64,000 nucleotides of DNA from Diatrype stigma (Eukaryota > Ascomycota > Sordariomycetes > Xylariales > Diatrypaceae), in contig JAKJXP020000061.1 in NCBI GenBank assembly GCA_022225965.2, positions 62,001 through 126,000 of the forward strand, given 5' to 3'. This document shows, one piece after another, positions 1 through 64,000 of this stretch (positions are counted from its first letter, which is position 1; every line of letters starts with the position of its first letter). The notes beneath the pieces were generated by a model. That model saw only the letters and a list, made by a program, of their open reading frames with translations. It ran no database searches and had not been told where the DNA came from. Made by a program: the position numbers and the translations under genes.

Positions 1-63
1 GTCTACCTTTCCGCTGCCACCACCGCCACCGCCACCGTCACCGATCCTCACTCACACCTCCCT

Positions 64-107
64 TATCCACATCACCCCTATCCACATCACCCCTATCCAC
101 ATACCTA
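64..107. repeat. Short tandem repeat, 15-bp period
   Basis: Nearly three copies of a 15-bp unit reading TATCCACATCACCCC lie beyond the 3' end of TRS120. Bases 1-229 otherwise hold pyrimidine-rich sequence and no gene that I can support. Confidence 0.8.
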
Positions 108-229
108 GGTAAACCCCCCTTCCCCTTTCCCACCCCATTCCCAACGATCCGCGCTACCGACCTAACACTCTTTGTTGGTTCCCTCGCCCAAGCACTTTAC
201 TCGCTCGCTAAATTACAGCGGGCGGTAGG

Positions 230-3200
230 TCAAGGAGGCGGATCCCGCACGCTGACCAAACACGGGTATCTCGAATGCCATATGCGCCTCTCCTTCGCGC
301 CGAGGACAGCGTCCATCATGGCCTGGGTATCAGCCCTCTCCCTCTCCCTGCGCCTCCTCTGCCGCTCCTCCTCAGCCTCTTCGTCATCCTCCTCTTCTGC
401 TTCCACCTCGCCGCCATCCAACACGACATCATCCCCGTGTCTGGCATCATTATTGTCCTTATTATTGTCCTTGTCCCTTTCGTCATTTTCGGTCGACGAT
501 GGCGATTTTGGAATCCACAGCTGCGTCTCCTCGACCGAGGCGGCCACCTCGAACTCGCCGCGGCACAGCGCCGTGACGCCGAGGAGGACGTCGGTGTCGG
601 ACTTGGCCGCCAGGAGCGGCAGGTGCCGCTGCAGCGTGCCGTTCCACGCGAGCTTGCGCGTGAGGTCGAGCGCCGCCGAGACAACGCCCCCGCCCAGGCC
701 CCCGCCGCCGGGCGGTCGCCGTCCCAGCGACGGCATCAACCGGAGGGTCGGATAGATGGGGTTTTCGGTGCGGTTCGTGATCCGGACCCGGATCTGGGCG
801 AAATCGTCGACGTAGATGGTGTTGTTGTTATGGGCGTCGCCGCTACCGCTGGTACCGCTGTTCTCGACCGAGATGTCGATGCCGACCTCGTCGATCTTGA
901 CCGTGTCGATCATGCGGGGGGTCAGGCGGAGGCCGCGCAGCTCGACGGTGCCGCTCCGGGGGGGACCGGCGCCCGAGAGAGTGCGCCAGGTGGCCAACCG
1001 CAGCGCTTCGCCGAGGATGCGCTCGCGGTACCAGAAGGCCTCGCGGTTGCCGCGCTCGACCTCGGGCGTGATGCGGCTGCTGCTGACGACGAATTGGCGC
1101 TGCCGCGATGGGTTCAGCGCCGGGATCGACGCGTGCGGGTCCTCCAGGTACACCCGCGGGATCGGGACCACCACGCGGTTCGTGTTTCCCGGCAGGATGT
1201 GCTCCTCGACGGCGACACCGTCGGCTGACTCGAATCGGACCTGCATGTCGCTGGGCCAGGCGTTGCGGAGGTCCATCACCAGCAGGCACTGGTCGTCGCA
1301 GGCTAGGACTTGTTGCGACGTCCCTGGTTCTGGTTCTAGTTCATCTTCCGAGGATGACGCACGGCTCCATAGGGAACTCGATATTGGAGTCTGGATAGGC
1401 AGAATATCCGCTCTGGCCAGTTCGATGCTGGCGTTAACAGTGATCATGAGGTCGAGGCATACTTGTCGTGTGTGGAATTGCCTGTCAACTTCTATCTGGG
1501 GAACACCCAGGTAGGCATAGTCAACCTGGACGGTTCCACTAGTGAGGCCGGGCTTCCCCAGAATCTCGAACTCGAATGTAGCAATGCCTCCGGGGGCGAT
1601 ATATCTCTTAGAGTTGTCGACTTTGCGAAGCCGTAATGCTTGCTTCCTCGCTAATATAAGTTCGTACTCGTACAGTTCGATGGGGGTCGCATCCCTATGT
1701 GCTATCGCCGCTTGCAGCGGCGCTTGCGTAGAGTCCTGGAACGAAAAGAGTAGTAAGTCTGCAGGGGTAGTAGAAGAAAGGTTGCGGAGGGTTATGGAGA
1801 AAACCTGTCGCTCTCCCTCTAGAACCATGACTGACGATTGGGGGAGACTGGTGGATTGTATCACAACAACCGGCTGCGCTGAAATGGCTTTTAACTCGAT
1901 GCTATCAGGCTTCAGCGCAGGTCCAGGTGGTGGCAAGGTCTTCTTATTCTTCTCAAGAGCGCCAAGCCCGATCCCCTTGATCTTAGTATCCGTCTCTGGC
2001 GCCCATGGCTGTGGGAAGATGGGAAACCTTCTCTCACGACACCCCCTGACACGCACTATAGCGCCAGTGACTTTGACAAGCCCTTCTTCCAGAGGTGTTC
2101 CAAATATTTTAAGAATCTGTGTGCGGTATGGGCCTAGTATGGTGCTTTCGTCTGAGGATTCAAACTTGGCGCCTTCAGTATCCAGCTTGATGCTCTCGAT
2201 TTCCACATCGATGTCGTACGGGTTTTGTAAAGTGATCTTGAACTTCGCCGCCTCCCCGGCCACGAGAGTCCGCTCGACAGCGATCTTCTCCGACGTCCTC
2301 GAGAACGGGTTGTAAATGAAGGGATTAACATCTTGGGAAGACCTAGTCGCCGTAATTCCCGGTAGAAACGTCTTGGAATGTTCTATTGGCGTCTTCGACG
2401 GCGGCAGTGGATCCATTATGATCTCTCGTATTAGGAACTCGTCCCAATACTCTGCGGCTAGATGACCCAGGCCCAACCTTTGTGCTAGATCGGAAGTCTT
2501 GGAAATGTTATTTGCCAATCTGACCTGCTCCTCTCTAGATATCATCGGCGCGGCATCTTCGCGGCGCGGCCCTGGCGCAACTCCACTCCCTGAGGTCCGC
2601 AATAGATCACTAGAAAACCTCAAAACGCCGTTGAAATCGGGCAGGGCTTCTGAGAAGTGGATGCAAGCCCTAAGGATGTTCGTCTTGACATTGTGCATCC
2701 CAAAATGCCTGACCGCCGACTGGGTCTGTATCCTCGAGATAACATTGTTATTGGCATCTAACGCGGAAGGCACACCGGCAATAGCCTTGGACTTTTGCGC
2801 CGATTCGTCGAAGGTGACAACACCATAGACTTTGCACAGCAGCCCAAGGAATGCATCGACGCCGTATTCGATGTCTCCCTCGCCTAGCTCAAGCGCGCCT
2901 GCACCATTAGTATGCCCGTTGACGGCATTGAGAGCCACTAGCCCGGCCGCCGGGTGAATACCAACATCGGCAGCACCTCGAGTTCTTGCTTCGACCAAAC
3001 CCCCTATCAGTACGGAGACCAGCTCTCGCACGACCATAGCCTTTTTCCTGTGGAAGCCAATAGTGCCAAGCACGGTCGCGATTCCGCTCAATATAAGGGC
3101 ACGGTCTACTGTCGTGAGTACTTCTGGGGCGTGTGAGGGAAAGGCCTTAAACAGTAGGTTCGTGATCTGCGTACGATTTGGTGTGACCGTAAGACGTGGT

Positions 3201-4834
3201 GACGAGGATAGAGGTATGGCATGCAATTTTCCCGACACCATTAGGTCCAAGGTATCTCTGTCAAGCTTGCCTTCACGCTGATGAAGCATCGCGAGCGTAG
3301 CACAAAACCTGATTATAGTCTCCGAAAGAGGGAATGGAGGAAGCTGCTCGCCTGTCATCCTGGAGTAAAGTCCAATAATGCGCTCAAGAAGCTCAGGGAG
3401 GATAATCTGCAGGTTCCGTAGGTACCTCGGGTAGTTCGCATCGTCCTTCTCAACATCCTGCCCCTTTTTCGCGCTGTTCGGTGCCTTCTCGTTTGGAGGG
3501 TAGCAGATCATGGGTATTTGGAACTCGTGGCCACACCAACCCAGGAGTAGCAGGCTCAGAACAATGAGCTCGAGCGCCTTGCCATGCCACAGGTGATCGT
3601 TCATGGACTTCGCCACTGTCGCGCCATCGCCCAATTCCCTCAACGCATCGCTCCACCGACCAGCTTGGAGATACAGGGATCCAACCAAGATGGTCGCTCG
3701 TGCTTTGCCTTTATTCCTCCACCTCTCGTTCGACCCGCCAGGCCCGAACCCCTGCACGGAAACCCGGTTTGCTTTTTTCTTTTCCACCGTCACCTCTTCT
3801 TCCACATTTGGCAAGTCCCCGTTGCTCCCGTTAGCACCAGCGATGTCATCGAAAGTAGTTGGCGGATTCGACAGTCCGCTTCGGGCATTGGCCGGCCTAG
3901 CCCCTGGGCTTGAGCTGGCCGAGCCGAAAGGTGATTTGAACGGGACGGGCATGGACATGCGGGCCTGGCTCCTATCCGCAGTCCCGCTTGTCGACATGGA
4001 CCGAGTGATGCTCGGCAGAGAAAATTGCGAGTTCCTCCGCGCCTGGGGATTCGCATCGTCGGACGCCCAGGATCCATTCGCGGACGGTCGCGTGGAGGCT
4101 TGCCCAGGGGAGTCTATCGACGTCATCCCCTCGAACGATTTGGCCAGCGTGTTCATCTCCGCCAGTAATAAGGAGGATATGTCGCACATGATCGTCTTCA
4201 TCGTAGTGACCGTGGATTGTTCAACGGGCGGGATAGTCTGAATGCCCTCGGGAATCGGTATCTCTTCGCCTCCGGCCGGCGCATAGTCGAAGATCAGTAC
4301 CTGGTGTGTCAGTAGCTTGGGATATGTATCTCTCAAATCCTCCAGCTCCTGGTATAGTGCTCTAATATTCCTCTCGATCATGGTGAGCGTATGAGCGCTA
4401 GCGGACTGTCTCTTGCTGAAAGCTACATTCTTGAGCTCCTCCCCATCAGCGATAGCTATAATGGCAAGGGGTTCTCGGTAGAGATCGAAGGGGGCCAGTG
4501 CAAGGTGAGAAGGCGGCGGTATGTGGGTGACGAGGTCGTAGAAGATAGCGCCGTCGGGGAATGCGAGGGGCGAGAACATGTCTATAGGGGATAGAGGCCG
4601 TTAGCTTTGCCGTTTCTCTCTCTCCTCTTCTGTACGATCTTCCTCCGGAAGGGAGCTCGGGAACTGACTTCTGTTCGGCCGGCCATCGGCGCTGATGTCG
4701 CGGAGGTGGACGACATGTTGCTCGTTGAGTCTCTGGAGGAAGGTCGAGAACCTGTCTCTCTTGATCTGGCCGACGGGTAAAACTAAGGCTCTCACCCTCG
4801 CCGGAGCGATGGGCAAAAGAGAGTCCAAGCTCAT
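230..4834 (-). CDS. TRS120: TRAPPII complex subunit Trs120 (TRAPPC9)
   Basis: This is the large TRAPPII-specific subunit of the Rab (Ypt31/32-type) exchange complex that acts in late-Golgi and endosomal traffic. There are two exons, 4834..4669 and 4581..230. The 87-nt intron has donor GTCAGT, a CTAAC branch site and acceptor CTATAG, and joins ...DGRPNR to NMFSPLAFPDG in frame. The protein is about 1505 aa, the usual size for fungal Trs120. The N-terminal block (MSLDSLLPIAPARVRALVLP) and the following LAPFDLYREPLAIIAIADG stretch match the family. A Ser/Pro-rich loop lies around residues 200-290. The C-terminus carries a very acidic and then Arg-rich coiled stretch before a conserved RRIWHSRYPCLVSV tail. 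The donor has C at position 3, which is unusual, but no other donor keeps the frame. The gene stands alone, with its 3' end near the window start. Confidence 0.93.
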
Positions 4835-6087
4835 CCTATCCTAGCATTGGCCTCGATCTCGCGTTGATTGACCTCAAAGGGCAGGGAATGCGCATTCCCA
4901 CTGTCGCTCCGTATAGACTCTTCCGAACTTTGGTGGTATACAGTTGAACGGCGGTCACGCTTCGCGATGCTGAAAGATAAAGGTGCGGAAATGGGAGGTT
5001 TAGCCCATTTAAGGAGGCTTGGGGATGTCGACACTAGTTAAGACGAAACGATGGCTGAGCAGGTCAACTGAAAGCCATTAATTATGGATATCCCGTACAA
5101 TAGGCGCTTCAATATCGTGGAGATTGCAGGCGACACACGGATTACAGAGTATTCAACAAATCACTCGGGGTTTCGAATTCGTCAAAGAAGTAATTGAACT
5201 TGGTATGTCTGGTATGTCCGGTATGTACAATACAGTAACGTAATCTCAGGGCTGGAGTTGGGCTACATGAGTACTACAGGGTATGGGTATGTATGGAGGC
5301 TCCCAGTGTGTAGCTAGCCAAGCACCTGAAGCCTGGCCCTGGTGAAGCCTGAAGCCTGAAGCCTCGCGTGCCCTTCTGAAATTACTGTCCAATCAGACAG
5401 TCAGAGCAGCACAGGGGTTAACTACCAGATGCAGGTGGAGTTCACGGAAGCTCCTGGGCTCCTGGATTTCTCAATGCCGTTATTAAACCCAACTGGACGT
5501 ATCATACCTAGAAGTACACCAGCTCCTATTTCGATTCCTTACACCATGTCGTCGGCATTGTTCCTGTAGTCAGGTATTCGAAAAGCAAATGACAAATTCT
5601 CAATGTTGAAGTGTCCTTCGCTTCTTCTTTTTTCTATCTCGCTGAGCTGTGATAAGCGTAGCATACTGTGGCAGGAAGAAAATAACCCCCTGCGAAATAT
5701 GTGCATACCGTACTTATTTACAAGTCTTCTCGCTTTTCCTAGAGATGTTGCCGTATGGATGTAGTTGATACCTACCCAACCCCTATTCTATACACAAGCG
5801 CGCCCCTTTTGCAAATGCCATAACACCTCTGATCCCCGTATGCACTACCGATGCTCTATACCGATTTTGCAAGCGATTTTCTCTCGTTATATTGCTTCGC
5901 GAAATCTCGAACGGGTGCTGCCCGACCTCGAAAGAATAGTGCGGACGCTGCTCGTTCTCGACGGTGCTCGCGATTGTGACCGCGACCGCGCGCCCGGATG
6001 GGAGTCGAAGCTGTTTGCGGAGCTCGACGAGCCGTCATCCGGGTCGCCTCCTCCGAGATCGCGATTATACCGGTCGATGAACACGTA
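4835..6087. other. Intergenic, TRS120 upstream / SER1 3' side
   Basis: No gene supported. The stretch contains the TRS120 5' region and small direct repeats, including GGTATGT(C/A) steps near 5199-5230 and a GAAGCCT heptamer repeated near 5330-5365. Open frames here are short and lack family features. Confidence 0.6.
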
Positions 6088-7443
6088 CTAGTGGTTCGCG
6101 TACTCGCGCAGGAAGGCGGCGAGCCGGAGCGCGCCGTCCAGCGAGATGGAGTTGTAGTTGCTGGCGCGGATGCCCCCGACGCTGCGGTGGCCCTTAAGAC
6201 CCGTCAGACCGCGCTGCTCCGCGAGCCGGATGAATTCCTTCTCGCTGCCCTCGACGTCCTCTGTCATGGTCACACGGAAGCAGATATTCATCCGCGAGCG
6301 CACCGTTTTGTCCGGCACCACCCTGTAGATGTCGGGGTGCTCCTCCAGCGCCGTGTAGATGATCTCCGCCTTTTGCGCCGCCAGCTTTTCTTGGCCGTCT
6401 ATCCGGTCAGGGAAGTTGGCTATGAGCCTTTTGAGAACCTCACCGGCGACATATACACTACGGGGGTGTTAATCAACTCAAAGATAGAAGGTACAAAAAG
6501 AATTCGACAACAGCACTTACTCAAATATGCTCAGGGTATTGTAGAGACTATTATTCTTGGCAATGGTCTCGTACGATAATACCACTGGTGGAATCGGCAA
6601 CCCCAGTTTTCTCATGAGTGCTGGAGATGGCTGAGGAGTCGCCGGAGGTAGAAAGGATTCCTTAATGATAACTACCGTGACGCCAGCAGGCCCGAGGTTC
6701 TTCTGAGCGCCGAAGAAGATAAGCCCGAAGTTCTCGACCGGAATCCTTCTCGAGAGAATATTGGATGACATATCCGCAACAACGATAGGCCCAAGCCCGT
6801 CCTTATTAGGGGCGAGGGTCTCTGGGAACTTGGGAAACTCCACGCCATCGACCGTCTCGTTGTCACAGTAGTATATAAAGGTCGGGTCTTTCGAGAAGTT
6901 CCACGTGCTCTCATCGGCGATCTTGCCGAAACTGCCGCCATTGAGTGTTCGAGAATCCGTGACGACGTTGGTATGCTCCGGGCCTAGCAGACGAGTAGCC
7001 TCTTGGTAGGCCTTGAGTGACCAACTACCGGTAATCAGATAGTCCAACTTCAGTTCATTCTCGACGGCTTGCTTGAGCTTAGCAAGGAGCTCGTCCGGGT
7101 CAGCCTCTTCCTCACTGTTCACACCTAGATGCTCGAGTATCGCGTTCTGTTTCCTGGTAACCCACGCGCCCACCATGTTGTATACCACAGCGGAGAACTC
7201 GCCGCTCCCGCCACCTTGCATGAAGAGGACCTCGTAGTTGTCTGGAACGTCGAGGAAAAAGGCCAGGTTTTGTTTTGCATCGTTGAGGATTCTCGCTGCA
7301 TGGTGGGATCGATGCGAGTGCTCAGCAAGTCCCAAACCGGTACCCTCGTAGTTGACTAAGGCATGGGCCGATTGTTGTAGGACTTCGGTAGGCAGGGCGG
7401 CAGGGCCTGCACCGAAGTATGTGATATCTTCTCTTTTCGACAT
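6088..7443 (-). CDS. SER1: Phosphoserine aminotransferase (SerC/Ser1)
   Basis: This PLP enzyme transfers the amino group from glutamate to 3-phosphohydroxypyruvate, the second step of serine synthesis from glycolysis. There are two exons, 7443..6521 and 6457..6088. The 63-nt intron (GTAAGT...CCGTAG) splits an Asp codon in SIF-D-VYVAGEVLKRLI. The product is 430 aa, the normal size for the family. It opens with the conserved ITYFGAGPAALP block. FMQGGGSGEF near residues 74-83 binds the cofactor phosphate, and Lys248 in FFGAQKNLGPAG is the Schiff-base lysine. The C-terminus has the usual GLKGHRSVGGIRASNYN motif that binds the substrate phosphate. The start at 7443 is the first ATG in frame; the frame is open for 30 codons upstream but has no ATG there. 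Expected in the cytosol. Confidence 0.95.
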
Positions 7444-10160
7444 GTTTATTCGCGATGATGAATAGGAAGACAATGGCCGGGGAACTGTCGCGGGGAGACA
7501 ATGGCCGTTATTAATAGCTCTAGGGTGACTCAATGGCTAAGTCCAAAAGAAGCTAATCCGGGGCATAAGTACGGGTATTTGGAATATGACTGCTTTGAAA
7601 AACCCGCTCCCTGCCTCAAGTTAGGATCTGAGATTCCAAAAACATGCGATTTGTATAAGACATGTCACCATATTGGATTTGAATAACCAGACACGCTCAC
7701 CAAGTACTCACCTGCGTAGATTCGATAGATAATGTTACGTGCGTAGGGATATTTACCTGAAGCTTATTTGGCATGTGGGTAGCTTTTACTCGCTGTCACT
7801 GACGTCGACAAGGTCAACGAAATATTTCGTGCCCCTCCTTCCGATTTCGGCACTGTGGACCCATGTGAGGTAGTACCTAGGTACAATACCTAAGCTGCTA
7901 CGTCCTGAAGATACGCATAGCTTGCTGCGACACCCCTGTCTGCCCTGTATGTGCGCATTACCTTTGCAGTCACAGTCCATCCATCAGCGAGGGGCCAGTT
8001 TACGGTAGTAAGAAGTGTTGTGGTGAAGATGCTTCAGTTCGCATGACAAATGTTCCAAGGCTGCAAGGTTACCAGTAGCATTTCTGCTGTTGCTTTCTGG
8101 ACCCTGTTTTCTACTTACACCCGCTCACACCTAACTGGGTACCTAGTACCTAAGTGAGTACCTACATGTAAGCACTCATGCAGTTCAGAGGGTGTTGCAA
8201 GTCTTCAACATGTTAGTCATTAGCGATATACTTGGCAATGTCAAATAATCTCTTACTCCTCAATTGCATCTCTCCAATTAAGACTCCTCTCACCAGTCAG
8301 GTCAGCCGACGGTCCTGCTTTTATCTACTGTAGGTCTTTCCCCAGATTTTATGAGAATGCTGTAAGGGTGTTTGTGCCGCAGTGTGGGGTACAGAGCATT
8401 CCTCGTACTAATAGGTACCGAGCTTAGCAAGAGCATGGGTCTCCCCTAAGTAGAGATATAACACAGTGGTGCCTATACGATGGATGCTGGGTTACGGACG
8501 AGACGGCTGACTCGGAGAGCATGATCTAGTAGTCTAGCTTGCATAGTCTATTGTTCTAGCTTCGGTTCGATGCCGGTTTGCTCAGCGCAGGATTATCTCG
8601 CTCGAGTGGCCTACTTATTAGATCTGATCAGACAGTTGAAACTCGAGCAAAACCGGGAATGCTATGCTTAGAGTTTTAGCCTGTTCTCGGAAGAAAGGGG
8701 CTATAAATAGATTATTGGGTATGTCATCTCTCCTGTATCTCTAGTTGGTATCAGTTCGAGTAACCTCCTGTGATCTTCTTATATGATGGGTAGGTAACAG
8801 ACCGAGATAGATAGTTGATGAATCACACTACCGGTACAACATCATAGTGGAGCTAGGAGAACACCATCTGCCCGTTTGCCGTCCAATCAAGTTCTCCAAA
8901 CAACTAAGATATAGCTTCTAAACTAACGGCATACATACCTAAGTATGTACATATTCATCCCGCTTCTACTTCGTACATGGGAATCCACTATACCCCCTCA
9001 GCCCCTTATGGCCCCTAAGGGGCGCTGCAACAGGGGAAATTTTACCCCTCCGGAACGCTCCAGGCCACCCGTGGATATGCCGACTAGGAAGAGACGACGA
9101 TCCGGGGAAACCGGGGGGCAGGCTGGCTACATAGGTAGGAAGCAGGCCCGTCGATTTTTTAGTACGTCTAGGAGGCCTAGTAGGTACCGTACCTAGGTAG
9201 GATGTCAGTTCTTGGTAATACCCTGGAGGCATTATTGCAATCTTACAAACCGGGGCAGCCGCGGGGCATTGGAGAGTGATATCTGGTGCATTAACACATC
9301 AACGTTTCAGGAGCGGAGGACAGATCTGGATTGTGGAGGCACCGAGCCAGACTTGTTCCTACCTAGCACATAAGGTAGCTGGAGCAGAGCGCAGCCTCGT
9401 AATAACACGGCGGGATATAGGTCGGAGGTGACTTGACCAACTTATCTATGTGACGTATGTAACTATCTGTGTACGATACATACTGACATACCTACCTGCC
9501 TACTTAACATGGTCACCGCCGCGGTGTCCGGGGCAGAATGGTCTGTTCACGATGGCAATATACCCGTGTCCTGTCGTATGTAGTTATCTGCTGGCACGCC
9601 CGAAGAGCACCACTCCTTCACCGTTGAATGATGCTGTTCAGCTGTTTTACCTAGACAGCTACACTACAGGCACTGCAGACCACAACGACGGAATAGCATG
9701 TCCTGCTGCGCGCTGCTGCTGAAGCGAAGCCGCCTAACGGAAGACGACCGACCCATATTTACCAGCTAGACACCACTGACCGAGCCGCAAACCTACATAC
9801 ACACACCTACATACATACATACAGATGGCCACTGATAGGAAGGCCACGGGCACCGACTCAGGCTCGGCACGACATTATCATCCCGCTTCGGCGGCGTCAT
9901 TTCGTAAGCAAAACCTGGCATTGGGTTTTCCTTGCATTGCTTTTCTTCTTCATATTTCCTTCATATTTCCTCCTATTTTAATTCCGCCTTGCCCGCTGTC
10001 CACTCTGGGAAACGTCTAAAGTCCCGACTGCCGAGTGTAGAAGTGGGCGGAGCATCCATAGGAAATAAATGAAAGGAGGCCAAAGATGTTCCTCTATCCC
10101 GATTGCATACCTGTGGCATGAACGAGCGAGCGCAAAAACTTGAACGTCCGTGACTGACCA
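7444..10160. other. Long intergenic region (2.7 kb)
   Basis: No gene supported on either strand. The region is rich in the palindrome-like word TACCTAGGTA and variants (near 7876, 8140-8165, 9181-9200), and has a short ACATACATAC run near 9795-9822. Base composition is moderate, without the strong AT bias or CpA loss of the RIP block at 47-56 kb. A non-coding RNA cannot be excluded from sequence alone. Confidence 0.55.
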
Positions 10161-12100
10161 ATGCCACTCCCGCAATTTCCCGCAGCGACGCACAACTCGC
10201 CAAGAACATGTAAGTTGACCTATCTCAGGAGCCCCTTTTCTGTTTTCTCGGGCTTCAAAGTCCGGACCTTGGTATAGAATGGAAGGACATCCGCCAATAA
10301 GCACAAAGAAGTGGGGGATATAAAGAAGGAAAATAGGCTGGTTTAGCACCCCAAGGGACCCGCCGCAGGGAAGAAGGAAAGAAAATAGGAAATAAAATAA
10401 ACCGAAAAGGGGGAGGAAGGAAGAAATCCATCCAAGAAAAGACGTAACCAAGCTGACCCGAGAGGAACCCCCCGTTCGTTCCCATGTCCCAGGGTTCATC
10501 ACGTCCAGCCTGTCGCCGCTGGCGGTGCGCCTGATCCGGCTGCTGCTGGCGCACGGCGACTACGTGGTGGCGGCGCTGCCGCCGGCCGAGGTGGAGCGCG
10601 AGGACCGCAGCGCCGAGTTCCGCGAGCTGGTCAACGAGTGCAAGGCCAGCGGCCGCCGCGACCGCGAGGGCTGGCGCGACCGCATCCGCTCCATCCGCTG
10701 CGACGGCCGCAGCATGGGCCAGTGCGAGGCCGCCGTCGCCGAGGCCAAGGAGCACTTCGGCCGCATCGACATCCTGCTGTGCTGCACGTCTGAAGGTATG
10801 TATCAGTCGCATTCACCATCTTTCTTTTTCTATGAAGACCCGAGGTGGGGGGGATGGGTGAATTAATAAACGATCGGGCAGCGGCACCAAATAGGGGAGA
10901 GGGCGGTTTTCTATATATCATTCTATAATATTATCCACATGTTCGTTTCTATACGGTCACACATACTGACCCCTTCCCACAGCCGTGGTCGGCACGGTCG
11001 AGGAGCTCTCCACGACGCCGGCGACGCGGGACCTGGTGCGGGACCAGTTCGAGACGATCTTCTTCTCTCAGGTGAACTACATCAAGGCGGCGCTGCCGGT
11101 GCTGCGGGAGCAGCACACGGGCCACATCCTGGTGCTGACCAGCATCGGCGGCCACATCGGGACGCCGGGCATGCCCATGTACACGGCGGCCACGTGGGCG
11201 CTGGAGGGCTTCTGCGACTCGCTCGCCTACGAGATCGCCCCCTTCAACGTCAAGGTCACCGTCGTCCAGCCCCACAAGGAGATCCAGTCCCTGACCAACC
11301 GCCTCGTCTTCGCCCCCGCCCTGTCCCCTTACTCCTACCAGTACCAGAACCACCCGTATCACCACCAGCAGGGAGGGGGAGGTGGTGGGACAGATAGCCC
11401 ACCGTCCCCTTCTTCCGGGGTAGGGGGCCCAGCGGGGGCGAGCAGCATGGCTGCCCCCGCCCCCACGGTCCGCGACATGCTGACGCACGTCCTGAATCTG
11501 CACCCGGAGACGGCCCTGCCACCGCAGGCCCCGACACAGCCCTCCCCATCCCCACCACCAGGATCCGACCAATACCAGCAGCTGGGCAGCGAGGAGGTGT
11601 CGAATCCTGCTGCTGCTTCGGCGGCGTCGAGCACGATTTTGGAGAGGTACGCGCGGCTGCCGCCGGCGGCGGCCGACCGGCTCGTCATGGAGACGGTGTA
11701 CGCGCTGACGGCGATCGGGGGCCACGAGAACCCGCCGGCGCGGCACATCGTGGGGTTCGAGGGCGCCGAGGCCGTCAAGGAGAAGCTGAAGACGGTCACG
11801 GAGGAGCTCGAGGACTTCGTCGACGCCAGCCTCGCCGTGGATATCTTTGAGACGGAGCTGAAAGACGAGGCGCGGCTCGGGGGCTTTGGTGGCAGTGGTG
11901 GTGGTGGTGATGGTGGTGGCAATGACAGTAACAACGCTGGTGGCGGTGATGGCAGCGGTAGCAATAACGACAATAAGAGTAGGACAGCCGGGACGACGAC
12001 AGCCGTTACGGTGGGACTAGATGAGATTATGGTCGATGTGGGTGATGGTAGTGGCAGTGGTGGTGATGGAGGCGGCCCGCCAAGCACGGCATCGATGTGA
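10161..12100 (+). CDS. Short-chain dehydrogenase-like protein, cofactor motifs degenerate
   Basis: There are three exons, 10161..10209, 10493..10795 and 10983..12100, with introns GTAAGT...CCAG (283 nt) and GTATGT...CACAG (187 nt). They give 489 aa in frame. Residues 16-215 follow a Rossmann-type SDR fold: TWFITSSLSPLAVRLI at the N-terminus, GRIDILLCC at strand 4, Asn149 in helix 4, Ser171 in LTSIGGHIGTPG and Tyr184 with the usual 13-residue spacing. The TGxxxGxG nucleotide loop is replaced by TSSLSPLA, NNAG by CCTS, and the YxxxK lysine by Thr188 (YTAAT). The protein therefore probably lacks ordinary SDR catalysis. The last 180 residues contain a conserved-looking helical stretch (ILERYARLPPAAADRLVME) followed by a Gly/Asn/Ser/Asp low-complexity tail. 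No pathway neighbours. Function unknown; a binding or scaffold role is inference. Confidence 0.82.
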
Positions 12101-13086
12101 GATCTACTAAATATTCCTTTAGAGGACAGCTGCTATTCAGCGATGTGGGTGGGTAGAGGAAACGGAGAGATACAGGTCGCAGCGATTTCATGTATCATTT
12201 AATAGAACCTGTATACTAAGTCATATACCAAATCAGTAGGTAAACATACCTGTACCTAGCCACCCCCTTGCCCCTATCTATAATGAGTTATTTCAGGTAT
12301 GAAATTTGCATTGATTTACTCACGTATGTGCTTGGCTTTTTGGATAAAATAACAAACAATTGCTGTATTGCGTATTCCCCAGTTGTTGATGATCTGAAGT
12401 ATATGAATTTCGGATCAGCTCGCCATGTCAAACTTCTCCTGGAAAAACAAAACCACCGTAGCAAAGCTAAGTAGGTATTAAAATTTCTCGACCTGGTCGT
12501 GGGAATGTGGATGCCTACATGTAATACCGGGTTGTTCGAATATGTAAAGGGGCCAAGAACGAATTTCTCACATCACAGCAGGTTCTAACAACCAGACTAT
12601 GCACTAAGACATATGATATCATGTTCCAGAGTGAAACAACTCTTATAGCATCTACAGCCTACAGGAGGGACTTATACTGACGCACCCCTGTTTAGCTATC
12701 GCAAGGGGTCTGCACGAGTATATGAGATATGCATATCTCACCCTCTCATGCAAGGCCCCTTCATCTACAAAAGACATTCCTGTACCTCGACGATCAGTCA
12801 TGATAACAACCCTCCCTGGCCCCTCAGGAGAGTGAACGAGATGGAACGCGACGCGTGTTTCCTTGGGAAGCACATTGACCGAGACCAGTTTCTCCCCTTT
12901 CCTCGGACTCCCTGATAAATAACGTAACTCGCGCCGCACCTTTCCTTTGCCTTGCTATTCTACTCCATATAGTGAACAAAAAGACCCGAGCCTTTGCGCA
13001 CCTTTTTGACCTACACAGCCACCCAACTCTTAGTTACCACCTACGAAAACTTCGAGGCCGCAGCCATAGTTCGATCGGTGACAACA
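12101..13086. other. Intergenic, SDR-like 3' side and protease upstream region
   Basis: No gene supported. AT-rich transcript-end sequence follows the SDR-like gene. Short open frames at 12268..12474 (+) and 12652..12939 (-) show no family features. The last 100 bases are presumably the leader of the protease gene. Confidence 0.55.
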
Positions 13087-15111
13087 ATGCTGTTCGACTC
13101 CGTCCGACGATTCCTGGCTCTCGGCGGTGGCAGTCTCGTTGCGCTCCACCCAGCCAGCGCTACACCTCCCCCCATCCCACTGGAAGACCGCACGCCGCTC
13201 CAGCTAGAGGCGACGCGGCAGTTCGCCGCGAGCGCCGGCCTGTCCATCACCGACAACCACCACACGCTATCGCGCATCCAGCGGCCGCCGGGCCACCTGC
13301 GAACTGTCGACGCGCTGCTGCGGCAGCAGAAGAACCTGCAGGAGGCTTCCCCCTATCCCACTCAGGGCGACGACAACGACGTCGATATCCCCGAGGGCAT
13401 CGCCGGCCTGCGGGCGGGGCTGAACCAGGTCGAGTACCTGGTGCGGGCCGAGGTGGGGGGCCAGGAGTTCCTGGTGATCCCCGACACGGGGAGCAGCGAC
13501 ACGTGGGTGGCGCGCGAGGGGTTCGAGTGCCTGGACCAGTTCGGCCGCAGGCCGGCCGCCGACCGGTCGAGCTGCGGGTTCGGCCCGCTCTACCACGGGG
13601 GTTTCCCCGGCGGGAAGGCCACCGAGATCGATGGCCGCGGCGACGAGGTGGATGTGCAGATGCATATCTCGTACCTGAGCGGGGACTTCTTGAATGGGCC
13701 GATGGGCTATGCTGAGTAAGTAAGGTTTGGCGATTTGTTTTTTTCCTTCTTGTGTCTGGATGTGAGTATACAGCGCTTGGCTGCGTGTATATAGATCCTC
13801 CCCTATCCCCGCTCTCATCATCAACCCAGCATAAACCTTCAGCCAGTTGTAAATGAATAAGAAAGAGAGAGAAAAGGGGGCCGCGCAATGTACGAAGACT
13901 AAAACATGCATCACCTAGCGTCACCGTCGCCAGGGTCACCGTACCGCGGCAGCAGATCTCGCTCATCGACGTGGCCTCCTTCGACGGCGACGGGGTGTCG
14001 AGCGGGATCCTGGGCCTCGGGCTGCGGGGGCTCACGTCGGGCTTCCGGGGGCCGAAGCTGAGTGACGAGCGGGCGCCCTACGCGCCCTTCATCGAGACGA
14101 TGGGGAATGGGAGTGGAAGCGGAGGCAGGGAGGGCGGCGTCGCCGACCCCGTCTTCAGCTTCGCCATGTCCCGCGATGAGAGCCGGTCTTACATAGCCTT
14201 CGGGGGCGTCCCGCCCGTGCAGACGGGCGAGTATGCTGTCGTGCCTATTCAGAAGGTGTGTGTGTGTGTGTGTGTTCTTCGGTTTCTGACGGTCTTTCTG
14301 TCCATCTGTCTCTTTACCCCCCACCCCCTTCTTTTTTTCTTCCTTTTTTTCCTACTTTCCTTTCGAACTCGCGTCTCGGTAACACCCTTGCTACCGTATC
14401 GTGCTCCTCTCCCCTACATGCTAAGCCAAGAACGCCATTCATCTTACGGTTAATTATATCCAGTCCACGAAAAGCAGAAGCAGCGGCAGCGGCAGCGGCA
14501 AAAACGACACTAGGACAGACTACTTCTTCTACGACATCACGGTCGACGCGATCCGGTGGTCTGCACCTTCTTCCGACAGCAGTCCTGCCAACACAGCATC
14601 AGAAACAGCAGAGAACCTCCCCAACATGCTGGTCGACTCCGGAACGACCATCAACCTGTTCCCGGCCGAGGTGGCGGCGGCGATCAACGGGGCGTTCCGA
14701 CCACCTGGCGCCCGGCACAGCGACGGCATGGCGTGGACGGTGCCGTGCGACGCGGAGCCGCCGGCGCTCGAGGTTGTGGTGGGTGGGCGGGCGATGCGGA
14801 CGGATCCCAGGAGTATGAGTAAGTCGGGGTCTTACTCCTTCTTCCATCACTGACTCACCTTCCTCCCTGGCAATAAAGGGGAGCGGGGGAGAACGATGTC
14901 ATAAAATAAGTACACAATAATCTATATTTTGCTGACCCTCGATGCTTTAGTCCTACCAGAGACGGAGTACAAAGGCCGGTGCCTATCCGGCATTGGTACC
15001 GGCCACAGCGGGGCTTTCATCCTAGGGGACACGTTTATGCAGGAGCTTGTGGTGGTGTTCGATGTTTCGGAGAAGATGGAGATGAAATTTGCCATGCGGA
15101 CGGGTGCGTGA
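13087..15111 (+). CDS. Secreted pepsin-like aspartic protease (family A1)
   Basis: This is an endopeptidase of the pepsin fold, probably secreted or vacuolar. There are four exons, 13087..13715, 13919..14255, 14464..14818 and 14951..15111, totalling 493 aa. All introns are GT-AG; the second begins GTGTGT and contains a GT microsatellite. The start at 13087 is the only in-frame ATG and yields a short hydrophobic leader ending near AlaSerAla, then a pro-region to about residue 110. The first catalytic aspartate is Asp133 in IPDTGSSDTWV, the second is Asp380 in MLVDSGTTINLF. The C-terminal GAFILGDTFMQELVVVFD is the standard closing strand of A1 peptidases. A Ser/Gly-rich insert near residues 323-335 is probably a surface loop. 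There is no clear GPI signal. Substrate cannot be told. Confidence 0.92.
14256..14275 (+). repeat. GT microsatellite at an intron donor
   Basis: A run of alternating GT begins exactly at the donor of intron 2 of the aspartic protease gene (14256..14463), so several overlapping GTGTGT words could serve as donor. Only the first keeps the frame described for the gene. Confidence 0.7.
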
Positions 15112-15680
15112 GGTGAGGAAGCTGGTCTCATTTGACTTTGGAAATCCCTACCTAGGTGGTTAGGTAGACTTGTGGTGGTCAACAGACCATTGCCCTATTC
15201 GCGCGGAGCCCAGCTATTATTCATTGGGTAAAGCAAGTATCTTGAATGCCTTCCTTTAGTTTATGTACCTTTGATGAGTTTTTTATCTACCCGGATGGCT
15301 AGGTTCTCCCGTTCGTCGCTTCTTTTCACAGCATCGAATTATATGGTGTGATACTAACTTAGCATGGTCCTCTTCTCTACGAGAATACGGGCTAGACTGT
15401 GCCTCGCTCTGAAATCAGATACTACACCAGAGGGGAGAGAGGGGAATATTCCAGGAGGGTATCTGAAGACGCATTCCTACATGGGCATTCACAAAGCAAC
15501 ACCAATAGATCAGATGCTTCTCTTGCTATTCGGATTCTTTGTACTAATATATCTCGCTGTTTCGTCCTTGGGTATCAAAGCAACAACTAGGCCAAGTATC
15601 AATGGCACCTTTTTGGATACTGTGCCCAACATGTAGGCACACAAATACGCTCCTTGGCAAGCATGTTTATTAGGCTGAGT
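15112..15680. other. Intergenic between convergent genes
   Basis: This spacer lies between the 3' ends of the protease (+) and the ASXH protein (-). A 90-codon open frame at 15364..15636 contains one hydrophobic stretch but no recognisable family, and I do not call it a gene. Confidence 0.55.
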
Positions 15681-17178
15681 TCAGGGCTCCTCAACACCCC
15701 CAGTTGTCGATGATTCCACCTCGACATGCAGCATACCCCGGCTATCGCTTGGTGCTGCACTGTTGGCTTCTTCAGCCATTTCCTGGTCGTTGGTTGTAGC
15801 TGCCGTAACTTCTTCTGCCTGTCCTGTTATCGTCGTATTATGGGTTTCTTTAGCTCCGGGTTCCGCAGTCATCTCTTGATCGGGTTTCGCAGTTTCTCCC
15901 GCATCCCCGGCGCCTGGAGGCATGTCGCTAGGAACATGTTTGACCGCATCGGCAGCTGGTTGCTCCTCCTTCGCCTGTGCTTCCGTTTCCGTCTTCATTT
16001 CCACCTCCGCGCCCGGGCCTTCCCTTGCGCCTGCCTCTTCGCCGCCGCCACCGCCACCGCCTTCTTCAGCAAGACCGGGCATCTGCATGCCCCAATCCTC
16101 CTCGAAGCGGGAGGCGAGATACTCCGTGTACATGCCAGACTCGCGCTTCCTGTGCGCGTCCTGGGCCTGACGGATCCACTCTGGGTCGTGCTTGCCCTTG
16201 CCGAGGTTGTCCTGATACCGAGCAATGTCATGGCGGAAGTTGTTGTTGTTCCGCAGGGCAGCCACGTTCGGCCGGGCCTCCTCGGTCCCAGCATCTAGGA
16301 TCTCCCGCTGGTCGGGAAATTTGGCCAGGACCCGCTTCCTCTCCTCCGGGCTGAGCAGGTCCCAGGCTCTAGAGCTACATAGAAGGTCCTGAGTTGGGGT
16401 CCGGTGTCAGCATGATGAAGGCTTTGGAAAAGAAGAGGTAATAACCGAATAAATGAGATGGGAAAGAAACAACGAGCTGCATAAACCAGTGAAGAATTAT
16501 GTACTCCTTCTTGGTCATTCATCAATTACTCACTCTAAGCCTGGCATTGACTAATGGCGATCGAGTATTCGTTAACATTTCCTCCGGCTTGTCGTACTTA
16601 GAGCGACTCTTGCGGGCGCTATCAGACACCTTGACGATCTTGATGGCGGGCTGCTCCGTTGCGAGCTCGTCCTCCTCCCTGTCCGCCGGCTCGGCTACGT
16701 ATTTCCGAGACTTAATGGGTGTTCTCGTAGCAGCCTTAGGCGAGCTTGAATGTGCGATGATCTTATCCTCGCTATCTTCCATGTTGACGTCTGCTTGCGG
16801 AGGCATTGGGTTCTCGGCGGCTTTCTCGCTGCTGCTGGCCCCACCATCATCACCCCTGGAAAATTGGGCGCTTTTGTTCACCGAATCCGCGGTTTCTGCC
16901 ACCGTTGCCGCTACCGCTGCCACTGCCGCTACCACTGTCGATTCTGAAGGCTCTCTAGGCCTGTGGACGACAACCTCATCCTGGGTGGCCACTGATACCA
17001 GAATTTCATCACCAGTGGAAGCCTTCCCGGAAGCTTTGGCGTCACGCGCTATGCGTTTCTGAGGCGGCGAGTCGCCGGTTCCCTCTTTTGTTGCGACTTT
17101 GGATGGGTTTCGAGTCCTGGTTGATCTCCTAGTCGGTGCAACAATGGCCTCTGCGGACCTTTTCTTCCTGGGCGGCAT
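15681..17178 (-). CDS. Nuclear ASXH (DEUBAD-type) domain protein
   Basis: There are two exons, 17178..16534 and 16388..15681, joined across a 145-nt GTGAGT...CTCAG intron at codon phase 0, giving 450 aa. The N-terminus is strongly basic (MPPRKKRSAEA, TRRSTRTRNPSK) and looks like a nuclear localisation signal. The region spanning the splice, KPEEMLTNTRSPLV-NARLRDLLCSSRAWDLLSPEERKRVL, resembles the ASX homology domain, which in animals activates the histone H2A deubiquitinase BAP1. It continues into a conserved-looking helical segment (FRHDIARYQDNLGKGKHDPEWI). The remainder is acidic and Glu/Ala-rich low complexity. Start: 17178 is the first ATG; the open frame upstream begins at GTG. It is divergent from SEC22. 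The domain call rests on pattern memory; a chromatin role is inferred. Confidence 0.75.
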
Positions 17179-18435
17179 GTCGAAAGATCTCACAGGAAGT
17201 GCAGTGCAAGTAGGAGATGCAGAAATCCACCGGCTTTGACGGTGAGTGTCTACCTAGGCAGCCTAGGTAGGATGGAATGGCAGGTCTTATGCCTGCCTCG
17301 AGTTCAGCAGTTCAGAAAACGAGAACAAAGCTGAAGAGGACGTAGTAGTGGCGGAGCATTAACAAAATTGAAGGCTGTCATTTTTTGAAGATGCGCCCTC
17401 TGTGACTGTGTCGGTGTCTGTCTGATGTCAACCCCTGAACGCAAACGGGATTTGCTTCACCTAGCTGACCTAAGTACCTCTGATTAGGACTGTAGGTATG
17501 TGCAAAGGTGTGTCATAATCTTCTCTGCTAAGTTTGTGGCATTCCGTTTATCTAAATCTTTTCGAAAGATGCTTGCTCTCTGTTCTGGACGAAAGAAAAG
17601 AAAGAAAAAAAGACAGGAGGCTGTGATATGGCGGGAATGCACATATGTTAGGTAGTAGGGAGGTATGTATGTATTGTACCTATATGTAGGTAGGTATGTA
17701 GGTAGTAGATATGAAGTCACATACAGGTCGGAAGCTACATACATCCTGTAGTTACCTTATGTGGATCTTGCTCCAAACATGATACAAAGGACGCAATTGA
17801 GCTTCTGATTGGATAGCTAGAAGTAGACAGGGAGTCCTCGCGCATCTTACAAAGTACCTACCTACAGTACCTACCTAGGTAGTCTATCTGTCTATTACTC
17901 AAAAGGGGATGAGATCGATCCAGGTCCACGTTTACGCTGACTGTATGGGTATACGGGTATGTATGTATGTATGTATGTAGGTGCGCTAATGTTAAAGTTG
18001 AACATTCAACATCAGATGGGATCAAACATCAATCCCAGCAAGATATCGGAACATATACACGAACCTCCCTAATATCTAGAAACTTCACCTAGACAAAGTT
18101 TAGCTTTTTCGGAGGAATCGCTTAACTAGTTCATTTGATAATTCGAACCGTCAGAAGGAACGGACAAAGACCAGCTCATTTTCTCCGGAAACCTACAGCG
18201 CATTGCCTACACCTCCCTCACCATTCAAGCCACGTACACATCTACGACATACATACCTACTCCTAATTACTTACTCACCTCACACGATACCCTTTGTCTC
18301 CCTTTTACCGCCAGGGGAAACTGTTTACAGAACGAGGAACCTACGATCTAATCCCTACCTGCCACCTGCTACCCTGCGGGGGTTCAAGCGCACCGCCGAG
18401 ACAACACACACACACATATAGACTACACAGACAAT
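17179..18435. promoter_or_regulatory. Divergent upstream region of the ASXH gene and SEC22
   Basis: 1.26 kb between two divergent starts, with no gene. It carries several TATG/TAGG microsatellites (near 17640-17715 and 17955-17982) and TACCTAGGTA-type words (near 17251-17272 and 17863-17884). Individual transcription-factor sites cannot be supported. Confidence 0.5.
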
Positions 18436-19208
18436 ATGATCAGGTCAACGCAAATAGCCCGGCTGGGCGACGGTACGTTCTACCCGTTCCCATTCCCGCT
18501 TCCCCTTCTCCTAACCCGACTTCTCCCCCCCTCACGAGCATGACGTCGACTAACGTCTCCCTCCCTTTCCCTACCCCTACAGGCCTCATGCTCTGCGCCT
18601 CGGTAGACGACGAGCAGACGGAATCCTCGCTGGCGGAGGTGAAGTCGCAGGTGAAGCTGATCCTGCGGCGGCTGGGGCGGAACGCGGAGCCGCAGGCGTC
18701 GATCGAGAGCGGCGCGTCGTACACGATCCACTACGCGATCGCGGGGCCGGACGGCGGGGTGGTGTACGTGTGCGTGGCGGAGCGGTCGTACCCGCGCAAG
18801 CTGGCCTTCACGTACCTGTCGGACCTGGCGGCCGAGTTCGCCAACTCGTACTCGGCCGCGCAGGTGCACAGCCCGGCCCTGCGCCCCTACGCCTTCATGG
18901 AGTTCGACACCTTCATCGGCCGCACCAAGGCCCTGTACGCCGACGCCCGCGCCACCCGCAACCTCGACCGCCTCAACGACGAGCTGCGCGACGTCACCAC
19001 CGTCATGACCAAGAACATCGAGGACCTGCTCTACCGCGGCGACAGCCTCGACCGCATGGGCGAGCTCAGCTCCCGCCTCCGCGACGACAGCAAGAAGTAC
19101 CGCCGCGCCGCCGTCAAGATCAACTGGGACCTGCTCATCAAGCAGTACGCCCCCTTCGGCGTCCTGGGGCTGATAGTCCTGATCTTCGTGTGGTTGCGGT
19201 TCTTTTAA
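18436..19208 (+). CDS. SEC22: R-SNARE Sec22
   Basis: This is a vesicle SNARE of ER-Golgi transport, active in both directions. Exon 1, 18436..18472, encodes MIRSTQIARLGDG, and exon 2 is 18583..19208. The 110-nt intron (GTACGT...CTACAG, branch CTAAC) splits the Gly codon. Product 220 aa, close to the family norm. It has an N-terminal longin domain (LMLCASVDDEQ to about residue 130), a SNARE coiled coil with central Arg in LDRLNDELRDVTTVMTKNIEDLLYRGD (shown here only as the start LDRLNDELRD and the layer containing NIEDLLYRGD), and a C-terminal membrane anchor (FGVLGLIVLIFVWLRFF). Codon use is very GC-rich, as in a well-expressed gene. Divergent from the ASXH gene. Highly confident. Confidence 0.96.
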
Positions 19209-20625
19209 ACTAGGCGAGGTGGGACTTTGCCAGGGGATTTGATAGGAGACGGGACGCTCGAAAACGAGACAATACCAAGATCAAGACAAGACAAAACGAA
19301 AGAGATTGAAGAAGCGGACAGGCAGGCAGGCTGGCTGGCTGGCAGGCAAGCAGGCGCTCTAGGCCATACCCCCTTCAGGGCCAAGTACAGGAGAAAGAGC
19401 AAGAACATGAACACTTCAAGTTTTAGAAAACAGGCGCACAATGAAGCGTGAAAGATGGGAAGAGGGGGGAGGGGGGAGGGGGAGGGGGGGCAAGTTATAA
19501 GAGCCTAAGAAGGTACATCAATGGGGGGGTCCGACTGCGCCTCTCCCCCTATTGTTACCCCCTGCCTGTCTACTCGTCGTGTAGCAATGCCTTCGGAAAC
19601 TATACGTGTGGAAGACCAAGCATAGCGACGCCGGCTGCCTATACTACCGCATGCCATGGTGCTCAGGCAATACCAGAAGATAGGCCCCGACTACGAATGG
19701 ATCTTGCTATCCACCTACCTACCTATATATGCACACAAGGTGGCTAGGTCTGGGTAGGTAGGTAGGTAGGTAGTATCTAGGTCCCTTCTTTATCTAGTGC
19801 TGCGAGCACGTAAAATTACACGTATAAATAGATACCCTAATCACATATAATGAATACACACCGGAATAACGATCTCATTGAGACGGCAAATAACATCGAG
19901 GGGACAGAGGCTTGATGCGCTGTTTGGAATACTCTTCAATGTATGGATACTGTTACTGTGATTACCACCTGAGTGCCGGTAAGGTCGTTTGGCTACATAG
20001 CCGGGCCTGTTCACTAGGCCATACATAGTCTATGTGTACCATGTAGCAACACGTGCCTACTTAGTTAGATCAGGCTTCACTCCGGGTTGCTTTTCTCTTT
20101 ATACTGGACTGATATGAGGTGTACCCCCCCTTATCCAAGCTAGGGGGGGGGGTTAAGTTATTTCGTTTTGAGTTGTCTGGCTAAGTACATACATAGCCAT
20201 CCGCACCCCCCTAAGCTCTCGTATAGATGGTCCAACTACCTACCAATCCCCAGTCTACCATTCCAAGTAGGTATCTTGCTAGTGTCACCTCCCTCCCTCC
20301 CCCTTTCTTTGCCATTCACTCCCCCGTCCTAGAATAAGTCATTTCCAGCCCACCGCCCGGAACGCCTCGCTACTGTGCTTGGAAAGGGATATAGAAGAAA
20401 AGAAAAAGAACTCCCCATGATAAAAGAGACAAAGTAGGCCCTGAACCGCCCTCCCTAACGGGAAGGGGAAAGGAAATTAGGCCAAAAATCCACTCGTCGA
20501 ATACCGCATCCCTTATCGTCGTCCTCACCCGCATCTCCATCCACTATCATATCCTGTGCTGTCCTATGCTGTCCTGTCCTACCTCAGGCCCGCTTCCTCT
20601 TCTCTTCACCTCGACGTCTGCGCTT
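19209..20625. other. Intergenic, SEC22 3' side
   Basis: No gene supported. It contains the SEC22 3' end, a CAGG/CTGG short repeat (19318-19355), a G-run block listed separately, a TAGG microsatellite near 19751-19775 and further G or C homopolymer tracts near 20124-20151. Confidence 0.55.
19464..19490 (+). other. Four-run guanine tract, G-quadruplex motif
   Basis: Four uninterrupted G runs of 6, 6, 5 and 7 bases are separated by single adenines, about 255 bases beyond the SEC22 stop. This meets the usual definition of an intramolecular G-quadruplex with one-base loops. It probably lies in or just past the SEC22 3' UTR. Confidence 0.8.
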
Positions 20626-22214
20626 TCACATAACAGCGCACTTCGCGGCGCTGCTCGGCAGGCTCTGGACCAGGGAGGTGTGGTACCACCCGAGGTGCTC
20701 CTGGAAGGCGGCGATGCTCTCGAAGCCGCCCTCGTCCTGGGCGTACCGGATGCGCTCGACCTCGTCGTCGCCCGGCTCCTCGTAGTAGTACTCATCGCAG
20801 AACGGGCACAGGATCCGGGCATGCCACTCGCCCGGCGCCGGGCTCAGGTGGTTCGCGATCGCCACCGGAGCGAACACGACCGTCTTCTCAGCCCCGTCCG
20901 TCCGCGCGAACCCCGTAGCTTGCCACTGATCAGGCGCCGCCGCCGCTTCTTCTGCTGCAGCTACTTCTAGCAGGGGTGTTGTCGTCGTCGTTGTTGGTAC
21001 GGCTGCTGCTTCTGCTGCTGTCGTTGTTGTGGCAGTACCATTACTAGTATTACTATCGTCGCTGCTGGTTCTACTATAACTCGTCCTTTCCGTATCCGTT
21101 GTCGTTGCTGTTGCCGTTTTCGTTCCTGGTGAAACCGTTGGCCCTGCCATTTTTCTGGCGCCATGCCTGGGGTTATTGAAGGTGGAAAGTGGTTCCCGGC
21201 TATCGCCGCCCGGAGGTAGGGCCCCGGACCTTATAGATGGCATCTCGCGCAAGTCCTCCCAGACGAGGTACCCGTCGCAGAAGTCGCATACGAATGCGAT
21301 ATCATAGTCCCCGAAGCGCTCGAAATTGCCCGTCTTGTTGCACGCGGCCAGCTCCTCGAGATGGCGCGGGCGAGGCAGCTGGTAGTGGTCCTGACTATCC
21401 TGCGGTCGGTGCGACTGCTGCTGCTGCTGCTGTGTCGCAACGAGCTCGGGCGGCCGCTGCACTCGATATACCTGCAGTGCGCCTAGACATCTCGTGGTCG
21501 TCGCCCTCTCAGCATCGTAGACGCGTTGCGCCGCGTGGCACTGGGCGCGGTGAAGCTCGCCGCGCAGCGTGATAGTCTCGACCGCCCACACGGGGTTGAT
21601 CGGACCACCCTGGCGCAGCCAGTCCTTGAAGTTCTGCGAGTGCAGCGAGAAGCGCGCGCATAGGTTGCGGAGCTCGTGGAGGGAGTCGCCTGTGGAGCAA
21701 AGAAAAAAGGAACAACAATCATGCTTATTAGGTCAACATTCTCTCTCAGGTTTCTAAGGTAAGTGGGAGAGACGTTGTTATGAAATGAGCAAGCCCTTCT
21801 TTATCCCCACAGCAGGGAACTCCATTGCGTTATGAAACCCAGGCATTCGCGGTTTCTCTCCTGCATATGGGAGGTCTCAATGTTCATAGAAGATATATAT
21901 CATTGATCTACCTATATGTCCGTGCGCGCATGGATGTTGTGCTGGGTGGGATGGAAGTCAAATAAATTAGGAAATAGGTAGCTCATGGATTGCTTACTTT
22001 TTCTGTCATGTTCGTAGTAGAAGCGACCGTTGACGAGAGCAGGAAGTTCCTGGAAGTCCTTCTTGGCCTCGTCGAGGGTTTCCTCGAGCAGGCGCAACTG
22101 CTCAAATTCGTCGGGTCCCCATGCCCGCTTGTCGGCGAACATTAGGATCCGCAAGGCATCGTTGAGTGAGTGCGCGATGACGGCCAGGAGAGAGCCGACA
22201 CTCTCGTTGCTCAT
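20626..22214 (-). CDS. Conserved-looking protein with CxxC and C2H2-like motifs
   Basis: I do not recognise a named family. There are two exons, 22214..21998 and 21689..20626, with a 308-nt GTAAGC...CCACAG intron joining ...YYEHDRK to SDSLHELRNL in frame, giving 426 aa. Residues 1-140 are helical and amphipathic (LNDALRILMFADKRAWGPDE, LRLLEETLDEAKKDFQEL) and may form a helical bundle. A poly-Gln run follows. Next comes a CDFCDGYLVWEDLR motif. A Thr/Ala-rich low-complexity linker precedes a C-terminal CPFCDEYYYEEP ... FQEHLGWYH block, where two cysteines and two histidines are spaced like an irregular zinc-binding finger. The last residues CAVM resemble a CaaX prenylation box (Cys, two aliphatic, Met), which could place the protein at a membrane. 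Role unknown. Confidence 0.72.
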
Positions 22215-24166
22215 GTCTCTTCTTATGTGGTCTTCTGCCCCGTCCGCCTCTACTGCTCCTCTTCCTTTGTATTTATGTTCTTCCTTTTTTCCCCTGTTTT
22301 TCTACTTCTTGAAATCCGCGAGCTCACTGACCTCGGCCTCGCTTCTCTTTCCGTGTTTCCGGTCCGTGGGCTTGCAATTGCAGCGGGAAGAAGGGGATAG
22401 TCGCCTTTGTTCGAACAATTATGAGGGGGCCCCCCAAATCTCGTATAAGGCCCAAATATCCTCACCGACAGCTGTGGGAATCGTATTTGATGCTCGGTTT
22501 CTCGGCAGGTCGGTCGGTGGCTCAATTCTCCTTGGAGGCCTCCCGAGAGACGCTCTAGGATATCTATCACCTTGATGTCGTTCCCATCGGACTCAATGCG
22601 AAAATTACTACTGGTCACGTCGTCTCTTGTACAAAATATGGCATGGAAGTAAACACTTCATACAGTCGACGCATGAAGGAGCATGAAGAAAGAGGATGAG
22701 GGACAATATCCAAGATATTGATATCCTTATCGTTGTTTCTGGAAGGAAGATCAGGGTGGAGATGCCGGTAGGATGACGCCGCCGAGGGTCCCTCCAGGTA
22801 TGTATGTATGTAGTACCGTATGTATGTGTGTGTGTGTATGTGTGTATGTATGTATGTACATATGAAGCCTAGGTACCCAGCTACCGTACTATGTACCTAC
22901 TTAGGTACAATACGAGCGCCTAACCAGCCCTACCCACGCTACTACTACAGTGCCAAAGCGCCTAGACACCCCCTAGTCTAGGTGCCTAGACAGCTTGACA
23001 GCAAGACCAACTACCGGTAACTAGTAACTACTGCATACGAAGTAGTTACATACATACGTGTTCGGCCCCACCGATTCGAGACGTACATCAACGACAGGCA
23101 GCAGGCAATCTGGGAGACAAGCTGCCCGTTCGGTAGCCAATCGTAGAAAATGCAAAGAGCGACATTCATGCATGGGGTGCAACTCTGCTAGTCTGGCAGA
23201 CTGTGGGGGTCGCCTTTAGGCCTGTGTGCTAAATTCGCTGAGTTATTGCCAGTGTCAGCTCCCCGAGCGCTAACGAAAAGGCCCTTCCCTCCCATGTCGC
23301 TAATACGACCTACATACATGGCACTATCAGCTGTCATGAACGCGATGACACCTCAAGGAAGTCTCGCCCGCTCCTTTTTCATAGGGCTGACGATGAGTAA
23401 TCGGTGAGAGTTACTGGCCTCCCAAGCCCAGAACATAGACTACACCCGAGCACAAGACAGGTCACTATTTAACGTAGTCAAGTTATAGGAAGGTGAAGTA
23501 CTATACTATATACATGAGGAAATACATGAGAATACAATAATATGGATCTACGTTGTGCGCTAAATGGTGTCATTATAGGCAGCATTAGTTTACACGTTAG
23601 AGTGTTTAATATTAAGATTGAACGCAGCTATCAGAAGGAAAAGCTGCGCGGGTTGTGGGTTGTGGATTGTGGACTGTGAGTTGTGCCGTCTGGTCGTGGT
23701 ATGCTGCAGTACCTAGTGCTATCCTTTGAGCTATGTTGAGGCACAGCAATACCTAGCCGTTGGGCCTTTTGCTGAATGAATCTAAGGGGAATGAATCTCC
23801 GATATCAGCATTTCCTCTACTGCAGCGCTCTACTGATCATATACCTCACTTTGCCACCTCAATTGCCAATTGGGAGAGTGCTTTAGAGTGCGATCTCTTC
23901 TATCGGCGGGTCTTGAAACACGTGAACACCTACGTATAAGTATGACATCTCATAGCGTGCTTAGGATCACATTGGACTTCTCGCCCCTGGTTGCGTAGGA
24001 TAAACTCTCAAAGCCAACAATATATCAGATGACATGCCATAGCATTGACTAGTCTAATTTGGAAGTGTTTAGTAGTAATAGACTTGGCGCCCCTGCAATA
24101 CCCAGAAACTCTAATATATACCATGGGACAGCGACCAATTATTAAGACTGCAAGAGGTCGCAGGTT
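22215..24166. other. Intergenic (1.95 kb)
   Basis: No gene supported. The stretch includes the upstream region of the CxxC protein, a TATG/TGTG microsatellite (22797-22862), TACCTAGGTA-like words near 22869-22915 and otherwise unremarkable sequence. Short open frames at 22030..22575 overlap the antisense of the upstream gene and are rejected. Confidence 0.55.
22797..22862 (+). repeat. TATG/TGTG microsatellite
   Basis: Interrupted runs of GTAT and GTGT tetranucleotides between the CxxC protein gene and the CLPTM1-like gene. It is of the same type as the tracts near 17955 and 19751. Confidence 0.75.
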
Positions 24167-26240
24167 TCACTTCCTCTTCTTTGCTGCGCCGACGTCAGCA
24201 CCGCTAGCAATCGCTGCCGCATCCCCGACCTTCTCCTTGGCCACCTCGACCTTCTGAGAAGATTTCGGGTCGGCCTGAGCCGCCTCTGCCGCCACCGCCA
24301 AGGGCTTGGGCTCCTCGCCCTCCTCGTCCTCGCCGCCCTGGCCGAACTCGTTGACACGGGTGTAGTCGATCTTGTACGCCCAGCGCTGGTACAGGTAAAT
24401 GAAGAAGATGATATCGTCCCGGAAGGTGGCCAGGCGGTGCAAGAGCGGCATCTTGATCGTGAAGGCGAAGAGGTCGTCGATGAACGTGTTCAAGAATTTG
24501 TACATCATGGCCTTGCCTGGCATGTGCGCCACGCTCTTCAGGCGGTAGTTGATGTATAGCGACGGCACCATCATGAGGAAGCCGTAGGCGTACACGGACC
24601 CGACGAGCGTCGTGATGATGTACGAGTACCACGACTTGTGCGTGTCATAGAAGAGGGAGTACACCGCATAGGCAATGAGCAGGGGAACTCCAGCTACGTA
24701 CATATACTTGAAGGCAATCTCGTCGTACTCCTTTGTCTTCTCTTCTGTTTCGCTCAGCTTATATTTATCCTCGAAGATGATTCTATAAGGAATCAAGGAG
24801 CCAGGCGGCGCGGGCCGAAGCCTCACGTTCACAATGGTGGTGACCTTCCATAGCTCAATAAAGATACCTATGCCTTGGGATCCAAGAATCATCCAGCTGG
24901 TATTCTGAGAGTTGTCGACTAGGTAGAGGAAGATGACTGCTTGCATGAAGACATTGGCAAGGATAGATCGAACTGAAATACCAACATTGTCCTTCTTCTT
25001 GCGATAATGGGCGATGTCCGATCCGAACGCGAGCATCTCGAGGAATATGTGCGCAACACTCACAATTGCGGTGATACCGAGAAGATAGGGATTCGTGTCG
25101 ATGAATATTTCCTTGATCATCTCAATCTCGCTACCATCGCCGCCACCGGGCATTGGGCCACCAAAAGCAGCTTGGTGGGCTTGCTGTCTGGAACTCATTT
25201 CGACCGAGGACAGTATGTTGAACTTCCAAGGCGCCATATTGCTTAGATCGATCCGCATGGGCAATGTTTCGACAGTGTTGTTGATGATGGTCATATGAGA
25301 CTTGAGCTGCCAGAAAGTGTTCACAAACAATAGTGGATAATACCACGAGTTCTGCCCAGACCCATCACGAGCACCAGTAGCCTCGAGGTTAAGAAATTGG
25401 CGCGTAGCCGGATGCATGTTGGGATAATCGACAATACCCAACTGAGGCACGAATGACAAGCTTGTGTTCGGATGGTAGTAGTTGGCAATGATAGGACCTG
25501 GGGTCAGGTCCTCCGGCTCTTCCTCCAGCTCAGCTTTGCTATCAAGTAGATTTCGGGTTTTCGACACCTTCTTCTTTGGAATGTACTGGGTCAATGGATA
25601 CACGAAGTGTACGGCCGTCGCAGGGTCGAAGTTCGGCTCCTTGGGATCGAGATTTGCGCCTGTCAGCCCGATGTAGAAGTGACCCCATAGTGTTCCGTTC
25701 CTCTGAACAGAGGCAGGGACCTTGAAAGTCGTCTCAGCAACTCTGCTCTCGCTAGAGTTCCCCAACTTATAACCGGTCTCTTTGAGAGCGACATACTCTT
25801 CTGGTACGCTGGCGATCTTGAGAGGCATGAACGAGTCTGACAAGGTAACAACGATATCGACGGTACTATCGGTGGGCCAGATGGGGGCAAGTCGCTGGGG
25901 AATCCGGTTGTAAGTGGCGCCTTCATCGAGCGTCTTAGGTCGAAGCTCATAGGGGGGAATATCTCCGGTGCTGGCAACGGTCTTCACGACATTGCCAGAC
26001 TCGTCCTTGACAACAGCTTGAGACTTATTTCCTCCCATGAATTGCTTCATCACCATATTCATACCCCACCACATTAGTACGGCTTGTCCGATCTTCATAA
26101 ACATCGACTGCTATATAAGTGCGCCATCTCATCAGTATTGATTCCCCTACCATTCAAACTTGCGAAAGGGTGGTACTTACGCCGCCACCTTGCCCTTCAC
26201 GGGCCTCCCCGGCTGGGGGACGTCCCGCAGCCTCGGGCAT
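24167..26240 (-). CDS. CLPTM1: CLPTM1 family ER/Golgi multispanning membrane protein
   Basis: There are two exons: 26240..26181, encoding MPEAAGRPPAGEAREGQGGG, and 26110..24167, with a 70-nt GTAAGT...TATATAG intron at phase 0. Product 667 aa, the usual size. The N-terminal half is a luminal or extracytoplasmic beta-rich domain with family blocks such as LWGHFYIGLTG, IANYYHPNTSLSFVPQLG and YYPLLFVNTFWQLKSHM. The C-terminal half has about five membrane segments (starting near YLLGITAIVSVAHIFLEMLA) and the conserved KMPLLHRLATFRDDIIFFIY-LYQRWAY block. The tail is Lys-rich and ends KKRK, which could act as a cytosolic retention signal. In animals the family handles membrane-protein trafficking and, for CLPTM1L, lipid scrambling; its role in fungi is not established. 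Divergent from the LOG-type gene. Confidence 0.92.
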
Positions 26241-27372
26241 CTTGGTGGTGCTTGTTCAAATGAATCTCGCAAGCAAGATGAAAAGAGTCTGCCAGACCGT
26301 TGAAACCAGGCTGTCAAATATTTTGCGATCGGATTCCTGGAATCCTTGATCTTGATGGAGTAGTAGGAGGGGAAGATTCGCAATGTCGAGTCCACTCAAG
26401 CCGTCGTGGAGTTGAAATTGCAAATCCTTGGTAGATCTTCCCACGTGGATAAAGTAACTACATACAGCTCTAGCGCAACTGGAGGTTCAGGGGTCCAAGA
26501 GCTCCTTACCTACCTGTATTACTCCGTCATCGGCATGACGGCGAACAAGAAGCCGACCATACCAGAGGTTATCACGCCCTAGACCCCAGCTTTCTACTTA
26601 GCCCCCATCTCCCCTCAAGCCCCGCCAACAGGTAGGTACAAAGTAGTCTAGTGAGATAACAGATCTCCTAGAATCTCATAAGTCAACACTAAATCATCAT
26701 GAATCAATACAGATTGGTCTAAGCAACATAGTGTCAAAATGTACAATGGCAAACGCTAAGAAAGATATGATTAGGTAATACTTAGGTATATTGTAATGCC
26801 CCAGATACATATGCCCGGCGTCATTGGCATTCCACATGACAATCACGAATGTAGCAGTCATATAAAATGTACAGTTACATGCCCCGCGTGTCCACCAATG
26901 CCTTATACGCTAGTAACTACCTACTGTAGGTATTTGTTGTATAATTTTTATACTACACAATAGGCAGCTACCGGTCCGTTATCAAACATCATCGTTTTCC
27001 ACTAACTATCTTGTGACTCCTTTTCCTTTTTCTGAAGATCACACTTAAGCATAGAAATAGATATTTCCTATTCGTCGTCTGGTCGTTTCACAACCCAGTG
27101 TTCCTTATTACACTCTTCCTTCACAGCAGCCAGGGCATTTTCTTATTTGTCCAGCGGTTTCCATAACCACAACTTTATACGTTGACTACATATAGACTCG
27201 AGCCCAATTCCAAGCCCAAGCAAAGGCCACTTTTCCCAAAGCCAGCAAACACGTATTCAAATTTCTATATTACATTATAGAGATTTCCCTGGAAGATTTC
27301 CTTCCTTTTCGTCCATAGAAAGATAGAGTCCCAGGAAGTCATACCTTAGAGTCCAGTGGCGTTTTACCAATC
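26241..27372. promoter_or_regulatory. Divergent upstream region of CLPTM1-like and LOG-like genes
   Basis: 1.13 kb with no gene. AT-rich leader-like sequence precedes both starts. No individual site can be supported. Confidence 0.5.
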
Positions 27373-28389
27373 ATGTCGGTTCCGGATTCGCAGGCGGACA
27401 TCCCGTCCACCAATGCCGCCACCCCAGAGCGGAAGCAGACCAAGATCTGCGTCTACTGTGGTAGTGCGGCCGGTAAGAACCCGGCTCACATCCAGTCGGC
27501 GCGGGAGCTAGGAAAGCTTATGGCCGAGAACAACATCAAGCTAGGTAAGTTCCAAGGTTATCTTGATTTATTGAAATGCACTTAGGTATTCCCGGGCTGG
27601 TGATGCTTGGGCCGCTAATCCCATACATAGCCTCATGGTTGAAATGAACAAGAATTGAACTAACTGTGTGACCTATCATGTAGTCTACGGAGGTGGAACG
27701 GTCGGCCTGATGGGTGAGATAGCTAAGACGATTGTATCGATCGCCGGGCCCGATGGCGCGCATGGCATCATCCCCGAGGCACTAGTCAAGTGGGAACGGG
27801 ACGCAACGTACTCGACGAAAAAGGATGCCAACGGATACCATGTACCAGAGGAGCTTGGTAAGTAATTGCGAACGTTTCCATCATCGCGTCTCTTGACAAG
27901 GCCTTCTTGGAGACCTTATCCCCCCCAAGCTCGTCTAGAGTTCCTTGATGTCTTCTCACAACCCCATTTGAGTAGAACGAACTAGTCGCTGACTCTAGAT
28001 ATTGTTGTTGCGCTCTAGTGTATGGTAAGACTACCGTGGTTAAGGATATGCACACTCGGAAGCAGCAAATGGCCAAGGAGGTGATCGAGGGTGGTCCCGG
28101 AAGCGGCTTCATCGCCTTGAGCGGCGGCTACGGCACCATGGAGGAGCTGATGGAGACAGTGACGTGGAACCAGCTGGGAATCCATGACAAGGGCGTCTGC
28201 GTCCTCAATGTTGACGGCTTCTACGACGGCTTGCTGGCATGGATCAAGAAGTCAGTTGACGAGGAGTTTGTCCGCGGCGCTAACTCCGACATCTTGGTTG
28301 CCGCCACTGACGCCAAGGGCGCCATAGAGGCCTTGCGGAACTACAAGGTTACTGGCGACCGATACCCCTTGACTTGGGAGAACGACTGA
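27373..28389 (+). CDS. LOG family nucleotide phosphoribohydrolase (lysine decarboxylase-like fold)
   Basis: There are three exons, 27373..27544, 27684..27857 and 28019..28389. The introns are GTAAGT...ATGTAG and GTAAGT...CTCTAG, and the product is 238 aa. The family hydrolyses the N-glycosidic bond of cytokinin-type riboside 5'-monophosphates, or other nucleotide monophosphates, releasing base and ribose phosphate; the fungal substrate is uncertain. Seen here: an N-terminal Rossmann start [30 protein letters not shown] near residue 58, the DMHTRKQQM Arg-Lys motif near 125-133 and SGGYGTMEE at 150-158. The classic motif is PGGxGTxxE, and here the proline is Ser150. No signal peptide, so cytosolic. 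Not flanked by prenyltransferase or P450 genes, so nothing in the context supports a cytokinin cluster. Confidence 0.9.
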
Positions 28390-29112
28390 TGGGTGCTTGG
28401 GACATTGTATGTGAAAGATGGCCCTGTCGACCTCTATTTGGGTGATGCGTTAGATGCATAGATGGGTGGCCAAAGTCGATCATGGGTTGTAAGATGATAT
28501 GAACCATAGCATTGTCAACTACCGGAATGACGGGTTTGATTCGGAATCTGATATATACACACATAAATATATGAGTCACAGTATCGTTATTAACTGTCAA
28601 TGTGGTAAGGAATATCTATATACTCCTTGGCCTTCACGTGTACCTGGCTGGGTATGAGAATATATAGGTGAACTCCGCTATCCCGCCTCCCTTAATCATA
28701 CGAAGTTTTACGCTTGAATATGTCCTAGTAGGATGATTCAAACCTGTGAACATAGCAAAATCTGTTGCCCGACAGATCGTTTCATCCTACTGCATCCAAT
28801 ACACTGTAGGCGAAATATCTAGAAAAAATCATAGTGTTACTGTCGAGTTGCACATTGATGGAAAATTGAACCTGAACCTCCCCAAAATCCACTATGAAAT
28901 GGCTTTAGGGCCCACCAATCAGAGGCCGTGAGCCCCCCTAAATAGGCTGTGGGGTTTACGATCGCCGCAAGGGTCCTTAAGCCAGGCGCCTTTTATTTCG
29001 TCATTTTCTCATGATACCCGAACAGGTTCAAGCAAAGTAGCTGACTGACTCTCTGAGGACCTACCTTTTTGAAGGAAGCAAACAAGCAACTTCACCTCGG
29101 GATCTAAAAACC
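28390..29112. other. Intergenic, LOG-like 3' side and ELP5 upstream region
   Basis: No gene supported. An open frame of about 60 codons at 28746..28931 has no family signature. The final stretch is presumably the ELP5 leader. Confidence 0.5.
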
Positions 29113-30505
29113 ATGCCGACTTCAGCGCAGTCGCACGCGCGGTCGCACGCACTCCTGCTCCTGCAGAAGCTGCTCAACCTGCGCGACGGCGCCAGCCCGC
29201 TGACGCTGGTGCTCGACACCCTGGAGCAGAGCGGCCGGCCGGTGCTCCGCGAATTCATGGTCCGGGCCAAGGCATGTCCATGTCCTGTCATTTCCTGCCC
29301 CCCGCCCCGCCTTGCAAACCCGGTAGGATACCTAGGCTAACGGTGGCAAGGGGAGGACTGTATAGATCGCAAAGAGCAAGATCATATTCGTCTCGTTCGC
29401 CACGGTCAAGAAGCCGCGCGACGCTGACATCTTCGTCAAGGCGCGCGGGAAGGCGCTGGCGGCGCTGCAGGCTGAGATCGCGTCGCATTACCCGCCCGGG
29501 GGCGCTCAGAGTAAGTCGAGACCTCAACTACCCCAGGTGGTAGCTCTTGATCCTACCTACCTATCTACCTACCCACGAACTTATACGTAAATATATATGC
29601 ATCATGCTAACCCGCCATGTTACTTCTTTCTACCATTTGCAACAATCAAAGAGACCCTCCTCATCCTAGACGTCCTCAACCCTCTTCTCTCCACTCTCTC
29701 TTCCCCCTCCCATCAACCCCAACCATCACTACCAGCCTTCCTCTCCTCCCTCATCACCCACCCCTCCATCTCTCTCCTGGGCTCGTACAACGCCGACGTG
29801 CCGCTGGTACTCGGGAGCGAGAACGAGTACGCGCCGCACCCGCTCGCGACGCTGAACCACCTCGCGACGGCGATCCTGCGCGTCTCCAGCCTGCGGCACG
29901 AGGCTGACCGGCGCCGCGCCCGCGACCGCAGCCTGCCCGAGCCCGGGTGGGGGCTCGGCGAGGGCCGGGAGGGCGTCCTGGTCGGGCTGGGACGGCAGCG
30001 GCAGCGACAGCGGCAGCGGAAAGGGGGTAGCGGTAGAGAAGGAGGGGGGTATGATGAAGAAGACGGATTGGTGGTCGAGATGGAGCTGCGGCGTCGCAGC
30101 GGCCGCGCCGTGACGGAGACGTTCGTATTGGTGCCGAGCCCGAGCACACATCCGCGCCCCACTACCACTACCACCACTGCCGTACAATCAGCATCAGCAC
30201 CAGCACCGGCATTGACGTCGCCCGCTCGGGTCTCCCTCCTGTCCGACCACCCGCTATTCAGGAAAGGAGGGGAGGAAGACGAAGGCGACGGCGAGGGCGG
30301 TGCTGTGAACGGAGGCGGTGATGCGGAGAACGGCATGGAGACGACGTTTAGCCTGGGGCTGACGGAGAAGCAGCGCCGCGACCGCGAGGGCGTCGTGTTG
30401 CCGTACTTCGACGCGCAGATGGATATCGGCGGTGGCGAGGGCGGGCGCATCCTGTACGAGATGGGGCGGGAGGACGACTTCGATGACGAAGAGGATGAAA
30501 TATGA
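29113..30505 (+). CDS. ELP5: Elongator complex subunit Elp5
   Basis: This is a subunit of the Elp4-5-6 RecA-like ring of Elongator, which is needed for wobble-uridine (mcm5/ncm5) modification of tRNAs. There are three exons, 29113..29271, 29366..29510 and 29652..30505, giving 385 aa. Intron 1 is GC-AG (AAG|GCATGT ... TATAG, with a CTAAC branch), and only this choice keeps the family reading DGASPLTLVLDTLEQS ... FMVRAK-IAKSKIIFVSFATVKKPRD continuous (shown in parts). Intron 2 is GTAAGT...AAAG. The C-terminus ends in the typical GVVLPYFDAQ and GGRILYEMGREDDFDDEEDE acidic tail. The middle, about residues 195-320, is Arg/Gln/Gly and Thr-rich low complexity and longer than the ordered ring core requires. 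Confidence 0.9.
29272..29365 (+). other. GC-AG intron in ELP5
   Basis: A 94-nt intron with donor AAG|GCATGT, branch-like GGCTAACGG and acceptor TATAG. The nearest GT downstream (29276) would shift the frame and break a conserved region. Confidence 0.75.
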
Positions 30506-30928
30506 GATGTAGATTATTAGAAGGCAGGGGGTAAGGGGGGGGGGGGTAGTCAGTTTAGGTACCTAGCCAGTCATCTAGATGAGCACTATCAAGACAAGGC
30601 GAAGGCAATATCACACTCGGCAGGCAGAAGCTGTGTTTTTGTCTCAAACATTTCATTCCCGACGGTATTGACCGTATCCCATCGTGCTGCATTTCATTCA
30701 TTCATTTGCGTGTCTGTTTGCGGGTTTCCTTCCTATTATACAGCTAGACGACGATTCTGTTAACCTCTCTCGTTCTCGAATAGCATGTCATGTCGTGTCA
30801 GGTCATGTCATGGCAGGGACGGAGAGAGCCGCTGAGTATCCCGATTCATTGTTTCGGGTTGCTAACTAGAACCGTAATGATGCAAGGTCAGGAGCAGCGT
30901 CTGCGCAGCCGCGGAACAACATGCCTCT
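30506..30928. other. Intergenic between convergent ELP5 and PRE5
   Basis: A short spacer with a G-rich tract directly after the ELP5 stop (30526-30547) and a repeated TCATGTC word near 30784-30810. Nothing else is supported. Confidence 0.55.
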
Positions 30929-32068
30929 CTACTCGTCTACCTGCATGCCGTCACCACCCGCCGCACCGCCCTCGGTCGTCGTCCCCGTCTCCGCCGCCGT
31001 GTCCGCCGCAGCTTCCGCCTCGTCCCCGACGCTGTTGATCCAGTCCTTGACCTCGGCACCGTCGTAGACCTTGAAGAACTCCAGAGACCCCTGCTTGCCG
31101 CTGCTCGCCGCCTCGTTGATGCCCACGACGCCGACGCTCGTGTTCTCGACGGTCAGCTCGCGGTCCTGGACGAGGGTCTCCTTGAGGGCGCGCAGGCCGT
31201 GGCGGACGAGCTCCTCGCGGCCGCAGCTCGCGAAGCTCTCGGCGTTCTTCTCGAGGTAGGTGCGGGCCATCTGGGAGCGGGCGCCGATGGCGCAGGCGAC
31301 CATCTCCTGGGTCAGGCCCGAGGGTTGGAACTCGAACAGGTGGGGGCCGGCGGCGTCGACGCCCGCCACGAGCAGGCCGACGCCGTACGGCCGCTTGCCG
31401 TAGTGCTGCGTGTTGGTCTGCGCCTTGTCGCCGATCAGCGCCACCAGCGACCCCACCGGCATGGCGCGGTCGTACGTCAGCCGCTGCGACAGGCACTGCT
31501 GCTTCATGAAGTTGGACAGCACGCGCGCGTCCGACGTCAGGCCCGCGATCGCGAGGCCCACGTGCTCGTCGATGGCGAACAGCTTCTTCTGGTACGAGGA
31601 TAGTTCTTCGGCGTTTCGCTGTAGGTCGTGAGGGGTGGTGGGGGAGAGGGAAGGTGTTAGCTAGCTAGCTCTCCCACTCTGAAACTGATATACGGACGGC
31701 AAGAAGGGACAACGGGGGTTGTGAGAATGTGAGTTTTTAAGTCGGTGGTGCGTATGCGTGCGTGTTCTGTATTCTGTGTTATACTGTCGGGATTTCCGTA
31801 CCTTGATAGCAACCAGGACGGCATGTGTTTTGCTTGTTAATCCCACCACCACTGAACCTTGCTTTACCGCCTCTGCTGCATATTCGACCTGAAATATTCT
31901 TCCTTGCGGAGAGCTAGAACGGGTTTGTTAGAAGACTGGCATGCTTGTTCGCGCATAGCTAGCTCAGGGAAGGCGGGCGTGTGTATGATATGCGGATATG
32001 TAGGCAGGTAGACATCATGGAGCTCCTTACAATGTGACGGAATCGTTATCGTAATTGTTCCTGAACAT
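30929..32068 (-). CDS. PRE5: 20S proteasome alpha6 subunit (PSMA1/Pre5)
   Basis: This is one of the seven alpha subunits forming the outer gate rings of the 20S core particle, in nucleus and cytosol. There are three exons, 32068..32031, 31913..31802 and 31618..30929. The introns are GTAAGG...TTCTAG and GTACGG...CTACAG, and the product is 279 aa. The N-terminus [20 protein letters not shown] followed by [13 protein letters not shown] is the alpha-type signature with the usual gating tail. [17 protein letters not shown] and [13 protein letters not shown] follow in the expected order. The C-terminal tail is Ala/Glu/Thr/Gly-rich and ends GDGMQVDE, an acidic end longer than in yeast. As expected for an alpha subunit, there is no catalytic N-terminal Thr. 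Divergent from VPS55 with 918 bp between starts. Confidence 0.95.
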
Positions 32069-32986
32069 CCTGGCAACCTCTTATGCGTAAGTGATCGGGT
32101 GGTCGAGAATCGTGTGCTGAGGGCTTCGAGGTCGGTCTGGTCAGTCGGTGGTTTCGGAGAATGCTGGTAAGAGGAGACTGAAGAAGAAGCTCGGTACTAG
32201 GTATTCGTGATGTTCGTTCGTTTGGGATGCAAGGCTGGAGCTCCCCAGTATTGAAGATGCGGCTGGCTGGCGGGCTTTGGGAGAGGGACAAGGCAGGCAG
32301 CTCCAGCTTCGTCAACCCAAGCTACCTAGTCAGGCTATCCTATTTCAGGCTAGCAGATCTTAAGCTTTGGGTACGTATCTTGTATGTACAGTACATACAT
32401 GTATGTACTTCTGGCCCGGCATGCAGGTGTAACTTCCAACTGGAGGTTAGGTAGCAGCCTTGCAGATACTGTAGCGGATACACTGGTAGGTAGTGTATGT
32501 ACAAGTCCCTGATTAAACACTACATGTATTTGCATAATGCATATTGACTACAGGGTAGCATGGCTCAAGCTTGGAACTGCATCTAACTATCGCAGGCTGA
32601 CGCAACTGTCCAACCTTCACTCCTAGCTTAACCTAACCTATAATTCCACTCAGCCTCGATGCGTGTCATGCGTGTGATTGATTCCTAGATACATGACAAC
32701 CTCTTCCTCCCTACATGGCATAGAACAACTGAAGTAGACGAAGACGACGTCTCATACAACTGCCACTGACGGCTTGAGCTTTTCTCCCATCGCGCCTATC
32801 ACCTATCCCAATACCCGGCGCCGTTCACGCAACGCAACGCAACGCAACACAGCGCAACACTCCGAAGCCATCGTATCCCATCTCAGACGGCCGGATCTCC
32901 GTCTCTACCTACTTACGATCCGATTCCACTCGACGTATCCGCTCCCACATAGATAAAAAAAACACAAAACACAACCAACCGCAAAG
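32069..32986. promoter_or_regulatory. Divergent upstream region of PRE5 and VPS55
   Basis: No gene. It includes a GTACATAC-rich stretch (32385-32410) and a CAACG pentamer run (ACGCAACGCAACGCAAC, 32828-32848) in the likely VPS55 leader. No proteasome-gene control element could be recognised with confidence. Confidence 0.5.
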
Positions 32987-33496
32987 ATGGCGACCGCAGG
33001 CCTCAAGACCATCATCGCGCTGTCGTTCGTGCTGGCCGTCGGCTTCCTGCTGGTGATCCTGTCGTGCGCGCTGTGGCGCGTCTACTACCCCCTGCTCGTC
33101 GTCGCCACGTACGTGCTGGCGCCGCTGCCCAACTGGGTGTGCAGCCGGCTCGCGAACCCGGACGACTTCGTCGTCGAGAGCTCCGGCAGCGCCGTGCTGG
33201 ACCTCGGCCGCTTCTGCACTGGGTTTCTGGTCGTGATGGGGATCGGTAAGGGCTCCTTCTCGCTTTCACTCCTTTTCGAACCCACGCTTTGCTTATCCGT
33301 CGATTGATTGCCCGAGTATAACTGACTGGCTGACTGACTTCCCTTGCTCGAATGATCAATAGCCCTGCCCGCCGTCCTCGCGCATTCTCAGCTGATCGAG
33401 ATCGGCGCCATGGTCATGTGCATAATTGGCGGTTTGCTCATCTACGGAACCATCGTTAGCTTCGGCATGTTTTTCCAGGAGGAGCAGGAATTCTGA
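32987..33496 (+). CDS. VPS55: Vacuolar sorting protein Vps55 (OB-RGRP/LEPROT family)
   Basis: This small endosomal membrane protein acts with Vps68 in transport from late endosome to vacuole. There are two exons, 32987..33245 and 33363..33496, joined across a 117-nt GTAAGG...CAATAG intron that splits an Ala codon, giving 130 aa, which is the family size. It has four membrane segments: one starting near residue 7 (LKTIIALSFVLAVGFLLVIL), a second through YYPLLVVATYVLAPLPNWVC, a third around FCTGFLVVMGIALPAVLAH and a fourth IGAMVMCIIGGLLIYGTIV. The motif PNWVCSR followed by a short acidic loop is typical of the family. The start context GCAAAGATGG is good. Confidence 0.95.
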
Positions 33497-34232
33497 TAAC
33501 TCTTTTGTTAAGATCCTGCTTTTGAGGCGAAAGGGGGTGGAGGTGAAGGTGGCGCGGGGGCGACGGGAGAGACGCACGATAATGGCCAGTCGAGGATACA
33601 TCTTGGGAATGAATGGGGATGACGAGAGGGAAAAGGGGGACTACCCTATCTTACACGTCCCTGTCTGTCGGTCGGTTGGTCAGTTTGTACAATATAACCC
33701 ACATACATAAGCCGGGCACAATAGGGGTTGCCTGTCTTGACTTGCCTACAAGGAGCGGAAGGATTGGGTTTTGGTTGGGTTGTTCATCATGAAGTGGTCC
33801 TTATGGATGCAATGGACTATTATTGTCGACCCCCTCTTTCCCCCTAATGTTCCCCCTATAGGTATGTGGATTACATGTGCCCATGGGTTGGTTATAAAGG
33901 GCAAAGGTTAGCAGGTCAGCAGGCCTATCCGGCCACGACTTGTGTACGCGTATGTACTTAGTATATATATAAGTACGTGTGTAGTCATGTGTAATATCAA
34001 ACATGGTATTGTTGGTGTTTTGTTTTGTCTACTTGACCAAATATGTATAGAAATCGCACCAGTTGCCGCCTCGTTGAGCTTGCGCCAATAACATCCGGAT
34101 ATGTCCGGTGACTGTATCTAAAGTTCCTGCCAGTCCATCGTTCCCATAAATACGTTGAGTATCATCCAATATACAATCCTCTCACCAAACATAATCGCCT
34201 CCCGATGCCGCCCAATAAGGACAAATGCAGTC
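33497..34232. other. Intergenic between convergent VPS55 and aminodeoxychorismate synthase
   Basis: No gene supported. AT-rich, with short TATATA/GTATG runs near 33949-33975. Confidence 0.5.
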
Positions 34233-37200
34233 TCACCGCAAGCATTGCTCCTCGAAAACCCCCAGCGGACCCCTGAGCTTTGTGAACATCTCCTCCCTCT
34301 CGCCTTCGGGCGTGCTTAGGGCCGTCACGGCACCGCCGGCACCGATATGCCACACCTCCTCAAGCACCTCCTGGACCCCCTCGTCACCTCCCTCTCCTTC
34401 CTCTTTACGGACGACGCGGGTGACCGTTGTCTCGTCGTCCCACCGGAAGAGGCTACGGATCGTCACGCTCCAGTCGCCTCGGCCCGCAACATCCATGTAG
34501 CCCACGACGCCCGAATACAGGCTCCGTTCGGGCCCCTGCCCCTCCAGCCCCTGCCCCAGCAGCAGCTCGCAGCTCCGCTTCTTAGGCGCGCCCGTCATGC
34601 TCCCCGGCGGCAGGCTAGCAGCTAGGACGTCGAGGCCAGTGACTCGGTTCTGGCTCGGCTGCTGTTGATGGCTCTCGCTGCCGCTGCCGCTGCCGCCAAC
34701 AGTTGTTTTTGCTGCTGCTGTTGTTGTTGTTGTTGTTGACGGTGCTGCCGCTGCCGCCGCCGGTGGGAACCGACCCTCGACGACGCTGACCATCTGGAAC
34801 ACGCTAGCGTACTCCTCGACCTTGAGGAGGTGCGGGACCGACACGCCGCCCGCGCCGCACACGCCGTGCAGGTCGTGCCGCACTAGGTCGACGATCATGA
34901 GGTTCTCGGCCTCCTCCTTGGGCACGCGGAGGAGGCGCTCCGCCTGCTCGAGCGTCGTCGTCGCTCCCCCGCTCCGGCCCTCCCCTCCCTTGCGCACCGT
35001 CCCCTTCATCGGCCGCATCGAGCACCGCCCGCCGACGCCGTCGAACTCCAGGAACCGCTCGGGTGAGCTGCTGACCAGCGTCGCGCCGCCGAGCCGCAAG
35101 TACGACCCGTAGGGCGCCGGCTGCCGCTCTCGCAGGCGCCGGTAGAGCTTCCATGACGCGGTGTCCTGCAGCAACTGGGGACCGTGATTCCTGTGGTTAT
35201 GGTCGTTGTAGTAGTGGTTGGTGTGGCTGTTGTCCCCCTTTCCTCCGATGTTTGTGGTGGTGGTGGTGGTGGTGGTGATCAGCGTCTGGTCCGTCAGGCA
35301 CAGCTCGTACGAGTCTCCCGACGCTATGAACTCCTGGCACCGACGGACCTTGGCCTCGTACGCGGCGGCGTCTGGGGTCTGGATGCGCGTAGTCGGCATC
35401 GTTGTCGTCGATCTTGTAGCCGTCGTCATGTTTGTTATTTTCGCCGGCCCTGTCGTTGTCGGCGTAAGGGGCGGCGTCGGCTGTCCCACGCTATCGACAG
35501 CAGCCGCAGTGGCACCAGCGGGTCCAGAATCAGGACGGGAACCTGCGCGCAGCGTGCCATCTCGCCAGAAAGCCGAACTTGAAAGTCTTTCGGCCGTGAC
35601 GTCGAGCCACCCAGTGCTAACTGCTGCTGATGTTGGTTTAGAGCTCGAGGGGGGCGCTAGGGTCTGCACGCGCAATGTGCCCTCCAAGTGGTCTATCACG
35701 ATGCTCTTAGTGACCCAGACAAAGCATAGGTCTGGCCGGGCATGTTGGTCTGGAGGTCCACGGCCCTTCTGCGACTGCTGCTGCTGCTGCCGTCGCACGC
35801 CGATGCCCTCTAGCCCTAGCTCGTATGTGATATAGCCCATGAAGCCTCCGAGGAAAGGTGACGATGAAAACGACGAAGCTGATGGTGATACGTTACTCAA
35901 AGAGTCGGCCGTAAGTTCCCGTCTCGCCCAGAAGCCACCCAGGAGTTGCCATATAGTCGAGTGCGAACCTAGCTCTACCCGCTCGTCCTCAGCGGCGCAC
36001 ACCCCGCCACTGCCCACGCGAGCGGTGACGTGCCGATCCCCTGTAGTATACTGCAGCTTCAACGCCTCGTCGACGTCCAGGGCGATGATGCTGTAGCGGC
36101 CTCGAACGTCGGGGCCAATTTTCGATTCGTTTGCGCTTGTATTCACGCTTGCACTTGCACTTGCCGAGTCGAGGATAATAAATTCCGCTGCCGTTGATTT
36201 CGCTTCTGCTGTTTCTGTTGTCGTTCTCGGCTGCTGCGCTTCTTCCTGGAGGATCTCGACGACATCGGGAACGGCGACGTGCGCGGGGAGATCCAGCACC
36301 CTGGACTGGTACTGATAGTCGAGGCCAAGGGTTGCTAGAGGGCTTTCTCCGTTTACCCAGGCACGGTAGTCGTCCATCTTGTTAGTGACGTTTTGTTGTG
36401 GCTTTTTCCCGCTGCCGGCATCTGGGATTGCGGCGTGGGTTGGACACAGAGATAAACGTCGGGTGATACCAGCTGATAGATAGGGGCTGCTGCTACTATG
36501 ATTAATAACCCGGCCGGTGGCACGGTTCCACCGCACCGCCTCCTCGAACCAGTTTCGGATGACCTGGTGGCCCGCGGGCTCGGTGCAGATCGACTCGGGG
36601 TGGTACTGCAGGCCCCAGAACGGCTTCGCGCGATGTCTCACGCCCATGAGGATGCGCTCCTCCGCACGGCCGCCGCCGCTGCCGCCGCCGCCACTGGCGC
36701 CCCTATCCTCGTACGTCCACGCCAAAGGCACTATGTCGGGCAGGTGCTCTGCCGCACGCCACCGCGCGGCGGGCCAGTCCGCCTCGCTGACCGCGTCCTG
36801 CCCGATGTCCACGTGCAGGCTGTGGTACAGCGTCGCCTTGAAGGGCGGAACGCCGCGGAATACGTTGCCGGCGGCAGAGTCTGCGTCGTGGTCGATCGCC
36901 CGGATCATGCCGTGCAGCCCCGTCGGTCGCAGCTTCCGCACGGCGCCGCCGCAGCTGAGCACGAGGCTCTGAAATCCAAGGCAGATGCCGAGCGCGGGAA
37001 CTGGGCCGGCGTCTGCCTCCGCTTCCGCTTCCGCTTCCGCCTCCCCGAGTGCCCACACGTGCCGCATGAGCCCCACGTCGCGGGCCGAAGCCGGCGAGCC
37101 GGGGCCTGGTCCGCAGACGACGGCGTCGTAGTGGCGGAGCGCATTGGCTAAACGACGCCTGCCGCTACTACTACTACCACTGCGAAATTCGAAGTCGGTC

Positions 37201-37367
37201 TCCCCCTGCCCATCCGCCGCACCGCCGCTGTCACCATCATCACGGAAGTGAGGCGAGTCGATGGACAGTATCTCGACGTCAACATCGAGGATCGTGGTTA
37301 GGAGGGACACGATATTGTTGCTGAACGAGTCGTAGGCGTCCAGAAATAGAATCCTCGGACGATCCAT
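34233..37367 (-). CDS. ABZ1: Fused aminodeoxychorismate synthase (PabA-PabB)
   Basis: This makes 4-amino-4-deoxychorismate from chorismate and glutamine, the first step toward p-aminobenzoate and folate. It is a single exon of 1044 aa. The N-terminal class I glutamine amidotransferase (to about residue 280) has Cys129 in LGICLGFQSL and His256/Glu258 in GLQYHPESI as the triad. The C-terminal chorismate-binding domain shows SMRPMKGTVRKG, the KEEAENLMIVDLVRHDLHG block, LPPGSMTGAPKKRSCELL and GVVGYMDVAGRGDWSVTIRS. KGT in place of the anthranilate-synthase signature favours PABA over tryptophan synthesis. Several low-complexity inserts break the domains: an Ala-Glu repeat at 109-119, Gly-rich 224-233, Thr-rich tracts near 690-720 and a Ser/Gln stretch near 920, so the protein is longer than bacterial counterparts. 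Confidence 0.93.
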   Translation of the reverse strand: MDRPRILFLDAYDSFSNNIVSLLTTILDVDVEILSIDSPHFRDDGDSGGAADGQGETDFEFRSGSSSSGRRRLANALRHYDAVVCGPGPGSPASARDVGLMRHVWALGEAEAEAEAEADAGPVPALGICLGFQSLVLSCGGAVRKLRPTGLHGMIRAIDHDADSAAGNVFRGVPPFKATLYHSLHVDIGQDAVSEADWPAARWRAAEHLPDIVPLAWTYEDRGASGGGGSGGGRAEERILMGVRHRAKPFWGLQYHPESICTEPAGHQVIRNWFEEAVRWNRATGRVINHSSSSPYLSAGITRRLSLCPTHAAIPDAGSGKKPQQNVTNKMDDYRAWVNGESPLATLGLDYQYQSRVLDLPAHVAVPDVVEILQEEAQQPRTTTETAEAKSTAAEFIILDSASASASVNTSANESKIGPDVRGRYSIIALDVDEALKLQYTTGDRHVTARVGSGGVCAAEDERVELGSHSTIWQLLGGFWARRELTADSLSNVSPSASSFSSSPFLGGFMGYITYELGLEGIGVRRQQQQQSQKGRGPPDQHARPDLCFVWVTKSIVIDHLEGTLRVQTLAPPSSSKPTSAAVSTGWLDVTAERLSSSAFWRDGTLRAGSRPDSGPAGATAAAVDSVGQPTPPLTPTTTGPAKITNMTTATRSTTTMPTTRIQTPDAAAYEAKVRRCQEFIASGDSYELCLTDQTLITTTTTTTTNIGGKGDNSHTNHYYNDHNHRNHGPQLLQDTASWKLYRRLRERQPAPYGSYLRLGGATLVSSSPERFLEFDGVGGRCSMRPMKGTVRKGGEGRSGGATTTLEQAERLLRVPKEEAENLMIVDLVRHDLHGVCGAGGVSVPHLLKVEEYASVFQMVSVVEGRFPPAAAAAAPSTTTTTTAAAKTTVGGSGSGSESHQQQPSQNRVTGLDVLAASLPPGSMTGAPKKRSCELLLGQGLEGQGPERSLYSGVVGYMDVAGRGDWSVTIRSLFRWDDETTVTRVVRKEEGEGGDEGVQEVLEEVWHIGAGGAVTALSTPEGEREEMFTKLRGPLGVFEEQCLR

Positions 37368-38527
37368 GGTTTCTGCCTACTGCTGGTGGGCGGCGAGGTG
37401 GTGCCTACTACTCGAGGCTACTAGCTGTAGCTGAAGGGTCCTCGCTGAGAACCGAACTACATAGTTCTCATGGTGGGCGAGAGAAAGAGGGAGAGTGAGC
37501 ATGTACTTCAGGACTTTGTCAGGTTACACTGCGGTCCCAGGGAGGGCCCTTATGACGATCTAAAATTCAGGGTCTCCGCTAATGAAAAGCAAGAACCTTA
37601 TACCAACTCCCTAGACTATAGACTAGCGAAGGGCAAACAAAATTCTAGTGGTGGCTAACGGGGCCTAGATCGAGTTCGCTGACTGCTTGTCACACAGGCA
37701 CCTCTGTCATATACCGACTGAAGCCGGCCTGTGCCGGGTATAAGTGGAGTTTCAGGTGCGCTATTTTAGTTGTTGAATGACTACCGTTACTTCGAAGCTG
37801 TGAGGTTAGAGATGGATAGATATCAACGGTAATATCCAACAACGTATACCGAACCCAACTACATGGGTACTTACCTACTTACTTTATGTTGCTGCTATTA
37901 AATGATTTATCCTCCCAATATGTGTTCCTGTATCTGCTCTGACTGCCGTGTCCAGTTTTTCTTTGACATGCGTTGGGTGGGCAAGGTTGAAATATATATC
38001 CCAACGAGGACCCCGCAAAGAAAGGGGCAAGTAGCCATAGTCTACATAGTAATGCCTGCGGTTGTGGTCAACATTGAGATTGAACTGTATCATATGTAGT
38101 TTCACTCCTTGTCTTGGAACTATATGCTTGCAAACTGGGTGAATAAATATGTATTTGGCAAGATGCGTTTCACATACCATATACTACAAAGCATCGAGAG
38201 CTGGTTAAAAAAATATGTGTTTACCTCCTATGCGAGTTGATGCCTTGTTAGTACACCACCAAACCAACAGGGCTACCTCCTGCTTCCGACCATACTAAAG
38301 GCGTGCTAAATAAGGAATGATGGGCGGATAACGATGTAAGAAACGATCCCTGTATTCACTTCATCAATCAATCAACTAGGATATAACATGATGTAAAGGG
38401 CATTCACCAAAGTCCTATTCTCAGCTATGCCTCGAGGCACTGAAATGTCCGAGACACCATTTCGTAGAAGAAATACGAGGTTCTGGCCGCGATAGTGCTT
38501 GGATGATCAATATTCGAAGGACCGAAC
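37368..38527. other. Intergenic (1.16 kb)
   Basis: The upstream region of the aminodeoxychorismate synthase gene and the 3' side of the SNRNP27-like gene. Short frames at 37470..37658, 37884..38180 and 37902..38099 have no supporting features. Confidence 0.5.
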
Positions 38528-39469
38528 CTATCGGCCAGGACTGAGCGGCCTGTTAAAGCCGCCAACCCGGTTCATGTACTGGCGATACTCGGTCTTTTTC
38601 TCTTTCCGTACCGCGCCTGCATTGTTCCCGACAATGTGTGTCCCTTTTGTAGTACCGAACCCGCCGAACCCCATCATAGCCTGCATGGCAGCCATGCCAT
38701 CATCTACCACTTCCACGTCGTCATCCTCGCGATCGCCATCATCGTCCACATCCATGGCATGATCTTGCGACGCCGCGCGATTCCGCCCCTCGGGCTTAGG
38801 GGAGTCCGTGGCGTCGTAGCTCCTGCTTCTGTCGTCTCTTCTGCGGGGGTCGCTGTCCTCGTGCCTCCCGACCTTGAATGTCAAGGGGGTGCCGGCGCCT
38901 CGGCTCCGAGGTCTGTCGTCCTTCGGCCGTGTAGGCAATCCCAGCGCTGGCGACAGGGATCGCTTAGGTCCTCTGCCTCGCTCTGAATCTTTGAAGACGA
39001 AGTCAGCTGCATGTCCTGCGCGCCCAGCCTGATGGTTCTTCTCTGGAAACCCACCTCTCACGGGCGGCCCGTTCGGTTTGACGTCCTCGAGATCGCGTGG
39101 CCGCGGCTTGGCGTCTCCTCTTGCAGCATCATCCCGCCGACCGCCTCTTCCCCTCTCCCTGTAGCGATCATCCCCCCGCGACCGTTGCTGTCGATCGGGG
39201 TCGCGGTCTCTTTCTCTTTCTCTGTCCCTATCTCTGTCTTTGCGATCACGCGACCTCGACCGGTGCCTGTCGCGTCGGTCTCTCCTGGGCGACCTTGATC
39301 TGGAACGATGTCGACGGTCTATCTCTCGTATGCTGTCTTCTCGGTAGGCATCCCGGTCGTCCCTCCTGTCGCGCGCGCCGGGGCCGTGGCGGTTGTTGCG
39401 ACGTTCGGACTCGTCCCACATCTGCCTGCTGTCTGGGCGGTTGCGACCTCGTCGCGGTATGTCGGCCAT
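38528..39469 (-). CDS. SNRNP27: U4/U6.U5 tri-snRNP 27 kDa protein homologue
   Basis: A spliceosomal component of the tri-snRNP, acting in the nucleus around formation of the active site. Single exon of 313 aa with an ATG start at 39469. The N-terminal 170 residues are RS/RD/RE-rich (HRSRSRSPRRDRRDRHRSRS and similar), as in SR-type splicing factors. The C-terminal 50 residues carry the diagnostic block AAMQAMMGFGGFGTTKGTHI ... YRQYMNRVGGFNRPLSPGR, which corresponds to the conserved end of human SNRNP27. Longer than the human protein because of the linker in the middle (GAGTPLTFKVGRHEDSD). Divergent from the glucosidase I gene, 676 bp apart. Confidence 0.93.
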   Translation of the reverse strand: MADIPRRGRNRPDSRQMWDESERRNNRHGPGARDRRDDRDAYREDSIREIDRRHRSRSRSPRRDRRDRHRSRSRDRKDRDRDRERERDRDPDRQQRSRGDDRYRERGRGGRRDDAARGDAKPRPRDLEDVKPNGPPVRGGFPEKNHQAGRAGHAADFVFKDSERGRGPKRSLSPALGLPTRPKDDRPRSRGAGTPLTFKVGRHEDSDPRRRDDRSRSYDATDSPKPEGRNRAASQDHAMDVDDDGDREDDDVEVVDDGMAAMQAMMGFGGFGTTKGTHIVGNNAGAVRKEKKTEYRQYMNRVGGFNRPLSPGR

Positions 39470-40145
39470 GCTGTTGCTGGATCCTGGACGGTTTTCGTTG
39501 ATTTCCTGAAGATGCCTAGTAGTCTGATGTTTCGCCTCGTTTTTGGGAGGGAGGTCGGCAGTATTATGTGAAGATAAATGTCCAGATGAAAGTGGTTCGG
39601 AAACTTCCAGTTGGTTGTGGTCAAGTCAAGAGTTCAGGTACTAAGGCTGAGACGCTACGCTGCAAGGTATTTAGGTGGTATGTATGTAGGTAGTATGCAG
39701 CTGGAATTACTTTTGACGCCGGCCTGTAGTTAGATCGCTAGATGCACTAAACTTCCCTGTTCCTCAGCAGCTAGTTACTACGTATTAGCGCCGTAAAAGC
39801 ACCCAACGTACAAACAGCATACACGTATGTAGCTTATGTATGTATTGTACATATTCCAAATGGCCAATTACGTACATGTAGGGAGTTAAGCTCCAGAGGT
39901 CTACTGGAACGGTGAATAGCGCGGGGCAGTGAATGCTCTGATTGGGCGAATCCCCTGCATGAGCTTCAAGCCCATTACGTACTTGTGTATGTACCTGCCA
40001 TCACACTGTTCTGGTAACTACCAAAACTGTGTCCAAAAAAGACGGCGAGAGCTCCTCAGTCTCAGACCTTCACCTACTCTTTCCTCTACTGTCTCGAAGT
40101 GTCTTTCCTCAAGAACCCGGGGGTTCTTGACTATTCAATGAGATC
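39470..40145. promoter_or_regulatory. Divergent upstream region of SNRNP27 and glucosidase I genes
   Basis: No gene. It contains TATGTA/TACATA-rich microsatellite-like stretches (39679-39697, 39822-39850). No specific binding sites are supported. Confidence 0.5.
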
Positions 40146-42770
40146 ATGACGTTACGAAGCCAATTGACAGCTCTGCTGTCGTTCCTTTTCCTCTCCTTGT
40201 TGACGACAAGCGCCTCCGTGTCCGCGCTGGAAGAAGGCGAAGCTGTCCTCAACAGCGAGCTCAGCCGCGCAAACAACCAGAGTCTGTTCTGGGGCCCGTA
40301 CCGCCCAAATCTGTATTTTGGCGTCCGTCCAAGAGTCCCCAAGAGCTTGATCACTGCTCTGCTATGGGCCAAGGTGGATAATTATGGCCAGGTTCAGAAC
40401 AGTATGTTGCGTCCAGACTTGTATTAGATATGGTTGACTCCTCACGTACACGTTGCCTGACATCCCAGTTCCGTAGGCGTTCGTTATACCTGTGAGCAGC
40501 ATGCGGGCATGGCTGGCTACGGCTGGGATGAATACGATACACGCAGGGGCGGCGTACAGACTATTCACGATGCCGGTAATAACATCGACATAACCACGTC
40601 ATTCGTCAAGATCCCTGGAGGTGGCAATGGCGGTAGCTGGGCAGCGCGGATCAAGGGTGAACCCCGTGATGATGCGCCTCCTGATCTGAAAACCACGGTT
40701 GTTTTCTACCTGGCTTCTGAACAATGGGGTGAGCTTGTGGAAGTTGCTGACAACGGCGACGATACTGGCTTTGACGGAGATGTAATCTTCAAGGGGCAGT
40801 CTAGCGCATTGGGCGATTATAAGCTTGTGGTGACAAAAGGAACCGGTGCACATCCTGCTAGTTCTCACCCCATATCTGCCAAGAGGGATCTTGACAAGAC
40901 CACAGTTCAGTCGTTGAATGTTCCGGAGGACCGTTTATGGATGGCCAACCAGCTCCTCTTCGGTCAGTTCAGGGAGGGCATCAACGAGATAATCCAAGAC
41001 TATGGGAGCGAAAATGCGCCCCCGCCATGGCAAACTTATCAACTTGTCAATAAGCCCGAAGTTGCCAACGCGCACATTGTTCAGAAGAATTTCGAGGGTC
41101 CCTTCGAGTTCGATATCTTGTTCTCTAGCGATTCGGCTGGGAAGGATGTCACGAGCGAAGATTTGACCCGCGAGATCAAACTGACCACCGAGTCCTTTAA
41201 TGAGCGGTTCTCGGACGTCTTTGCGCTCCAAGCCCCTTTCAAGGATGAGAAGTATCGCAAATTTGGTAAGAGCATGCTTTCGAATTTAGCAGGAGGCATC
41301 GGATATTTCTACGGACAACACGTCGTCGACCGCTCCTATGCACCCGAGTACGAAGAGGAGAATGAAGGTTTCTGGGAAGAGACTGCCGAAGCTCGGGGCC
41401 GGAAGCAAGAGCAGCTCGAGGGCCCTTATGAACTCTTCACTAGTATACCCTCGAGGCCATTCTTCCCTCGAGGTTTCCTTTGGGACGAAGGCTTCCACCT
41501 ACTTCCAGTCGCGGATTGGGATTTGGAACTTACTCTTGAAATCGTGAAAAGCTGGTATAACCTCATAGATGAGGATGGCTGGATCGCTAGAGAACAGATT
41601 CTTGGTGACGAAGCTCGAAGCAAGGTTCCGCCTGAGTTTCAAGTACAATACCCACACTATGCGAACCCGCCCACACTATATCTGGTCCTCGACACCTTCC
41701 TAGAAAAGCTTCGCCAGACGAATGGAAGTCTTCCGGCTGCAAAGGAACGAGTCTCCCAGGACATTGGCACAGGTCTCGAAAATGCCTATCTGGACAACCC
41801 TTCAGCAGGCATTGAATATCTTCGCAATCTCTACCCTCTCCTGCGGCGGCAGTTCCTGTGGTTCAAGAGGACCCAGTTCGGTGATATCAAAACGTACGAC
41901 CGCGAAGCTTTCTCGCAGAGAGAGGCCTATCGATGGCGCGGACGGAGCATCCAGCATGTTCTTACAAGTGGCCTTGATGACTACCCGCGAGCGCAGCCCC
42001 CTCACCCTGGCGAGCTTCACGTTGATCTTATATCATGGGTTGGTCTAATGGCTAAGACTCTAATCAAAATTGCCGATGCTGTTGATTTGCCAGAAGACGC
42101 CCACGAATATACTGGTGTCCTGCACGCTATCGAGCGAAATTTGGTAGATCTACACTGGTCCGAGAAGGATGGCTGTTTCTGCGATGCCACTATCGATGCC
42201 TTTGAGGAGCATGAGTTGGTTTGCCACAAGGGTTACATATCCTTGTTCCCCTTTCTTGTGGGCTTGTTGAAGCCGGACGACCCGCATCTAGGCAAGACGC
42301 TTGACCTCCTAGGCGATGAAGATGAGCTTTTCAGTCCCCATGGCATTAGAAGTCTGAGCAAGAAGTCGGAATTCTATGGTACGGCCGAGAATTATTGGCG
42401 GAGCCCCGTGTGGATCAACATCAACTACCTCGCCCTTACCCAACTACATGTAAGTTCAGCGCCCCTCCCTTGACCAGTTTTTCGTTTCAAGATCTAGACT
42501 AATACGTATTTCCAGGACCTTGCTCTTCAAGAAGGCCCGTACAAAGCCAAAGCTCGGGATTTATACACAAGGCTCCGCAAGAACCTCATTGACACAGTAT
42601 ACAACAGCTGGGAGGAGACAGGCTTCGCATGGGAGCAGTACAACCCAGAGACGGGCCAGGGCCAGCGGACGCAGCACTTCACGGGCTGGACGAGCCTTGT
42701 TGTCAAGATCCTGGCCATGGATGACCTGAGCACATCTAGTGATAAAGGACACGCTAGAGATGAGCTTTGA
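40146..42770 (+). CDS. CWH41: Processing alpha-glucosidase I (mannosyl-oligosaccharide glucosidase, GH63)
   Basis: Removes the outermost alpha-1,2 glucose from Glc3Man9GlcNAc2 on new glycoproteins in the ER, the entry step of N-glycan processing. There are three exons, 40146..40401, 40477..42449 and 42516..42770, giving 827 aa. The introns are GTATGT...CCGTAG and GTAAGT...TTCCAG. The N-terminus ([20 protein letters not shown]) is a signal peptide or signal anchor. Family blocks in order are [76 protein letters not shown] (the motif holding catalytic-site acids in GH63), [15 protein letters not shown] and [17 protein letters not shown]. The last four residues are RDEL, a KDEL-type retrieval signal, unexpected for a protein usually held by a membrane anchor. 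Confidence 0.95.
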
Positions 42771-43816
42771 GGCGTTGAAACAAGAAAACATCTACGCGGA
42801 ATAAGGCTACAACGGGATTGCTACACTGAGAAGAAGAATGGTAACGACAACGTTCCCTGTACATAGTAGATAGGGATGATTCACCCGAGGTGATTTGTAC
42901 TTCAAGAGCCAGGCTACATCTGTGTGTAGTACTGGGGTTAGCTATGAAAATGTAGCAATAACGAGCCCATAGAAATCCACCACGTCTCCGTTTCATTACA
43001 AACCTCATTCACCGGCGCAGATTCTGTTTTACGTGAAAGATCATGCCTATTCTTCTACCCCCTCCTAACGTAATCTAATGACACCTGCCCCTAATGGTAT
43101 ACAACGTGGTATTTAACTACCACTACCACAAGATTTCATAACAAATAGACAGCTAACCATTCATCCCGGAATCTTCGAACTGGGACATGCAACACTCAAC
43201 GATGACGACGGCGATGATAAGCAAAGGCGTGAACACAACTGCGATAATTATGCAATGCGGCTCCAATGTATCGCGGCCTACATCCTAGGAATCCGCAGGC
43301 TCCTTGCCAGTGATAAAAAAACCAAGTGGGAATGCAAACATATAATAAAGGAGAAGGGGGAGTCCGGAGACTTTGGCACAATGAGAGGAGGGCTTTTAAC
43401 CGTAATACTACCTACATGTTAGATACCTCCCTACTGTAGCCACAAGAAGATACTCCGCAGTACGTGACCGAGTACAGTAATGCACCGTATTCAATATATT
43501 TGGCGCTAAAATGGTGGCGCTGAAGTGGTACAGAACTCCACCAAATATAGCGCTGGGAGTCCGGGACAACCTATCCTTCAACGTATCTGGACGCAATACA
43601 GTATAATTCTTTAGTGTTGCAACTGTGCCAGGCCGTACCTATAAGTACCTATAAGTTGCAGTAAGCTTACAGCCAGGTACTTACTTTTGGCTGCGACCTT
43701 CGTCCAAACTCACACTTATACCTATACCTCCTACCCAACTACTTCAGAGAAACCGCCTTGTACTTCGGAGTTCAGCAGGTGGAGGTTAGTGTAAACATAC
43801 GAGGCAAGGCCGCAAG
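42771..43816. other. Intergenic, glucosidase I 3' side and GH18 upstream region
   Basis: No gene supported. Short minus-strand frames (42754..43008, 43196..43381, 43408..43596) show no conserved features. CCTATAAGTACCTATAAGT near 43637-43657 is a small tandem repeat. Confidence 0.5.
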
Positions 43817-44893
43817 ATGGCGTCGACGCAACCTGCTGGTCCGCTACCTCGAATCATTCTGTATCACCAGACGACGCACGACCCGGACGGAAACCTCATC
43901 TCCATACTGCCACTGCTCACGCAGCCGGGCATTTCCATCACGCACCTGATCGTGGCCGCCATCCACATCAACGAGGACCCCGACGGCCTGACGCTCAACG
44001 ACCACCCGCCCTCGGACCCGCGCTACACCTCGCTGTGGGCGGAGCTGCGGATCGCCCAGGCGAGCGGGGTCGCCGTGCTGGGCATGCTCGGCGGCGCGGC
44101 CAAGGGCTCGTACGCGCGGCTCGACGTGCACGGGGAGGACGACGGCGACGACACCGCCGCCTTCGAGCGGTACTACGCGCCGGTGCACGACCTCGTGCGC
44201 GAGCGCGGGCTGCAGGGCCTGGACCTGGACGTGGAGGAGGACATGTCGCTCGCGGGGGCGGTGCGGCTCGTCGACCGGCTGCGGGCCGACTTCGGCCCGG
44301 GCTTCCTGATCACGCTGGCGCCGGTGGCGGCGGCGCTGCTCGACCCCCGCCGCAACCTCAGCGGCTTCGACTACGCCGCGCTCGAGGCCGCGCGCGGCCG
44401 CCAGATCGCCTGGTACAACGCCCAGTTCTACTGCGGCTGGGGCGACGCCTCCACCCCGGCCATGTACGAAATGGTGTGCGGCGCCGGCGCCGGCTGGCCC
44501 CCCGAGAAGGTCGTGCTCGGCCTCGTCACCAGCCCCGACAACGGCCCCGGCTGGGTGCCCCCCGCCATGCTGGCCGCGACGCTGGCGTGGCTGCGCCGCC
44601 GCTTCCCCCGCTTCGGCGGCGTCATGGGCTGGGAGTACTTCAATGGCCTGCCCGGTGGGCGGGAGAGGCCGTGGGAGTGGGCGCGGGAGATGACTAGGCT
44701 TTTGAGGGATGCCGGTGACGGGACTGATACGCCGGCCAACACGCAGGCTGCCGGTGCCGGTGTCGGTGTTAGTGCTGCCCGTGGACCCGTATTGGCGGAT
44801 GCGGATCCTGATATTGCTGGCGATACGTTGGAAGTTCGCGTTCCGGACGACTTCGATTACTATTCTGGCACATCAGACAATGACGACAGTTGA
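43817..44893 (+). CDS. GH18 family protein (chitinase/ENGase-like), no signal peptide
   Basis: Single exon, 358 aa. It is a TIM-barrel glycoside hydrolase of family 18, whose members cleave beta-1,4 GlcNAc links in chitin or the N-glycan core by substrate-assisted catalysis. Strand 1 is IILYHQTTHDPDG, strand 3 GVAVLGMLGGAAKGSYA, and the catalytic strand is LQGLDLDVEE with Asp136, Asp138 and Glu140. Of the DxxDxDxE signature the first Asp is Gln133. YNAQFYCGWGD and GVMGWEYFNG correspond to later substrate-site strands. The absence of a leader and the single small domain fit intracellular GH18 proteins. The C-terminal 50 residues are acidic and disordered. The coding part is extremely GC-rich. 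It lies beside the glucosidase I gene; a shared glycan role is only suggested. Confidence 0.88.
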   Translation: MASTQPAGPLPRIILYHQTTHDPDGNLISILPLLTQPGISITHLIVAAIHINEDPDGLTLNDHPPSDPRYTSLWAELRIAQASGVAVLGMLGGAAKGSYARLDVHGEDDGDDTAAFERYYAPVHDLVRERGLQGLDLDVEEDMSLAGAVRLVDRLRADFGPGFLITLAPVAAALLDPRRNLSGFDYAALEAARGRQIAWYNAQFYCGWGDASTPAMYEMVCGAGAGWPPEKVVLGLVTSPDNGPGWVPPAMLAATLAWLRRRFPRFGGVMGWEYFNGLPGGRERPWEWAREMTRLLRDAGDGTDTPANTQAAGAGVGVSAARGPVLADADPDIAGDTLEVRVPDDFDYYSGTSDNDDS

Positions 44894-46241
44894 AAGATCT
44901 AGTACTTCATGCCATACCCCACCCCCCCCCCTACAATAGGCGACCTCATAGAGGCTCATATAGAGAGAGGAAGGCATCCACGTCGCTATCGATGCCTCTC
45001 GTAGCCGATTGCTACCTTCCTGTGGGTATCTCCCCTGGCCCTTCACACCTTCACACCTTCACAAATACAGACGGGGTAGCCAAGGATAGTCGACGGATCA
45101 TGAGAAAGTCGATCGCAATATATAGTCTTATTGGACTTGCCTATAAGACTTGACAAACGACTTCAACACCGACAAAAAGGGTAAAGCTCAACAAGTAACT
45201 ATTATTGGTGTTTGTGATATACTGGCAGAGGCATCCTACCGCAAGGAATATCACCACCGCGTCGACTCTTCGAACCCATACATCTATGTGCTTCGGGCAG
45301 AAGATTCAGACAAACTCGAATTTTTGTCATCTACATAGCTTTCAGCCGGCATACTGCATTTTGGTGATCAGGATTCTTTATACTATCCGATATTTCGACG
45401 CACATATATTATACCACCTGGTGAAAATCCGGGGTCTTCGTAGATTTCTCGGAATCCTCACTACGAAGATGCCCCGTTGCGTCTACGGAGTGACTTGACA
45501 ATCTGTTAACGAACCCCCATCATATACCAATTTTATCGAGAAAACAATGGCCACACTATAGATGTAACCTACCATATTTGACAAGCCACCACTTGGTAAT
45601 AGTTCCACAACCTTATATGCATGCACATGCGATGAAACGATTAACATCCGCTATTATGTGCTTTCGGCCGACACGCCCTAATATCGTTTACCCAACCGTG
45701 TGGTGCCTAAGATTTAAGTAGCCTGGTTAATTTATCTCCGTTCGTGACGCCTAGGATACGACTTGAAGGGTTACATTGGCTCCTGGCGCCTGGCTTCACA
45801 GCGTAGACAGGCGAGCCCTCACCAGAAAGATTTCCCCATTTAGGGCATAACAGGCTACAGCGAGCCACACCAAATGTATGGCTGGCTTGTTCTGTCCATT
45901 CACAGGTTGACTCCAACAGCAAGGAGCGACCCCGTTCGCGCCAGCGGCCGATGGCGTTCTCATGCGTGTTACACTGCTCCTCCATCCCGCCTGGACTACT
46001 CATGATGACTGAGCGATTAGCGGGGAAGTCTGGGTGATGACACAAGTATTAGAAGACATCAGTGTGCGGTGGTTCATGTAAGCGATGGAAACTTGCGTTA
46101 ATGCCCGTGGCGGATGTGCGGAGAGAGTCATAGCCATGGCTATAAGTGAACGACAGAGGATGGTCGGCTTAGTTTGTCACCACTGCCATGCCTAAGTACA
46201 TCAAAACCTTCAACAGCCTTGTGGAACTGTGCTAAGGAAAA
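44894..46241. other. Intergenic (1.35 kb) before the disrupted oxidase
   Basis: No gene supported. It has a CACACCTT short repeat near 45043-45062 and an inverted CGTAGA/TCTACG pair around 45437-45486. The 112-codon minus frame at 45707..46045 is Cys-rich but unlike any family I know, and is not called. Confidence 0.5.
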
Positions 46242-47214
46242 ATGCGGCTCCTCCAAGCTTCGGTGTCGCTCGCATTTTTCGTGGCGGCGGGGGTGGAGTG
46301 CGTCAACTTCCCGTTCGAGTCCGATCAGCTCATGACTGCAGACGTCGGAAACTTCTCCGCGATCGCGTTTGGAGATCGATCAACCGTGGGGGCGGCGTAT
46401 GTCGGGCCAGCCTGCAAGGCATACCCGGGCGCTGCCGGATGGCCACTCGAGGACGAGTGGTCCCAGCTAAACAACTCGCTAGGAGGCACTCTCCTCAAGC
46501 CGGTTCCTGCGGCGGCGGCTTGCTACGCCGGGCCATTCGAGGACGAAGCCCGGTGCGATTTTCTGCTAAGGAACGCCAGCAGGACTCGCTTTTACCTCGA
46601 CAATCCGCTCACGGTGCTGACGGAGTGGCCGGAGGGAGACACCTGCTCTATAGCATCTTCTCAGACCGAGGGATCAAATTGCACGCAGGGCGGGTTTCCC
46701 GTCTATGTCGTGAATGCTACCACGGTCAAGCACGTACAGATAGCCGTGAATTTCGCCAGGAACAAAAATCTACGGCTAGTGATTAAGTGAGTCCTTATAT
46801 GTCCTCATGATAACTTGTGTCATAATTAAACTAGGATAATTTAACATGGATAACACATCTTACACCTCTTATAACGCGCGAGGGGTATGCGTTATAGCAC
46901 CATTGGACTAACATCTCAATCAAAAATCCAGGAACACAGGCCACGACTTTCTCGGGCGCTCGGTAGGCTTCGGAAGTCTGAGCATTTGGACGCACTGGTT
47001 GAAAGACTTCGAGTTCCTGCCCGAATACGGCATTGGAGAATACAATGGCATGGCAGCCCGGGTCAGTTCCGGCCTCGAGAGCTGGGAGATGTTTGCCCAT
47101 ATGGACCGCCACAACATGACACTGATAGTCGCCGGCCGCTATACCGTCGGAGCCTACGGGGGATGGATGGCGGGCGGCGGTCATTCTGCGCTAGGTTCGA
47201 AATATGGCCTTGGC
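46242..47214 (+). pseudogene. FAD-linked (BBE-type) oxidase, 5' half of a gene split by a transposon
   Basis: Exon 1 is 46242..46786 and exon 2 starts at 46932 (145-nt intron, GTGAGT...ATCCAG, splitting Lys182). The frame stays open to 47214, where the inserted element begins. The N-terminus is a signal peptide (MRLLQASVSLAFFVAAG), so the ancestor was secreted. His186 in KNTGHDFLGRS is the expected site of covalent FAD attachment. The second attachment site of bicovalent members (Cys before TVG) is Tyr here (AGRYTVGAYGGWMAGGGH). The flavin domain breaks off after SALGSKYGLG, and the continuation ADQPLF is found at 55780, in phase, 8.6 kb away. Read into the element, the frame hits a stop within three codons. 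Without the insert, the gene would encode about 627 aa. Now presumably non-functional. Confidence 0.88.
47207..47214 (+). repeat. Left target-site duplication
   Basis: GCCTTGGC, the last codons of the oxidase before the insertion. It is matched at 55772..55779 by GCCTTAGC, one G-to-A change apart. Confidence 0.8.
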
Positions 47215-47245
47215 TTATCTTAAAAACAAACGTTTTTCTGGGCCA

Positions 47246-47262
47246 GCTGCGTTACGCGCAGC
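47246..47262. repeat. Subterminal GC hairpin
   Basis: GCTGCG-TTACG-CGCAGC, a perfect six-base stem with a five-base loop, sits 31 bp inside the left end of the element. It is a conspicuous GC-rich structure in AT-rich surroundings and may be part of a transposase-binding end. Confidence 0.6.
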
Positions 47263-47370
47263 CCCATATCATTTAACCAATAATTCTATTAATAGATTTT
47301 AGCGGTAATTTTAATATAATTTAAACCATCCCGAGCATTTCCCGTATATATTAAAATACGTACCTATAAA

Positions 47371-50130
47371 ATGGCCCAAAAAAGACGTCTAAAACGACGA
47401 TCCAAAAAAGGGCTATATTAGGAAGAATTTTTAATATAAAAAAAATTTGTTCCTTTAATTATTATACGATTCCTTAATTACTACGGCCTCGATAAATATT
47501 CTAAATATATACTGAAAATTACAGTTCATAAAGCTTTTTAACGAGTTTAGTTTTATATTTTTGCGCCTAGAAACGTATAAATTCGTATGCGACAATTGAA
47601 TAAAGGTAACTAAAAAGAAAAAATTGCCGCCAGCGACCCCCCTTAAAGTTTCGGCAAAAAAATTACTATGCAATTGAAACTTTAAAAATCCATTTTTATA
47701 ATGCATCTTTAGCGACGAAAACCATTTAAAAAAAAACAGGAATTCGTTTTTATAAGCGTTTTTAATAGTTCTTATAAGTAGCCGATTTGCTGTTATTCGG
47801 AAATTATTTAGGGCTTTTATATAATTTGCTAATACGATTTTTTAATTAAGCCGATTATCGAAAGCTTTATAATTTCATTTTTAAAATATAAGTCGCATTT
47901 TTATACGCCAAATTTCCGATTTCTAAGAAAATCGAAAAGCAATACCATATTATTGCCTTCCAGCGGCCATAATCCGGCCCCAAACTTGGCCTAAATCAAG
48001 CAAAATAAACTCTTAGGTTCTTTAACGAAAAAGCAAGTCCGTATTGTAATTAATAAATTTAATAAAAGCCAAAGTTCCGCGGACGAAGCTAAAAAAATCT
48101 TTTTAAAGCGTTATAAATAAATCGTCGAATATACGGCGGATCGAATTAATATTCAGTAGGTCTTTATTACTAATATTATTCGAATAATTACCGGTATAAA
48201 AAAAACTAAAAATGGTTAAATTAAGGCTATTCGACGATTGGTATATTTTAAAAGCGATATTGTTTTTATCGTTATTATCGGTTACGGCAAAAATGCCGTA
48301 TTATAAGCCTTTATAGCCATTATTGAATTAATTATTATCCAAATCGTTTTATTAACGAAATTAAACGAAACTTAAATTGATTTTATTAAAAAAGAAATTC
48401 CGGGATTTACTTTTATATTCGTTAATTTAAATACGTTTTTTAAAATCAATTACGAAACGTAATATATCGTCGATATCCCGAATTAACCTTAAATAAAACC
48501 GCTTTATTTAAAAAAATATCCAAAACGCGAAATATTTCTACGTATTCCTAAGTCCCGAATAGCTTCTTTATTCAAAATTTAAGGCGGTTTTAAAAAGTTC
48601 CGAATTTCATAAATTTATTGGCTTATTTGTAATCGACGAATTTTACGTTATAAAAAAATGACGTACCTTTCGTAAAAACTTTACTTATTTATATACCGTA
48701 CGATCTTTTCTTTTAAAAAGCCTTTCTTAATTTGGTTATATAGCTACTTTAAATCGAAATAATTAAGAATATATTTTTTAATACGCCGAATTTAATACGG
48801 ACGTAAAAATTATTCGTATTTCCGTTAACCGATCCGAAATTTCCTTAATAATTCAACCTTTTTTTCGAAAATCTATTAGGGACTATAAACGACTAAAATT
48901 CCTTTTCGAAAACGCAAGTTCTTAAGTTATACGAGCCATTTCGAAAATAATTATTTATATAAATAACAAGTCCCAATTATTTACGATTCGTTTTTATTTC
49001 ATTAATTACTTAATATTAAAATATGGATTTTCTAAACCTATTATTCGGAAAATTATTATAAGATACGATATAAACGTTCGTTCGGTCGATAAAAACCGAA
49101 TTTTCGATTAATTCTTTTAAGAAAACAGTACCGGTAGGATTATGTTTGTTACGATTTTTTTCGAAATGGGCCTTAATATTTTTAATATTCGAAAAATCGT
49201 TTAGTTTAATCTATTTCCAAATACGAGCCTTTCGGATATTTGGTAACGCGTTAAACGTATAATAAAGAAACAAATAAGCCAAGGAATTACGTATATTTTT
49301 ATTCCGTATTAAACGTTCGATAATTTAAATACTTTAAAAAACGTATCGAAAACTTTTCGTTTTAAGCCTCGCCGTCGCCAGATATAAGTTTAATTAATAC
49401 AAACTCGATTAATATACGTTCTTCGAATTAATAATAATCTACGTAAAATAACGTTAACCAAAAAAAATAACGACGATAATATAATTAATTAAACAAACGA
49501 CGTTAATTAAATTAATAACCTAATTTCTTACGACTTTGCGGCAAAGTAACGTAACGATTTACGCCTTATTTTTTTCGAAGTTTTGCAAAATTTATTCGAA
49601 ATCGATAACAAAATGAAATAATCGAAACAAAACGAAGCTAATAAATCGAAATTAAATCCTGCCGTTTTTGCGTTTTTTAATTTAAGCTGTTTTAAAAAGT
49701 CGATTCTTAAATACCTTTAAGAACTTATTAACGATTCCAATCTTAAATATAAACGACCGATTAAAATAATCCATTATTGCAATGCTTATAATAACGATTT
49801 CGGTAAAATTCCGTCTTTCGAATTTCGACTTAAGGCCTTTTCGAATAAGCCGCAAACTGGTTCGTTTTCCGGCGTTACTTTAGTGCTTTTATCGATTTAA
49901 TGCAAAAATTAAGCCCAAAGCCTCGCTTTTAATGTCCGATACGACCTTATAAAAAAATTTTTCTTAAATTCGAAACTTTAATATACCATTGCTAAATAGT
50001 TTTCTTCGAAAAAATAATATTTGCCGTTTTTTAACGTTAACGGCTTTATTAAAAAAATACCCGAATTATTTATTTAAAAATATCTCGATAAACATGGCCC
50101 CGCCTTAATAAATTTCTGCATCCAATCGAC
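47371..50130 (+). pseudogene. SF2/RecQ-like DNA helicase remnant
   Basis: Conceptual translation, ignoring stops and at least one frame change near 48490-48540, shows helicase motifs in order. A pre-motif AIRRLVYFKSD is followed by a Walker A remnant IGYGKNAVL at 48277..48303. Then come FLSPE and the Walker B/DExH remnant VIDEFYVIKK around 48629. A motif III-like IATL follows near 48740. In the C-terminal domain, IIYINNKSQL, then an ATGGG-coded EMGLNI, and RIV-FNLFPNTSLSDIW-RVKRIIK (in parts; about 49190-49275) correspond to motifs IV, V and VI, with QRxGRxxR damaged. Downstream HYCNAYNNDFGKIPS resembles the Cys-rich tail of fungal RecQ-like proteins. A candidate start is ATGGCCCAA at 47371. 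Stops replace expected Gln or Trp. Dead by point mutation. Confidence 0.7.
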
Positions 50131-50654
50131 TTTTATTATTCGATAACGTTAAAAAACCAAAAAAAAAAAAATAAAACAAAAACGAAAAGCGAAAAAGCAA
50201 GTTATTTTTTTTTCTTTAGTTCCGGCAAGCCGTAAAGCTATAAATAAAAACGTATCGCCTTTTATTATCCGAATCCGCTAAATTTAATAATAACCTAAAA
50301 ATTAATATAAAGAATTAACGATTATTAAGAAAAATTAACCAATAAAGAAAATCAACGGTTTAATAAGGAAAATTAACGATTAATTAACGAATAATATCGA
50401 TATTACGTATTATATAAGTTTTATACGTAAATAAGGCTCTTTTAATAACATTATGTTAATCCCTTTTTTATTTAATTCTTATTGCAGCCAAAGAAAAAAT
50501 TTAAGTTATTTAAAACGTAAATAATAGCATCGCCCTTTTTTTTTTTCCCTTCGTCGTTTTTATTTCCCAAAGCAAATTTAATAAAAATACGTAAGCGTAT
50601 AAAATCGCCGCCGTTTTTTTTCCCTTTCTTCCCTTTTTTAACGATCTCGACGCC

Positions 50655-50815
50655 CTAGTTATTATCGCCGTTATCGTCGTCGTTATCGTTATTATTATTA
50701 TTCTCGTCGTTATCGTTATTATTGTTATTGTTATTATTGTTATTATTGCTATTGTTATTATTATTATTATTATCGTTATTATTATTATTATTATCGTCGT
50801 TATTGTCGTTATTCC
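50655..50815 (+). repeat. Degenerate trinucleotide repeat (TTA/TCG)
   Basis: A run of GTTATTA/ATTATTGTT/TCGTCG triplets in the central non-coding part of the element. CpG-containing triplets survive while others have become ATT, as expected of RIP on a former triplet array. Confidence 0.65.
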
Positions 50816-51579
50816 CTTCGTATTTTTAAATCCTCCGTAATATATGGAAACTTAAAAATAAGAACTTTTTTAATTTAACGCGGATTTTTTTATCGTAAGC
50901 CCTATATTTTATTTATATGCTTATCTTTATATATTAGCATTATTTTTGCTTATACCGATATATATTATAAAAATTACGTATTTATAAAAATCTTTAAGTC
51001 AATAACGACTTAAAACAAAAACTTACGTAATTCATAAATTATCGAAACGTTAATAAATAATTAACGACATTTTAAATAATTATTAACCGCAGCACTTTTT
51101 TTCTTGGTTGTTATATAAATAGCTAATATAAGCTTATCCAGTTATTTCAATACAAACGTTTCATAAATTTCGATTATTTCGGTAGCAAATATAGGACTGT
51201 CGAATAAGGCCCGAAATTTATAACAACGCTGTCTTAAAATTACGATTACGGCTAGTAATATTAAAGGAAAAATTAAAGTTTTTTCGTTTAAAGCTGCCGG
51301 CCTTATATTGCAAAAATCTTTAAACCGAAAGGTCCAGTAAAGAAATAAACGAAAAAGCAATTAACCGGATAATTTAATAACGGCGGACGACTTTATAAAT
51401 TGCCCGGATAACTTCTTATATTATTTCGGGAACTATATATTACCAATTAAATATATTATATATAGGCAAATTTAAATGGTTTTAATTATATACCTTAAGG
51501 TTTCGGTATAACGCCCGATTTCTTTAGCTTTTTGGCCGGGAACGATAAAGGCAAAGGCAAGAACGGAATTTCGTAAGAG

Positions 51580-51680
51580 TTTCGGAAAAACGGCGGTAAC
51601 GGCAACGGAAGCGGCGGAGGCGGCGGGGGCGGCATCGATGGCAATGGCGATAGCGATAGCGACGGCGACGACGACGGAAT
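51580..51680 (+). repeat. GC-rich GGC/GAC triplet island inside the AT-rich element
   Basis: About 100 bases of GGC, GGA, GAC and GAT triplets in DNA otherwise dominated by A and T. Most triplets lack CpA and TpG, so RIP would find few targets. The opposite strand reads as a Pro/Leu-rich open frame (51704..51495) that I do not regard as a gene. Confidence 0.6.
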
Positions 51681-51715
51681 TTCATACGGGTTTCGAAAAC
51701 CCAAAGGGCGAATAA

Positions 51716-51718
51716 TAA

Positions 51719-51756
<38 letters not shown>

Positions 51757-51870
51757 GTATTATTATTACTGCTGTTATTGTTATTATTATTATTATTATT
51801 ACTGTTATTGTTATTATTATTATTGCTATTATTATTATTATTATTGCTTTTATTGCTATTATTATTAAAT
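51716..51870 (+). repeat. ATA/TTA trinucleotide tract
   Basis: Twelve or more ATA triplets turning into TTA/TTG triplets, partly self-complementary, directly beside the GGC/GAC island. Confidence 0.75.
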
Positions 51871-51947
51871 AAATTCGGAATAAATTTATTGGTTATATTT
51901 TATATTAATATATTATAACATATTAATACGTAAATTTAAAATAAATT

Positions 51948-52565
51948 TATTAATTATAATATAATTTTTAAATTTATTTATATTAATATATTATAATATA
52001 TTAATATAAAATTTTAATTAATAAATTTATTTATACCGGTATATTATAATACATTAATATGAATTTCAATTAATAAATTTACTTATATCGATATATTATA
52101 ATATACTAACATAAATTTTAATTAATAAATTTATTTATATCGGTATATTATAACATATTAACATAAATTTTAATTAATAAATTTACTTATACCGGTATAT
52201 TATAATATATTAATATAAATTTTAATTAATAAATTTATTTATATCGATATATTATAATACATTAATATAAATTTTAATTAATAAATTTATTTATATTAAT
52301 ATATTATAATACATTATTATGGATTTTAATTAATAAATTTATTTATATCGGTATATTATAATATATTAATACGAAATATAAGTAACAAATTTATTTTGAA
52401 TATATTTATATCGATATATTATAATACATTAATACGAAATATAAGCAGCAAATTTATTTTGAATATATTTATATCGGTATATTATAATATACTAATACGA
52501 AATATAAGTAGCAGATTTATTTTGGATATATTTATATCGATATATTATAATATACTGGTACGAAT
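51948..52565 (+). repeat. 52-bp and 63-bp tandem repeats built on an AT palindrome
   Basis: About seven copies of a 52-bp unit (CGG/CGA marks at 52037, 52089, 52141 and 52193) pass into three copies of a related 63-bp unit (marks at 52349, 52412, 52475 and 52538). Each unit centres on a palindromic core with the word ATATTATAATAT. The copy at 51978..52009 is a perfect 32-bp palindrome. It lies between the 3' ends of the element's two genes. Confidence 0.85.
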
Positions 52566-52718
52566 TTATAGCATAATATATATACATTCGGCTAATATAA
52601 AAGCAAATAAATATTTAATTAACCTAATTAATTAACTTGCTATTATTATTAATGCTTATAACGCTTATTAGCCTTTTCCGAATAACCTTATCGTAAATCG
52701 TTAATTATAATTCGTTAA

Positions 52719-55444
52719 TTAAGCAAAAAAAAAATCCCTTAATTCGTAAAACCAAAAATCCTTAGCTTTAGTTTTATTAATTGCATCGAATAAGCGTTTA
52801 TTTTTATTATTCCAATCGATAATATTATCGTTAATTCCTTTCGTTACGTTAATGCTAAAAATAATACGTTAATTAGCCGCATTAATAAATTTAGATATAA
52901 TATCGTTAAAATCGGCAAGCTTTTAAAGCAAAAGCTATTAACCGCATTCGAAAATATTAGGAACATCGTAAATATCGTTATAAATATTTTGCCTTATTTA
53001 CGTAATACCATTTTTATACAGTTTATAAATATACGATATAATATCGATAAAAGCATTACCGAATTTATATATACTTTTGTTATAAATTACGCTAAAAATA
53101 CGCTTAACGGATTTACGGATGGTAACGAAATAATTACCATTTAAGGCCAAACGAAAGAACGTTAATTTGAAATCATGAATAAAGTTTTTGTTATATTTAA
53201 TATCGATGGTATAAACGGCGTTAATATGTTTAAGCATTAGGTCGATGGCTTTGTATTTGTTTCCGGCTATAATATAACGAATTAATTTTTTTTTAAAAAT
53301 GGCATTACGAATAGTTCCATCGTAATAAACGTCGGAATATAAAAGCTAAGCGAAATATAATATTTCCGGACCGTAATTAAATAATTTTCTTTTTTAAAAT
53401 ATAATAAGTAACTAAAAAATAATATTACGAAATAATCCAAAGTTTTCTTAACGAACGGCTTCGTAAATCGTTAGGAATATTTCGATATATTATATTAATC
53501 GGCATTAATTACGGAACTCGAAATCGATATAATCGTCATTAATACCGAAATACTTACCAGTTCAGCCTTTTTTCGTAAAAACCTTCGATTAAGTTTTTTT
53601 AAAAATAATATTAAGAAAGCCTTTATAAATAATAATAACTTCCTTAATGCCTTTAATAATAATTTAATCCTTAACGAAAACGCTTCGGATATATAAACCG
53701 TAAATCATAAACGTAAGGATTTTAATAATAAATCCATAAATTAAAAGGAAAACGGTTTAATAATATTTAAGATTTTTTTTATTAATATATTTTTCTCGTT
53801 AAAAAAAATCGATATCCGTTTTAATAATAGCGCTGCTTTTTTCTTTTTTTATATTCCAAAAATTACGGAATAACATTTCGATATAATTAAGTTCGACGTA
53901 AAAAAAAGCGGAAATAAGAAGCATCCATTTTTTCTGCTCCCAAAAATTACTAGCTTTTAATTAAAACTATTTAATACGGCAAATAAAAAAAGTCGTTTTT
54001 TGGTCGCTATATACCATTATAATATAAAATAATTAATAAATAATCGCTAAATAATAAATAAATACAATTTACAAATTAATCGATCGTCGAATTCTTTAAA
54101 TTCGAACCGGCGTTTTTAAAGTTTTTCGTAAAACTTATAAATACCTTTAACTATACCCTTATTTTCGAAAATAACGCCAAGTTAAAAATAAAGGCTTTTT
54201 TTATAATTAACGCATTAAATAGCAGAAAACTTAAAAAGCTTATTCTTTTCGTTAAAATAAATTAATTTCATAATCGAAAACTTAACAAAATACTTAAATA
54301 CTTTATTAAAAAACGGAAAACGAAAAAGTAAATACTTCAAAATCATGTTACGAATAAAAAACTGCTTAAAATTTAAGGATCTTTAAAAAAAGGAACCTTA
54401 AAATTCGAAGCAGCTAATTAAATAAAAAGTCGTAAAGTTAATTATTTATGCTTATTTGCCCTTTATAAGTTTTCGTATCTTATTTAAGAAATTAAAGTTA
54501 TCGTAAACGATTATGCCGATAAAATCGTAAGCCATACGTTTAATATTTTTTTTAACTTACTTGGTTATTTCGGAAAGCTTATTATTTAGGATAATATATG
54601 AAAACATAATACTTAAGCCAAATAATGTATTAATAATACGACGAAAAATGCCGTTAACGAATATATAAAAGCCCAAGACTATATGTAAAAATTTATTAAT
54701 ATTTCTTACATAGCTACGAAAAAGGAATGCAATAAGTAAGTAAATATAACCCTTATTATTTTCGTTATTAATTATTTCGACAACGTCTTTATAAGTATCG
54801 TTTTAATTACGTAATAATTAAATAAAAAAAATTACCATCGTAAGAGCTTTTTTTTTAAATATTAGCCAGCCCTGTTTAAAAATCTTTTATAACCATTCCG
54901 TATTACATATTTTTGCGATAATAATATTATTATTCGAAAGATCCTTATAAAGCTCGAAATCGCCAAACGGTAGCTTTTTAATAAAAAACTATATTTCGTA
55001 GCGAACAATACGAATATTAAAAAATCCAAGGATTGGTTTAATATCTGGATTAATATTAATTACAATTAAGCCTTAATTTACGAATATTTCCTAAATCTTT
55101 AAAAACGAAATAACATTTACCAATTGCCCCTTACGGGTAAGGTTTTTAATCCATTTTTTAAGGAACGTTTTGAAATTATACAGTTTCTTTTTATTATTTC
55201 CGGCATACCGAACGAATTAACGCAGTTTTTTTTATAAATTCGTAATTTCCGGTACGATTTCTTCGGAAAAAATCGTAAACTTATTAAATAAATCGTTATT
55301 CGAATTATTAGCTTTATTAGGACTGGATTCTTAATAAGATTGGAACTGTTATTGCGAACGTTATTAATTGGAAATCTCGGAAAGCTCCGAACTTAATACG
55401 TTAGTAATAAGCGAATTAATTAAATTTACGTTTAACGAATTCAT
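52719..55444 (-). pseudogene. DUF6589-like (transposase-like) protein remnant
   Basis: The minus-strand frame from ATG 55444 to TAA 52719 gives about 900 codons with many stops and a few frame changes. Recognisable blocks in order are EEIVPEITNL, IYLLIAFLFRSYVRNIN then LGFYIFVNGI, RMAYDFIGIIVYDNFNF (54488 region), VYSDQKTTFF (53991-54008), FNYGPEILYFA (about 53364), NKYKAIDLMLKHINAVYTID with the following HDFKLTFFRLAL (about 53140-53265), and KAKDFWFYELRDFF near the end. The order and spacing match what I know of DUF6589 proteins, which are abundant in repetitive fungal DNA. The Asp of YDN, the Asp of SDQ and the Glu of GPE could form an RNase H-type DDE triad; that is inference. Stops again replace Gln/Trp codons. 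Confidence 0.65.
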
Positions 55445-55771
55445 AACGCATTTTTTAATTAATTTTGGTTACCTAAAAAAAAGAATTGCACGAAAAAAAA
55501 AAGAAAATCTCCAAAAATCGAACGATACGTTTTTTAAATCAAATAAACAAGATTTAATAAAAAAAACCCTTTGTTAAAAAAAAACGTTATTGTTTTTTTG
55601 CTTTATTCCTTATTATAATCGAATCGCCGTCTTAAACCAGCTTTTCGAAAAATCCCACCACCTATAATCCTTTAATCCCATTGGTTAGAATTAAACGTAT
55701 GCATTAAAAAGCGTTTTATAGGCCAAAGAGTACATTTAAAACTCGAAAAGCGGGTCTGAGCTCTAAAATAA

Positions 55772-55779
55772 GCCTTAGC
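55772..55779 (+). repeat. Right target-site duplication (mutated copy)
   Basis: GCCTTAGC, the partner of 47207..47214. The base just before it (55771) is A where the oxidase codon would need G if the copy were nine bases long. Confidence 0.8.
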
Positions 55780-57155
55780 GCGGACCAGCCCCTTTTTATA
55801 AACGTTATGACTGCCAATGGCAGATTAATAACAGCCGATCCGAACCAGAACGCCGACCTCTTCTATGCGCTACGCGGAGGTAGAGGAAATATGTTCCAAT
55901 TATTCCTTTGCCTTTTGCCGTCTCTAGCTCAGCCCTCTCTGTTTTGCATGCTGATATCAGGTCGTGGCAGGCACTTACGGTGTCGTAACCTCCGCCATAA
56001 TAAAAGCATACCCTAGTATACAAGTTCTCGCCTCGTCTCTCTCCTTCTCAACCAGCAGCATATCACCGCTACCGGGGTCCAACATCAACGCCACCGAGAC
56101 GTTCTGGCGCGGCTTCGATCTGTACCACAAGTGGGGACTAGCCATCGTCGACAACGGGGGCACGGCCTACAGCTACGTGTCTTCAAGTGGTAGCGGCGTC
56201 TTCACCTTCCGGACCGACATCGAAGTGCCCGGCATGACGGAAGACGAGCTCTTCGATTTTGTGCAGCCCCTGTATGACGACCTGAACGCCATCGGCATCC
56301 GCGCGAACAATAGCCGGCCAGCCCCGGCTTCGAACTGGGGATCCGCTGGCGCCGCGGGGGATGGCACGGGCGACGCGCCCGGTAGCTCACGGTTCGCGAG
56401 CCGGTTGTTTCCGCGTGCGAACTTCGAAGAGCCTCTGTTGTTCGCCGCTACACAGGTAAGCCATATGGGACGGGAAATCCCCTTCATCTCCCTTCTACTT
56501 CTATTAGTTTTTTGAAATTCCACTTCGGAGTCTTCATTACAAGTCTGAAGATTAGGTGGCAAACTTGTTGCATATTATTTAGCCATAAGCCTATCTCAGC
56601 TTGGAGATTTTTCTTTTTCTTTTTTTTTTTTTTTTTTTGGTCTCATGAGACCCGAGACTTTCGCTGATCTTATGGCACGGCTGGCATATGCAGCGCGCTT
56701 TCCGCGAGTCCGTCGAGGCCGGCTACACGTTCCACGGGATCCACGTAGCCCCGACAGACGCAGTCGGCGGCTCGCCAGGAGGCGCCGACAACGCCGTCAG
56801 CCCGGCGTTCCGCGCCGCCGTGATGCACGCGGACCTGTTCGACAGGACGCGGCTGGCGGGGCTGTCGCCGGCCGCGTTCGACGCGGCGCACGCGTGCCTC
56901 GACGCCCAGATGCAGAAGTGGCGCGCCGCGTCCCCCGGGTCGGGCGCCTACTTCAATGAGGCCGACCTGCAGGAGCCCGACTGGCAAAGCGCTTTCTTCG
57001 GCGCCAAGTACGACGCGCTGCGGCAAATCAAGCGCGCCATAGACCCCTGGGGCTTGTTTTATGCGCCTGCTACGGTGGGCAGCGAGGACTGGGTTGTTGG
57101 GGTGGCGGATGGGCTGCCGAGCCAGAATGGGCCGCTTTGTAGGGCCTCTTTGTAG
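55780..57155 (+). pseudogene. FAD-linked (BBE-type) oxidase, 3' half of the split gene
   Basis: Continues 46242..47214 in phase. Remainder of exon 2 is 55780..55888 (ADQPLFINVMTANGRLITAD ... FYALRGGRG), followed by an 82-nt intron 55889..55970, exon 3 55971..56455, an intron GTAAGC...ATGCAG and exon 4 56694..57155. The 82-nt intron must be removed to keep frame. It ends in GGCAG but begins ATATGT where GTATGT is expected, so its donor looks mutated G to A. A weaker GT at 55880 is possible but would delete four residues. Exon 3 holds TYGVVTSAIIKAYP and the substrate domain, exon 4 the BBE C-terminal segment YFNEADLQEPDWQSAFFG ... DPWGLFYAPATVGSEDW. No premature stop is seen in these exons. Confidence 0.85.
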
Positions 57156-57816
57156 GGTGAGGGGAAGTAGAGGGAGGGAGGCTGGCTGGTTGGGGGGTTA
57201 TGGGAGCGGAAGGTGTGAAACCGCTACAGGTATTATGTAACCCATGAGATACCGGTCCAAGGATAGAAGGGCTTTCCAAATTCCAATACTACTCAGGGGT
57301 GTCCAGCGGTGCTCTTATCGGAGAATATAGAGGGCTATTGTATCTTTTCTGTCGTTGCGACACGCGACTCTCGAAGGCTGCTAGTCTCGCCTCTTACGTT
57401 CGATATTCTGAATATCGCATGTAACCATGACCATGCCTTATCGCTCAAGCAGTGGAACATTATTGTAGACCGTGGATCCGACTGAATTTGGTTCTAATAA
57501 ATATGTAGCCCCCCAGCCGGCTCACCCGTCCTCTTTCCTGAAAAGAAAATAACCAAAACAGGCAAACCCGATCAAAACCAAATAGAGACTCCAACTCTTC
57601 TATGAGACATAAATACCTGGTGCTAGGTGGCAGCTTCATTTTGCGTTCAACTCCCTAGAGCTACATTACCCCTTTACATCAACCTGCGACCCCTATGATA
57701 TAGTATCAGGTGTATCGTAAATCCCGTACTCCCTGCTAATTGCGTGGCCTCTATTTAGTCGGGTCGACGACACCATATAAAGCGAGCCGTGTTGCATATG
57801 ATAAAGTTCTGCGTGA
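57156..57816. other. Intergenic, oxidase 3' side
   Basis: This spacer lies between convergent genes. No gene supported; moderately AT-rich but without the RIP-like composition of the element. Confidence 0.55.
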
Positions 57817-59235
57817 TCAAGCAGTAGCCGGATGCCGAGATGGTCTTGCTAAGGCGGCGGTAGTAGCGTCGATGAGCCCGCCACCGCCGCGCCGCGCCGC
57901 ATCCACCATCGCGAAGCTAGCCCGCCCCTGCCGGACCTCCCAGTCTCCGCTCCCCACACCCCTCACACTCCTCTTCCTCTTCTTCTCCCAGATGTCCTCG
58001 TGGCCCTGGCCGCCGTTGAGCTGGAAGTGGCGGCACTTGTTGGGGTAGGGGGCCTGCTTCCACATCTTCTGGTCGCGGACCTCGTTGATGACGCCCTCGA
58101 TGGCGAAGTCGCCCGGGTCGGCCAGGGCCGTGACGAAGCGCATGTGCAGCCAGCCGGGGGCGCCGGAGGCCTGCTGGGCCTGCATGGCGTAGCACTCGAG
58201 GAAGTCGGCCCAGACGGCCCACAGCGCCTGCTGCATGCGGTAGCACCCGTCCGTCGGCGAGTCGCGGTACCGCGTCTTCCACCACGCCGGCGGCAGCTGC
58301 ACGATCCAGTACGAGTAGTCCTTCGTGTACCACCGCCCGCACACCGAGTCCGACGACAGCTCCGGCCGGTGCAGCAGGTCCGGGATCGGCGGCACCCACG
58401 GCGTCGGCGTCGGCGTGTCGTCCTTCGACGTCACCGTCACCGTCGTCGACGGCGACGGCGTCACCGTCACCACGTGCTTCCGCGTGCTGGTGATGCTGGG
58501 CGTGGGCGGGCCCGGGACCGTGGGGATTGTGCTCCAGCTGCGCGTGAAGGAGAAGGGGTTGCTGGTCACGGTCGTTGAGGGCGGCGGCGTGACCGTGACC
58601 ACGTGGGTCTGGGTGCTACTGATGCTTGGACTGACCGGACCCGGATTCATGGGGAGTATGGTTTCGCTGCCGTGGGTGGTGCTGGTTGTGCTGGTGGGGG
58701 CGGTGCTCCAGCTGCGGGTAAAGGACCACAGGATGCTGCTGCTGCTGCTGGCGGTGGTGCTGGTGGCGGTAGTGGGGAGGGTGCTCCAGCTGCGGGTGAA
58801 GGACCAGGGGAAGCTGGTGCCGGTACTGGTGCCGGCAACGGTAACGGTAGTTGAGGGCGGCGGCGTGACGGTGACCATATGTGTCTGGGTCCTACCGATG
58901 CTCGAAGCTGCCGCTGCCGGACCCGGGACCGTTGGGGTTGTGGCTCCCCAGCTGCGGGTGAAGGACCAGAGGACGCTGGTGCTGGTGCTGGTGGCGGTAG
59001 TAGGGCTTGCCGGAACTGGCTGTGTAGGTGCTATACCACTGGGGTGATCTACGGTGACCCAGTAAGTGGTAGTTACGCTGGTGGTGGTAGAAGAAGAAAT
59101 CATAGGTTCCTGACGAGGAAATATAGAATCGTGAGCAGCCCTGGATTCTTCGGCCGGGACGGAGCTGTGAAGGCGGGCCTGCGTTAGCCAGGGAAGGCTA
59201 GCCATAGCCATCAATAGGCCTTGTGTGGATGGCAT
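57817..59235 (-). CDS. Secreted Ser/Thr-rich repeat protein with Cys-containing C-terminal domain
   Basis: Not a family I recognise. It is a single exon. I choose the ATG at 59235 (MPSTQGLLMAMASLPWLTQA, a good signal peptide); an ATG four codons upstream (59247) would also work. About 472 aa. Residues 45-280 (numbered from the upstream Met) are a Ser/Thr/Pro-rich repeat region with four SFTRSW units (96-100, 150-154, 176-180, 234-238) alternating with TQTH(M/V)VTVTPPPSTTVT blocks, likely heavily O-glycosylated. Residues 285-420 form a compact, Trp-rich domain with four Cys (CGRWYTKDYSYWIVQLPPAW, DGCYRMQQALWAVWADFLEC, NKCRHFQLN), probably the functional part. A Lys/Arg cluster (KKRKRS) could be a Kex2-type cleavage site. 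No GPI signal. Could be a cell-wall protein or effector; function unknown. Confidence 0.7.
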   Translation of the reverse strand: MPSTQGLLMAMASLPWLTQARLHSSVPAEESRAAHDSIFPRQEPMISSSTTTSVTTTYWVTVDHPSGIAPTQPVPASPTTATSTSTSVLWSFTRSWGATTPTVPGPAAAASSIGRTQTHMVTVTPPPSTTVTVAGTSTGTSFPWSFTRSWSTLPTTATSTTASSSSSILWSFTRSWSTAPTSTTSTTHGSETILPMNPGPVSPSISSTQTHVVTVTPPPSTTVTSNPFSFTRSWSTIPTVPGPPTPSITSTRKHVVTVTPSPSTTVTVTSKDDTPTPTPWVPPIPDLLHRPELSSDSVCGRWYTKDYSYWIVQLPPAWWKTRYRDSPTDGCYRMQQALWAVWADFLECYAMQAQQASGAPGWLHMRFVTALADPGDFAIEGVINEVRDQKMWKQAPYPNKCRHFQLNGGQGHEDIWEKKRKRSVRGVGSGDWEVRQGRASFAMVDAARRGGGGLIDATTAALARPSRHPATA

Positions 59236-59247
59236 CGTGATGACCAT

Positions 59248-60641
59248 ATCGCTCCAGCAGTTACTATAGGGGATGTTACTTTAGTATCTCTTGAGCCAAA
59301 GTAGGTTGGGAAAATATTATAAAAGGTGGAAGGGGATTTCTCCGTTTGATGGGTTAGGCTTCTAAATATGCATACGATATATTGGGGACATGATACATTC
59401 TCTGACTGTGCTTTCTCCGATCGAATCTTCAGACCTAACGATTAGACGAATAGCGGCCCTGCTTTCTCATATAGTAGCTGAGGGTAGCAAGGCCGTAATG
59501 ATTTGGGCTAACATCTCATGTGACTATAGTGGCACTTAGACTTTCAATAGCCTTTCCTCTTCCTAAACGACGGGATGGTGAGTTAGTTTCGATGTCCCCT
59601 GCGCAATACTGTTGGCCTCACCAACAGAAAGAACGCGAAGTACTTATACTTGTTTTTCACCACTTATTCTGGCCACGGTATGAATGGGGGGCCTGTCCCG
59701 CTTGGAAAACTCGGCAACACGCCCTCTCCTTAGGACACGACACATTCATTAAGTCAGTTACGGATGGCTTCTTTCATTATACCCAAGGTTGCTAGAACCC
59801 GTGACTTAGACTAGACGTTGGAAGTATAAATAAAGTGCCATAGATCTGAAGCGTCCGCCCTGGCCGCTAAATATAAAGTTTAGCTTCCACTTCCACCATT
59901 GTCTCGGATGAACCGCGAATATTCTAAACTTAAGTTTTCTATGAAACTCAACTCTATCTAGTACTGCCCTGGGTTTGGCTTGAATATCTGAATGTGAGTG
60001 CGTGCGTGCGATGTGGCGTAGGTGTGAGGCACCAAATAAAGGGGCAGGCAGTGGCGTACTATATCATGATATAGTTAAAGATCGCCCCTGGCCCCTTTCA
60101 AGTTTCCGGCTTCGCATTTGCAATGTTTATTTTGTATTTTCACAGTGTGGCTTTTCGTTCGGAACCTCCATGTATGCGCGATAAGACATTTACTACTCCC
60201 GCCATAAAATCTTGATCGAGCATCTTGATCGTGTAACTGGCTTGTGAAAGAAGTCGTGGTCGGTGATGCGTATATAACTACAGTGCTTCGTCTGCTTCGT
60301 GTGGCAAGTACGGGTATTGTATTGCACAGTAAGAGTCGGGTACCGCACGGATCTCCGGCCCCTGGCTGACCAGTTCATCCAGTAATAACCCGCGACCAGT
60401 TAGCTTCAGGGCCTACAGTAGGGGTACTACAGTAGGTACCTAACAACTACAACATATGGCACCTCCTTCGCGAACCTCGTGTTGAATTGGAACAAACACA
60501 GTATCGCGCTCCGTACAATACGCATATGGCAATTGGTCAATCGAATCATCGTGACATCTAACCCAGGCCAGCTAGGTCCATTTCCAATATCTCCATCATA
60601 CAGCCAATAGCCAATTGCTAGGAGCCTTTTGTTCTCTCTCG
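59248..60641. other. Intergenic (1.4 kb)
   Basis: No gene supported. The 91-codon frame at 59520..59795 shows no family features. The last part is presumably the leader of the phospholipase D-like gene. Confidence 0.55.
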
Positions 60642-62144
60642 ATGGACTCCCTTTCTCATTTCAAAGTGCCATGGAAGGCTAGCTTGACAGACCGCTCCGA
60701 AGAGCAGACTGGGGACTTTCCAGACTACCATGTCGCCGACCCCGAGTCTCTCGTCTGCATGTCCCGCCCTGAATCATTCGAGATAGGTACTGGAGCATCC
60801 ATCTATACGCGCTCTCTGCTTCCTGCCATACGGGAGGCCAAGCGCGAAGTGATCCTCGTTACGTGTTTCTGGGCTCCCTCCTCTACGCTGAGTGCGTTGA
60901 GTGAAACCTTGGAGTGGCTTGCCGAGGAGCGCGCTGAACAGGTTCGTGATTCGGTCGCGACAGGGTCGCCGGATGCAGAGGAGCTTCCGCTCTTGCGGAT
61001 ACGGCTATGCTTCTCATCTAGATCGCTCTTCCAGAAGCTCTTTCACACGACTTCGAGGGCTGGCTATATCTATCCGCCGGAATCCTGGCCGACCAAGCTA
61101 GGCTTACCATCCCCGGAAGTCTTGAAAGCAGGCCGCATTGACCTCCGGGTGAAAAGCTTGTTCTTTTTCCCATTCAGTGTTATGCACCCGAAGTTCCTGA
61201 TAATTGATCGTCGTAAAGCCTTTCTGCCTAGCTGCAATGTCAGCTGGGAACCATGGCTAGAGGGTTGTGTCGAGGTCACGGGGGATGTAGTAGGCCGGAT
61301 ACTACAGTTCTATCGGAATGTATGGGATGATGATATGAAAGATATCGTGATCGACCAAGATACTTACAACACCAACGCCATAGGACAGGTGTCTTCAGTA
61401 CCTGGTAGGATCGGCTTGACTTCTTACCAAAGCCCCGCTACGTTATTTAGACAGTTAAGCGTGGGCGCGATCCCGACAGTGCTACTGCCTTCTTCGCATC
61501 ACCAGAACCCTCAATTTCGTCCATTCCCGTGGCAGCTCCCAGCACCACCTCCAGCAACTCCCCTTAACCATGGCATATTACGACTTCTAGACATGTCGCA
61601 AAACACAATATACATGCAGACGCCGAACCTAACCTCGTCCGCTGTCGTTGATGCGCTCGTAAACGCCCTTCAGAGGGGAGTCGACACAACTATCGTAACT
61701 GGCAAAGGCATGATGTTGCTGGAACAAATCGTTACAGCCGGAACGACGACATCAGTATGTCTGAGATCCCTTATGCGGAGATACACCAAGATGCAAGCCC
61801 GTATCTCGCCCACCAATGCGGGAGACCCAGTGGCGACGGCCGCCGATTTGGAGGCGCAGGATTCGCGCCTAGGCAAATTGAAGATATCCTATTTTCGCCC
61901 TGCGCCAGGAGATCCAGCCAAGCGGCCACTAGAGGAACCGGTGCAATCGCATCTCAAACTGACGATTGTCGATGGTCAATACACTGTCCTTGGTTCTGGC
62001 AACATGGACCGGGCAAGTTGGTTCACGAGCCAGGAATTGGGCATCATGTTTCAATCGGCTGAGTTTGCTACATCTGTGAGCAGCAGCGTGTCTGAAGTCC
62101 TGAGCAACAGGTTGGAACCAGTCTTTGATTCGGAACTAGCATAG
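60642..62144 (+). CDS. Phospholipase D-like protein with two HKD motifs
   Basis: Single exon, 500 aa. The first ATG is 60642 (MDSLSHFKVPWKAS); the open frame before it starts at TTG only. The superfamily cleaves or transfers phosphodiester bonds through two HxKxxxxD motifs. The first is HPKFLIID (His codon at 61185), followed by SCNVSWEPWLEG. The second is HLKLTIVD (His codon at 61950), followed by LGSGNMDRASW. Both have the full His, Lys and Asp set, so activity is likely. There is no signal peptide or PX/PH domain, unlike large eukaryotic PLD1. The short two-domain form resembles fungal and bacterial PLD-like or cardiolipin-synthase-like proteins. Substrate cannot be told. Confidence 0.9.
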   Translation: MDSLSHFKVPWKASLTDRSEEQTGDFPDYHVADPESLVCMSRPESFEIGTGASIYTRSLLPAIREAKREVILVTCFWAPSSTLSALSETLEWLAEERAEQVRDSVATGSPDAEELPLLRIRLCFSSRSLFQKLFHTTSRAGYIYPPESWPTKLGLPSPEVLKAGRIDLRVKSLFFFPFSVMHPKFLIIDRRKAFLPSCNVSWEPWLEGCVEVTGDVVGRILQFYRNVWDDDMKDIVIDQDTYNTNAIGQVSSVPGRIGLTSYQSPATLFRQLSVGAIPTVLLPSSHHQNPQFRPFPWQLPAPPPATPLNHGILRLLDMSQNTIYMQTPNLTSSAVVDALVNALQRGVDTTIVTGKGMMLLEQIVTAGTTTSVCLRSLMRRYTKMQARISPTNAGDPVATAADLEAQDSRLGKLKISYFRPAPGDPAKRPLEEPVQSHLKLTIVDGQYTVLGSGNMDRASWFTSQELGIMFQSAEFATSVSSSVSEVLSNRLEPVFDSELA

Positions 62145-63551
62145 AGTTTACTTTTGACATTACTGTGCCTCTTGGGGCCACACATTACCTACGAATAACT
62201 ACCCACGCAGGATCATGGGAACTGCTGGTGGATGATGGGTCCGCCACACTCCAGCGTCGGCCCGAGGCAAGTTCGGGGTCCCGCGTAATGCATGTGCTCA
62301 TCCCGATTGAAGGCCTTGTCCACACACAACGTAACAGCTATAGGGTCCCTCTGTCTCTCACTTTATTCACGCATTGTCATACGCCACTTCTTGGTAAATG
62401 TAACATCACTTTACGAAATCGTTGGAATAAGCACGGTGTACCCGACGTTGCCTGTCGATACCAAGCGCAGGCATTGCCTATATGGGACGTGGTCATGTAA
62501 GGTTTATTATCGAAAGATCATTATCGAAAGAACCAACATCGCTATTGCGTTCGGTAGTCCTTTCGAAAGTGGCTAGGAGCAGGAGTCCAGGGCCAAGGAG
62601 CGAGCTTGGTTATACAGTGGTTATACTACGCATGTTCTGAGTGGGGGATTCTTCCCATCTAGCCCACGTAGCCAAGCACCCCAGCACTGATTAGGCTTAC
62701 TGAGGCTTCATCCCACTCCGGATTTCACCTATCGCAGTAGCGCATTCGATCCGTCTTCGTCCACTGGCGCCGCCGTTCTCCCACCTCCGTCTTCTAACAC
62801 CCCACGCGACATCTTTCCCATTAACCTGGGGCTTAGGCACGGGGTCTCGTTACATAGTAGTTATCCTTGGGTGTCAAGCCTAGCCTTCCGAAAGGCCTAT
62901 AGACCTATGGACACAGTCTGTCCTGCATGCTCTAGACTAATGGCTTGTAGAATAGCTTGCCAATGGAGGGGAATGTGTCTCGAACATACCTTTTGTTCCA
63001 TTGTCATGCCAGGCTGCCAATTGCCAAGTCTAGCATAGGTAACTTCTCACCGGAATGGAGCCATGGCATGCATCATACCTTGCCCCGGCCTCGCTAATAG
63101 CAAGTTTCTGTGGCCTGAGAGTGTAACCCAATAGAGCCAGGATGTCGGGCGATCGAAGAGGCTGGTACTGGTACCAGCTGCATGGCCGATGTGACGGTCC
63201 CAGGATGCCGGGTTCACAAATAAATCTGTGCCTTCTCACAGGACCCTGAGGTTTCTCTCGTTCCTTTTCCCGGTGAATTCACCTGACCATTGGCATTGAG
63301 CGGACGGCTTATTTGTACCCGTTACATTGACCGAGTCCACCTAGGATTCGAATAGGAAGCCTTCACTACTAAGCGTGGTTCTGTCTATCATTCTACTCCA
63401 TGGAATTCGTGGCCGAGTTCTTTTCCCTCCTTCTCAAAGCACTCTTCGGTAAGACAGCAGCCATCCGCCGCTTCAGGTCTGCGGATTCCCGCTGAGAACC
63501 TACCGAAACATTCAACGAACCGAGCAAACACGACCAAGTGGAACGCCAAAG
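62145..63551. other. Intergenic, permease upstream region
   Basis: 1.4 kb with no gene supported. Short frames at 62165..62576 and 63030..63588 lack conserved features. A TTATCGAAAGA direct repeat is seen at 62507-62531. Confidence 0.55.
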
Positions 63552-64000
63552 ATGGTAGCATCAGGGATCGATTATTCGATCGACTCACCTCCGGTGTACG
63601 GGAACGGCGGACCGGGCCGCGATGCTGAAAAGAATGTTGTCGACAAAGGTGGCCAACCGGCCAGCCTCGCTTCAGTCGAAGTCGGAGCCGGCACTTCGGT
63701 CCACCGGACGTTGAGAGCCCGCCATATCCAGTTAATCGGTATCGGCGGTACCATCGGCACGGCGCTCTACGTGCAGATCGGCCGGGGGCTGATGCAGGGA
63801 GGACCCGCTAGTCTGTTCATCGCCTTTTCTTTCTGGTGCACCGTCATCCTCTCCCTCACGGTGTGCTTAGCCGAGATGGTTACCTACCTGCCCATCTCGT
63901 CGCCGTTCATCCGCTTTGCCGGCCGCTACGTCGACGAGGCCTTCGGCTTTATGACGGGCTGGAACTTCTTCGTCTTCGAGGCGGCCATGGTCCCATTCGA
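63552..64000 (+). CDS. Amino acid permease (AAT/APC family), 5' end only
   Basis: The frame is open from ATG 63552 to the window end, giving 149 codons. A hydrophilic cytosolic N-terminus of about 55 residues is followed by the diagnostic RTLRARHIQLIGIGGTIGTA motif, membrane segment 1 (containing GIGGTIGTALYVQIGRGLM), segment 2 (SLFIAFSFWCTVILSLTVC), then LAEMVTYLPISSPFIRFAGR and DEAFGFMTGWNFFVFEAAMV at the start of segment 3. These are typical of fungal plasma-membrane amino acid/H+ symporters related to Gap1 and Agp2. Full members have 12 segments and about 550 aa, so roughly three quarters lies outside. No introns so far. Substrate is not predictable. Confidence 0.9.
   Translation, partial: MVASGIDYSIDSPPVYGNGGPGRDAEKNVVDKGGQPASLASVEVGAGTSVHRTLRARHIQLIGIGGTIGTALYVQIGRGLMQGGPASLFIAFSFWCTVILSLTVCLAEMVTYLPISSPFIRFAGRYVDEAFGFMTGWNFFVFEAAMVPF

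What the first reader, a model, noticed from the sequence alone, without database searches (positions are those of the whole stretch)
47215..55771. 8.6-kb transposon pairing an SF2/RecQ-like helicase with a DUF6589-like protein
The AT-rich block has an 8-bp target duplication, short inverted ends and two convergent dead genes (helicase on +, DUF6589-like on -) around a repeat array. The helicase motifs and the DUF6589 blocks are both recognisable through RIP damage. I know no formally named DNA transposon group defined by this pair and layout, so it may be an undescribed class of autonomous element. The gene pair sharing one pair of ends is what makes it interesting, as opposed to each gene alone.
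Basis: partly seen in the sequence, partly recalled or inferred. Interest (0 to 1): 0.88.

Follow-up and report, generated by a model that had tools for sequence, protein, structure and literature searches.

The report
Fungal transposon carrying its own helicase
An 8.6-kb mobile DNA element in the wood fungus Diatrype stigma carries a RecQ-type helicase and a probable transposase of an unnamed protein family between one pair of ends; it is real and moved recently, but it resembles the published transposase-plus-helicase transposons AcademH.

Summary
Confirmed, with one correction. The block 47215-55771 is one mobile element of Diatrype stigma (Xylariales). With it, the genome holds 12 copies with both ends: eight of one subfamily, three of a second, one of a third. 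In 11 of 12 the flanking duplication is 8 bp (8 perfect, 3 with one transition); the twelfth fits 9 bp. Helicase and DUF6589 lie between the same ends in all 12 (in the twelfth DUF6589 is one short match). The C40 copy escaped RIP: DUF6589 is intact (893 aa, one intron), the helicase has two stops. A third gene (DUF3716) is possible. DUF6589 has conserved D319, D466 and E724; a weak fold match ranks P-element transposase first and Hermes third. Most likely: a cut-and-paste transposon with DUF6589 as DDE transposase and the RecQ helicase as accessory. The claim that no such group is named is doubtful: AcademH (transposase plus helicase, animals and fungi) dates from 2020. Its reported duplication is 9-10 bp, and I had no Academ sequence to test kinship. 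Verdict: new variant of a known kind, or a sister group.

The parts
47207..47214 (.). left target site duplication GCCTTGGC
47215..47224 (+). 5' terminal inverted repeat (TTATCTTAAA; TTATCTCAGA in the C40 copy)
47239..47266 (+). G+C-rich subterminal hairpin, similar sequence seen in other copies
   Evidence: DNA fold z -3.3 here, -3.5 in C40 copy
47947..50284 (+). RecQ-type SF2 helicase gene, dead (RIP); predicted intron about 48445-48496 (limits mapped from the C40 copy)
50670..50813 (.). TTA-type microsatellite after the helicase gene
51092..51232 (-). stretch homologous to a DUF3716 domain of the C40 copy; not recognised by Pfam in the window copy
51711..51867 (.). AAT/TTA microsatellite
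51944..52554 (.). 52-bp and 63-bp tandem repeats between the convergent genes
   Evidence: comparable array with 14 palindromes in the C40 copy
52719..55444 (-). DUF6589 gene, dead (RIP), predicted transposase; intron about 54017-54072 (limits mapped from the C40 copy)
55762..55771 (-). 3' terminal inverted repeat (TTATTTTAGA read on -)
55772..55779 (.). right target site duplication GCCTTAGC (one transition from the left copy)

Best explanation
The block is a RIP-killed copy of an autonomous cut-and-paste DNA transposon. The DUF6589 protein is its DDE-type transposase: it binds the TTATCTCAGA ends, cuts them, and joins them to a target cut with an 8-nt stagger. The RecQ-type helicase travels in the same element and probably helps by unwinding the ends or the joined intermediate, or by steering repair. 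Shown: one mobile unit with both genes, 8-bp duplications, RIP. Inferred: recent copying, the catalytic role of DUF6589 and the role of the helicase.
Confidence: 0.85

Rival explanations
1. It is a lineage of AcademH: DUF6589 is the Academ transposase under another name and the helicase is the AcademH helicase. Mechanism as above (this refines the best explanation, it does not exclude it).
For: AcademH is named as a transposon lineage encoding a helicase in animals and fungi, including Ascomycota (passages of PMC10045372 and PMC10799480). The third subfamily (C46) fits a 9-bp duplication, 8/9, within the reported 9-10 bp.
Against: 11 of 12 two-ended copies have 8-bp duplications; lengths 9 and 10 were counted in 8 of them and fit none (3 more at 8 bp). 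Reported AcademH length is 9 or 10. No Academ sequence could be compared.
Confidence: 0.55
2. The transposase is DUF6589 but the helicase is a passenger gene captured once by an ancestor of these elements, with no part in transposition.
For: The two genes are separate, convergent and separately spliced. The C40 helicase carries two stops while DUF6589 is open. 12 of 16 DUF6589 relatives had no helicase tied to them.
Against: All of helicase motifs 0-VI are present in 2 of 6 relatives checked; the other 4 deposited models lack one or more.
Confidence: 0.2
3. Two nested elements: a helicase element and a DUF6589 element, one inserted in the other.
For: Two convergent genes split by a repeat array.
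Against: 12 copies share one pair of ends around both halves; no separate internal ends or duplications were seen; the 10 DUF6589 loci all lie with a helicase.
Confidence: 0.02

Closest known systems
AcademH (Academ superfamily; Kojima 2020, seen only through passages of PMC10045372 and PMC10799480)
   Same: DNA transposon encoding a helicase; reported in fungi including Ascomycota
   Different: Reported duplication 9 or 10 bp; here 8 bp in 11 of 12 copies, 9 in one. Transposase kinship not tested.
KolobokH, and Kolobok-1_CCri of a red alga (passages of PMC9587614)
   Same: RecQ helicase with a DDE transposase; KolobokH found only in fungi; Kolobok-1_CCri has its RecQ gene on the complementary strand, as here
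   Different: Kolobok makes a TTAA duplication; here the 8-bp duplications vary. [quoted passage not shown] here it is a separate convergent gene
P element and hAT (Hermes) transposases
   Same: 8-bp duplication (recalled for P; hAT 'usually' 8 bp in a PMC12730594 passage); weak fold match
   Different: No Pfam match to either; no helicase gene in those groups (recalled)
Zisupton/Dileera (KDZ)
   Same: 8-bp duplications, in fungi (PMC12730594 passages)
   Different: No KDZ Pfam match in 25 members; no RecQ helicase mentioned in the passages seen
Telomere-linked RecQ helicases of fungi (PMC4522978 passages)
   Same: RecQ helicase in AT-rich fungal repeats
   Different: Here bounded by inverted repeats and target duplications; the window copy sits inside an oxidase gene

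Membership tests
AcademH | encodes an SF2 helicase in the same element as the transposase | tested here: met
AcademH | target duplication of 9 or 10 bp (as stated in PMC10045372) | tested here: not met
   8 bp in 11 of 12 two-ended copies; 1 of 12 fits 9 bp
AcademH | transposase homologous to Academ transposases | not testable with these tools
   no Academ sequences or profiles on hand; Kojima 2020 not held
KolobokH | TTAA duplication (PMC9587614) | tested here: not met
[quoted passage not shown]
   helicase is a separate gene on the opposite strand; a red-alga Kolobok has such a layout
hAT | 8-bp duplication | tested here: met
hAT | hAT transposase sequence or fold | tested here: inconclusive
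P element superfamily | P-type transposase fold | tested here: inconclusive
DDE transposase in general | three conserved acidic residues in an RNase H-like core | tested here: inconclusive
   D319, D466, E724 conserved; fold predicted with low confidence around the first D and the E
RecQ helicase family | motif 0 plus SF2 motifs I-VI | tested here: met
   all found in P0018 and P0019; one or more missing in P0017, P0020, P0025 and P0026 as deposited
Helitron | no target duplication, no inverted ends (recalled) | tested here: not met
   duplications and inverted ends present

The most novel reading that the evidence does not exclude
DUF6589 defines its own superfamily of DDE transposases, distinct from Academ, whose elements carry an obligatory RecQ helicase partner, make 8-bp duplications, and in some lineages a third DUF3716 gene and a central array of palindromes.
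Probability: 0.3. Interest if true: 0.72.

Novelty: new variant of a known kind. Interest (0 to 1): 0.52.

Why it matters
It suggests a function for a protein family of unknown function (searches for 'DUF6589' in the held library returned no paper) and points to an intact natural gene of that family with defined transposon ends. That would make the question of what helicases do for cut-and-paste transposons testable with a two-component system. If the 8-bp and 9-bp copies really belong to one family, it also probes the idea that accessory enzymes influence duplication length.

Tried and rejected
Nested-element reading: rejected, since 12 copies share one pair of ends around both genes. Other duplication lengths for the first subfamily: tested at 7, 8, 9 and 10 in 8 copies, only 8 fits. 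Relatives in viral contigs and in bacterial and archaeal genomes: 17 and 41 pattern matches, none confirmed. Solved structures by sequence for DUF6589: one match, E 2.2, taken as chance. NCBIfam: nothing for two DUF6589 proteins; RecQ subfamily below its cut-off for two helicases. First structure model (893 aa, 16 sequences): pLDDT 56, no useful match. A strict target preference (C at position 8 of the duplication in 8 of 8 copies) was dropped as a rule because the second subfamily has G, T and G there. DUF3716 as a core gene: left tentative; recognised in the C40 copy only, not in the window copy or C30, with 10 other DUF3716 matches elsewhere in the genome. Kojima 2020 and Muszewska 2017 are not held; what I say of the first comes from passages of citing papers or from recall. 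Papers seen as passages: PMC10045372, PMC10799480, PMC9970103 (reference list only), PMC9587614, PMC10989895, PMC4522978, PMC12730594, PMC8290104, PMC12210899; all others only as search listings. My recall that DUF6589 proteins occur in corals and molluscs, which would favour Academ, comes from no call.

Rows not counted among the two-ended copies: one-ended pieces C57, C62, C202 and C34.

Full report
What is there. The window lies in Diatrype stigma: the DUF6589 protein of a sister copy is identical to the deposited SLS62_005740, on a contig of the same length (406399) as contig C40 of the window's genome. The AT-rich block 47215-55771 begins TTATCTTAAA, ends with its near inverse, and is flanked by GCCTTGGC / GCCTTAGC. 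It interrupts an exon of a FAD-linked, berberine-bridge-type oxidase gene: FAD_binding_4 on the left (E 5e-4, below cut-off), BBE on the right (E 3e-11). With the flanks joined the frame reads on as ...SKYGLG-ADQPLF....

Copies. A search of the own genome gave 132 matches, many in simple repeats; 40 of 89 candidates were scored. Twelve copies with both ends were found. Eight belong to one subfamily: the window copy, C61b, C66, C20, C37, C40, C22 and C137; six have perfect 8-bp duplications and two have one transition. Mismatched flanks share at most 5 of 8 in 56 pairings, and lengths of 7, 9 or 10 fit none of the eight. Three copies form a second subfamily with the same 5' end and a different 3' end: C19 CTGTCGGG twice, C54 CTTGCTTG twice, C30 CCTTATCT/CCTTATTT. 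One copy, C46, has ends TTATTTCAGAATC... and ...GTTCTGAGATAA with flanks ATCTGAAAC / ATCTGAAAT: this fits 9 bp at 8 of 9, not 8. Pieces at C57, C62, C202 and C34 showed one end only and were not counted.

Both genes move together. The eight copies of the first subfamily match from end to end, helicase half first and DUF6589 half last, C22 and C137 with inserts of about 6 and 10 kb. The 12 Pfam DUF6589 matches of the genome search lie in 10 loci, each a two-ended copy; C137 and C46 were not among them, but have DNA matches to that half, for C46 only one of 277 bases. The close helicase was found at 13 loci, the 12 two-ended copies and C57; three further matches at 26-28% identity without stops look like ordinary RecQ-type genes.

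The un-RIPped copy. C40 (8816 bp) has GC 0.463 and RIP indices near the window's background, while the seven other copies of its subfamily have GC 0.248-0.273, inserts included. Against C40, 87-99% of the differences of the five copies compared (window, C61b, C66, C20, C37) are C>T or G>A. C20 and C37 differ from it in the DUF half at 704 and 756 sites, of which only 5 in each are not of that kind, so they probably came from nearly the same source not long before the mutations. C40 holds an intact DUF6589 gene of 893 aa with one predicted 56-nt intron (GTAAGT...TTACAG) and a helicase gene with one predicted 49-nt intron and two stops. A 110-aa open frame between them matches DUF3716 at 9e-8, over its cut-off; it was not recognised in the window copy or in C30, and ten of the eleven DUF3716 matches in the genome lie elsewhere, so I call it a possible third gene.

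Relatives elsewhere. The protein search returned 16 DUF6589 relatives and, with their alignment, 25; all that are named come from filamentous ascomycetes, the rest are unnamed. Both searches scored about 8000 candidates sharing short exact words, so distant relatives may be missed. Of 227 helicase relatives 120 were listed: the closest (P0017-P0033) are fungal or unnamed, the rest mostly bacterial or unnamed RecQ, with one WRN-like shrimp protein. Equal longest-contig length and kind of source ties the two genes in D. stigma, Lasiosphaeria ovina (645570), Achaetomium macrosporum (14770) and a JGI contig (6123): 4 of the 16 rows, and none of the 9 added. This is an inference from contig length; the DNA could not be fetched. 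In both genes L. ovina and A. macrosporum are the closest of these pairs (72% and 59%).

The helicase. Its relatives have RecQ motif 0 (R.GQ..AV) and motifs I to VI, with DELH as motif II; all were found in 2 of 6 sequences checked, the other deposited models lacking one or more. Its nearest solved relatives are WRN and bacterial RecQ. RecQ_Zn_bind matches only below its cut-off.

Compared with what is known. AcademH is a published transposon lineage encoding a helicase in animals and fungi; I could see only what later papers say of it: 9- or 10-bp duplications, a length thought related to the encoded enzyme (PMC10045372), and low-copy presence in Basidiomycota, Ascomycota and Mucoromycota (PMC10799480). 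KolobokH has a RecQ helicase downstream of its transposase domain, Kolobok makes TTAA duplications, and a red-alga Kolobok has a RecQ gene on the complementary strand (PMC9587614). The present element probably works like these. It fails the KolobokH tests and, in 11 of 12 copies, the AcademH duplication length, while one divergent copy fits 9 bp. Whether DUF6589 is the Academ transposase is the open question that decides between 'lineage of AcademH' and 'new group'. Searches for 'DUF6589' and 'DUF3716' in the held library returned no paper, which speaks only for that library.

Scores. The interpretation as an undescribed class is possible but not shown, because a very similar named class exists. 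I file it as a new variant of a known kind.

Noticed in passing
five RIPped copies (window, C61b, C66, C20, C37) against L029: The mutation spectrum is broad: CpA 0.63-0.74 and CpT 0.48-0.63 of sites changed, CpC 0.33-0.46, CpG only 0.09-0.16. CpT is hit almost as hard as CpA, unlike the CpA preference recalled for Neurospora.
   Followed up: partly
L029 5104-6073: The central repeat region of the C40 copy holds 14 near-copies (up to 3 mismatches) of the palindrome GTGTGTTATAACACAC, 13 of them spaced 52 or 63 bp apart; possible protein-binding array or terminator.
   Followed up: partly
window 47239-47266: A G+C-rich hairpin lies just inside the 5' end; similar sequence is seen by eye in other copies. 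DNA folding z -3.3 (window) and -3.5 (C40), against 0.8 and -0.2 at their 3' ends.
   Followed up: partly
window 46242-57155: The element sits in an exon of a FAD/berberine-bridge-type oxidase gene and has disrupted it.
   Followed up: yes
G000:C46 331566-332994: A 1.4-kb repeat with at least 30 other copies in the genome is inserted inside the C46 copy; not identified.
   Followed up: no
G000:C22, C137, C54: These copies carry extra DNA of about 6, 10 and 15 kb; not identified.
   Followed up: no
duplications of the first subfamily: The last base of the 8-bp duplication is C in 8 of 8 copies and the first is a purine in 8 of 8; the second subfamily does not follow this.
   Followed up: partly
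P0017: The deposited helicase model of the C40 copy is named 'transcriptional repressor general negative regulator of transcription subunit 4', apparently a wrong automatic name.
   Followed up: no
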